Source: a bacterium BMS3Abin03 (lineage in GTDB: Bacteria; Bacteroidota; Ignavibacteria; Ignavibacteriales; Ignavibacteriaceae). From it: DNA of 44,365 nucleotides. The stretch spans positions 1 to 44,365 of the forward strand of contig BDSV01000018.1 in the NCBI GenBank assembly GCA_002898075.1, given 5' to 3'. Made by a program: the position numbers and the translations under genes. The notes beneath the pieces were generated by a model. The model was not told the origin of the DNA, did no database searches, and saw only the letters and a program-made list of their open reading frames with translations. This document shows positions 1-44,365 of the stretch, piece after piece. How positions within the stretch are numbered: the stretch's first letter is position 1; each line of letters opens with the position of its first letter.

Positions 1-954
1 ATCAGGGATATCAATAATATCATCGATATGGGTTGAGTTGTTAGTAATATTCTGTACTGTTATAGAATCAGGATCGAGAAACATTAAGCCAACAGTTCTT
101 AAATGTGTATCAGTAAAAGTTGCATCGGAACCGGACTGCGATATTAATCCCCAGTTTACATTGGTACAGCTATCGATTAACACACTGTAAGAAATGCCTT
201 GAACTCCCGCCTGGTTTTCATCGAACTGCCAGCCGGTTAATAACGAATCGCCGGGTAAAGAAATATCAACTATACTTGAATCAAATAACACGAGCCAGAA
301 TAGCAGCCAATCATTATTCCTGAACTCTAAATTGTTTTCACCGAAACATAAAAATTCACCGGGCAACTGGTTATTAATTATCTGTGCTTCGCTTTGTCCA
401 AACAAACCAGTCGTAATAAACCCGTCGGAGATTTCCGAATTCTTTAAATAATATTTTCCATTACCGGCAACGGATACCTGCCAGCTTTGCCCGCTCGAAT
501 GAAACTGTACACCGTCAAAATTAAGTACACCTGATTCAAGTACTAGGGCTTGATGCTCATAAATAAAATTTTCTATTACTTCAAAAGTTCCTCCGGATGC
601 ATTAAGCTCACCCGTACCCGAAATTTGAATATCACCATCTATCTGAAAATAGGCACTATCCAGAATTAGTCTGCCGTTATTTATTATTATCAGATCGCCG
701 TTGAGTAAATAACTTCCGGTTATTGTAACCGTTTCGTTAGGGTCGTCATCACCGATAATTAAATCATTCCCCTGCTGAAGCCCGGCTTCTTTAATTTTAT
801 TCAATGATTGAAGATAATTTAAGGAGTAAATCAGGTTTGTAATTTGTAATTGGGCATCCGGCGGAACCGGAGGTAAATCATCTATCGAGCTTTGCGCTAA
901 TAAATTTGGATATGCTAAAAGAATCAGAATCAAAATTGTTTTTATATTTTTCAT
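1..954 (-). CDS. Secreted protein of unknown function, C-terminus truncated by window edge
   Basis: Manual minus-strand translation is open from ATG at 954 to the window edge: MKNIKTILILILLAYPNLLAQSSIDDLPPVPPDAQLQITNLIYSLNYLQSLNKIKEAGLQQGNDLIIGDDDPNETVTITGSYLLNGDLIIINNGRLILDSAYFQIDGDIQ...; signal peptide and beta-helix-like repeats. Not in the ORF track because it has no stop in the window. Confidence 0.75.
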   Translation of the reverse strand, partial: MKNIKTILILILLAYPNLLAQSSIDDLPPVPPDAQLQITNLIYSLNYLQSLNKIKEAGLQQGNDLIIGDDDPNETVTITGSYLLNGDLIIINNGRLILDSAYFQIDGDIQISGTGELNASGGTFEVIENFIYEHQALVLESGVLNFDGVQFHSSGQSWQVSVAGNGKYYLKNSEISDGFITTGLFGQSEAQIINNQLPGEFLCFGENNLEFRNNDWLLFWLVLFDSSIVDISLPGDSLLTGWQFDENQAGVQGISYSVLIDSCTNVNWGLISQSGSDATFTDTHLRTVGLMFLDPDSITVQNITNNSTHIDDIIDIPD

Positions 955-1174
955 ATTACCTCCTTATGAACCGGGGTGCGTTCCATCCGGCATTAATTAA
1001 AATTTTAAACAGATGAGAACGATGCTTTTTTGTAGTATTTAAGAATAAACATTAACTTGCTGTAAATCAATCGCTGCTGCTTTTATTTGATATTAATAAT
1101 TGATTTTAGATCGTGTAATTAATATAAAATCAATTCTTAAGTTTAAAGACGATATAAATATTTTTTTGTTACAA

Positions 1175-1699
1175 ATGAAAATTGTATTCGGTGAATATAA
1201 AATAAGAAGTTTCCATCCGACGGATAAAGAAGCAATACTTAAGTATGCAAATAATATTAATGTTTCCAAAAATTTGCGGGACAGCTTTCCATATCCGTAC
1301 ACCGGGGAAGATGCCGACGCCTGGCTCAAATTAGCATGCAGCCAGAAATCAGAAATGAATTTTGCAATTGCTAATAAGCATGAACTAATCGGAGGTATCG
1401 GCTTGATGCCTCAAACCGATGTTTACCGTTACTCCGCAGAAATAGGTTATTGGCTGGCGGAACAGTTTTGGGGACGGAATATAGCTTCAAGCGCAGTAAT
1501 TGCGATGACAAAATATGCTTTTAACAGTTTTAATTTTATAAGATTGTTTGCAAATGTATTCGAGTTTAATCCCGCTTCGGCACGGGTGCTGGAAAAAGCA
1601 GGATATAAATTTGAGGGAAGTATGCGGAAAGCTGTTTATAAAAATTGTAGATTCTGGGATCAATTAATGTATTCTATCTTAAAAGAGGAAACGATATAA
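1175..1699 (+). CDS. GNAT family N-acetyltransferase (RimJ/RimL-like)
   Basis: MKIVFGEYKIRSFHPTDKEAILKYANN...EIGYWLAEQFWGRNIASSAV...RLFANVFEFNPASARVLEKAGYKFEG: classic GNAT pattern. Track ORF starts at 1100; in-frame ATG at 1175 preferred. Confidence 0.85.
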   Translation: MKIVFGEYKIRSFHPTDKEAILKYANNINVSKNLRDSFPYPYTGEDADAWLKLACSQKSEMNFAIANKHELIGGIGLMPQTDVYRYSAEIGYWLAEQFWGRNIASSAVIAMTKYAFNSFNFIRLFANVFEFNPASARVLEKAGYKFEGSMRKAVYKNCRFWDQLMYSILKEETI

Positions 1700-1707
1700 A
1701 TTTTATC

Positions 1708-3147
1708 ATGCGAATAACCGATTTATTAAAAGAATTATTTGAAAACTGGTCGGGTGAAAAAACTGTCTCGATTTCTCCTTTACCTGCTTCGGGTTCAAAC
1801 AGATTTTATTACAGAATAAAAAGTGAAAACAAAACTGCAATCGGTGTTGCCAATCATGACGAAAAGGAAAACAAAGCTTTTATCACTTTCACAAAACATT
1901 TTTTAGATAAGAAACTTAAGGTCCCTAAAATCTATTCGAAAAATTTAGATTACGGTATTTATCTTTTAGAAGATTTGGGTGATATAACTCTCTACTCATT
2001 AATTGAAAACGCAAAAGATAAAACAAATTTTCAGCAGGAAATAGAAAAATATTATAAAGAAGCATTACTGGAGTTAATTAAATTTCAGATCGACGGCGGC
2101 GATGGATTGGATTATTCAGTCTGCTACCCGCGAAACAGTTTCGACAAACAGTCGATGATGTGGGATTTGAACTACTTCAAATATTATTTTGTTAAACTCA
2201 CACAAATTCCATTTGATGAACAACTGCTTGAAAATGATTTTGAAAAGTTCACAAAGTTTTTACTCACGGCAGACACTGATTATTTTATGTACCGCGATTT
2301 TCAATCCCGGAACATCATGATCAAAGAAGATCGACTTTATTTTATAGATTATCAGGGTGGAAGAAAAGGTGCTCTGCAATATGATGTTGCTTCATTATTG
2401 TACGATGCAAAAGCAAATCTGCCGCAATCAATACGCGATGTTTTGTTGGAGTTTTATTTAGATCAAGCCGGAGGGGAAATTAGTTTTGATCGAAACGAGT
2501 TTAAAAAATACTTCAACGGTTATGTTTTAATGAGAATACTTCAGGCGCTGGGCGCTTATGGTTTCAGAGGGATATATGAAAAGAAACTGCATTTTCTTAA
2601 AAGCATTCCTTATGCACTTAAAAACATTAAATTCTTATTGGATAAGAATTTCCTGCAGCTCGATTTACCGGAATTGAAAAGAGCGCTTGAATATTCTATA
2701 AATAATGAGGAGCTGAACTTTATCCCTGCTCCGAAACAAACAGATAAACTACTTGTGACGATAAAAAGTTTTTCTTATAAATCCGGGATACCAATTGATT
2801 ATTCGGGCAACGGCGGAGGTCATGTTTTCGACTGCCGTGCAATACATAATCCCGGGCGTCATGATGAGTTTAAAGATTTAACCGGCAAGGATAAACCCGT
2901 CATCGATTTTCTCGAATCTCAGAAAGATGTGAAAGAATTTTTAAAAGATGTTTACTCAATAGTTGATAGAATGATAAAAGAATACTCGGAACGAAATTTC
3001 AAAAATCTTATGATCAGTTTCGGCTGCACCGGCGGACAGCATCGATCAGTATACTGCGCGGAGCGATTGGCAGAACACATCGAGGATAATTATGATGTCG
3101 ATGTTGTTATTCATCATACCGAATTAGAAAAGAAAGATTTTAACTAA
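1708..3147 (+). CDS. APH-type amino-sugar kinase (AmgK-like) fused to RapZ C-terminal domain
   Basis: N-terminal kinase motifs YLLEDLGD, MYRDFQSRNIMI, YFIDYQGGRKG; C-terminal HVFDCRAIHNPGRHDEFKDLTGKDKPVIDFL...ISFGCTGGQHRSVYCAERLAEHI matches RapZ C-terminal domain (about nt 2745-3140); no RapZ N-terminal P-loop domain. Confidence 0.85.
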   Translation: MRITDLLKELFENWSGEKTVSISPLPASGSNRFYYRIKSENKTAIGVANHDEKENKAFITFTKHFLDKKLKVPKIYSKNLDYGIYLLEDLGDITLYSLIENAKDKTNFQQEIEKYYKEALLELIKFQIDGGDGLDYSVCYPRNSFDKQSMMWDLNYFKYYFVKLTQIPFDEQLLENDFEKFTKFLLTADTDYFMYRDFQSRNIMIKEDRLYFIDYQGGRKGALQYDVASLLYDAKANLPQSIRDVLLEFYLDQAGGEISFDRNEFKKYFNGYVLMRILQALGAYGFRGIYEKKLHFLKSIPYALKNIKFLLDKNFLQLDLPELKRALEYSINNEELNFIPAPKQTDKLLVTIKSFSYKSGIPIDYSGNGGGHVFDCRAIHNPGRHDEFKDLTGKDKPVIDFLESQKDVKEFLKDVYSIVDRMIKEYSERNFKNLMISFGCTGGQHRSVYCAERLAEHIEDNYDVDVVIHHTELEKKDFN

Positions 3148-3872
3148 TGCGTGCATTTATTCTTGCAGCAGGATTGGGAACAAGGTTAAAACCACTTACC
3201 GATAACATTCCCAAAGCACTTATAAAAATTAAAGACAAAACTCTTCTTGAAATCATAATTAACAAACTCACCAAATCCGGTTTCGATAAAATTATAATTA
3301 ATGTACATCACTTTGCAGATCAGATAATTGATTTTATCGAACACAAAAACTTTGAAGCTGAAATATCAATATCAAATGAAAAAGAGAAATTGCTCGATAC
3401 CGGCGGCGGCTTGAAAAATGCAGCATGGTTTTTTGATGACGGCAAACCGTTTCTTGTTCATAATGTAGATATTTTATCTGATATGGATTTAAGTAAACTA
3501 TACAACTATCATTTACAAAATAAACCGCTTGCAACACTTGCAATACAAAAAAGAAAAACCAGCAGATATTTACTTTTTACCGATGATAATATTTTGTGCG
3601 GATGGATGAGCGAAAAAACCGGCGAACAAATAATATCAAATAAAATAAAGCATTATAATGAATTTGCTTTCAGCGGTATTCATATTATCGATCCCAAAAT
3701 ATTCTCTTTGATGCCGGGTAAAAAGGTATTTTCAATTATCGATTTATATTTAAGTTTAATGGAAAGACATCAAATTATCGGATACATTGATAACAAATCG
3801 TTTTGGATAGATGCGGGAAAATTTGAAAATATAAAAATTGCAGAAGAGAATTATGAAATATTCAACATTTAA
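3147..3872 (+). CDS. murU: Sugar-1-phosphate nucleotidyltransferase (MurU-like)
   Basis: MRAFILAAGLGTRLKPLTDNIPKALIKI nucleotidyltransferase signature; overlaps the stop of the AmgK-like gene. Confidence 0.75.
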   Translation: MRAFILAAGLGTRLKPLTDNIPKALIKIKDKTLLEIIINKLTKSGFDKIIINVHHFADQIIDFIEHKNFEAEISISNEKEKLLDTGGGLKNAAWFFDDGKPFLVHNVDILSDMDLSKLYNYHLQNKPLATLAIQKRKTSRYLLFTDDNILCGWMSEKTGEQIISNKIKHYNEFAFSGIHIIDPKIFSLMPGKKVFSIIDLYLSLMERHQIIGYIDNKSFWIDAGKFENIKIAEENYEIFNI

Positions 3873-4043
3873 AATTCCCCCTTTTTCAAAAGGGGGTGGC
3901 TCCGCCTTGCGGAGACGGGGAATTTCTTGTGCCGTATAACATCCCCAACAACAAATTAAAATCTTCACCCACGCAAGATAACATCTTCAAATCCCTCCCC
4001 CCGACTGTGTCGGGGTACTCCCTTTTCCAAAGGGAGAATTTTT
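3864..4043. repeat. Copy 1 of ~180 bp hairpin-rich direct repeat flanking the DUF559 ORF
   Basis: aacatttaaaattccccctttttcaaaagggggtggctccgcc...ccccaacaacaaattaaaa...cacgcaagataacatcttcaaatccctcccccc...gtcggggtactcccttttccaaagggagaattttt; near-identical to 4475-4653. Confidence 0.95.
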
Positions 4044-4445
4044 AATGTTTAATTCTTTTTCACGAATTTTTATTTGCTCATTAAAATCATTTACTACAAA
4101 ATGGAAATTATACAGTACATCAGAATTTTTATATCGTATTACTTTCAAGTTTGACTGCTTTAATTTATTCTCTCTTTCCTTGTCATACTTTTCTTTACCT
4201 TCGTGAGTCTCGCCATCTATTTCAACAACTAATTTTAATTTCGCACAATAGAAATCCACTATATAATTCTCTATAATTTTCTGCCTGTAAAATTGATAAC
4301 CCGTCTTTCTTTTTCTCAACAGTTCACACCAAAATTTGATCTCTCCTTTTGTAGAATTATTACGCATTTCCCTTGCATAACCTTTAAGTGTTGCATAATA
4401 AGAATTCCCCCAAAAGTTATTTTTTGATTTGTGTTTCTCTGACAT
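3987..4445 (-). CDS. DUF559 domain protein (Vsr-like endonuclease fold)
   Basis: AREMRNNSTKGEIKFWCELLRKRKTGYQFYRQKIIENYIVDFYCAKLKLVVEIDGETHEGKEKYDKEREN: DUF559 signature; C-terminal NSPFGKGSTPTQSGGGI is encoded inside repeat copy 1. Confidence 0.9.
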   Translation of the reverse strand: MSEKHKSKNNFWGNSYYATLKGYAREMRNNSTKGEIKFWCELLRKRKTGYQFYRQKIIENYIVDFYCAKLKLVVEIDGETHEGKEKYDKERENKLKQSNLKVIRYKNSDVLYNFHFVVNDFNEQIKIREKELNIKNSPFGKGSTPTQSGGGI

Positions 4446-4474
4446 ATATTAAAATAATCATTAGCAATAGTTAT

Positions 4475-4653
4475 AACATTTAAAATTCCCCCTTTTTCAA
4501 AAGGGGGTGGCTCCGCCCCGCGGAGACGGGGGATTTCAGGTACCGTAATATCCCCAACAACAAATTAAAAACATCTACCACGCAAGATAACATCTTCAAA
4601 TCCCTCCCCCCTACTGCGTCGGGGTACTCCCTTTTCCAAAGGGAGAATTTTTT
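4475..4653. repeat. Copy 2 of ~180 bp hairpin-rich direct repeat flanking the DUF559 ORF
   Basis: aacatttaaaattccccctttttcaaaagggggtggctccgcc...gtcggggtactcccttttccaaagggagaatttttt; same orientation as copy 1. Confidence 0.95.
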
Positions 4654-4655
4654 GA

Positions 4656-5393
4656 TTAGAAGTATCTATCCAGCTTAAACTTCTCACCCAAATACAACTT
4701 TTTAACTTCTTCATCATTAGCTAAGTCATCCGCACCACCTTGTTTGAAAATTACTCCCTCGATTAAAATGTATGCTTTATCTACGATGCTTAACGTTTCA
4801 TGCACATTATGATCGGTAATCAGAACACCTATTCCCCTGTCTTTAAGATTCGCAACTATTTTCATTATATCTTCAACTGCAATAGGATCGACACCTGCAA
4901 AGGGTTCATCCAGTAAAATAAAACTCGGGTCGGTTGCGAGGGCACGTGCAATTTCCGTTCTCCTTCGTTCACCACCGCTTAATTGTAAACCTTTGCTCTT
5001 CCTGATGTTTGTAATCGAAAGCTCGTTCAATAGTTTTTCAACTTTTTCTTTTCTTTGCTGCGCATTTAGTTTAGTCATTTCCAGCACTGCCATTAAGTTA
5101 TTCTCAACAGTTAGCCCCCTGAAAATAGAATTTTCCTGCGGAAGATAACCAATTCCCATTTTTGCTCTCTTATACATCGGCACATTTGTTATTTCCAGAT
5201 CATCCAAAAAAACTCTTCCCGATTCCGGCTTTATCATCCCGGTAATCATATAAAAAGTTGTTGTCTTTCCCGCACCGTTTGGTCCAAGCAAGCCGACAAT
5301 TTCTCCTTTTGAAACCTGAACGGAAACTTTGTTAACAACTTTCCTCTTTTTATATATTTTAACTAATTCTTCACTTCTTAATGTTGTAGCCAT
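4656..5393 (-). CDS. lptB: LPS export ABC transporter ATP-binding protein
   Basis: LLGPNGAGKTTTFYMITGMIKPESG, LSGGERRRTEIARALATDPSFILLDEPFAGVDPIAV, ITDHNVHETL. Confidence 0.95.
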   Translation of the reverse strand: MATTLRSEELVKIYKKRKVVNKVSVQVSKGEIVGLLGPNGAGKTTTFYMITGMIKPESGRVFLDDLEITNVPMYKRAKMGIGYLPQENSIFRGLTVENNLMAVLEMTKLNAQQRKEKVEKLLNELSITNIRKSKGLQLSGGERRRTEIARALATDPSFILLDEPFAGVDPIAVEDIMKIVANLKDRGIGVLITDHNVHETLSIVDKAYILIEGVIFKQGGADDLANDEEVKKLYLGEKFKLDRYF

Positions 5394-5396
5394 ATT

Positions 5397-6767
5397 CTAC
5401 CAGATTAATTTTATTAATTCTTTTCTATTCGGTCTGTTATTAAAAAATCTGAACTTAGGTAAGGTGAATGATTTTTCATCCCCTACAACCTGCTTTTCCG
5501 GGTAATATTCACTCGTCGGTGAGCCGTAAAGTCTGACTTCACTAACTTCATTATCCTCAAAAATAATTGTTGCATTAATAGCACTAAATTTTGTAAGTCC
5601 GTTTACTTCATTATCTTCATAAAGATAATAGATACTGTGCACAGTTCCTAAAAATTTTGCTTGGTGAATTTTATTATTTTTAAACGATATTTTAATATCC
5701 TTTGAAGATGTTTGATCGAATCTTTCGGGATAAAGTTTACTTTGCGATAGCATAAAAGCGTTATTAACAACATCAAGCCGCTTAATTCTTTTCTCTTCAA
5801 TATAAATTGTTATGGAATCACCCGTTAGTTGAGAATTTTCATACCACAGGATCGGCTGAGCGGCATCTTCATTCACCTTTTCGGTTATTATAATATCGTC
5901 GTCCCGCAAATAAAGAGTGTAATCATTTACAGAAGCGAACGTACCTCTTATTATTTTAACAGAATCTGTTGCCTTAAATACGTTTGCAGTATCCCTAAAT
6001 GCTTCCATTATTTTTGCCGAAATCATAAGCGTATCAATCTCAAGTTCGCCCTCCTCGTTATAAATAGAATCTAACTGAACTAAAACCGGGTTAACATTTA
6101 TTAAAGTATATTTTTCTTCGGAATAATCTTCGAGGTGGTTACTATAAATAGAAGTATTATTTTCCAGACTGATAATTTTTACATGCCCATCTGCGAAACT
6201 TGTTTTAGTATTTCTATAATGGTCGAGTGAATCGGCGGTTATAACACTATTCTCATCGATTATTTTAACATTGCCAGTTGCAATTGAACGATCATCATCC
6301 CGTAAATAAATTAATTGATCGGCAAACATAATTGTAAGAGAATCAAACAAAGTAACATCGGATTGAAAAATTGCTTTATCCTCATTAAAAAAATATTCGC
6401 CGCTGTCTGCGGTCAGCACAATTTTCCGATCATCCAAAATTATACCCGCCGTACTTTTTGTTACTCGTCTATCCCCGAAATAAAAACCTTCCTCTGTTGT
6501 GATGGTAAGACTATCCTGCCTGACAATAACATTTCCTTTGAGCTTTGCATTATTTTTTGCGATATACTGGATGGCGTGATCGCATGTAATGGTAACGTTT
6601 CCCTGTGTTAAAACAACATGCCCGTGAACCTCTCTTATCGATTCACCGTTGACTACTTTTCCAATAAGACTATCGCCCACAATCTTAATAGATTCCGATC
6701 TTTCCTGTGCAAAGACAAAGCCCGTTAGTAACAATAATATAATTAATAATTTATGGTTGACGATCAT
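5397..6767 (-). CDS. OstA/LptA-like LPS transport periplasmic protein (extended, 456 aa)
   Basis: Signal peptide then REVHGHVVLTQGNVTITCDHAIQYIAKNNAKLKGNVIVRQDSLTITTEEGFYF...: OstA-like beta-jellyroll repeats; between lptC-like and lptB. Confidence 0.8.
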   Translation of the reverse strand: MIVNHKLLIILLLLTGFVFAQERSESIKIVGDSLIGKVVNGESIREVHGHVVLTQGNVTITCDHAIQYIAKNNAKLKGNVIVRQDSLTITTEEGFYFGDRRVTKSTAGIILDDRKIVLTADSGEYFFNEDKAIFQSDVTLFDSLTIMFADQLIYLRDDDRSIATGNVKIIDENSVITADSLDHYRNTKTSFADGHVKIISLENNTSIYSNHLEDYSEEKYTLINVNPVLVQLDSIYNEEGELEIDTLMISAKIMEAFRDTANVFKATDSVKIIRGTFASVNDYTLYLRDDDIIITEKVNEDAAQPILWYENSQLTGDSITIYIEEKRIKRLDVVNNAFMLSQSKLYPERFDQTSSKDIKISFKNNKIHQAKFLGTVHSIYYLYEDNEVNGLTKFSAINATIIFEDNEVSEVRLYGSPTSEYYPEKQVVGDEKSFTLPKFRFFNNRPNRKELIKLIW

Positions 6768-7312
6768 TACAGACTATCGGTATTGGTTACGTAAGTGATG
6801 TTGTAGATTACATAATTGCGAAGACTCTGATCCGATTCGAAACCGTAACCTTCAATTTTTTCAGTAGGGGTTGTAATCGTAACGAATTTATCGGAGATGA
6901 TCTTTTTATCCTTATTTCTCCACATCATTTCATCGGTTGTTATTACAATCCCGCTGTCGTTAACGGTTACAACACTATCTATCGCAAAAAGATTGTTTGT
7001 CTTCTCATCAACTCTCCCCCGCTTCGCCGTTAATGTTGTAGTTTTCACTTCATTCATATCATAAAAATCTATTTTGATATTACTGTCTAAAAATGTTTCT
7101 TTGCTTCTTGAAAAAACCCTTAGATGTCCTGCATAAAGTATAGCCCGCGTTTTACCGGAGTCGGTAAAAAAAATAGTTGAGTTCCAGCTTTCCTGGTCGG
7201 GTAATTCTTCGCCCTTTACCGAGCTATCGACTGAAGGTTCAACTCGTTCCTGATTACAGCAAATCAATGTAATTAATACGGGAAATAAAATTAAAAGGAG
7301 GAATAATTTCAT
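6767..7312 (-). CDS. lptC: LPS export protein LptC-like lipoprotein
   Basis: MKLFLLLILFPVLITLICCNQ lipobox; ...TLTAKRGRVDEKTNNLFAIDSVVTVNDSGIVITTDEMMWRNKDKKIISDKFVTI; operonic position. Confidence 0.8.
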   Translation of the reverse strand: MKLFLLLILFPVLITLICCNQERVEPSVDSSVKGEELPDQESWNSTIFFTDSGKTRAILYAGHLRVFSRSKETFLDSNIKIDFYDMNEVKTTTLTAKRGRVDEKTNNLFAIDSVVTVNDSGIVITTDEMMWRNKDKKIISDKFVTITTPTEKIEGYGFESDQSLRNYVIYNITYVTNTDSL

Positions 7313-8286
7313 CTGCTTTGTAATCCCAATTTTATCAGGTCATGAAGATGAATTATCCCTATTGGCTTTTTCTCTTTATCAATAACTATAAGTGAAGTTA
7401 TGTTAAAGTTTTCCATCTGCTGAAGAGCGAATGATGCAAGATAATCCGGTTCCATTACTTTTGGATTTTTAGTCATTACATCGACAGCTTTTAAACCGTT
7501 AATATCCATGGTTCGTTCGAGTAATCTTCTTAAATCGCCGTCGGTTACTATTCCTGAAAGCACCCCGTTTTCATTTACAATTGTTGTCGTCCCCAATCTT
7601 TTTGAAGTCATTTCGAGAATTACATCTTTCAAATTAGCTTCCTCTGTTACTACCGGAACGCCGTTTCCTTTTATCATTATCTCCTCAACTTTCAGGGATA
7701 ATCTTTTACCGAGACTGCCGCCGGGATGCAGGAATGCAAAATCCTCAACAGTAAAATTATTCTTCTCCAGCAATGCAACCGATAATGCATCGCCCATTGC
7801 AAGCGTTGCAGTTGTTGAAGATGTGGGTGCGAGATCATGTGGACAAGCTTCCTCGGTTACGCTTATATCAAGAAAGATATCGCTTTCCTGCACCAGCATT
7901 GAACCTTTATTTCCCGACATCGCAATAATCTTTACACCGAGCCGTTTGAACATAGGAAGCAATCTTGACAGCTCTTCGGTACCTCCGCTCTTTGATATTA
8001 CTATTACAACATCCGATTTTCTTACCATCCCCAGATCACCATGCAATGCATCTGTCGGATGAAGGAATATTGCAGCCGTGCCAGTAGAATTCATAGTTGC
8101 AACAATTTTCCGTGCTATCAAACCGGATTTACCCATACCCGTAAGCACAACCCTTCCTTTGCTGTTATAAATTACATCGACAGCTTTCGCAAAATCTTCG
8201 CCAATTCTATCCTGAAGATTAGCCACGGATTCCGCTTCGAGTCGTATAACTTCTTTCCCCTTTTGAATTATCTCTTCATTCGTCAA
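7309..8286 (-). CDS. kdsD: Arabinose-5-phosphate isomerase (KdsD/KpsF/GutQ), SIS plus two CBS domains
   Basis: VVLTGMGKSGLIARKIVATMNSTGTAAIFLHPTDALHGDLGMV; two C-terminal CBS domains. Confidence 0.93.
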   Translation of the reverse strand: MTNEEIIQKGKEVIRLEAESVANLQDRIGEDFAKAVDVIYNSKGRVVLTGMGKSGLIARKIVATMNSTGTAAIFLHPTDALHGDLGMVRKSDVVIVISKSGGTEELSRLLPMFKRLGVKIIAMSGNKGSMLVQESDIFLDISVTEEACPHDLAPTSSTTATLAMGDALSVALLEKNNFTVEDFAFLHPGGSLGKRLSLKVEEIMIKGNGVPVVTEEANLKDVILEMTSKRLGTTTIVNENGVLSGIVTDGDLRRLLERTMDINGLKAVDVMTKNPKVMEPDYLASFALQQMENFNITSLIVIDKEKKPIGIIHLHDLIKLGLQSR

Positions 8287-9044
8287 TTCTTTCCTCTTCC
8301 TAAAATATTAATAAACCCTTTTTGTGATTTCCCGGGTATATCCGTTTTGATATCAAACGGCAGTTTTAATTTATGCATATATTTATCGTACTTCAAAAGC
8401 GCTGTTTTAAGATCGCTGTCCGAATACAAATTCAGATCATTAAAAAATGAACCCGGCTTTAAAGCTCTTTCGGGATCTCTTATATTTTTCACCCGCATTA
8501 ACTCATTATAAAAATTGGTTAAAGGAATAAGACGGTTCACACCAGTATCGTATTCGAATAACCAGATTTTTTTTTGAACTGGGGAAATTGCCAAAACAAA
8601 TCTGTCCGTTGATATTACAACTTCCCTCAAATCTGAACCATCGATTGGTGAAGGTAACCCGGGAATCCAACCGGAATAAGTTTTACAACTATTTATTTGA
8701 ACTTGATCATAAGTGACCGACAGCTCGGGACCGGTAATGTCAAACTCTATTTCATCATCGCTTTCTTCATGAATTATTACATCTATTGTTCCCAAATTTG
8801 TCTCGATCATTCCTATCGCAAAAACAGGAGTGGATGAAACGGAAAAATCGGGTTTGCTCTCTTTTCTGCCGAGCACTAAATTTGTTTCACCGAATCTTCC
8901 GTAACCGATAACGAATAATTTATCGATCTTTTCTCTGTATATTTTATAACCGGGTTTATTATCCGGTAAGATTGAAAACAAAATTTTCTTTTCTGCTCCG
9001 GTTAATTTCCTGGGGAATTTTTGATTGTTAAATTTCACTTTCAC
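8283..9044 (-). CDS. Conserved hypothetical protein in Kdo/LPS cluster
   Basis: 253-aa ORF coupled by 4-nt overlaps to kdsA and kdsD; no motif recognised. Confidence 0.8.
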   Translation of the reverse strand: MKVKFNNQKFPRKLTGAEKKILFSILPDNKPGYKIYREKIDKLFVIGYGRFGETNLVLGRKESKPDFSVSSTPVFAIGMIETNLGTIDVIIHEESDDEIEFDITGPELSVTYDQVQINSCKTYSGWIPGLPSPIDGSDLREVVISTDRFVLAISPVQKKIWLFEYDTGVNRLIPLTNFYNELMRVKNIRDPERALKPGSFFNDLNLYSDSDLKTALLKYDKYMHKLKLPFDIKTDIPGKSQKGFINILGRGKN

Positions 9045-9856
9045 TTAAAGCTTTTAACTTTATCATCGATTTCTTTTACTTCACCAAGCAAGTTTTCAAG
9101 ATTATCAAGCGGTAACTGGCTTGCAGCATCGCTTAAAGCATTCCCGGGATCGGGATGAACTTCTAAAAAGAGTGCGTCAATTCCCACAGCAGCAGCAGCA
9201 CGTGCTAAGGGCTTTATGAATTTTGGTTCGCCGCTGCTTGTTGAATCTTTACCCGGTAATTGAACAGAGTGCGTAGCATCCATTACAACAGGATAACCAA
9301 ACTCACGCATAATAACCAACGATCTCATATCAACAATAAGATTATGATAACCGAATGTTGTGCCTCTTTCAGTAAGTATGATTTTTTTGTTTTTTGTTGA
9401 TTCAACTTTTTCTATAACGTGTTTCATATCTCCCGGTGCGAGGAACTGACCTTTTTTAACGTTCACAACTTTACCGCTTTCACCCGCGGCAATTAACAGC
9501 TCCGTTTGTCTGCATAAAAAAGCAGGAATCTGCAACACATCAGCAACAGCAGCAGCTTTTATCACTTCATCTTTTGAATGGACATCCGTAAGAATTGGAA
9601 GATCAAATTCCTGTTTCACCGTTTCCAAAATACGGAGCGCTTTGTCATCACCAATTCCGGTAAACGAATTAAGGTTTGTCCTGTTCGCCTTCTTATAACT
9701 TGATTTAAATATAAATGGAATGTTCAACTTAGAAGTGATCTTTTTAATCTCTCCGGCAGTCTGCAATACTAATTCTTCATTTTCAACTACACAGGGACCT
9801 GCAATAAGAACGAAAGGAAGATTGCCGCCTATTTTAATGCCGTTAATCTCAACCAT
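9041..9856 (-). CDS. kdsA: 3-deoxy-8-phosphooctulonate synthase
   Basis: LIAGPCVVENEEL, FKSSYKKANRTNLNSFTGIG, LTERGTTFGYHNLIVDMRSL, VMDATHSVQLPG, LFLEVHPDP. Confidence 0.95.
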   Translation of the reverse strand: MVEINGIKIGGNLPFVLIAGPCVVENEELVLQTAGEIKKITSKLNIPFIFKSSYKKANRTNLNSFTGIGDDKALRILETVKQEFDLPILTDVHSKDEVIKAAAVADVLQIPAFLCRQTELLIAAGESGKVVNVKKGQFLAPGDMKHVIEKVESTKNKKIILTERGTTFGYHNLIVDMRSLVIMREFGYPVVMDATHSVQLPGKDSTSSGEPKFIKPLARAAAAVGIDALFLEVHPDPGNALSDAASQLPLDNLENLLGEVKEIDDKVKSFK

Positions 9857-9972
9857 AATTAAATATTTTTGATGAATAGGATGCCTAAATATAAGAAATA
9901 ATGGAGTTTAATGGATGAGTAAAAAATGGACAGGTTAATCTTTCTAAATCCAAGGAAATAAAACAATTGTGT

Positions 9973-10305
9973 TTAAGGAATCATTAAAATTGAGTTTTGT
10001 TTATCTTCGAAAAATTCAATAATCAGTTGATGATTTTCTATTAATAAGTTTATAACATCATCTGTTGAACAATTCCCTTTTTGTATCCAAATTACTTTTG
10101 GTGGGAAGCCTTTTATTATAGCTAAATCATTAAAATCCGAATCCTTTGTGACAATAACATAATTATTTTCTTTTGCATATTTCCAAACATATTGATCACT
10201 AGCAGTATCTAACGATAGTTCTTTAATATGCTTAACTTCAGTAAAATAATCATTAAGAAAAGTTACTAAACGATGAGAAAGATTTTGGTCAATTAATAGT
10301 TTCAT
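9973..10305 (-). CDS. DUF5615 PIN-like protein (putative toxin)
   Basis: MKLLIDQNLSHRLVTFLNDYFTEVKHIKELSLDTASDQYVWKYAKENNYVIVTKDSDF; 4-nt overlap with the DUF433 gene. Confidence 0.85.
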   Translation of the reverse strand: MKLLIDQNLSHRLVTFLNDYFTEVKHIKELSLDTASDQYVWKYAKENNYVIVTKDSDFNDLAIIKGFPPKVIWIQKGNCSTDDVINLLIENHQLIIEFFEDKQNSILMIP

Positions 10306-10526
10306 TTGCTAAGAGTGAGTGATCTTCGTTCTCTGTCTGCTGCATAACTAAGACAAGCAAGTATGTCTTCTTTTGTAAGTTCCGGAAAATCTTTTAATAT
10401 TTCTTCCTGTGACATTCCCGAAGCAAGATATTCCAATATATCATAAACAGTAATACGCAAGTTTCTGATACAAGGCTTTCCGCTTCTTTTACCGGGTTCG
10501 AATGTTATATTTTTTTTATAATCCAT
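10302..10526 (-). CDS. DUF433 protein (putative antitoxin)
   Basis: ITFEPGKRSGKPCIRNLRITVYDILEYLASGMSQEEILKDFPELTKEDILACLSYAADRE. Confidence 0.88.
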   Translation of the reverse strand: MDYKKNITFEPGKRSGKPCIRNLRITVYDILEYLASGMSQEEILKDFPELTKEDILACLSYAADRERRSLTLSK

Positions 10527-10804
10527 TTATCTTCCAGTTTGTTTGGTTAAACATAAGTTATTGAACTTAAAATTTCAACTAATTTTCAACGCTTTTGAGT
10601 TAGATATGAAAATACTTTGAAATAGTCGTCATCCAAATTTTTATTACTGCTTATTTCATTCTTTGCAGTTTTCCATTTGGCAGCTTTTCAGCATTCAGCT
10701 TTAACTATTCATTCATCATTTATATCTTGGATTTTCTGGAAATAAGTTTTATTATCAATCGTTGTTTTTAAGCAATTCTTATAACAAATCTTCAAAATAA
10801 ATTA

Positions 10805-13315
10805 TTGGATGATTCTGTGCGAAGATATAATTTCATTTTCTCAATCATTTCAATTTTCTTATTAATAACTTCCTTTTTATTAGCTCAACCGGTAAAGACG
10901 TTTGATGCTGCTCAAATTGAACTGGCGCTGAAAAAGCTTAACACGCTCGGCAGCGTTTTATACATTGCTGCTCATCCCGATGATGAAAATACTGCTTTCC
11001 TGTCTTATTGCTCATCGGGTAAATTGCTCCGAACGGGTTATCTTTCAATTACACGAGGTGATGGCGGACAAAACTTAATTGGAGACGAGCAGGGTGGTTT
11101 GCTTGGTGTTATCCGTACGCAGGAACTTTTACAGGCGCGGCGGATTGATGGAGCAGAACAGTTTTTTACACGCGCGATCGATTTCGGATATACGAAATCT
11201 GCCGAAGAAACTTTTAAGCTCTGGAATAAGGAGAAAGTTCTTTCCGATGTTGTATGGATTATCAGAAGATTCCGTCCTGATGTAATTGTTACACGATTTC
11301 CAACAAGCGGCGAAGGCATGCATGGTCAGCATACCGCTTCTGCTATTCTTGCGCTTGAAGGATTTAAACTTGCAGGCGATTCATCTGCGTTTCCCGCACA
11401 ATTGGAATATGTTAACGTGTGGCAGCCGAAAAGAATTTACTGGAACGGATGGACTCCCGCTTTTAATAGAATGGGAATAAATTCGGACACATTGATAAGC
11501 ATAAATATTGGAGCGTTCAATCGTTTGCTTGGAAAATCTTACACGGAGATTTCTGCCGAAAGCAGAAGCATGCACAAAAGCCAGGGATTCGGGTCTTCCG
11601 GTTGGCGCGGAAACCGGATAAATTATTTCCTTTATATGGATGGGAAAAAAGCTAAGAATGATTTATTCGATGGAATAGACCAAACATGGAATAGGGTAAA
11701 AGACGGAAAGAAAATCGGTAAACTAATTACGAAAATAATCTCTGAATACGATCCTGAAAATCCGGAAAGAATTATTCCGGATTTGATTACCGCATATTCA
11801 GAATTAGGAAATATTAAAGATGATTATTGGGCTCAGATAAAAGGGAGGGAAATTTTAGAATTAATACGCGCTTGTGCAGGAATCTGGATCGAAGCGATAT
11901 CTGACGAACAAACTGTAACACCCGGAAGTGATTTTGTTGTGAAGACTGGAATTGTTAACAGATCAACGGTGCCGTTTGTTCTTGAAGGAGTTTACATAAA
12001 TTACCAGGCGGCTGATTCTGTTATGGACAAAACATTGCTAACCGGTGAATTTGTCGAGAATAAAAAAGAGATTCGCCTACCCGACGACATACAAACAACT
12101 CAACCTTACTGGCTGCGTTACCCCCGCGAAGGTGATTTATACAATGTACCCGATCAAACATTAATCGGCTTAGCGCAAAACTCTCCCCCGCTCATAGCGC
12201 GCTTCAGGTTGTTATTTAACAAAACAAGTTTGGTTTTCAGTACTCCTGTTCAATTCAGAAAAACCGATCCAACTAAAGGTGAGGTTTACAGCCCGTTGAT
12301 AATCGCACCGTTAGCAACAGCGAACTTTGAAAACAGTTTGTATATTTTTCCTTCAAATAATAAAAGAAAGATAAATGTAATTCTGAAAAACTTTTCTGAT
12401 GAGATATCAGGAGAGTTAAAATTATCCGCACAAAATGGATGGCAAATTGAACCTTCATCTTTCGATTTTGATTTTGAAAACAAAAGCGATGAGAAACAAT
12501 TTACTTTTACTGTATCTCCTCCATCAAATACAGAAACTGCCGAACTTACTGCAAAAGTAATTATTGACGATAAATCATACACGAAAAGTTCGGTAACAAT
12601 TAATTACGATCATATTCCGCGGCAGGTTGTTTTCCCCGAAGCAAAAGTAAAGTTGTTGAAATTAGATTTGGGAAAGAAAGTCGTAAATAAAATTGGATAC
12701 ATTAAGGGCTCCGGAGATAAGATTCCCGGCTACCTTCGTGAGCTTGGTTATGAAGTAAATTACTTAACCGATACAGATTTTTCAAACGGTAATCTCTCTG
12801 GTTATGATGTTATTATTGCAGGAATACGAGCATACAATACAGATAAATGGTTGGCTGTGTATCAACCAAAACTGATGGAATATGTAGAGAATGGCGGAAC
12901 GTATATTGTTCAATATAATACAACGAGGAAGAAATATGCTCAGCCCGGACCTTACGGGTTTAATATTTCCCACGATCGTGTAACCGAAGAAAATGCAAAA
13001 GTAAAATTCATAAACCCAAATCATCCGCTGCTGAACTTCCCGAATAAGATAACGGAGAAAGATTTTAACGGCTGGATACAGGAACGAGGATTATACTTTG
13101 CGAACGAGTGGGATAATGATTACGAACCTGTGCTGGAAATGAACGATATTACTGAATTACCTAAGAAAGGTTCACTTCTCTATGCACGGTACGGCGATGG
13201 GGTGTTTATTTACACGGGATTGTCTTTTTTCAGAGAACTTCCGGCTGGAGTTCCGGGCGCTTACAGACTTTTCATCAATTTAATATCGGCAGGAAAATAT
13301 GACGAACAAAATTGA
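10805..13315 (+). CDS. PIG-L (LmbE) family deacetylase with C-terminal ThuA/GATase-like region
   Basis: VLYIAAHPDDENTAFLSYCSSG, RGDGGQNLIGDEQG, RFPTSGEGMHGQHTASAILALEGFKLAGD; C-terminal DVIIAGIRAYNTDKWL...GGTYIVQYN. TTG start provisional. Confidence 0.87.
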   Translation: MDDSVRRYNFIFSIISIFLLITSFLLAQPVKTFDAAQIELALKKLNTLGSVLYIAAHPDDENTAFLSYCSSGKLLRTGYLSITRGDGGQNLIGDEQGGLLGVIRTQELLQARRIDGAEQFFTRAIDFGYTKSAEETFKLWNKEKVLSDVVWIIRRFRPDVIVTRFPTSGEGMHGQHTASAILALEGFKLAGDSSAFPAQLEYVNVWQPKRIYWNGWTPAFNRMGINSDTLISINIGAFNRLLGKSYTEISAESRSMHKSQGFGSSGWRGNRINYFLYMDGKKAKNDLFDGIDQTWNRVKDGKKIGKLITKIISEYDPENPERIIPDLITAYSELGNIKDDYWAQIKGREILELIRACAGIWIEAISDEQTVTPGSDFVVKTGIVNRSTVPFVLEGVYINYQAADSVMDKTLLTGEFVENKKEIRLPDDIQTTQPYWLRYPREGDLYNVPDQTLIGLAQNSPPLIARFRLLFNKTSLVFSTPVQFRKTDPTKGEVYSPLIIAPLATANFENSLYIFPSNNKRKINVILKNFSDEISGELKLSAQNGWQIEPSSFDFDFENKSDEKQFTFTVSPPSNTETAELTAKVIIDDKSYTKSSVTINYDHIPRQVVFPEAKVKLLKLDLGKKVVNKIGYIKGSGDKIPGYLRELGYEVNYLTDTDFSNGNLSGYDVIIAGIRAYNTDKWLAVYQPKLMEYVENGGTYIVQYNTTRKKYAQPGPYGFNISHDRVTEENAKVKFINPNHPLLNFPNKITEKDFNGWIQERGLYFANEWDNDYEPVLEMNDITELPKKGSLLYARYGDGVFIYTGLSFFRELPAGVPGAYRLFINLISAGKYDEQN

Positions 13316-13436
13316 TAATAAAGATGAAGAACCTGCTCCTTTTTTTGGAAGCTGGAAGAAAATTTATGCCTTCGTTTTCGGTGAATTGATTTTTCTCATC
13401 ATCCTTTTTTACATCTTTACAAAGGTGTTTGAGTGA
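13299..13436 (+). CDS. Small single-TM membrane protein (45 aa), not in ORF track
   Basis: MTNKIDNKDEEPAPFFGSWKKIYAFVFGELIFLIILFYIFTKVFE*; overlaps the end of the PIG-L gene and the GTG start of the symporter (GTGA). Confidence 0.75.
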   Translation: MTNKIDNKDEEPAPFFGSWKKIYAFVFGELIFLIILFYIFTKVFE

Positions 13437-15142
13437 GTTTAGTCGATTGGATTGTAATGACCGGGTTTCTTGCTTTCGTTGTTATTTACGGAACTGTAAA
13501 AACCCGGAAGACTAAAGATGTCGATTCGTATCTTCGTGCAGGAAGAAAAACTCCCTGGTGGACTATCACTCTTTCCATAATGGCTACGCAGGCAAGTGCT
13601 ATCACATTTTTATCAACACCGGGACAAGCTTATGTTGACGGAATGCGCTTCGTGCAGTTTTATCTCGGTCTTCCCATCGCAATGATCATCCTATCAATTA
13701 CCGCTGTTCCCATCTACAATAAACTAAATGTTTATACTGCTTATGAATATCTTGAAAAACGATTCGATTTAAAAAACAGAACGCTTGGAAGTGTTTTATT
13801 CCTTACGCAGCGCGGGCTTGCGGCGGGCTTTACAATTTATGCTCCCGCATTAATTCTTTCGGTAATTCTCGGCTGGCGGCTCGATGTAACAATTTTGATT
13901 ATCGGCGGAGCGGTAATTCTTTATACAACAGTCGGTGGAACGGTTGCGGTAAATAAAACACATATTCATCAGATGGTGATTATTACAGTTGGGATGTTTG
14001 CCGCATTTATTACAATTTATTTTCTCCTTCCAAACGATATTTCCGTTATAGATGCGGCTTATGTTGCAGGTAAACTCGGCAAACTAAACGCAATCGATTT
14101 TTCTTTCGATCTTAGTAACCGTTACACATTCTGGTCGGGGATAATCGGGGGAACATTTTTGATGCTTTCATATTTCGGCACCGATCAATCGCAGGTGCAG
14201 CGTTATCTCGCCGGCAGTTCGATAAAAGAAAGCAGGATGGGTTTACTTGTTAACGGTTTGGTAAAAGTCCCGATGCAGTTCATTATACTTTTTATAGGCG
14301 CGATGGTATTCGTGCTTTACCAATTCATCACTCCCCCGCTGTTTTTTAATCCTGTTGAAGAAGCAAATGTTAAAAGCAGCATTTATACCGAACAGTACAA
14401 AAAGTTAGAGAATGATTATAAAATTGTCAGTGAAGAAAAGCAAAATGAAATAAGGGAAATGCTCTCGGCAATTAAGACAGGTGATAAAAAAGAGATTGAA
14501 ACAAAGACAAAAATCGTAAATGATAAACAAAAAGAAGCGACTCTGATAAGGGAAGAAGCAATAGGATTAATAACGAAGGCGAATCCCGATGCGGATACAA
14601 ACGATACAAATTTTATTTTTATAACTTACATTACAACTTTCCTTCCAATAGGATTAATAGGATTAGTACTTGCGGCAATCCTTTCCGCTTCAATGTCTTC
14701 AACTTCGGCGGAGTTGAATGCTTTGGCTTCCACTACTGTAATTGATATTTACAAAAGGATGATAAAAAAAGACGGCGATGATAAACACTATCTGCGGGCA
14801 TCAAAAATTTCAACAGTTTTGTGGGGAATTTATGCAATCCTGTTTGCACTGCTTGCAAAGGAACTCGGCTCGCTCGTAGAAGCGGTAAACATACTCGGTT
14901 CGCTTGTTTACGGTACAATTTTAGGAATTTTCCTCGTTGCATTCTATTTGAAGAAAGTAAGCGGAACACCTACGTTTTACGCTGCGTTAACCGCCGAGTT
15001 AGTCGTTCTCTATTGCTACTTTTTTACGGACATTCCATTCCTGTGGTACAATTTAATCGGGTGTATGCTGGTTATAGTTCTTTCGTTGATTCTGAATACG
15101 TTTTTACCGAAAACCACTGAAACGGTTGGGAAATTTATTTAA
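13433..15142 (+). CDS. Sodium:solute symporter (SSS family)
   Basis: Multiple TM segments; TRKTKDVDSYLRAGRKTPWWTITLSIMATQASAITFLSTPGQAYVDG; GLVLAAILSASMSSTSAELNALASTTVIDIYKR. Confidence 0.93.
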   Translation: MSLVDWIVMTGFLAFVVIYGTVKTRKTKDVDSYLRAGRKTPWWTITLSIMATQASAITFLSTPGQAYVDGMRFVQFYLGLPIAMIILSITAVPIYNKLNVYTAYEYLEKRFDLKNRTLGSVLFLTQRGLAAGFTIYAPALILSVILGWRLDVTILIIGGAVILYTTVGGTVAVNKTHIHQMVIITVGMFAAFITIYFLLPNDISVIDAAYVAGKLGKLNAIDFSFDLSNRYTFWSGIIGGTFLMLSYFGTDQSQVQRYLAGSSIKESRMGLLVNGLVKVPMQFIILFIGAMVFVLYQFITPPLFFNPVEEANVKSSIYTEQYKKLENDYKIVSEEKQNEIREMLSAIKTGDKKEIETKTKIVNDKQKEATLIREEAIGLITKANPDADTNDTNFIFITYITTFLPIGLIGLVLAAILSASMSSTSAELNALASTTVIDIYKRMIKKDGDDKHYLRASKISTVLWGIYAILFALLAKELGSLVEAVNILGSLVYGTILGIFLVAFYLKKVSGTPTFYAALTAELVVLYCYFFTDIPFLWYNLIGCMLVIVLSLILNTFLPKTTETVGKFI

Positions 15143-15456
15143 AATTTGTTATACCACAGGATAAATCCTGTAGAGAATTTAATTCTAGAACATTTTGTTC
15201 AAATTCCCACGATTAAAACCATAAGCTTCTATTATGATTCCTTTATTTTCACATGTTCTCTTACCGCAGCAATTTTTGTTTATAGATATAAAATCTTGCC
15301 GGTATTTATCATCTCTCAACTTTTAGAGAGAAGTATTTAATATTCTCAACAATGAAAAAATAAACTTTAAAAAACTTTAATAATCGCATAAATACCTTAC
15401 ATCATTCAATGGCAAGGATGTTGATATTACCTAATATCAAGTTTTATATTTTTGAT

Positions 15457-15903
15457 ATGAATAAGAATTTTTCCATAGAACCAGTTTACACAATTAGTAC
15501 TGCAGCAAGATTGCTCGGCGTATCGGTCCCCACTCTTAGAATGTACGAGCGCGAAGGATTATTAATTCCATTTAAATCCACAGGCAATCAGCGTAGATAT
15601 TCCGATATGGACCTTGAAAGAATAAGATGCATAAGAAGAGCAATAAACGAAGATAAAATTGGCATTGAAGGAATACGAAGGATGCTTGCTTTAATACCCT
15701 GCTGGGCTGTTATGAGCTGTACCGCTGAAGATTATATTAATTGCGAAGCATTTCAGTCATATTCAAAACCCTGCTGGACTTTTAACCATAAAATAAATCT
15801 CTGCTCCGGCAGAGACTGCAGGCAATGCGATGTGTATAACAGTTTTACCGATTGCGCCAGCATTAAAGAAAAATTAAAAGAATTAGTTCCGCCAATTAAG
15901 TAA
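15457..15903 (+). CDS. MerR-family regulator with Cys-rich C-terminus
   Basis: YTISTAARLLGVSVPTLRMYEREGLLIPFKSTGNQRRYSDMDLERIRCIRRAI; C-terminal CWAVMSCTAEDYINCEAF...PCWTFNHKINLCSGRDCRQCDVY. In-frame ATG at 15457 used. Confidence 0.88.
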   Translation: MNKNFSIEPVYTISTAARLLGVSVPTLRMYEREGLLIPFKSTGNQRRYSDMDLERIRCIRRAINEDKIGIEGIRRMLALIPCWAVMSCTAEDYINCEAFQSYSKPCWTFNHKINLCSGRDCRQCDVYNSFTDCASIKEKLKELVPPIK

Positions 15904-15932
15904 TAATTATAAAAATAAAATAGGATAATACG

Positions 15933-17162
15933 ATGAAAAAATTAGTGATTCTCGGTGCCGGGACCGCAGGCACAATGATGTTAAATAAACTCTATAACGC
16001 ACTCGATAAAGATGAATGGCAAATTACAATTGTTGATCAGCATGAAACTCATTATTACCAACCGGGATTTTTATTCATCCCTTTCGGAATTTATGAAAAA
16101 AAAGATGTGATAAAACCAAAAAGCGACTTCTTCCCTTCGGGTATTAATGCAATCACCGCACAGATAGATAAGATTGAACCGGATAATAACAGGGTGCTTC
16201 TGAAAAATAATCAGGTTGTAACTTATGACTATTTGATTATTGCAACCGGCGCCCGCATTGCGCCTGCAGAAACAGAAGGGCTGCAGGATAAGCTGTGGCA
16301 TAAAAACATCTTCGATTTTTACACAATAGAAGGCGCAACGGCTCTTGCAAACTTCTTCAAATATTGGAAAGGCGGAAAGCTTGTTCTCAACATAACCGAG
16401 ATGCCGATCAAATGCCCGGTTGCTCCGCTGGAATTTGTTTTTCTTGCTGACTCATATTTCACTAAAAGAGGAATTCGTGATAAGGTTGACATTACTTTTG
16501 TAACTCCCCTGGACGGTGCGTTTACTAAGCCGAGGGCCTCGGCAATTCTCGGAGACTTTCTGGATAAGAAAAATATTAAGCTCATTACTGATTTCGATAT
16601 TGCAAGAGTTGATAATGATAAAAAGGAAATTATTTCCTGGGAAGAGGATGAAATTCCATTCGATGTTTTAGTTACAATTCCTACAAATACGGGTGATCCT
16701 GCTATTGAACGCAGCGGAATGGGTAATGAACTGAACTTTATACCGACAGATAAGCATACTTTAAGAGCAGAAGGTTACGATAATATTTTTGTAATTGGAG
16801 ACGCTACAGACCTGCCGAGTTCTAAAGCCGGTTCTGTTGCTCACTTCGAAGCAGATATTTTATACGAAAACTTTTTAAGCGTAATCGAAGGAAGAGAACC
16901 TCAAGCTCAATTCGACGGTCATGCAAATTGCTTTATAGAATCGGGTTTCGGGAACGGTATTTTAATCGATTTTAATTATGATACTGAACCTTTACCCGGA
17001 AAATTCCCGTTACCCGGCGTAGGTCCGTTTTCATTATTGGAAGAAACAAAGATGAACCACTACGGTAAGATAATGTTCAGGTGGATGTACTGGAACTTTC
17101 TGGTTAAAGGACTTGAACTACCTATTGAATCAAATATGTCGATGGCAGGAAAGAGGATGTAA
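15933..17162 (+). CDS. FAD-dependent oxidoreductase, sulfide:quinone oxidoreductase-like
   Basis: KKLVILGAGTAGTMMLNKLY, YDYLIIATGARIAP, DNIFVIGDATDLPSSKAGSVAHFEADIL. Confidence 0.85.
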   Translation: MKKLVILGAGTAGTMMLNKLYNALDKDEWQITIVDQHETHYYQPGFLFIPFGIYEKKDVIKPKSDFFPSGINAITAQIDKIEPDNNRVLLKNNQVVTYDYLIIATGARIAPAETEGLQDKLWHKNIFDFYTIEGATALANFFKYWKGGKLVLNITEMPIKCPVAPLEFVFLADSYFTKRGIRDKVDITFVTPLDGAFTKPRASAILGDFLDKKNIKLITDFDIARVDNDKKEIISWEEDEIPFDVLVTIPTNTGDPAIERSGMGNELNFIPTDKHTLRAEGYDNIFVIGDATDLPSSKAGSVAHFEADILYENFLSVIEGREPQAQFDGHANCFIESGFGNGILIDFNYDTEPLPGKFPLPGVGPFSLLEETKMNHYGKIMFRWMYWNFLVKGLELPIESNMSMAGKRM

Positions 17163-17164
17163 AA

Positions 17165-17875
17165 ATGGAAGAGAAAAAAATTCAATCACAGATAAATGAA
17201 ATAAACCGGAAGTTAGATATTGTGCTCGAAGAGATAGAACTGCAAAGAAAGCATCGCAGAGAAATTGATGATCTGAAGGACGACCTGATGCGTGTCGGCA
17301 ACGATCTTTATGCAACTGCGGTAACCGAACTTGAAGATGTTCACGATTATTTGGAAACCGGTGATATACTGCACCTGGGTAAAAAGCTGCTCAGAAATGT
17401 GAAAACCATGAATAAGATGTTTGACCAGATAGAAAGCGCAAGAGATTTTCTGGAAGACGTTTCACCGCTTATTCGGGAATCGATTATTGATATAATGAAC
17501 AAGCTGGATGAATATGACAGGAAAGGATATTTCCAGTTCATTAAACAATCCGAAACGATTATTGAAAACGTTATAACTTCTTTTTCACCGGAAGATGTTA
17601 AAGCCCTCGGAGATAATATTGTTACGATACTTAACACGATTAAAAACCTTACTCAACCCGATATGCTGCAAGCAATAAATAATGCGGTATCGGTTTATAA
17701 GAAACTTGATATAGAAATCGAGGATGATGTATCTTACTTCCAGTTATTTAAAACAATGAACACACCCGAAATGCGTAAAGGAATTGCATTCGGTATTAAG
17801 TTCCTTAAGAGTTTGGCTGAGACACAAACTACAAACGGGAAATTAACGACAGTTAAAAAAGAACAAACAAATTAA
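17165..17875 (+). CDS. DUF1641-type protein
   Basis: Helical protein adjacent to SQR-like gene; C-terminal FKTMNTPEMRKGIAFGIKFLKSLAE typical of DUF1641. Confidence 0.75.
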   Translation: MEEKKIQSQINEINRKLDIVLEEIELQRKHRREIDDLKDDLMRVGNDLYATAVTELEDVHDYLETGDILHLGKKLLRNVKTMNKMFDQIESARDFLEDVSPLIRESIIDIMNKLDEYDRKGYFQFIKQSETIIENVITSFSPEDVKALGDNIVTILNTIKNLTQPDMLQAINNAVSVYKKLDIEIEDDVSYFQLFKTMNTPEMRKGIAFGIKFLKSLAETQTTNGKLTTVKKEQTN

Positions 17876-17886
17876 AGGAGATAAAA

Positions 17887-18204
17887 ATGGAAACCATCGA
17901 ATTAATCGGTAGGGAAATTGAATTAGATGAGGACGGTAATCTTAAAAACATTTCAGATTGGAACGAAGAGATAGCCGTTGAACTCGCAAAACAGGAAGGC
18001 ATAGATGAATTAACCGATCGCCATTGGGCTGTTATAAATTATATGAGAAAAGAATACGAAGAAAAAGGTACTGCGCCTTCTATAAGAAGATTAACAAAAG
18101 AAAGCGGCGTTCCTACAAAAGAACTTTATCAGTTATTTCCCAAAGGTCCGGCAAAAAAAGCCGCGAGAATTGCCGGTTTGCCGAAACCCAAGGGTTGTAT
18201 TTAA
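17887..18204 (+). CDS. DsrC/TusE family sulfur-carrier protein
   Basis: DEDGNLKNISDWNEEIAVELAKQEGIDELTDRHWAVINYMRKEYEEKGTAPSIRRLTKESG...LFPKGPAKKAARIAGLPKPKGCI with penultimate Cys. Confidence 0.93.
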   Translation: METIELIGREIELDEDGNLKNISDWNEEIAVELAKQEGIDELTDRHWAVINYMRKEYEEKGTAPSIRRLTKESGVPTKELYQLFPKGPAKKAARIAGLPKPKGCI

Positions 18205-18220
18205 CTCGTAAAAAAATATT

Positions 18221-18311
18221 GTGTCATTCTGAGTGCAGTGAAGAATCCAAAGACAAAAATTATCACATATTATGATGATTCTTCACTTCATTCCGTTTAG
18301 AATAACAACAC
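18221..18311. repeat. Imperfect palindromic intergenic repeat ('gtgtcattctgag..gaagaatc' type)
   Basis: gtgtcattctgagtgcagtgaagaatc ... gattcttcacttcattccgtttagaataacaacac form a long stem between tusE-like and dsrE-like genes. Confidence 0.8.
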
Positions 18312-18351
18312 AGCAGAATGTGAATAGAAAAAAATTTTAGGAGAAATAATA

Positions 18352-18819
18352 ATGGCAGAGCCAATTGAAAAAGTATCAATAGTGATCTCAAAAGGATCGC
18401 TCGAAGGTGTTTACCCCGGTTTAATAATGGCTAACGGTGCAAGGATGGAAGGAATAGAGGCAACTTTGTTTTTCACATTCTTTGGGCTGGATGCAGTTAT
18501 AGACAAACGAATGGATCATCTTAAAGTAGCGACCGTTGGAAATCCCGCTTTGCACATTCCAACAATAGTTGGGGGTCTGCCGGGTATGAGTGCAATGGCT
18601 ACTAAAATGATGAGTAAAGAAATGGAAAAAATAGACATCCCCCCGGTGCGCGAATTTATTGAAATGATTCACGATGCCGGATGCGATATTTATGGATGTA
18701 AAGCTACGGTAGATATGTTTCATCTTAAAAAGGAAGATTTCTGCGAACAGGTAGATGACATTATAACTGTAGGCGACTTTTACGAAAAATCTGCCGGCGC
18801 ACAAATCATATTCACCTAA
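18352..18819 (+). CDS. DsrE/DsrF/DrsH-like (DsrE2-type) family protein
   Basis: KVSIVISKGSLEGVYPGLIMANGARMEGIEATLFFTFFGLDAVIDKRMDHLKVATVGNP...FIEMIHDAGCDIYGCKATVDMFHLKKEDFCEQVDDIITVGDFYEKSAGAQIIFT. Confidence 0.9.
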   Translation: MAEPIEKVSIVISKGSLEGVYPGLIMANGARMEGIEATLFFTFFGLDAVIDKRMDHLKVATVGNPALHIPTIVGGLPGMSAMATKMMSKEMEKIDIPPVREFIEMIHDAGCDIYGCKATVDMFHLKKEDFCEQVDDIITVGDFYEKSAGAQIIFT

Positions 18820-18830
18820 ACAAATTACTT

Positions 18831-18900
18831 AACTTAAGTTGAGCGGTAATTTTGGAAAACTGTTTTAACAGTTTTAAATTTTATACGGTCAACTTGAGTT
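18831..18900. repeat. Small palindromic repeat, copy 1
   Basis: aacttaagttgagcggtaatttt..aaaactgttttaacagttttaaattttatacggtcaacttgagtt; inverted counterpart at 21028-21105. Confidence 0.7.
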
Positions 18901-19114
18901 AATTAATACATAATCAAATCATTGTGGATTATACTATGATCTAAAATTAATTTAATTCAATTTACGGTGCTTTTTTGCAAAGAAGAAAGAATAACATATC
19001 CTTCAATCAATCTAAAAATTAAAAGAAAACATCCCAAAAGTCTGGAAATTGTCTCGCCGGACTTTACCGAAGACATTCCTTTGGAGAATCCCAGCTTCTC
19101 ATTTCATCTATTTA

Positions 19115-19144
19115 AAGGTCTGTTGATTATAACAGACTTTTTTT
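19115..19144 (+). terminator. Rho-independent terminator-like hairpin
   Basis: aaggtctgttgattataacagacttttttt: GTCTGTT/AACAGAC stem followed by T run. Confidence 0.7.
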
Positions 19145-19343
19145 CACACAAACATTTTCACCCGATTATTTATGTATTTTGAAAAATAATAGGGATATTG
19201 CAACTAAAAACATTTCCATCTTTAGTTTTAATTAAATATTTTTAGTTAGTGTTATATTCTATTATTCACAAAATAATGGGCACAAATTAATCTAACCACT
19301 ATATGAATAAAACTTATAAAAATCACATTACCGGGGTACTCTG

Positions 19344-21026
19344 TTGAGAGCAATTGTTCTTTCCATTTTAGTAGGGGGAACCATTTGTTTATCTTCTTCA
19401 TTTGCACAAGTCGCTGGAGATAACGGTTTAAATATTTTATCCGGTAGATGGGTTATATCCGCTGAAAACGGAATTACACATACAAAATCAGATTTTAAGA
19501 ATGCTTTATCTGATTATTACGCACGTTTTATGAGCGAATATTTCTTCCCCACTCAGTCGATTGGTATTTTTGGTTTAAGGGCATTTTCAGGAATAGGACG
19601 CCTTAGCGGGAGTGGTGGAGTTTCTAATTATCCGAAAGATGAGTTTAGAACTTCGATAGTACTTGCAGGTGCAGGTATAGATTATGTTTTAACAGTTAGT
19701 GATAAGTTATTTCCCTTTATCTATGCAGGTGCTTCCTATCTTTATTTCGATCCCTCAGATATAGACGGCAACAAGCTGCCCAACAATGCATCGGGAAAAT
19801 ATTCGCTTCAGGAAGTGTCTTATCAAGGCGAGCTTGGAATTAGATTTATGCTAAACAAAAATTTTAGTTTAAACATTAATGCTTCGCTGAATTATGTGTA
19901 CAGTGATGAATTAGATGACATTATTGCAGGAAGGGACAACGATATATTCTTTACAATGATGGGTGGTTTTTCGTACTATTTCGATGCCATATTTGATTCA
20001 GATAAAGACGGGGTTGAAGATCAGGATGATGCATGTCCCGATACACCAGTCGGTGTTAGGGTTAATGAATTCGGCTGCCCAATAGATACCGATCGTGATG
20101 GAGTACCCGATTACCTGGACAAATGTCCCCAGACACGGTCGAATATTATTGTCGGTAAAGATGGTTGCCCGCTTGATAGTGATAGTGATGGGGTACCCGA
20201 TTACCTAGATCAATGCTTTAATACACCTTTAGGTGTACCTGTTAATAAACGAGGTTGTCCATTCGATAGTGATGGTGATGGAGTACCCGATTATATGGAT
20301 AAATGCCCTAAAACTCCTTCCGGAACTGAGGTGAATAAATTTGGATGCCCGACAGAATCGCAGGGAAAAGAGCTGTCGAAGATACCAAAAATAGTTCTTT
20401 CGGGTGAGGTGAATTTTGCACCGGGTAAATCCGAGTTTCATCCCGATGCGAATGCGGTGCTTAAAATAGCTGCTGTTCTTAAAGATAACCCCGATACACA
20501 ATGGAAAATAGAGGGTCATACAGATAACATAGGATCATACGAATTTAATAAAAAGCTATCCTTAGAGAGAGCACGGTCTGTTGCAAATTATCTTATTGAT
20601 AATGGGATTGAAGCATCAAGACTTCAAGTAGTTGGTCTCGGACCTGATTTTCCAATAGGAGATAATTCAACTGCTTCCGGCAGAGCATTAAACCGCCGGG
20701 TTACAATCGAAATGGTAGACAGTATTGCAAAGGAGGATCAATATGTTCCACCGGTTAAAAAAGCTCGGTATAATTCATCTATTGAACGCAATGTCGGCGA
20801 TATGATTTTTACTGATGGAAATCTTTATTGCTTCCAGCTTTCTGCCTGGCGTACTCATAAAAAAGCACAAAAGGAAGCAGATAAATTAAAGGCACGGGGT
20901 GAGAATGCTTTTATTATTAAAGTAAGTGATATACCTGGTCTTAAAGGTACCTGGTACAGAGTTAGAATAGGATATTTTAATTCCTTAAGCGAAACTAAAA
21001 AACATAAAAGAGAATTAAATAAATAG
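19344..21026 (+). CDS. OmpA family protein: N-terminal beta-barrel, TSP3 repeats, OmpA peptidoglycan-binding domain, C-terminal SPOR-like domain
   Basis: DSDGDGVPDYMDKCPKTPSGTEVNKFGCP repeats; WKIEGHTDNIGSYEFNKKLSLERARSVANYLIDNGIEASRLQVVGLGPDFPIGDNSTASGRALNRRVTIEM; C-term CFQLSAWRTHKKAQKEADKLKARGENAFIIKV...WYRVRIGYFNSLSETKKHKREL. TTG start provisional. Confidence 0.88.
   Translation: MRAIVLSILVGGTICLSSSFAQVAGDNGLNILSGRWVISAENGITHTKSDFKNALSDYYARFMSEYFFPTQSIGIFGLRAFSGIGRLSGSGGVSNYPKDEFRTSIVLAGAGIDYVLTVSDKLFPFIYAGASYLYFDPSDIDGNKLPNNASGKYSLQEVSYQGELGIRFMLNKNFSLNINASLNYVYSDELDDIIAGRDNDIFFTMMGGFSYYFDAIFDSDKDGVEDQDDACPDTPVGVRVNEFGCPIDTDRDGVPDYLDKCPQTRSNIIVGKDGCPLDSDSDGVPDYLDQCFNTPLGVPVNKRGCPFDSDGDGVPDYMDKCPKTPSGTEVNKFGCPTESQGKELSKIPKIVLSGEVNFAPGKSEFHPDANAVLKIAAVLKDNPDTQWKIEGHTDNIGSYEFNKKLSLERARSVANYLIDNGIEASRLQVVGLGPDFPIGDNSTASGRALNRRVTIEMVDSIAKEDQYVPPVKKARYNSSIERNVGDMIFTDGNLYCFQLSAWRTHKKAQKEADKLKARGENAFIIKVSDIPGLKGTWYRVRIGYFNSLSETKKHKRELNK
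19995..20354 (+). repeat. Four 90-bp coding tandem repeats (thrombospondin type 3, 30 aa each)
   Basis: Four consecutive 30-aa units D(S/T)D.DGV.D..D.C..T..........GCP.; DNA unit 'gatagtgatggtgatggagtacccgatta...' recurs. Confidence 0.9.
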
Positions 21027-21027
21027 A

Positions 21028-21105
21028 TCTCAAATTGACCGGTTAAAATCTTCAACTGTTAAAACAGTTAGTAATTAGGGTTTTCGTTTTATTAACTTGA
21101 GTAAA
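21028..21105. repeat. Small palindromic repeat, copy 2 (inverted relative to 18831-18900)
   Basis: ctcaaattgaccggttaaaatcttcaactgttaaaacagtt... matches reverse complement of copy 1 (ctcaagttgaccgtataaaatttaaaactgttaaaacagtt). Confidence 0.65.
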
Positions 21106-21347
21106 TAGATTTAAGTGTCGATTAATTGCTATTGTAATTCTTCATATCGTAAATCTTAAATGTGAAACATTAATATCTTAAAGATCGCAGCGTTCTGGAA
21201 AAGTTTATAAAAATAACCCGGCAATTCAACTCAACAATAATGTCGCACAAAACCTGCATAGCAATCTTCAAATACGCTGGGGAAAGAACACAAGATAGTA
21301 CAAAGCACCGTAGGAATTTTTAAAGTGTGTTGCATACACTATATTTT

Positions 21348-21451
21348 AATTGGTTTTCGGATTTTACCAAAAACTCTCTTTTCAAGAAATGATAAAGGCG
21401 AATTTATAATAAAACCAAAATCCGAAAACCAATTTGTAAAAGGTATATATT
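21348..21451. mobile_element. MITE-like element A with terminal inverted repeats
   Basis: aattggttttcggatttt ... aaaatccgaaaaccaatt perfect 18-bp TIR; right flank tgtaaaaggtatatatt shared with element C. Confidence 0.75.
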
Positions 21452-21478
21452 CAGCTATCTAAAACAAATAATTTTATG

Positions 21479-22138
21479 CTACATATCATGGCAGGTAAAA
21501 CATAACTCGCTTCGTACCATAGTGATTTTAAGCGTTAATCCATTTTTAATTGTTTGTCTTTCATCCATAAAATGAAAGTTGTGACAAGATAAGCAAGAAA
21601 CCTTACCATCTTCCAATAAATCTTCCTCGATAGTTCCACCCAAACCGGATGGAGCTATACTGGGATCTTTTAAGTACTTGTTTTTTTGAGCTAATTGAGT
21701 ATTGTAGATAATTGAAGTTGGATGGTTTAATTCATTAATATAACTCCTATTTTTATTTGAGACATTGAACCCCGAATTCTTTATAATGAAATTATCATTC
21801 GCAATATTTCCATCGTGACAGGAAACGCACATCTTTGTTTGCGAACTGAAAATTATCCCATTATCTTTAGTAATATTACCTGAGAACTCATCAAATTCCC
21901 GAATTACAGAATTGTTATCCCAGCTTAGATAAATACTATTGTTAAGTTTTTCTACTTCTGATTCATGGCAGTAGGAACAAGAATTCATTTCTCCATCTGA
22001 ATACCTTGTTAGTTGATGGGGGTTGTAACTCAAATTTTGATCGTCCGGTGTTGTATCACCCGGGTTCAGCGTGCTGTTGCCGAATGCATATATGCACGAA
22101 CAATATGATAAAACAATTAGAACCCCAAAAAGCTTCAT
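21479..22138 (-). CDS. Secreted tetraheme c-type cytochrome
   Basis: Signal peptide; CSYCH, CVSCH, CLSCH, CFTCH; DPSIAPSGLGGTIEEDLLEDGKVSCLSCH. Confidence 0.88.
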   Translation of the reverse strand: MKLFGVLIVLSYCSCIYAFGNSTLNPGDTTPDDQNLSYNPHQLTRYSDGEMNSCSYCHESEVEKLNNSIYLSWDNNSVIREFDEFSGNITKDNGIIFSSQTKMCVSCHDGNIANDNFIIKNSGFNVSNKNRSYINELNHPTSIIYNTQLAQKNKYLKDPSIAPSGLGGTIEEDLLEDGKVSCLSCHNFHFMDERQTIKNGLTLKITMVRSELCFTCHDM

Positions 22139-22664
22139 TTTAATAAGATAGTTTTAAATAATTCATTTAAATTTGAGCTTGTCATACAGATTAATGTCAA
22201 ACAGTATTCTACTTAATGTAGAACAGACAAATTCCCTGCCTTTATTTTTTTATTTGGTGAATTTTAAATCGAACAATAATGATGAGTTCGAAGAATAATC
22301 ATTTAGATGTGTCTAATGCTTTATCAATAGCAATTATTGGCATCTGGTTCGAGTATAATTATGAGAAGCTTCGTTTTATGGAATAGTGAAAATCAAATAT
22401 TTATCCTCTTTTGCACTTTATATCACACCGTGCAGTAAATTCAATTGTTGCCGAACATTCTTTGTTTGAATTATCGATAAATTAATGGGGCAAATGTTGA
22501 TTTTATACAAAGTTAAATGAATTGAGATAAGAAAATCTCGGATCGATCGTTATAAATCGGATGAAAGGAAATAAATACAAATTTATCCTGTAATATTTAC
22601 TACTATTAACCAGGCAATTATTTACTGTGCATTTAATTTTTGGAGAAGTCATAATATAATTCCT

Positions 22665-22792
22665 ATTTGGTTTTTGGGTTTTTCCATGTTCTTCTCTCTT
22701 TTTACCTATCCCGACTTTTGCGGGAAGAGAGATTAGAATATGTTCATTAAAAAATCAAAATCCGAAAACCAAATTACAAATAGACTGAATGA
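22665..22792. mobile_element. MITE-like element B with terminal inverted repeats
   Basis: atttggtttttgggtttttccatgttctt ... gttcattaaaaaatcaaaatccgaaaaccaaattacaaatagact; both ends match element C. Confidence 0.75.
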
Positions 22793-22871
22793 TTTTTTTT
22801 TGTTGCCGGAATAATATTAGAGAACTTCAGTATAAGAATTGAGTTGAACAAGTTTTGAATAAGTGAAAGAG

Positions 22872-22903
22872 AAAAAAAAAGCACTGCCGAGGCTCGACAG
22901 TGC
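22872..22903 (-). terminator. Rho-independent terminator for the pentaheme cytochrome gene
   Basis: Minus-strand agcactgtcgagcctcggcagtgctttttttt: stem AGCACTG/CAGTGCT plus T run. Confidence 0.85.
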
Positions 22904-22926
22904 TATTAAGTATTGTATATACGAAA

Positions 22927-23610
22927 TTACTTATTATGACAGGTTAAGCAGAGTGCGCTCTTATCATTCGGAATTTTCAATGATAAACTTCTGGTAGTCA
23001 TTCCTCCATGTACAAAATGGCAACCGGAACATCCCTGTGTATTTCTTGATATGTGAACATCATGACACGAAATGCAACTTAATTGTCCGTTATCGAGCAG
23101 ATCTTCCTCAATAGTTCCACCCAATCCGGATGGGGTTATACTCGGATCGTAAAGTCCACCATCGACCTGCGATAATTGCGTATCATAAGTAAATGAAAGA
23201 GGGTGATCATTTCCCAAATTAGTACCTAAATTACCAAAGGTAACATAGTGGGTACCTCCGGTAAATCCACCATGGTTCTCAATAGCAACTGTTCCGTCAT
23301 GACATGATAAACAAAGTTTCGTTTTGCCGGTCGGTTGACCGGGGTTACCATCCATCGTTTCGCTGGAATATACTTGAAACGTTGCAACAGTATTCTGATG
23401 ATTCCATAATGGTGAATCGGGAACTTCCATATTTGCATTATGAGGAGTGTGGCAAGGACGACAAATCCTGTTGCCGCTCCAGGCAGCACCGCTGAAATCG
23501 TGATGGCTGTTTTTAATATCGATATAAAGTATTTCACCCGAAAGATCGGCTTGTTGATTAATTACCGGAAAAACAATAAAGAATAAAACAATCAATATTA
23601 CTCTTTTCAT
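22927..23610 (-). CDS. Secreted pentaheme c-type cytochrome
   Basis: Signal peptide; CRPCH, CLSCH, CISCH, CSGCH, CLTCH; paralogous to 21479-22138 and 28418-29029. Confidence 0.9.
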   Translation of the reverse strand: MKRVILIVLFFIVFPVINQQADLSGEILYIDIKNSHHDFSGAAWSGNRICRPCHTPHNANMEVPDSPLWNHQNTVATFQVYSSETMDGNPGQPTGKTKLCLSCHDGTVAIENHGGFTGGTHYVTFGNLGTNLGNDHPLSFTYDTQLSQVDGGLYDPSITPSGLGGTIEEDLLDNGQLSCISCHDVHISRNTQGCSGCHFVHGGMTTRSLSLKIPNDKSALCLTCHNK

Positions 23611-23662
23611 TTTGTCCCCTATAATATGTTTATAAATTAAATTTAATCATTTTATTTAATGC

Positions 23663-24676
23663 TTACCTTGAATAACTTCTTTGTTCATGGCAGCCCGGTA
23701 AACAAGAGCCGCCGTTTTTAGTAGGTTTATAATTCAGTTTCATAGTCCAACTGCCAAATTTAATCTCGGTTTCAATCAAATGTTTGTTTGCAGAACCGTG
23801 AACATCATGACAATTAGTACAGCTTCTGCTTTTTTCTCTGTTAACGTGAACGAAATGTAGATTAGTATTACCGTTTCTAAACTCGGTAGCAGTGGTTGTT
23901 TTTTTATTTAATATCTTCGAATCGTCATGACAATCAAAACATAGGCTATAATTATCATCAAATTTCTGCGCATAGTGCCCTTCCGGGAAAGTATCATTCA
24001 GTAAATAATTGTTTACCGATGAGTGAGGATTATGACAGGTAAGGCATCCGTCATCAACAACAGGTGGATGGGCTAAGTCTTCATTTACAATTTTAATCGC
24101 AATATTCGGTATTACCTTATCTTCATATTTAATTTCTTTATTATGACATTTCAAACAGAGAGCAGGATCTTCTTCCTTAAGCAGCTTCCTGTTTTTAGAA
24201 GAATGAGGTGAATGACAGTTAATACATTTACCTCCCACGAACATAGCACCGTGAATTGTTTTAACATTTTTTATTTCTCCGGGATCGTCGTGACAGGAGA
24301 AACATAGGTCGGGAACAGGGTCTTCCAAAATAAATTTATTATTCGATGAATGAGGATTATGACAATTCAAGCAGTCCTCTTCGAAAGGTGGGTGAATACT
24401 TTTTTGCGAAGCATCCGGCTCTTTATCATCGTGACAAGTATAACATAATTCTGGTGATTCATCGACTAATGAAAAATCGTTCCCGTTTTCTGACGGATGC
24501 TCAACTGTTTCGCTTTCATGGCAGCTAGTGCAGTCATCTTCAGCGGCAGGATGAATAAATGCCGCACTAACTAACTTATAATGACAACCGGGTGCAGTAC
24601 ATCCTTTTTCAGTCTGACCAACCATATTATAGTTTATAGAAAGACTCAATAGCATTATGGTTATAATAGTTTTCAT
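23663..24676 (-). CDS. Secreted multiheme c-type cytochrome (9 CxxCH + one CX4CH + one CX3CH)
   Basis: CTSCH, CYTCH, CLNCH, CFSCH, CINCH, CLKCH, CLTCH, CFDCH, CTNCH; plus GCTAPGCHY and SCLPGCHEQ. CxNCHxPHSS repeats. Confidence 0.93.
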   Translation of the reverse strand: MKTIITIMLLSLSINYNMVGQTEKGCTAPGCHYKLVSAAFIHPAAEDDCTSCHESETVEHPSENGNDFSLVDESPELCYTCHDDKEPDASQKSIHPPFEEDCLNCHNPHSSNNKFILEDPVPDLCFSCHDDPGEIKNVKTIHGAMFVGGKCINCHSPHSSKNRKLLKEEDPALCLKCHNKEIKYEDKVIPNIAIKIVNEDLAHPPVVDDGCLTCHNPHSSVNNYLLNDTFPEGHYAQKFDDNYSLCFDCHDDSKILNKKTTTATEFRNGNTNLHFVHVNREKSRSCTNCHDVHGSANKHLIETEIKFGSWTMKLNYKPTKNGGSCLPGCHEQRSYSR

Positions 24677-24687
24677 ATAATTTCCTG

Positions 24688-26667
24688 TCAGAATCGTCTT
24701 CCAATTCTTAAATAGAGCTTATTATAATTAACCTTTTCATTCGAAAAGTTCCTGAAAAAATTTTCATATCCCAAAACTATTGTGATATTTCTGAATTGAG
24801 TTTCGAATTCAGACCTAACAGAATAAAGATCCAGATTGATCCCACGCCCGTTCTGAAACCTTGTATTAACAATTAGATCAAATTTAGTTACCGATGAAAA
24901 TAAATAACCGAGTCCGCCTGTTCCATACCTGTATATTTGTCTTTCAGACTCTTTAGTAAGAAAATAATCTCTATAATTACCGGAAACATTAAATTTTAAT
25001 CTATTAAAAAAAACGGTGCGTATATCAATGAAAAACTGTGATGACTGATAAGGAATAATATTACTGTTGTAATCGTCAAACTCGAAACCTACTGTTATAA
25101 AGTCGATAGTTGTTTTTGCACCAACAATTCTTTGGTTAAAATATTCGAGCACGTTAAATCCGACACCCTGAACCCGCTTGTAATCGAAATCTCTATAGGA
25201 GAAGTATACATCGAACAAATTATATAGAAAAGTAAGACCAACTGTAAAATTGTTGCCTGTGGCTGTATAATTAAAATCTTCTCTGAAATCAAATTCATAA
25301 TCAACGTACACCGTTGCTCCGTCCGGAATTTGACCACCGGGAATGCGTACAATTTCAGTAAATTCACCTCGAGGTATAAGAAGATAATCCAAATTCTCTA
25401 CATAGATATATGTATCCTTAAAATCCGTAACCACAACTGATTCGAGAATTACATCCGGATTATCGAGCAGTTCAATAGTGCCGTCGGTCAACGAATGTTC
25501 TTCATCTAAGATTAACTGAGTTCGACTAGCTTGTGATGCACGATCTACTCCCCGTAATCTGTATTCATAGTTTAATCTGAAAATACCGGTTGGAATTTTC
25601 TTCTGATATTTGAACCCAACTGTTGCCTGGTTAATTACCTCATTATAAAATGTCTGCCTGCTATCTGTGTACTCATAACTTAAATGGGATCGCAAACTAT
25701 TGAATAGCTGATGCTCAATGGTTCCGGTCAAATAATGCTGCAGCGATTTGGCAAAAGAATATATGAGATCATGGAACTGATACCTTCCATTTAAGCGAAT
25801 ACTCTTGATGGGTTTAGATATAAGGGAATGTTCAAACTGTATTCTTCTATATGGTTGTGATCCGATTTGCTTATAGTACCAAAATTGATAATTGTAAATA
25901 TTTCGCTCCTCATCAAAGATAAATCTGCTATTTAAATTAAGTGTTAATATCTGGTTTTTAACAGAAATATCATTTGCATACGTCCTGAAATAATCTTCAT
26001 AAGAAGCGGTTACTACATTTTCATTCCAATCCGATATTCCTTTATCTAGTCGTAGATTAATATTATTACGCGTGCTCTCAAACTTCCTGTCGAATTGAAG
26101 CTCATTCTGTTTCCACGTACTATGTAAGTACGATAAAGTAGCAGGCAAAGAACTATTTCTAAACGCCAGGTATGTTCCGGCATTAAATTGATAAGATTCA
26201 ACATCGGTAGTTAATTCACGGCTGATAAATCCATGGTTATAATTGGTAAATATTTTAAATGATACCATTCTTTGGTTAAAAAAGTTTAGGTTTAAATTCA
26301 TCCTTTCTGCTGTCCGGGTATCAGTACGGTTAGGAGCAACAATAAAATTATTTTTTTGGGTACCCGGAGCAAAACCCAGATCTAAGCCAATCATTAAGAA
26401 ATTTGGATGTAAGAGGTAACTGGTTGAATAGATATTTATCTCGCCGCTGAACGCCCCGGATTTCTGTTCCTCTCTGAATCCCGTATTTAATTCATTTTTC
26501 TGAGACCTGTAATCGCCCCGCAAAAACAGATTCCCTCTAAATGAAGTAAGGTGAAATCCTCCCCACCCGTTGCCGTTTTTAAATTTCCTTTGGGAATATA
26601 AATTTCCGGCTGCAATTGTAGTTAATAAAAATATGAATAATACAATATTTAATCTTTGGTAAATCAT
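24688..26667 (-). CDS. Putative outer-membrane beta-barrel (porin component of cytochrome conduit)
   Basis: Signal peptide; 659 aa dominated by alternating aromatic/polar strands; terminal Phe (LYLRIGRRF); no Cys; embedded between multiheme cytochrome genes. Confidence 0.75.
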   Translation of the reverse strand: MIYQRLNIVLFIFLLTTIAAGNLYSQRKFKNGNGWGGFHLTSFRGNLFLRGDYRSQKNELNTGFREEQKSGAFSGEINIYSTSYLLHPNFLMIGLDLGFAPGTQKNNFIVAPNRTDTRTAERMNLNLNFFNQRMVSFKIFTNYNHGFISRELTTDVESYQFNAGTYLAFRNSSLPATLSYLHSTWKQNELQFDRKFESTRNNINLRLDKGISDWNENVVTASYEDYFRTYANDISVKNQILTLNLNSRFIFDEERNIYNYQFWYYKQIGSQPYRRIQFEHSLISKPIKSIRLNGRYQFHDLIYSFAKSLQHYLTGTIEHQLFNSLRSHLSYEYTDSRQTFYNEVINQATVGFKYQKKIPTGIFRLNYEYRLRGVDRASQASRTQLILDEEHSLTDGTIELLDNPDVILESVVVTDFKDTYIYVENLDYLLIPRGEFTEIVRIPGGQIPDGATVYVDYEFDFREDFNYTATGNNFTVGLTFLYNLFDVYFSYRDFDYKRVQGVGFNVLEYFNQRIVGAKTTIDFITVGFEFDDYNSNIIPYQSSQFFIDIRTVFFNRLKFNVSGNYRDYFLTKESERQIYRYGTGGLGYLFSSVTKFDLIVNTRFQNGRGINLDLYSVRSEFETQFRNITIVLGYENFFRNFSNEKVNYNKLYLRIGRRF

Positions 26668-26677
26668 TTTTTAACAT

Positions 26678-27256
26678 TTACAACAAAAATCTATCTTCGC
26701 CTCCGTGTGGATTATGACATTCAATACAATTAGTATCATCAATATCTTCATGAACTTCATTTTTAAACACGTCACTTTTTTCATGGCAGTAAAGGCAAAG
26801 TTCCTGCCCCTTCCTTTTTAATAATTTCGGGAGTTTACTTGAGTGCGGATTGTGACATTGAGTACAATAGCCGGAAGCCACCGGACCGTGCAAAACCGCG
26901 AACTGATTATTAAAATCTTCGTGGCAAGTATAGCAAAGTTTCGGCGGCTGTTCGATCAGTTCGTTTCCGGCTTGCAGGTTATGACAGTTGTAACACTCCC
27001 TTGCTTGATACGGAGGATGAAAGAACATCTGCTGAACAACTCGTTTTTTATTGTTACCCTGCTTCTTTTTATTTTCATTACTAACAAGTAATGAGTCAGC
27101 AGCCAGTTTTTCATTCTCACCCTGTGGTACCCCGTCAAAAAAAATCGATAGTATCTTTTTCCCTTCGCTCGACGAGCAGGAAAAATTTATAATTAAAAGT
27201 ACCGACAACAGAACAGTATAAATCAAATAACCATATATAAACTTTCGCATTTTCAT
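26678..27256 (-). CDS. Pentaheme c-type cytochrome lipoprotein
   Basis: Lipobox INFSCSSS; CYNCH, CYTCH, CTQCH, CLYCH, CIECH. Confidence 0.9.
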   Translation of the reverse strand: MKMRKFIYGYLIYTVLLSVLLIINFSCSSSEGKKILSIFFDGVPQGENEKLAADSLLVSNENKKKQGNNKKRVVQQMFFHPPYQARECYNCHNLQAGNELIEQPPKLCYTCHEDFNNQFAVLHGPVASGYCTQCHNPHSSKLPKLLKRKGQELCLYCHEKSDVFKNEVHEDIDDTNCIECHNPHGGEDRFLL

Positions 27257-27265
27257 CGAAGCGCA

Positions 27266-28330
27266 TCATTTCTTCTCATCTACAAAACCATAAACATTAA
27301 TTTTCTCGGGTCCGTACTGGTTTGTAACAAATATCAGATACTTCAGATCAAATCCTTCGTAAACGTATTTTTGGAAATATTTAAGGTTATCATAATCGAT
27401 AATAACTTTTGCCGGCAGCCACATATCACCCGGTTTCACATACGGTCCACCGAAAAACATTAATAAATTCCCATCCTTGTCGAATATTTGTACGTTTTCA
27501 AAACCGGCGTCGACAACAAATAAATTCAAGCTGTCGTCAACTGCAATACCTTTAGGACGAACAAATTGACCTAACCCCGTACCGTACGAACCGACAGAGT
27601 CAATAAATTCACCTTCGGTAGAATAAATCTTAATTCTGAAATCGCCAAAGTCGCTCACGTATAATCTGCCTTGTTTAACATAAATGTTAGTTGGTTGAAA
27701 AACTCTCTCTTTTTCACCAAGGTTTTCATCCGGTAAAGATTTAACCCAGGAATAATCACTGTGAGAAAAAACCTCAATATCTCTGCCTTTTAAATCGGAA
27801 ACGTATATCAACGAGTCTGTAACGAACACATCGGTCGGTTTTTTCAATACATCTTCGCCGAAAGCAGTTAAATAGTTATCTAAGGAATCGAAGACAACTA
27901 TTTGTGCTCTTTCAGCATCGGCTACAAATAACCTGCCGATATTATCTTTAAAACAATTAATAGGTTTTTTAAACTGCCCGAATCCTTTCGGCTGAAAATA
28001 CTGAAATGATTTATCAACGAAATCTAGAATTTCCAGCCCGCCAAGAATAGTATCGCATACATATAATTTACCCTTATAAATCGCTATTCCATACGGTTTA
28101 ATTATATCTGCCCTTTGGGTTTCTCCTGCTACATATTCAACTAATCCAGATTCTTCTCCTGTAACATCGCTAGACGTTGAAAAGCTCGTAAGGTATTGTA
28201 TTTTTGTTGGTTCGGGAGGTGCTGGATATATAATTAAATCATTTTCATTTTTAATTACAGTGGATGATGAACAAGATATCAAAACAAATATAATACTTAC
28301 CAAGCTAAATTTTTCAACTACCCTTTTCAT
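27266..28330 (-). CDS. NHL-repeat (6-bladed beta-propeller) lipoprotein
   Basis: Lipobox VLISCSSS; repeated KPYGIAIYKGKLYVCD..., RPKGIAVDDSLNLFVVDAGFENVQIFDKDGNLLMFFGG. Confidence 0.87.
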   Translation of the reverse strand: MKRVVEKFSLVSIIFVLISCSSSTVIKNENDLIIYPAPPEPTKIQYLTSFSTSSDVTGEESGLVEYVAGETQRADIIKPYGIAIYKGKLYVCDTILGGLEILDFVDKSFQYFQPKGFGQFKKPINCFKDNIGRLFVADAERAQIVVFDSLDNYLTAFGEDVLKKPTDVFVTDSLIYVSDLKGRDIEVFSHSDYSWVKSLPDENLGEKERVFQPTNIYVKQGRLYVSDFGDFRIKIYSTEGEFIDSVGSYGTGLGQFVRPKGIAVDDSLNLFVVDAGFENVQIFDKDGNLLMFFGGPYVKPGDMWLPAKVIIDYDNLKYFQKYVYEGFDLKYLIFVTNQYGPEKINVYGFVDEKK

Positions 28331-28353
28331 TTTATCATAACCTGCTTTTGTTA

Positions 28354-28379
28354 ATAAAAAAGGGCGCCTAAACGCCCCT
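28354..28379 (-). terminator. Rho-independent terminator for tetraheme cytochrome gene 28418-29029
   Basis: Minus strand aggggcgtttaggcgcccttttttatt: GGGCG/CGCCC stem plus T run. Confidence 0.8.
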
Positions 28380-28417
28380 GTTTAAGAATAATTGTTTATT
28401 AAACCCCAAATACAGAA

Positions 28418-29029
28418 TTATTTATTGTGACATGTTAAGCAGAGAGCACTTGTTGCATTACTTTTTACAAGAAATTTTGCAACAGTATCATCATGCGGGT
28501 TGTGGCAGGAGGCACATTGTAACTTTCCACCGAAGAGCATATCTTCATCTATTGTACCGCCAAGACCAGAGTTAGTATTTGCCGGATCAAACAATCCGCC
28601 GTCAGCAGTGGCTAACGTTGCATCATAAGTAAATGATACAGGATGATCGTTACTTAAATCTGTTCCAATAAGAGCGTCACCGGAAACATGTTCAGTTCCA
28701 GCCGTATTCCCACCAAAATTATCAATTGCTACTGTTCCATCGTGACAGCTAAGGCATAATTTAGAATAGCCATCCGGTTGAGATACTGTAGCATTTAGTG
28801 TAGAAGAACTATAAAGAGTAAAAGTTGCAGTTGTAACCTGGTGGTTCCATAGAGGTTCGGGTGGGTTAGTATAATCTTGAACGTGAGGTGCATGGCAAAT
28901 CACACAAATTTCTCCACTACTGTTCCAAGTTGAATCGGAGAAATCGTGAGCGGAACCAGTGATGCTTTGTCCGAAAACAACACCGGTAAATGCAAGTACC
29001 ACGGCAAAATAGAGAATTGAGCGAAGCAT
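28418..29029 (-). CDS. Secreted tetraheme c-type cytochrome
   Basis: Signal peptide; CVICH, CLSCH, CASCH, CLTCH; CHAPHVQDYTNPPEPLWNHQ...LCLSCHDGTVAIDNFGG. Confidence 0.9.
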   Translation of the reverse strand: MLRSILYFAVVLAFTGVVFGQSITGSAHDFSDSTWNSSGEICVICHAPHVQDYTNPPEPLWNHQVTTATFTLYSSSTLNATVSQPDGYSKLCLSCHDGTVAIDNFGGNTAGTEHVSGDALIGTDLSNDHPVSFTYDATLATADGGLFDPANTNSGLGGTIDEDMLFGGKLQCASCHNPHDDTVAKFLVKSNATSALCLTCHNK

Positions 29030-29072
29030 TTTATCCTCCTTAGATATTTATTTTTAGTTAGTTATTATCGAA

Positions 29073-29480
29073 TCAGCCCTCGGGTAAAACACTAAAATCC
29101 TTTACCTTTCGGCTATCCTCTAAAAAAATTGAAATTTTCTTTACTTCATCAAATAGAAAGTTTTTATCCAGATACCCATCTGCAATCTTTTCTGCAGATT
29201 GGTATTCACCAAATCTTTTTCCGTCCATATTCATCAATACCACAAAAACGCTTTGGTATTTTTCCTTTATGTAATTCACTGTTTTTATTGCTTCGTAATC
29301 TGCAAGATCAATATTTATAAGAATAAGAGATGGAATAAACTGTGCACAAATCTTTTTCAGTTCGTCAAGATTTAATGCAAGCCCGGCATATAATAAATTA
29401 TCGGTTTTTTTCATTGATTCTTTAACCAAATCAACAAACTTTTTATCATTATCAACTATTATTGTAGGTAATTTATTCAT
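29073..29480 (-). CDS. Stand-alone degenerate receiver (pseudo-receiver) domain protein
   Basis: TIIVDNDKKFVDLVKESM...PSLILINIDLADYEAIKTVNYIKEKYQSVFVVLMNMD...IADGYLDKNFLFDEVKK: REC-like layout, phosphoacceptor Asp apparently Asn. Confidence 0.7.
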   Translation of the reverse strand: MNKLPTIIVDNDKKFVDLVKESMKKTDNLLYAGLALNLDELKKICAQFIPSLILINIDLADYEAIKTVNYIKEKYQSVFVVLMNMDGKRFGEYQSAEKIADGYLDKNFLFDEVKKISIFLEDSRKVKDFSVLPEG

Positions 29481-29652
29481 CTCTGTATAAAACTGTTATC
29501 AATTTTGTTACCAACATAACATTAATAAGCAATAAAGTAAATTCCCCGAGTATGGGTATTTTTCATATAAATTTATTACCCCTTTGAGTAATATTTTAGT
29601 TATTATAGAATAACCCTTTAGGGCTATTGTATTATTAAATAGAGAATTTGTC

Positions 29653-30315
29653 TCATATCAAGCCGTTGGCAATCGCATAACTTATAACTTCATTAAAGTT
29701 TTTTGCATGAAGCTTTTTAATAATATTTTTTCGATGTTTAACAACGGTGAATGGACTAATAAACAGTTTTTCAGCAATTACTTTGCTCGTATAACCTTCA
29801 GAAACAAGTTTTACTACTTCTAACTCACGTTTTGTTAAGGGGCTCGACTGGGTAGTTTCCTGGTAGAATTCGCTTATGTTTTTGCCGGTATGATAATCTA
29901 TTATCTTTTTTGTTACCTCTTTGTTAAAGTAATCTTCCCCTTCCATAACCTGTTTGATAGCCGTAACAAGTTCGGTTATTTCGGAGTCTTTATATATGTA
30001 GCCATTAATTCCTGCAGTGAGCGCTTCAAAAATAAATCTTTCGTTGTCGAGCATTGTAAGTATTATTATTTTTACATCCTTGTTAAATTCTCTTATTTGT
30101 TTTGCTGCTTCAATTCCATTCAGGTTAGGCATATTTATATCCATCAGTATAAGTTCCGGCATTAACTCTTTTGTTTTTTCAACTGCTTCGTTTCCATCGC
30201 CAGCTTCACCAACAATGTCTATATCATATTTGCTTTCAAGAGCAAGTTTGAATCCCTGTCGTACCCATTTATGATCATCAACAAGCAGGACTTTAGTTTT
30301 ACTCATCTTTATCAT
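29653..30315 (-). CDS. NarL/LuxR-type response regulator
   Basis: KVLLVDDHKWVRQGFKLAL...PELILMDINMPNLNGIEAAKQIREFN...IILTML...YIYKDS; C-terminal LTKRELEVVKLVSEGYTSKVIAEKLFISPFTVVKHRKNIIKKL. Confidence 0.95.
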   Translation of the reverse strand: MIKMSKTKVLLVDDHKWVRQGFKLALESKYDIDIVGEAGDGNEAVEKTKELMPELILMDINMPNLNGIEAAKQIREFNKDVKIIILTMLDNERFIFEALTAGINGYIYKDSEITELVTAIKQVMEGEDYFNKEVTKKIIDYHTGKNISEFYQETTQSSPLTKRELEVVKLVSEGYTSKVIAEKLFISPFTVVKHRKNIIKKLHAKNFNEVISYAIANGLI

Positions 30316-32023
30316 CCTTTAATGGAATAGCAAAATATATTTCTGTTCCCCTGCCCGGTTCTGATTGGATTGAAAATTCTCCACCGGATATTTTAGTTCG
30401 CTCCCGCATAGAAATTAATCCATATCCAATATCCAGTATGGTTCCTTTGTCTGTATCGTTAACATCGAATCCTACACCATTGTCTTTTACTGACCCCCGA
30501 ATCATCCTCGAGTTAAAATGCAGGTCAATTTGTACCTCGGTTGCATTTGCATGCTTTGAAATATTATTTAAAGCTTCCTGAATTATCCTGTAAACATTCA
30601 GCTCAATTTTTTTATTGCGTACTTTAACGTTACCGAATACGTTAATCATAGCTTTTATATGCGTAACATCGGAAAATTTATGTGCCATCAATTGAATAGC
30701 ATCTGTTAAGCCATAATTATCAAGTTCGGCTGGTCGTAAAGAAAAGATTATCGATTTAATATCTCTGCTTATATCGATAATTTGTCTTTTAGCCTCTTCT
30801 ATCTTCTCGTTGTTTTCAAAAGTTTTTTCTTCAATCATTTCGAGACCAAGCTTCGCAAGAAGTAATTTTTGTCCTATCTGATCGTGAAGCTCTTTAGCAA
30901 CACGTTTTCTGTCCTGCTCAAGAATATCAATTACCGCGCTGCTTATTCTTTTCTGAAGATCCAATTCACGGTTTATATCTTCTCTTTGAAGCACATCCGT
31001 TCTATCCTCCAGTTGACAGATTATTCTGTTCACTTTACCCTTTTCATCTTTTATATCAAAAATATTAAAGATATAAACTTTCTCTTCCTCTTCCAATAAA
31101 ATAGGTTCGGTTTTAAGTCGTCCGCCTTTACGTATAAGATTCTTGATGTGTGACAAATAACCGTGCGATATAAGATATTCATTGTCGTATATATGTATAT
31201 CTCTCACATTGTTTTGGAAAATTTCATTCCATTTCAGATTTGTTTCAATTAATTTTCCTCCCTCATCATAAATAGCAATTGCAAAAGGCGATTGTTCAAT
31301 TAAAGATTCTACCTCCTTTGTTCTGCGGCGTATTTTTATTTCGAGTTCTTCGTTTATTTTCCGCAATACTTCTTCAGACTCTGCTAATTTTTGTTCGGTA
31401 GTTTTTCTTAAAGTAATATCCTTGTTGCTTGCACGATGTCCCAGATATATTCCTTTTGAATCGAATACGGATTGACAGGAGTGTTCAATCCATCTTATTT
31501 GGTTATCCTTGGTAATTATTCTAAAATCAAAGGATTCAAGGTCGGTTTCACATAAAGACTGGATTGTATGCTTGATAAATTTGTCTTTATCCTCAGGATG
31601 AACAATCTGTTCCAAAATAGTATTATCATTCATAAATTCTTCCGGTTTGTAACCGGTTATTCTTTCGGCAGACGGGGAGACATAATTCAACCTCCTGTCT
31701 TTAGTTATCCAGTATTCCCAATCTTTAGCAAAATCGGAAACAAGCTTAAATCTTTCCTGAACTTCCTGAAGATGCGTTTCAACCTTTCTTTGCTTAAGTA
31801 TCAAGTGACTTACAAAAATTCCGAAAATCAAAAAGGTTACAACTATCATTATCCGCTCAAAATGCATATGAGGTGATAGATGGAAGAGCAGAACATTTTG
31901 AAAGGAACTATTAAAAAAGAAAAAGTAGTCTATTATTGCATCGAATATCCAGCTTATAATGCCAAAAATCAGAGCAATAAGTATTATATTGAACCTGATT
32001 TTATTTGTTTTACTTAGTTTCAA
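30299..32023 (-). CDS. Membrane PAS-domain sensor histidine kinase (HisKA_3 / NarX-type)
   Basis: Two N-terminal TM helices; PAS/PAC modules; DRKRVAKELHDQIGQKLLLAKLGLEMIEE; HATPase VKDNGVGFD...GYGLISMRERTKISGGEFSIQSEPGRGTEIYFAIP; 17-nt overlap with the response regulator gene. Confidence 0.95.
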   Translation of the reverse strand: MKLSKTNKIRFNIILIALIFGIISWIFDAIIDYFFFFNSSFQNVLLFHLSPHMHFERIMIVVTFLIFGIFVSHLILKQRKVETHLQEVQERFKLVSDFAKDWEYWITKDRRLNYVSPSAERITGYKPEEFMNDNTILEQIVHPEDKDKFIKHTIQSLCETDLESFDFRIITKDNQIRWIEHSCQSVFDSKGIYLGHRASNKDITLRKTTEQKLAESEEVLRKINEELEIKIRRRTKEVESLIEQSPFAIAIYDEGGKLIETNLKWNEIFQNNVRDIHIYDNEYLISHGYLSHIKNLIRKGGRLKTEPILLEEEEKVYIFNIFDIKDEKGKVNRIICQLEDRTDVLQREDINRELDLQKRISSAVIDILEQDRKRVAKELHDQIGQKLLLAKLGLEMIEEKTFENNEKIEEAKRQIIDISRDIKSIIFSLRPAELDNYGLTDAIQLMAHKFSDVTHIKAMINVFGNVKVRNKKIELNVYRIIQEALNNISKHANATEVQIDLHFNSRMIRGSVKDNGVGFDVNDTDKGTILDIGYGLISMRERTKISGGEFSIQSEPGRGTEIYFAIPLKDDKDE

Positions 32024-32079
32024 TTTATTAGTTTAATACGTATTGAACGATATATTTATCCCGGGATATAATCTCTAAT

Positions 32080-33765
32080 CTATGGATATCTTTTGGGATT
32101 ATGTTGTCTTCTGTGACACCTTAAATAACATCTTCCGGCAAATGTACCATCATCAATAAATTCTAATCGACCCATCATTGCGGGCTGTACAATTGATATA
32201 TCAAAATTTATAAGATGAGTATTATTAGTTGTATTACCTTGAGAACTGCTTATTCCGTGTGGATCGTGACATACATTACAGGGAGTTCTTATATTTACTA
32301 TATGTTTTTTATGTTTACTGAAGCTTTCATTATTTAAAATCGAATTGCGGTCGTGGCACTGGTAACAAAGTTCATAAGCTAAATAAGATTCCTGAGTATA
32401 ATCTGCTGTTTCGTAATTATATTTTAAGATATGTGGATAAATTGAACCGTGAGGTCCCGCGGGTGCGTTCGAACCATTGCTTGCATGGCAATCGGTACAG
32501 TAAATTACACTCGATTCGGATAAAGGAGAAATCAGACTCGGTACATTCGGATTAGCTCCCTGACCTTCTATCGGATGATATGATGGATTACCAATATCGA
32601 ACTCTAGCCTAACATTACTTTGTTCAATCTGCCGGGTTGTCGGGCTTCCGGGCTTATCGGGGCTATCTGCATGACAACGGTAGCAGAGTTCGTATTGATA
32701 CTGAATTTCAGAAACCGGATTACCGTCAGCATTAACTCCCTTTACACCTTGAATAAATCCGTTTGCGTCGGGAGGATTTGCCGTAACATCATTTACAGCA
32801 TGTGGATTGTGGCAATCTGCACACTCCACGTGTTTGATTTGTACAATGTTCGGCTCTTCAGGATCATGAATACCGTTATATGCAGCTACGTTATGACTGT
32901 ACGGTTTGTTTAATTCTGATTGAATATTTTTATTAGCCACGTTACCGTTGTGGCAAACAAGACAATTATTTTCTTCCGGTGTAAAATTCATCAACCTGAA
33001 TTGACTGCTTGCCGTATGAGGATTATGACAATTTTCACAAGCATTTTCAGTTACGGTTGTATAGTTTGTGTGAAACCAAGGATTTGTGCCGGAGCCGTTC
33101 CAAGTAGCGTTTGAAGTTTTATGAGCTGAATTATTCCAAAAATTCTTTTGATGACAATACAAACAGAGGTTGGAATATTGATTTGTTACAACTAAAAAAT
33201 CTCCGTTCACATTCAAATGTGGATCATGGCATGCCGTACATTCCAAATAACCATCTTCCAACTTAACAGGACCGGTTAATGTGGATGGATCGGCAAGTTC
33301 TCCGTCCTGCGATGCAAGCGTGGAATTATATAAAAATGAAACCGGATGATCATCGGATAAGTCTGTAGAGAGATTTGTTGTTCCGGGTGGCAGGGTAGTA
33401 ATGCCGCTTACAAAAACAATATCGTTTGTTCTGCTCAAAACATTTCCAAGCGCTATCGTTCCGTCATGACAAGAAAGACAAAGAATTGATGACCTGTCCG
33501 GCTGACCCGGATTACCTTGAATAGTTGAACTGCTGTATAAAGTATATGTAACACCTGGATCAGGTTTATTCCACAACGGTGATCGCGGACTGCTATTGTG
33601 CGGAGTATGACAGAAAATACATATTTCGGTTTCTGAAACAGCTTTAATTGTTCCGGGCCCGCTCACAGACAAATTATGCCTGGTACTAACGATAGTTTGA
33701 GAGTAAAAATTAATTCCGTAAGTAAAGAATATAACCAGAAAGAAGAGATGTATTTTACTTTTCAT
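32080..33765 (-). CDS. Large secreted multiheme c-type cytochrome (11 CxxCH + C-terminal CX3CH)
   Basis: Signal peptide; CIFCH, CLSCH, CTACH, CLYCH, CENCH, CLVCH, CADCH, CYRCH, CTDCH, CYQCH, CNVCH, and GRCYLRCHRRQ. Confidence 0.93.
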   Translation of the reverse strand: MKSKIHLFFLVIFFTYGINFYSQTIVSTRHNLSVSGPGTIKAVSETEICIFCHTPHNSSPRSPLWNKPDPGVTYTLYSSSTIQGNPGQPDRSSILCLSCHDGTIALGNVLSRTNDIVFVSGITTLPPGTTNLSTDLSDDHPVSFLYNSTLASQDGELADPSTLTGPVKLEDGYLECTACHDPHLNVNGDFLVVTNQYSNLCLYCHQKNFWNNSAHKTSNATWNGSGTNPWFHTNYTTVTENACENCHNPHTASSQFRLMNFTPEENNCLVCHNGNVANKNIQSELNKPYSHNVAAYNGIHDPEEPNIVQIKHVECADCHNPHAVNDVTANPPDANGFIQGVKGVNADGNPVSEIQYQYELCYRCHADSPDKPGSPTTRQIEQSNVRLEFDIGNPSYHPIEGQGANPNVPSLISPLSESSVIYCTDCHASNGSNAPAGPHGSIYPHILKYNYETADYTQESYLAYELCYQCHDRNSILNNESFSKHKKHIVNIRTPCNVCHDPHGISSSQGNTTNNTHLINFDISIVQPAMMGRLEFIDDGTFAGRCYLRCHRRQHNPKRYP

Positions 33766-34762
33766 CTTTTTTTAATAGTTTGAAAATTTGAATTCTTGAA
33801 TTAAAACTATCCGCTACATAGATATAGTCTTCATCATCAATAAATATACCTGTTGGTAACCAAAATTTACCGTTACCCGAACCTTTACCGCCGAAGTAAT
33901 AGAGAAACTCTCCGTCTTTGTTGTATGCTTGAATCGCATTATAAAGACCATCGACGATAAAAATGTGCCCATAACTATCTACCGCCACACCTTTGGGACG
34001 GGCAAAATATCCGGTAGCATCCCCTGGTTCACCAAAAGTGTTAATAATCTCACCTGTAGGGCTTAAAATCTGCAAGCGGAAATTCATTGAATCAATCACA
34101 TATACTATGCCATTCTTATCTATCCAGATATATGTTGGAAAATTAAATTGCCCCGGTTCGGTGCCCCTGCTGCCAACTACTTTTTTAAATTTCCCGCTCA
34201 TATCGAAAATTGAGATTTGGTGTGATAAAGTTTCTACTACCCAAACTTCTTTGGTAAGAATGTTATACGCTATTCCTGTTGGCTGATTCAATGATTTGTT
34301 TTTAATAAAAGGACTGATAATATCGTCTTTTTCGTTGTACATATAAACCATGTTTTCTTTGGAATCGGTAAATAAATAAACTCCCCTTTTCATCTCACAA
34401 ATGTCAACTAATGAAGGAAAAGTTTTTCCATTACCATTCATTACTATCTGAAATTCTTCCTCTAAAGTATCGATTCTAACAATATAACCCGCCCCCTGAT
34501 CCAATACAAGCAACCTGTTCCAACTGTCTTTAATTACCTTCATAGGTTTGACTAATTGGATTACATCTTCGCCGAATAACCAATCAACGATTTTTTCACC
34601 TATCGATTTATCTTTTACAACATCTTCATTTGTAGAAAAAGAACGGACAAATTCTACTGTAAATTTATCACCCGGTTTATCATTGTTATTTTGTGCTATT
34701 GCTTGAAATACAAATAGGAAGGAAAGAATTATAGAACAATATCTCAAATTAAAAGATGACAT
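33755..34762 (-). CDS. Secreted NHL-repeat beta-propeller protein
   Basis: Signal peptide; FNFPTYIWIDKNGIVYVIDSMNFRLQILSPTGEIINTFGEPG, FARPKGVAVDSYGHIFIVDGLYNAIQAYNKDGEFLYYFGGKG, FWLPTGIFIDDEDYIYVADSFNSRIQIF; overlaps the downstream cytochrome gene by 11 nt. Confidence 0.92.
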   Translation of the reverse strand: MSSFNLRYCSIILSFLFVFQAIAQNNNDKPGDKFTVEFVRSFSTNEDVVKDKSIGEKIVDWLFGEDVIQLVKPMKVIKDSWNRLLVLDQGAGYIVRIDTLEEEFQIVMNGNGKTFPSLVDICEMKRGVYLFTDSKENMVYMYNEKDDIISPFIKNKSLNQPTGIAYNILTKEVWVVETLSHQISIFDMSGKFKKVVGSRGTEPGQFNFPTYIWIDKNGIVYVIDSMNFRLQILSPTGEIINTFGEPGDATGYFARPKGVAVDSYGHIFIVDGLYNAIQAYNKDGEFLYYFGGKGSGNGKFWLPTGIFIDDEDYIYVADSFNSRIQIFKLLKKDEK

Positions 34763-35065
34763 TTATATTCAGAATAAATTTAATAGATAACGATAAAATA
34801 GAAAAAGATTTTTTCACAAAAAATTTATTAACGAATCCACTTTTTTAAAAGAGTAATCACACTGGAAACAAGGATCAAAACAAATTAAAATTTAGTGGAT
34901 TCTCACTTTCCCCGATAAATCGGGAGGTATGACAATCAAGAATACCGGCTTTTTAGATCGGACTAATTAATATGATAATTTTTCCATATTCAAAAATTTC
35001 CCGGCAGTTAATTATTAAAATCGAGAATTTAACGATTTTAATAAAATTGTTATAATTGCAGTAAT

Positions 35066-35413
35066 TTATACTGTGTTAAAACTTTCAACCGCTTTATGAG
35101 CTGAATCGTAAATATCGAATACTTTAACCATCCCCGTAGATTCGAGCATTAAATTTACATCGTTTGTTGCTGCAACCAATCTTAAATTGCCGCCCGTAGC
35201 TACAATTGCTTTCAACGACGTTATTAATGCAGACAAAAAGGTGGAATCAACAAATTCGCATTTACTAAGATCAACAACTATTTTAATTTTGTTATTCTTA
35301 ATATGCTCATGTACAATTCCCTTTAATTCATCTGCATGTTCGAGGGTAGCTTTAACTAAATTTACTACTTCTACAACAACATCGCTTTTTATAACAGAGA
35401 TAAAATTTTCCAT
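35066..35413 (-). CDS. STAS domain anti-sigma-factor antagonist-like protein
   Basis: KIVVDLSKCEFVDSTFLSALITSLKAIVATGGNLRLVAATNDVNLMLESTGMVKVFDIYDS. Confidence 0.9.
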   Translation of the reverse strand: MENFISVIKSDVVVEVVNLVKATLEHADELKGIVHEHIKNNKIKIVVDLSKCEFVDSTFLSALITSLKAIVATGGNLRLVAATNDVNLMLESTGMVKVFDIYDSAHKAVESFNTV

Positions 35414-35860
35414 AACCTATTATTATTTAACCAATTAATTTACAATTTAATGTTGAATTTTAAAAACCGATTTATCGAACCCGAATCAACCAATGCATCT
35501 CTATTTTTCACCAATTTATTATTCCTAAAATAAACCTGCATCTACTGAAAACGGTTCCGTGCAAACTAATTCACTCTTTTTATTCAAAACATTTTGCCAT
35601 CTTCATCAAATGTTTCAACCTTAATGCCAAAACCCCTGCTTTGAATTTCAACGAATAAACAGGTAAGCCCGGGTTTCCCGGTATAAAACATGAAATTTTA
35701 TCCGTCCCGCCTGCTATAGGAAAAAGTTGTAAGTCTTATTTTCACATATTTATATACCCACTTAAAGTTTTCAACCGCTAAAGGTAATCCTATAAATAAG
35801 GTTACTTTTAGCAAAGAGAGATTAGATTTTTCTTTTTGTACTATTGCTCCGGCAATAAAA

Positions 35861-36408
35861 AAGACTGCATTTAGTCTATTTGCAATTTGGTTTTCGGATT
35901 TTTCCATGTTCTTATCACTTTTTATGCCTGTCCCGTCATTTGTATATATGCGTCAACTTAAGGAATATTTCCTAAAAGATGACTGAGAAAAAGTGCAATT
36001 TTATTGAGTTGCCACGACCTTTAGAGTTTGTGTGAATGATAACAAACTCACCCCCGAAATAAATTCGGGGCAAGCTCTGAATCCATCTCTTGAAAAGAGG
36101 GAGAGAGACTTTTAGATACTGAGAAAGCTGCACGCTTTAGCTCTTTCTCTTTTTAAGAGAAGGAGATGAGTTCTTAAATTGAATATATAATTTTAAAACA
36201 CTCTCGTTAGGTTGTGGATTAAATTAACTAACGGGCTATTGGCTTTATCGGAAACTGAATAAAGAGTTGTGGCTAAAGCCATAATTAACCCGGGCTTAAA
36301 AGTCAGGATAATTAAGCTGACGCCTATGCGTTATTTGCAGGAAAAGATTAGAGTGAGTTCATTAAAAAGTCAAAATTTGAAAAACCAATTTGTAAAAGGT
36401 ATATATTA
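35861..36408. mobile_element. Composite MITE-like element C with nested palindromic repeats
   Basis: Left aaaagactgcatttagtctatttgcaatttggttttcggatttttccatgttctt; right gttcattaaaaagtcaaaatttgaaaaaccaatttgtaaaaggtatatatt; interior contains further hairpins (36045-36172 and about 36225-36290). Confidence 0.65.
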
Positions 36409-36606
36409 TAACTTCTCCACAAATTAGATGCACAAGAAATAATTGCCGGTTTAATATATTGGATTTTTCAGTAATTGGTAAAAATTTAGGGCTGGTCCGG
36501 AAAACGTTCACTTTTTCTTTCCCGACTTTTTCCAGGGTGATTTCTATGTTTGGATAAGCAGGATTTCCTTCATACTGAAAAATTGCTGCTCCCAATTTAA
36601 GAGTGT

Positions 36607-37317
36607 TCAATTAATATTATCTAACAACATAAAATCATTTTTTTTAACAGAAACAACGGAAGCAAGATTTTTTTCAGCAAAGGTACAATATTCAAACAGC
36701 GGACAAATTTTACAATTCGGTTTTGAGGGCTTGCATATCTCTCTGCCCAATCGAATCAAATTTGTATGAAAGGAATGAGCAATTCCCTCCGGGATATTAC
36801 CATTAATCTCATAAAACGTTTTCTCTGGCGAAGCAGTTTTTACTAACCCGATCCTATTCAGGGTTCTTTGGACGTGCGTATCGACAGGGCAAACATTTCT
36901 ATCCAATGAAAAAAGTAAAACACAACTTGCTGTTTTTATTCCGACACCATTATAACCGGTAAGTTGTTGCATAATTGCAGCATCATCCAGCTTTTTAAAA
37001 TGATTTAAACTTATTTTCCCATTTTGTTTTAACAAATTGCTCAATACTTTTTTAATTGCCTTTGATTTCTGTTTACCCAGTCCCGCAACTTTAATTATTT
37101 TTTCAATCTTCGAAAGGGGCAGCTTTGCAACTTCTTCCCATCGATAGTATTTTGCTTTTAAATTACTGAATGCTTTATATGAATTTTTATCGTTAGTATT
37201 TTGAGATAAAATAGTGCCTATCAGCATATCAACGGGGTCGGGTAATTTCTTATTTCTCTTCGGTACACCGTAATGATCTACCAATAATCGATTAATTTTT
37301 TTTATCTGCTGTTTCAT
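36607..37317 (-). CDS. nth: Endonuclease III-like DNA glycosylase
   Basis: DPVDMLIGTILSQNTNDKNSYKAFSNLKAKY; LTGYNGVGIKTASCVLLFSLDRNVCPVDTHVQRTLNRIG; C-X6-C-X2-C-X5-C Fe-S motif (CKPSKPNCKICPLFEYC). Confidence 0.92.
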   Translation of the reverse strand: MKQQIKKINRLLVDHYGVPKRNKKLPDPVDMLIGTILSQNTNDKNSYKAFSNLKAKYYRWEEVAKLPLSKIEKIIKVAGLGKQKSKAIKKVLSNLLKQNGKISLNHFKKLDDAAIMQQLTGYNGVGIKTASCVLLFSLDRNVCPVDTHVQRTLNRIGLVKTASPEKTFYEINGNIPEGIAHSFHTNLIRLGREICKPSKPNCKICPLFEYCTFAEKNLASVVSVKKNDFMLLDNIN

Positions 37318-37400
37318 TGATAAGTTATTTTTTATAAAATTAAAGCTTTATAATTTAAGATTTAGTTGTTTATATTAAAAATTTTTCCTCCGGAGGATTA

Positions 37401-38750
37401 ATGAGCAAATTAATGGTTAGTGTTTCAGGTATAAGAGGAATTGTCGGGGATGGTTTTGACCCGGAATCAATTGTTAAATATACAAATGCTTTCGCTGATT
37501 TCATTGGTTCGGGAAGAGTTGTTATCGGAAGAGACGCCAGAATAACAGGCGGGATGGTTAACAACTTGGTAACAGGAACATTATTAGCAAAAGGTTTGGA
37601 TGTAGTTAATATCGGCATCTGCCCTACTCCAACCGTACAATTTACCGTAAAGGAATTAAAAGCAAACGGCGGTATAGCAATTTCAGCAAGTCATAATCCC
37701 AACGAATGGAATGCTTTAAAGCTGTTAAATTCAACCGGTCAATTCATGACACCGGATGAAAATAAAGAAATGTTGGAGTATCTTAAAAATGAATCTTCAT
37801 ACAAAAGATGGGATGGAATCGGTAAAGCTTCCGAATTCAAAGAGGGGTTGAATAATCATGTTAATGCAGTGCTTAATTTGAAACGTGTAAACGTTAAGGA
37901 AATAAAGAAAAGAAAATTTCGTGTTTTAGCAGATTGTGTAAATGGTGCGGGTGTGTATGTAATTCCTTCTCTCTTGAAAAAATTTGGCTGTGATGTGATT
38001 GAAATGAATTGTGAAAAAACCGGGATTTTCCCGCGTCTTCCCGAACCTTTACCTGAGAATTTAACGAAAACCATGCAGGCAGTTATAGATTCAAATGCCG
38101 ATTTGGGTGTAGTCGTTGACCCGGATGTTGACAGGTTGGTTTTAATCACAAACGAAGGAGAACCTTTCGGTGAAGAGAATACAATTACTCATGTCGTTAA
38201 ATTTATACTTTCAAAAGAGAAAGGAAATGTTGTAGTAAATTTGTCAACAACAAGAGCTGTTGAAGATGTTGTAGCAGAATTTGGATGCGAGACATTCCGT
38301 TCCGCCGTGGGTGAAGCAAACGTTGTTAAGAAAATGAAAGAAGTTAACTCTGTTATCGGCGGTGAAGGAAGCGGAGGTGTTATTTATCCCGCTCTCCATT
38401 ACGGCAGAGACGCTTTAGTTGGAATAGCACTAACATTACAGCATCTTACCGAATTCGGGGGAACCATTAGTGAACTGAAAGAATCTCTGCCTAAATATTT
38501 TATCAAGAAGAAAAAAATAGAACTAAAGAATAGCGATCCAGCCGGTGTTCTGAACAAGATTATTGAAAAGTATAAGAATGAGAAAGTAAATACGGAAGAC
38601 GGTTTGCGAATCGACTTTCCGGATTTTTGGGTTCATTTGAGAAAATCTAACACGGAACCAATCATAAGAATAATTGCCGAAGCAAAATCCGGGGAAGAAG
38701 CGGAAAAACAGGTCGGCAGGTTTTATTCAGAAATTGAATCAATGATGTAA
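37401..38750 (+). CDS. glmM: Phosphoglucosamine mutase / phosphohexomutase
   Basis: MSKLMVSVSGIRGIVGDGFDPE; GGIAISASHNPNEWNALKLLN; VVDPDVDRLVLITNEGEPFGEE; GGEGSGGVIYPALHYGRDALVG; LRKSNTEPIIRIIAEA. Good Shine-Dalgarno (ggagga) upstream. Confidence 0.88.
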   Translation: MSKLMVSVSGIRGIVGDGFDPESIVKYTNAFADFIGSGRVVIGRDARITGGMVNNLVTGTLLAKGLDVVNIGICPTPTVQFTVKELKANGGIAISASHNPNEWNALKLLNSTGQFMTPDENKEMLEYLKNESSYKRWDGIGKASEFKEGLNNHVNAVLNLKRVNVKEIKKRKFRVLADCVNGAGVYVIPSLLKKFGCDVIEMNCEKTGIFPRLPEPLPENLTKTMQAVIDSNADLGVVVDPDVDRLVLITNEGEPFGEENTITHVVKFILSKEKGNVVVNLSTTRAVEDVVAEFGCETFRSAVGEANVVKKMKEVNSVIGGEGSGGVIYPALHYGRDALVGIALTLQHLTEFGGTISELKESLPKYFIKKKKIELKNSDPAGVLNKIIEKYKNEKVNTEDGLRIDFPDFWVHLRKSNTEPIIRIIAEAKSGEEAEKQVGRFYSEIESMM

Positions 38751-39659
38751 TTAAAACAGCTTCGATCTCTTCTGAATATAATTGAGCAGCGCTTTATCGA
38801 ACGGCTGCGAAGTTTCAATTAAGTTATAATCAACGTTTGAATTCAGGCATTCACGCTTAAGAGATGTAATAAAAGCATTCATCGCTTCTTTGTATGCCTT
38901 CTGTATTTGATATGGTTGTGTTGTTATCTCGTCATTTGTTTCCATGTCTATAAAAATTGCATCTCTTCCAAAGGCAAAGCTTCTTTCTATGGGGTCAAGG
39001 ATCTGAAAAACTATTACTTCATTTTTCTGGTAGCTAAAATGTTTTATGGCTTTAAGCACAGATCCGATATCATCAAAAAAATCTGATATGATTATTACTA
39101 ATCCCCTGCGTTTAATCTTTTCAGCTATCGATTGCAGGCAGGAAGCCGTGTTAGTTTTATCGGAAGAAGAAATTTTGCTAAGTGACTTAAATATTTCCTG
39201 AAGAAAGGGACGACTGACTTTTGGCGGAAGATATTTCATAATTCTATCCGAATAAAGCGTAAGCCCGACAGCATCCTGCTGTTTCATCATCAGGTAAGAG
39301 AGCGCAGCGGTTAGAGTAGCTGCATATTCCTGTTTGGTAACATTTCCTTTTGAGGCAAATTTCATCGAAGCGCTTGTATCTAAAATAATATGGATTTTAA
39401 GATTGGTTTCTTCTTCATATTGCTTTATATAAAATTTCTCGGTTTTTCCATAAACCTTCCAGTCAACATCCTTAAGATTATCTCCCTGCATATAAGGACG
39501 GTGCTGGGTAAATTCCACACTGAATCCATGGTAAGGACTTCTGTGAAGACCTACCATAAAACCCTCTACAACTAATCGTGCTCTTAACTCGAGTGAGGTT
39601 ATTTTGGAAATTATCGAGGGGTCTAATATGCTTTTATAATCTTGATATAATCCTGACAC
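38751..39659 (-). CDS. DUF58 domain-containing protein
   Basis: GFSVEFTQHRPYMQGDNLKDVDWKVYGKTEKFYIKQYEEETNLKIHIILDTSASM; vWA-like D-x-S-x-S. Confidence 0.92.
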   Translation of the reverse strand: MSGLYQDYKSILDPSIISKITSLELRARLVVEGFMVGLHRSPYHGFSVEFTQHRPYMQGDNLKDVDWKVYGKTEKFYIKQYEEETNLKIHIILDTSASMKFASKGNVTKQEYAATLTAALSYLMMKQQDAVGLTLYSDRIMKYLPPKVSRPFLQEIFKSLSKISSSDKTNTASCLQSIAEKIKRRGLVIIISDFFDDIGSVLKAIKHFSYQKNEVIVFQILDPIERSFAFGRDAIFIDMETNDEITTQPYQIQKAYKEAMNAFITSLKRECLNSNVDYNLIETSQPFDKALLNYIQKRSKLF

Positions 39660-40180
39660 TAATCCTCTTTTGCAATTTTCTTTTGAAGAATTTCTTCCGG
39701 CGTTAAACCCATATTATTCAGCTCTTCTTTGGCAGATGAAGCAAGTTCATGATCGGGAAAGAGTTTAATGAATAAATTGTACGTTTCAGTTGCAGCGTTG
39801 AAATCTTTTAGTTCATTTGCCTGAACGAAGCCCGCCATAAATAACCCCATGGGGGCTTCTTTACTTTGAGGATATTTTTCATATATACTTTTAAAAAGCT
39901 CAACCGACTTATTAAGCGATTCCTTCTCTGCAATATTCTTTAAAAGTTTATTCTGATAAATCCCGGCAAGCAGAACAATAGTTTCGGGAGCAAGCTTATT
40001 ATCGGGGTACTCTTGCAGCAGCGATTCATAAGAATTTACTGCTTCAGGAATTTTTTTCTCCGTTGTTAATTTCATACCCTCATCAAAAAGTTCCTGCGCT
40101 GTTTTCTTCGGGCTACATCCTATAAATGTTATTGTTAGTAATATTAGAATATAGATTAACGATTTCATATTTCTTACCAA
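39659..40180 (-). CDS. TPR (BamD/YbgF-like) lipoprotein
   Basis: Lipobox TFIGCSPKK; KKIPEAVNSYESLLQEYPDNKLAPETIVLLAGIYQ...; ATETYNLFIKLFPDHELASSAKEELNNMG. Confidence 0.85.
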   Translation of the reverse strand: MVRNMKSLIYILILLTITFIGCSPKKTAQELFDEGMKLTTEKKIPEAVNSYESLLQEYPDNKLAPETIVLLAGIYQNKLLKNIAEKESLNKSVELFKSIYEKYPQSKEAPMGLFMAGFVQANELKDFNAATETYNLFIKLFPDHELASSAKEELNNMGLTPEEILQKKIAKED

Positions 40181-40261
40181 AATTTATTTAACAAACAAAT
40201 GCAAATTATAAATTGCTGATTGAATATACAACGTACAGATTTTTCAACTAGTTCTTTAAAC

Positions 40262-40294
40262 AAAAAAAGCCGGTTCAAGACGAACCGGCTTTTT
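40262..40294 (-). terminator. Rho-independent terminator
   Basis: aaaaaaagccggttcaagacgaaccggcttttt: AGCCGGTTC/GAACCGGCT stem with T run on minus strand. Confidence 0.9.
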
Positions 40295-40313
40295 AGATAG
40301 CAGAATATCACGT

Positions 40314-41537
40314 TTATTTGGTTAAGATCATCTTCCTAACACTTGTAAAACGGCTTCCGTCAACGCCGTTTGCTTCAATCCTATAGAAGTAAACACTGCT
40401 ATTCAGATTAGCCGCATCGAAAATTACATCATGATTTCCTGCAGCCATATTTGAATTCACCAAGGTAGCTACTGTTTCACCAAGTAAGTTATAAACTGTT
40501 AAAGTTACTTTAGAATCTGTAGCGAGACCAAATGAAATTTTAGTGCTCGGGTTGAATGGATTCGGATAATTTTGAGCCAGGGTAAATTCAACAGGCGGTT
40601 CTACTTCAGTTAGAAGCTCATTATAATATGTGGCAGTACCATCGAAATCTACCTGTTTTAATCTGTAAGTATATTGACCGGGAGACAGGTTCTCATCTAC
40701 AAAAGTATATGAGTGAGATTCGGTAGTAGTACCGTATCCGTTTGCAAATCCGATTGTAAGAAATTCGCCGTTTGTTTTTCTCTGGATTTCGAAGCCATGA
40801 TTATTCATCTCCGTGGCAGTCTGCCAGTTCAATGTAACGGCATTCTTATTTACCTGGAATGTGAAAGACATTAGTTCAACAGGAACAATGTCATCCGTAA
40901 CAATTGTCTGGTAATACGCTACAGGATCTACAAAAGTTTCCTGAACGTCTTGTGTTGCCGGAGGTGGATCTCCGTATGGCGGTGCCCAGTTCCAGCCAAT
41001 ACCAGATTGTAATTCACCAAATGAACAAGGAATTGGATATGGTGATGCAGGGTTTTCATTCCAGTAATTTGCATTCACATCCCATTGCAGGTAAATTGCA
41101 TAATAATTACCTGGTACAAAATCGAAATCAATTGCACCTGAGCTATACCAGCCTTCCCCCGGTCCCTGCCCAAGAATATTTACTGAATGAACAAGGTTAT
41201 AGGTGCCTTGCTGAGCAGCACCTTCATACACAACGAACCACATATTTGCGGCAGCCGTCGGATTCAGGTAAAAACGTTGCTCAACTAATTTCCTGGCAGT
41301 AGTACAATAAAATATGTTACCACGACCTCGCATACCCCCCGGACCATACATATTTTGGTTTGATCCAAAAATTTCCTCCAGCGGAACATAAGCCGGTGGA
41401 TTGTTCTGGTCAGGTGTGGGATTTATAACGAACGGTGCGTTTGCATCTGCTTCACTCTTAGTACCTTGCCCGAACGAAGCACTAAAACACACCAGTAGGA
41501 ATAATGCAAACATAGTTGTAAATAATTTAGATCGCAT
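40314..41537 (-). CDS. Secreted protein with type IX-type C-terminal sorting domain
   Basis: Signal peptide; Fn3-like [58 protein letters not shown]...[26 protein letters not shown]. Confidence 0.9.
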   Translation of the reverse strand: MRSKLFTTMFALFLLVCFSASFGQGTKSEADANAPFVINPTPDQNNPPAYVPLEEIFGSNQNMYGPGGMRGRGNIFYCTTARKLVEQRFYLNPTAAANMWFVVYEGAAQQGTYNLVHSVNILGQGPGEGWYSSGAIDFDFVPGNYYAIYLQWDVNANYWNENPASPYPIPCSFGELQSGIGWNWAPPYGDPPPATQDVQETFVDPVAYYQTIVTDDIVPVELMSFTFQVNKNAVTLNWQTATEMNNHGFEIQRKTNGEFLTIGFANGYGTTTESHSYTFVDENLSPGQYTYRLKQVDFDGTATYYNELLTEVEPPVEFTLAQNYPNPFNPSTKISFGLATDSKVTLTVYNLLGETVATLVNSNMAAGNHDVIFDAANLNSSVYFYRIEANGVDGSRFTSVRKMILTK

Positions 41538-41756
41538 ATACCCTCACTTTTTTGTTGATGAAATGTGTTAATTAAGAATTTACTTTTTAAATAAATATTT
41601 TATTTCTTAAGAAATAATATATCTTTTAACCGGAACCGGAAATAAATGATATAAAAACATCAACATAAAGAACTAAAGAAAACCGCAATCTATAATAAAT
41701 CTCCAAGCATTCCCTTATGTAGAAATAAATATATTAAAAATTATGTTTATTACAAA

Positions 41757-41796
41757 TAAAAAACCCGAAATAAATTGAATTTTATTCCGGGCTTTA
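41757..41796 (-). terminator. Terminator-like hairpin
   Basis: aaaaaacccgaaataaattgaattttattccgggcttt: imperfect stem, T run on the minus strand. Confidence 0.7.
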
Positions 41797-41814
41797 GTAT
41801 AATCGACAGAACTA

Positions 41815-43788
41815 TTACTTGGTTAAGATCATTTTTTTAACACTTGTAAACCGGTTTCCGTCAACACCGTTTGCTTCAATCTTATAAAAATAGACTCCGC
41901 TATTAATGTTTGAAGCATCAAAGTTTACTTCATGTACACCGGCTGTTAAATCGGAAGAGATTAAAGTTGTAACTTCCTGTCCGAGCACGTCAAATATCTT
42001 CAACACAACTTTAGAATCTGCTGCGAGACTAAAAGTTATTTTAGTGCTTGGGTTGAATGGATTCGGATAGTTTTGCTCTAAAGAAAATTCAACCGGAGCT
42101 GCTACATCAACCTGAACAGCTTCTGAATATTCGAAAGAACCGTCGTAATCTACCTGTTTCAACCTGTAGAAGTAAGTTCCCGTCTGAACATTGCCGTCAG
42201 TATAATTATAATTATGAGTTTCTGTAGTTGTTCCAAAACCGTTAACGAATCCAATTGTTGTAAATTCACTATTCATTTGACGCTGAACTTCGAAACCTAA
42301 GTTATTCTGCTCGGTTGCAGTTGTCCAATTTAGATAAACCGATCCATCCGAAGTTTGAGCAGTAAATGAAGTTAGTTCAACAGGTACTGTATGTGGCGGT
42401 AGGAAATCGGAATAAAACCTTGGCAGTAATTGATAGCCATGATCAACACAACCACCGGAACAGTATTGATTGCCTATACCGATAATATCCTGGGGCCAGC
42501 TCGGTTCCGGATTGTTATCAATATCGGTATCGGAATCAATCCGCATATCCAACGTATCAATACCATCACTTACCTGAACGGTAGCGCTACCGCCGGAAGG
42601 CCATGTTCCGTCAACCATTGTAAGTGCCTCAAAAGCAACTAAGCTGCCTTCGTAAGCTTCCGGATCGGCTTTATATTGCGCAATTGTAAGAACCTGGTAA
42701 TCAGGTAATGGATTGCCGGAACTTATTACAGTAATACCGGATACATCTGCCGGCTGGATTTCGGTCAATCCGTTAAATTGTGCTACCTCGCCGGTTACTT
42801 CAATTAAATCGCCTAAATTTAAAGTAAGAGCAGTTCCGCCCAAGAAAATATTTACTCCAGCGGTTCCGTCATCTATATAATATGAAGAGTTTGACGACTG
42901 ATAATTTGGTGAGAAAACAACTCCCTGTACTGTAACAATATCACCTAATCTATCCGGAATTAAATCACCGTCAAGGTCTTCAATTGCCTCAGATATTGGT
43001 AAAAATGTACCAACGTTTGCGGTTCCATAAATAAGGAAAGGAAATCCTTGCGGAGTAGCGGTACCGCCGTCTAGAGCAGGATTCCAGGAAGTGGTATATT
43101 GAAGAGCGTTACCCGTTGTAGTTTCACCAAGGATTACAATTGGCGGAGCCCAGGGACCTGAAGATGCACTGCCGTCAGACTGCCAATCGAGCCAGTATGT
43201 ACCTGCCGGCAAGGTAGTTCCTACAGCAACAGTGTTCTTCATTATTGCTCTTGAAGTTGAGTTAGGGCTTGTTTCCGAGGCTCTGTAAATATTTGACCAT
43301 TCGGTATATACCATCACATTTGTTGTAGCGTCTCCCCAAACAATGGTGCTTGTACCGAGATCGGGTGGTCCATCCCATATTTGCAGGTTAACCGCTGTAA
43401 TTGTCGATGGAATTCCGCCGTTAGTTTGATAAGCATAAAAAATGATGGAATCGATTGTCCATTCTTCAGTAGCGGTAAAATCATCGGCTATTCTGTTTCC
43501 GGCAGCAACCTGATGACCGAAACCTAATGTTGTCATTCCGAGAGTTGTGTTTTCTAACAGACTTAAATCCGCACCTCCTGCACCGCCGCCGGCTACATTG
43601 TATGCTGGACCATTATCATATAGTACATCCGCCGGTGAATCATATTGCCAACCGGGTGTGATTTGAAAAATGAAGTTGTTTTCAAATACAGTTTCTACAT
43701 CCTGCGCATTGTTTTGTGCATAGCTAATACCCGCACACAGCAATAATGCAAAAACTACAGATAATATAATTTGAAGCTTTTTAAGCAT
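41815..43788 (-). CDS. Secreted protein with OB-fold-like domain and type IX-type C-terminal sorting domain
   Basis: Signal peptide; [34 protein letters not shown]...[47 protein letters not shown]...VKKMILTK. Confidence 0.9.
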
Positions 43789-44011
43789 GAGACCTCCTGT
43801 AAGGTTATAGTTATAAATAGATGTGATTTATAATTACTTAGAAATGATTTATAAAATAAAAAGGGAAAAAAATATAGTTTGTTAAAGTTCATAAAATTCT
43901 TTCATTCTTGAATGAATTTCTTCAAGTCAAAATGGTAAAAATTTATAAATAATGCAAATAAATATATAAAAATAATGGTTGGTTAAAAAAGTTTTTATGC
44001 GGGAACAGAAT

Positions 44012-44041
44012 AAAAAAAAGCCGGCTCAATTGAGCCGGCTT
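44012..44041 (-). terminator. Rho-independent terminator
   Basis: aaaaaaaagccggctcaattgagccggctt: AGCCGGCTCA/TGAGCCGGCT stem, T run on minus strand. Confidence 0.9.
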
Positions 44042-44066
44042 GAAATTTATGCAGAAACTATTACTA

Positions 44067-44365
44067 TTACTTGGTTAAGATCATCTTCTTAACTGAAGTA
44101 AAGTTAGTTCCGTCAACTCCGTTTGCTTCAATCCTGTAGAAGTAAACACCGCTATTCAGGTTTAAAGCATTAAAGTTAATTTCGTGCAATCCTGCTGTTA
44201 ATTGACCGTTAACAAGAGAAGTGATTTCCTGACCCAATACATCAAATACTTTCAAGTTTACTTTGCTATCGACAGCCAAGCTAAACTTGATAGTCGTACT
44301 TGGGTTGAATGGGTTCGGATAGTTCTGCTCTAATGCAAATTCATCCGGTGCAACAACATCAACAT
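44067..44365 (-). CDS. C-terminal part of a third sorting-domain secreted protein, truncated by window edge
   Basis: [92 protein letters not shown]; reading frame remains open to the window edge. Confidence 0.88.
   Translation of the reverse strand, partial: VDVVAPDEFALEQNYPNPFNPSTTIKFSLAVDSKVNLKVFDVLGQEITSLVNGQLTAGLHEINFNALNLNSGVYFYRIEANGVDGTNFTSVKKMILTK

Follow-up and report, generated by a model that had tools for sequence, protein, structure and literature searches.

It is still an open question by which route cellular electrons reach extracellular cytochrome filaments (PMC10954620); what such filaments do physiologically is disputed as well (PMC11077965). In Desulfobacterota and Geobacter, the OetABI (osc) clusters with OmcS/OmcX gather trans-outer-membrane conduit genes, a gene for a nanowire cytochrome and those for other extracellular cytochromes in one cassette (PMC10553843), and a beta-propeller gene is situated near omcS in Geobacter sulfurreducens (PMC3495685). 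The wire of these clusters is of the OmcS type, and OmcS and OmcE are without sequence similarity (PMC9473688). The omcE gene of G. sulfurreducens is predicted to be monocistronic, i.e., transcribed alone (PMC1829397); therefore, OmcE need not be linked to a conduit. Porin–cytochrome (Pcc) clusters are already known from Ignavibacteria and, as in Geobacter, combine a porin (OmbB-like or MtrB-like) with periplasmic and outer-membrane cytochromes, NHL proteins being unmentioned in these two sources (PMC4245776, PMC7399161). In Desulfovibrio ferrophilus, genes of multiheme cytochromes are accompanied by those of NHL propellers (DFE_0448-0451 and DFE_0461-0464), for which electron exchange at the outer surface was proposed and no apparent porin–cytochrome conduit was reported (PMC9769857).

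The gene cluster considered here occupies positions 21479–34762 of the window, i.e., the whole analysed stretch of 44,365 nt of contig BDSV01000018.1 from the bacterium BMS3Abin03. Like the OetABI cassettes, it brings together conduit genes, a putative nanowire cytochrome and further candidate extracellular cytochromes; unlike them, it has a wire cytochrome of the OmcE type and a conduit cytochrome of the MtrA/DmsE kind, a pair of NHL propellers and an OmcE fusion with an estimated 12 hemes are its regular members, and the host phyla differ. The logic of a porin with periplasmic and outer-membrane cytochromes, as predicted for this locus, is common to it and the OmbB-type Pcc clusters, and the association of multiheme cytochromes with NHL propellers is shared with the D. 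ferrophilus loci, which differ in that a conduit is predicted here. A large barrel with an MtrA-like cytochrome, whose top sequence match is MtrA, is common to the present cluster and the MtrCAB complex of Shewanella (6R2Q), but the former lacks a full MtrC homolog and encodes OmcE-type proteins instead. In contrast to the solitary omcE of G. sulfurreducens, the genes of a putative OmcE-type wire protein and of three of its paralogs or fusions are found here beside those of the predicted conduit. The best reading is an outer-membrane conduit whose genes are linked to those of an OmcE-type nanowire, an adaptor of its own possibly included, as a variant of the porin–cytochrome kind; to the claim that the cluster is a complete outer-membrane electron exit comprising both conduit and extracellular wire we assign a probability of about 0.7.

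The cluster contains 12 ORFs, all on the minus strand. The earlier note had the strand right for every gene and counted 11 of them, leaving out a stand-alone receiver domain of 135 aa (29073–29480; Response_reg, E 1.9e-7). Its numbers of CxxCH motifs in the six cytochromes (4, 5, 9, 5, 4 and 11) were reproduced on recount, and the gaps of about 11 nt that it gave around the 659-aa protein measure 10 nt on the side of the pentaheme lipoprotein and 11 nt on the side of the MtrA-like cytochrome. In a six-frame scan of the window, all 38 CxxCH matches (38/38) fell within the cluster and none outside it, so a chance origin of these motifs can be dismissed. Since several CX3CH and CX4CH sites are conserved as well, the estimated total rises from 38 to approximately 41 hemes. 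The host genome possesses the genes of c-type cytochrome maturation. The G+C content of the cluster (35.3%, against about 36.4% on either side) is close to that of both flanks and, hence, gives no sign of recent import.

The first gene encodes NHL2, a secreted NHL-repeat propeller of 335 aa with a signal peptide (33755–34762; NHL PF01436, E 6.7e-17). It is followed by the secreted cytochrome cyt11 (32080–33765, 561 aa) and by regulatory genes, i.e., a histidine kinase of 574 aa with the PAS-PAS-HisKA_3-HATPase architecture and without CxxCH (30299–32023), a NarL-type response regulator with receiver and LuxR/GerE HTH domains (29653–30315) and the above-mentioned receiver, which is retained in the sister genome L006. 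Two overlaps occur in the cluster (−11 and −17 nt). Downstream of the tetraheme cytochrome cyt4c (28418–29029), a lipoprotein of 354 aa with an NHL domain and the lipobox LISC (27266–28330), the pentaheme lipoprotein cyt5LP (26678–27256, 192 aa), the barrel protein (24688–26667) and the MtrA-like cytochrome cytPP (23663–24676, 337 aa) form a tight series with gaps of 9, 10 and 11 nt. The last two genes encode the cytochromes cyt5b (22927–23610, 227 aa) and cyt4a (21479–22138, 219 aa), the latter separated from the rest of the cluster by 788 nt (22139–22926), in which reading of the three minus-strand frames revealed no plausible gene; whether cyt4a belongs to the transcript of the cluster is uncertain.

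OmcE-type modules constitute all or part of four of the six cytochromes, and every such module found in the genome resides within this cluster. The small tetraheme cyt4c (203 aa) resembles the G. sulfurreducens filament protein (7TFS) over the full length: its residues 11–203 align to 7TFS up to the C-terminus of the latter (phmmer, E 8e-27), and its four CxxCH occupy the matching places in the same motif order. Its candidate distal histidines (H28, H49, H129 and H179) are kept in the cassette orthologs and align with those of OmcE, suggesting that the proximal and distal histidines would ligate four hemes as in OmcE. Another solved homolog of cyt4c, 9YUQ (phmmer, E 2.5e-20), comprises 16 chains and, therefore, suggests a polymer. 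The heme-free AlphaFold2 model of cyt4c was poor (pLDDT 46), presumably due to the lack of heme. In cyt11, the OmcE-type module (residues 22–207, 33145–33702; phmmer to 7TFS, E 3.4e-31) is fused to an eight-heme domain; together with its 11 CxxCH, the C-terminal CX3CH, which is unchanged in all 13 orthologs from the cassettes, brings the estimate from the alignment to 12 hemes. Further OmcE paralogs are cyt5b, with one additional heme motif (phmmer to 7TFS, E 1.8e-16, and alignment), and the diverged tetraheme cyt4a, recognized by alignment. The OmcE-type proteins, including cyt11, and cyt5LP are candidates for multiheme cytochromes of the outer surface, their localization being judged from signal peptides and lipoboxes.

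The 659-aa protein, free of cysteine and ending in Phe, is predicted with good confidence to be a large outer-membrane barrel, as judged by its AlphaFold2 model with about 28 long strands (pLDDT 85.7, pTM 0.65). The barrel of MtrB has 26 strands. In the Foldseek comparison with the PDB, MtrB (6R2Q_B) was the best match of the model (E 4.5e-9, TM about 0.44), only modestly ahead of TonB-dependent receptors and LptD (2.4e-8). At the sequence level, no kinship to MtrB was detectable: no Pfam or NCBIfam family was assigned to the barrel, its 13 orthologs gave no MtrB/PioB match in these collections up to E 1, and its profile did not recover 6R2Q_B among PDB sequences up to E 10. Hence, membership in MtrB/PioB (PF11854) was rejected by sequence, the search of the own genome included; a search of 248 genomes of the phylum also gave no match, with the controls equally silent, so absence of the family from the phylum does not follow. 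Weak scattered matches of single orthologs to RVP_2, DUF7840, LamB and phage tail tube models were dismissed. The most conserved stretch of the barrel is an insertion domain (residues 384–459, 25291–25518), a candidate docking platform.

Both neighbors of the barrel match MtrA of the Mtr complex. The profile of cytPP matched 6R2Q_A at E 1.2e-23 (4.2e-17 in the single-sequence search), and its score of 101.9 bits against the DmsE/MtrA decaheme family TIGR03508 (cut-off 192.2) indicates a related, sub-threshold sequence. The profile of cyt5LP, which displays doubled CxxCH repeats of the MtrA/DmsE kind, matched the same chain at E 6.6e-18. Apart from its nine CxxCH, cytPP carries a CX3CH unchanged in 11 orthologs and a CX4CH whose column is occupied by canonical CxxCH in the orthologs from Bacteroidales; thus, the two additional motifs look real, and cytPP probably binds 11 hemes, likely in the periplasm.

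The cassette, arranged as NHL propeller, 12-heme OmcE fusion, two-component system, OmcE, NHL lipoprotein, pentaheme lipoprotein, barrel and MtrA-like cytochrome, was found with kept gene order in Ignavibacteria, Kapaibacteria, Calditrichota, KSB1 and Bacteroidales, NHL2 being its first gene in each of these groups. A scan of genome contigs with the barrel alone gave no match, and a scan with the alignment of the NHL lipoprotein yielded 16 loci. An independent search for the barrel in 391 genomes returned 13 matches in 11 genomes; as far as the contig reaches, cyt5LP and/or cytPP adjoin all 13. With regard to cytPP, one cluster (L022) is exceptional in that this gene does not directly follow the barrel. 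The idea of the earlier note, a conduit of different composition, is borne out with respect to the barrel, its cytochrome partners and their co-conservation; it was incomplete in that the OmcE modules and the recurrence across phyla had been missed. Some related clusters add genes of cytochrome c assembly, and one sibling ends with a 19-heme protein carrying a cytochrome b561 domain; as expected, both would fit a quinol-linked input.

Homology to OmcE alone is not proof of polymerization, and the OmcE-type cytochromes may operate as separate surface or secreted carriers next to a porin–cytochrome conduit. This is consistent with the changed heme number or fused architecture of cyt5b, cyt4a and cyt11, which look like non-filament variants, and with the lack of a usable fold in the heme-free model of cyt4c. 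However, the full-length likeness of cyt4c to OmcE with the aligned histidines expected to ligate four hemes, the 16 chains of 9YUQ and the retention of a plain tetraheme copy, along with cyt11 orthologs, in complete cassettes leave this explanation a minor, if appreciable, chance. Far less credible is the reading as a multiheme respiratory enzyme, periplasmic or secreted, that acts on a soluble substrate, the barrel being an unrelated transporter. The barrel is indeed named by no family model, and TonB receptors and LptD come next in its fold ranking, but MtrB heads that ranking, MtrA-like cytochromes flank the barrel and are inseparable from it across genomes, and the cluster holds neither a catalytic subunit nor a cofactor domain.

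The wire and conduit could also work inward, with Fe(II), metal, a partner cell or an electrode as the source of electrons. Heme chains conduct in both directions, and the sequence does not reveal which one is used; the related Mto/Pio systems oxidize Fe(II) or minerals (PMC12016527). Inward flow nevertheless seems unlikely. The 19-heme b561-domain protein of the sibling cluster speaks against it, since we take this protein to resemble CbcL-type quinol-oxidizing exits.

Returning to the electron exit, the conserved gene set probably builds a heme-filled channel in the outer membrane plus an external protein wire, where filament formation, localization and the direction of electron flow are what we infer. 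In this scheme, cytPP would run through the barrel, in the way that MtrA is lodged in MtrB, and move electrons over the outer membrane, with cyt5LP placed at one mouth of the barrel. Outside the cell, cyt4c would polymerize like OmcE, so that electrons could travel down the filament by way of successive hemes. The adaptor linking conduit and filament may be cyt11, its OmcE module capping the wire. The NHL propellers may hold the surface parts, their role as scaffolds being a guess, and the regulators would activate the cluster under conditions that call for an extracellular acceptor. A more specific version, a “wire plus socket”, should be regarded as tentative: a distinct barrel family, an MtrA-like core and a 12-heme adaptor starting or capping the OmcE-type filament would form one continuous heme chain, a single system occurring as several subtypes in the five groups listed above.

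The joint inheritance of an MtrA-like core with an OmcE-type subunit and the fusion carrying an OmcE module provides concrete candidates for the junction, and the cluster may show how nanowires are plugged into the cell. If true, this would extend linked conduit–nanowire systems to phyla for which none has been described in the literature searched.

The cluster at 21479–34762 holds twelve ORFs, all on the minus strand. Besides six multiheme cytochromes and a barrel candidate, they encode two NHL proteins and three signalling proteins (histidine kinase, NarL-type regulator, stand-alone receiver domain); the six cytochromes of the earlier note are retained, and its count of 11 genes is corrected. 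All 38 CxxCH motifs found in the six frames of the window lie inside the cluster. Genes for the NHL lipoprotein (27266–28330), pentaheme lipoprotein (26678–27256), barrel (24688–26667) and MtrA-like cytochrome (23663–24676) are spaced by 9, 10 and 11 nt.

The tetraheme cytochrome at 28418–29029 is a full-length homolog of OmcE (E 8e-27 to 7TFS, the filament of Geobacter sulfurreducens, and 2.5e-20 to 9YUQ, a second solved homolog), in which the heme motifs, like the candidate distal His, coincide in position with those of OmcE. The 11-motif cytochrome (32080–33765) likewise begins with an OmcE-type module, which takes up its N-terminal third (E 3.4e-31) and is followed by an 8-heme region; since the C-terminal CX3CH of the protein is kept by all 13 cassette orthologs, this is counted as a putative 12-heme protein. 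An OmcE paralog with one heme motif more (22927–23610; E 1.8e-16) and a diverged copy (21479–22138) complete the set, and no further OmcE-type modules were detectable in the window's genome with the tetraheme protein as query. The diverged copy is set apart from the remaining cluster by 788 nt (22139–22926) without a plausible minus-strand gene, possibly a decayed gene or a promoter of its own.

The barrel candidate (659 aa, zero cysteines) is covered by no family in Pfam or NCBIfam. Its AlphaFold2 model, built with 13 orthologs in the input (pLDDT 85.7, pTM 0.65), has some 28 long strands; a small domain is inserted at residues 384–459 and is the best-conserved part of the protein, which suggests a docking site. 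In a Foldseek search of 350,542 PDB chains, MtrB of the Mtr complex ranked first (E 4.5e-9, TM 0.44), with TonB receptors and LptD close behind; the model thus supports a predicted "MtrB-like large barrel". Membership in the MtrB/PioB family is unsupported by sequence.

The MtrA-like cytochrome matched 6R2Q chain A of the Shewanella Mtr complex (MtrA, the structure file giving a wrong molecule name) with E 1.2e-23 in a profile search and 4.2e-17 from the single sequence, and the pentaheme lipoprotein matched it with E 6.6e-18. The CX3CH of the MtrA-like cytochrome is invariant among orthologs and its CX4CH is replaced by an ordinary CxxCH in Bacteroidales, so both are probably heme sites. The heme number of this cytochrome rises from about 11 to about 15 in Calditrichota and 19 in Bacteroidales via inserted doubled-CxxCH units (e.g., L012:13636–15213, L013:13647–15242, L011:13619–14923). 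Barrel length stays near 655 aa while the cytochrome lengthens.

A search with the NHL lipoprotein revealed 16 loci in Ignavibacteria, Kapaibacteria, Calditrichota, KSB1, Bacteroidales and unplaced Bacteroidetes MAGs. Complete loci share the order NHL2 (the secreted propeller, 33755–34762 here), 12-heme OmcE fusion, two-component system (missing from some), OmcE, NHL lipoprotein, pentaheme lipoprotein, barrel, MtrA-like cytochrome and (OmcE paralog). An independent barrel-profile search of 391 genomes of the class gave 13 matches in 11 genomes, all 13 with the pentaheme and/or MtrA-like gene adjoining within contig reach; L022 is exceptional in lacking the latter immediately after the barrel. 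The cassette is sporadic in the window's genus (barrel present in one of five other genomes). In the NHL tree, mostly weakly resolved, the window groups with L008 and a Melioribacter MAG. In a Calditrichota MAG (L015:2677–4685), the barrel gene is broken across two frames, a sequencing error or a pseudogene.

Sibling clusters with an NtrC-type pair encode kinases with an invariant CxxCH directly before the second predicted membrane helix (15 of 15; L010:5781–7256, L011:6144–7637, L012:5565–7076 and 12 more loci), hence probably c-heme redox sensors. In the window lineage, a PAS kinase that lacks CxxCH and a NarL-type regulator have taken over from this pair at the same position. In Kapaibacteria, the next gene beyond the MtrA-like cytochrome is large; that of L017 (15569–17848) encodes a CcmF/ResB-like cytochrome c assembly protein, and those of L056, L058, L059 and L060 match it by size and position only. 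Several genes for cytochrome c assembly are present in the window's genome. One Calditrichota cluster ends with a protein of 19 hemes that bears a cytochrome b561 domain (L011:15632–18400), a candidate quinol-linked input.

A second cluster subtype, in other genera and partly within the window's family, is marked by an 8-heme cytochrome, and its barrel candidate is shorter than, and different from, the window's barrel, to which profile comparison relates it only remotely (E 7e-6, probability 84.5%). Its composite part list (L067–L075, some loci missing some parts) includes an NtrC-type pair, the 8-heme cytochrome, NHL, an OmcE-like tetraheme, the roughly 560-aa barrel-like protein, NHL, a 10–12-heme protein with an OmcE module and a 13-motif MtrA-like cytochrome. 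The window's genome also harbors another multiheme locus (G000:C45; L076:3774–6896, L076:16052–18211, L077) with 23-, 13- and 13-motif cytochromes and several of 6 motifs, where the tetraheme query detected no OmcE modules.

OmbB- or MtrB-type conduits were previously known in Ignavibacteria (PMC4245776, PMC7399161). The linkage of conduit and nanowire genes resembles that of OetABI-OmcS in Desulfobacterota (PMC10553843), and a propeller gene likewise lies near omcS in Geobacter (PMC3495685). Among the papers found in a search of open-licence literature, none described an OmcE-linked conduit or this cassette, though an earlier description may exist.

Beside the homologies, the predicted barrel and the gene linkage documented here, a route may be proposed. 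Electrons of the quinone pool would pass via periplasmic carriers to the MtrA-like cytochrome, presumably threaded through the barrel, exit to putative surface cytochromes and travel along a filament polymerized from OmcE-type subunits; the 12-heme protein, through its OmcE module, would be the natural candidate for the conduit–filament junction. The same parts might instead carry electrons inward, in the reverse direction. The OmcE-type nanowire modules are the chief addition to the finding of the earlier note, a candidate extracellular electron conduit.
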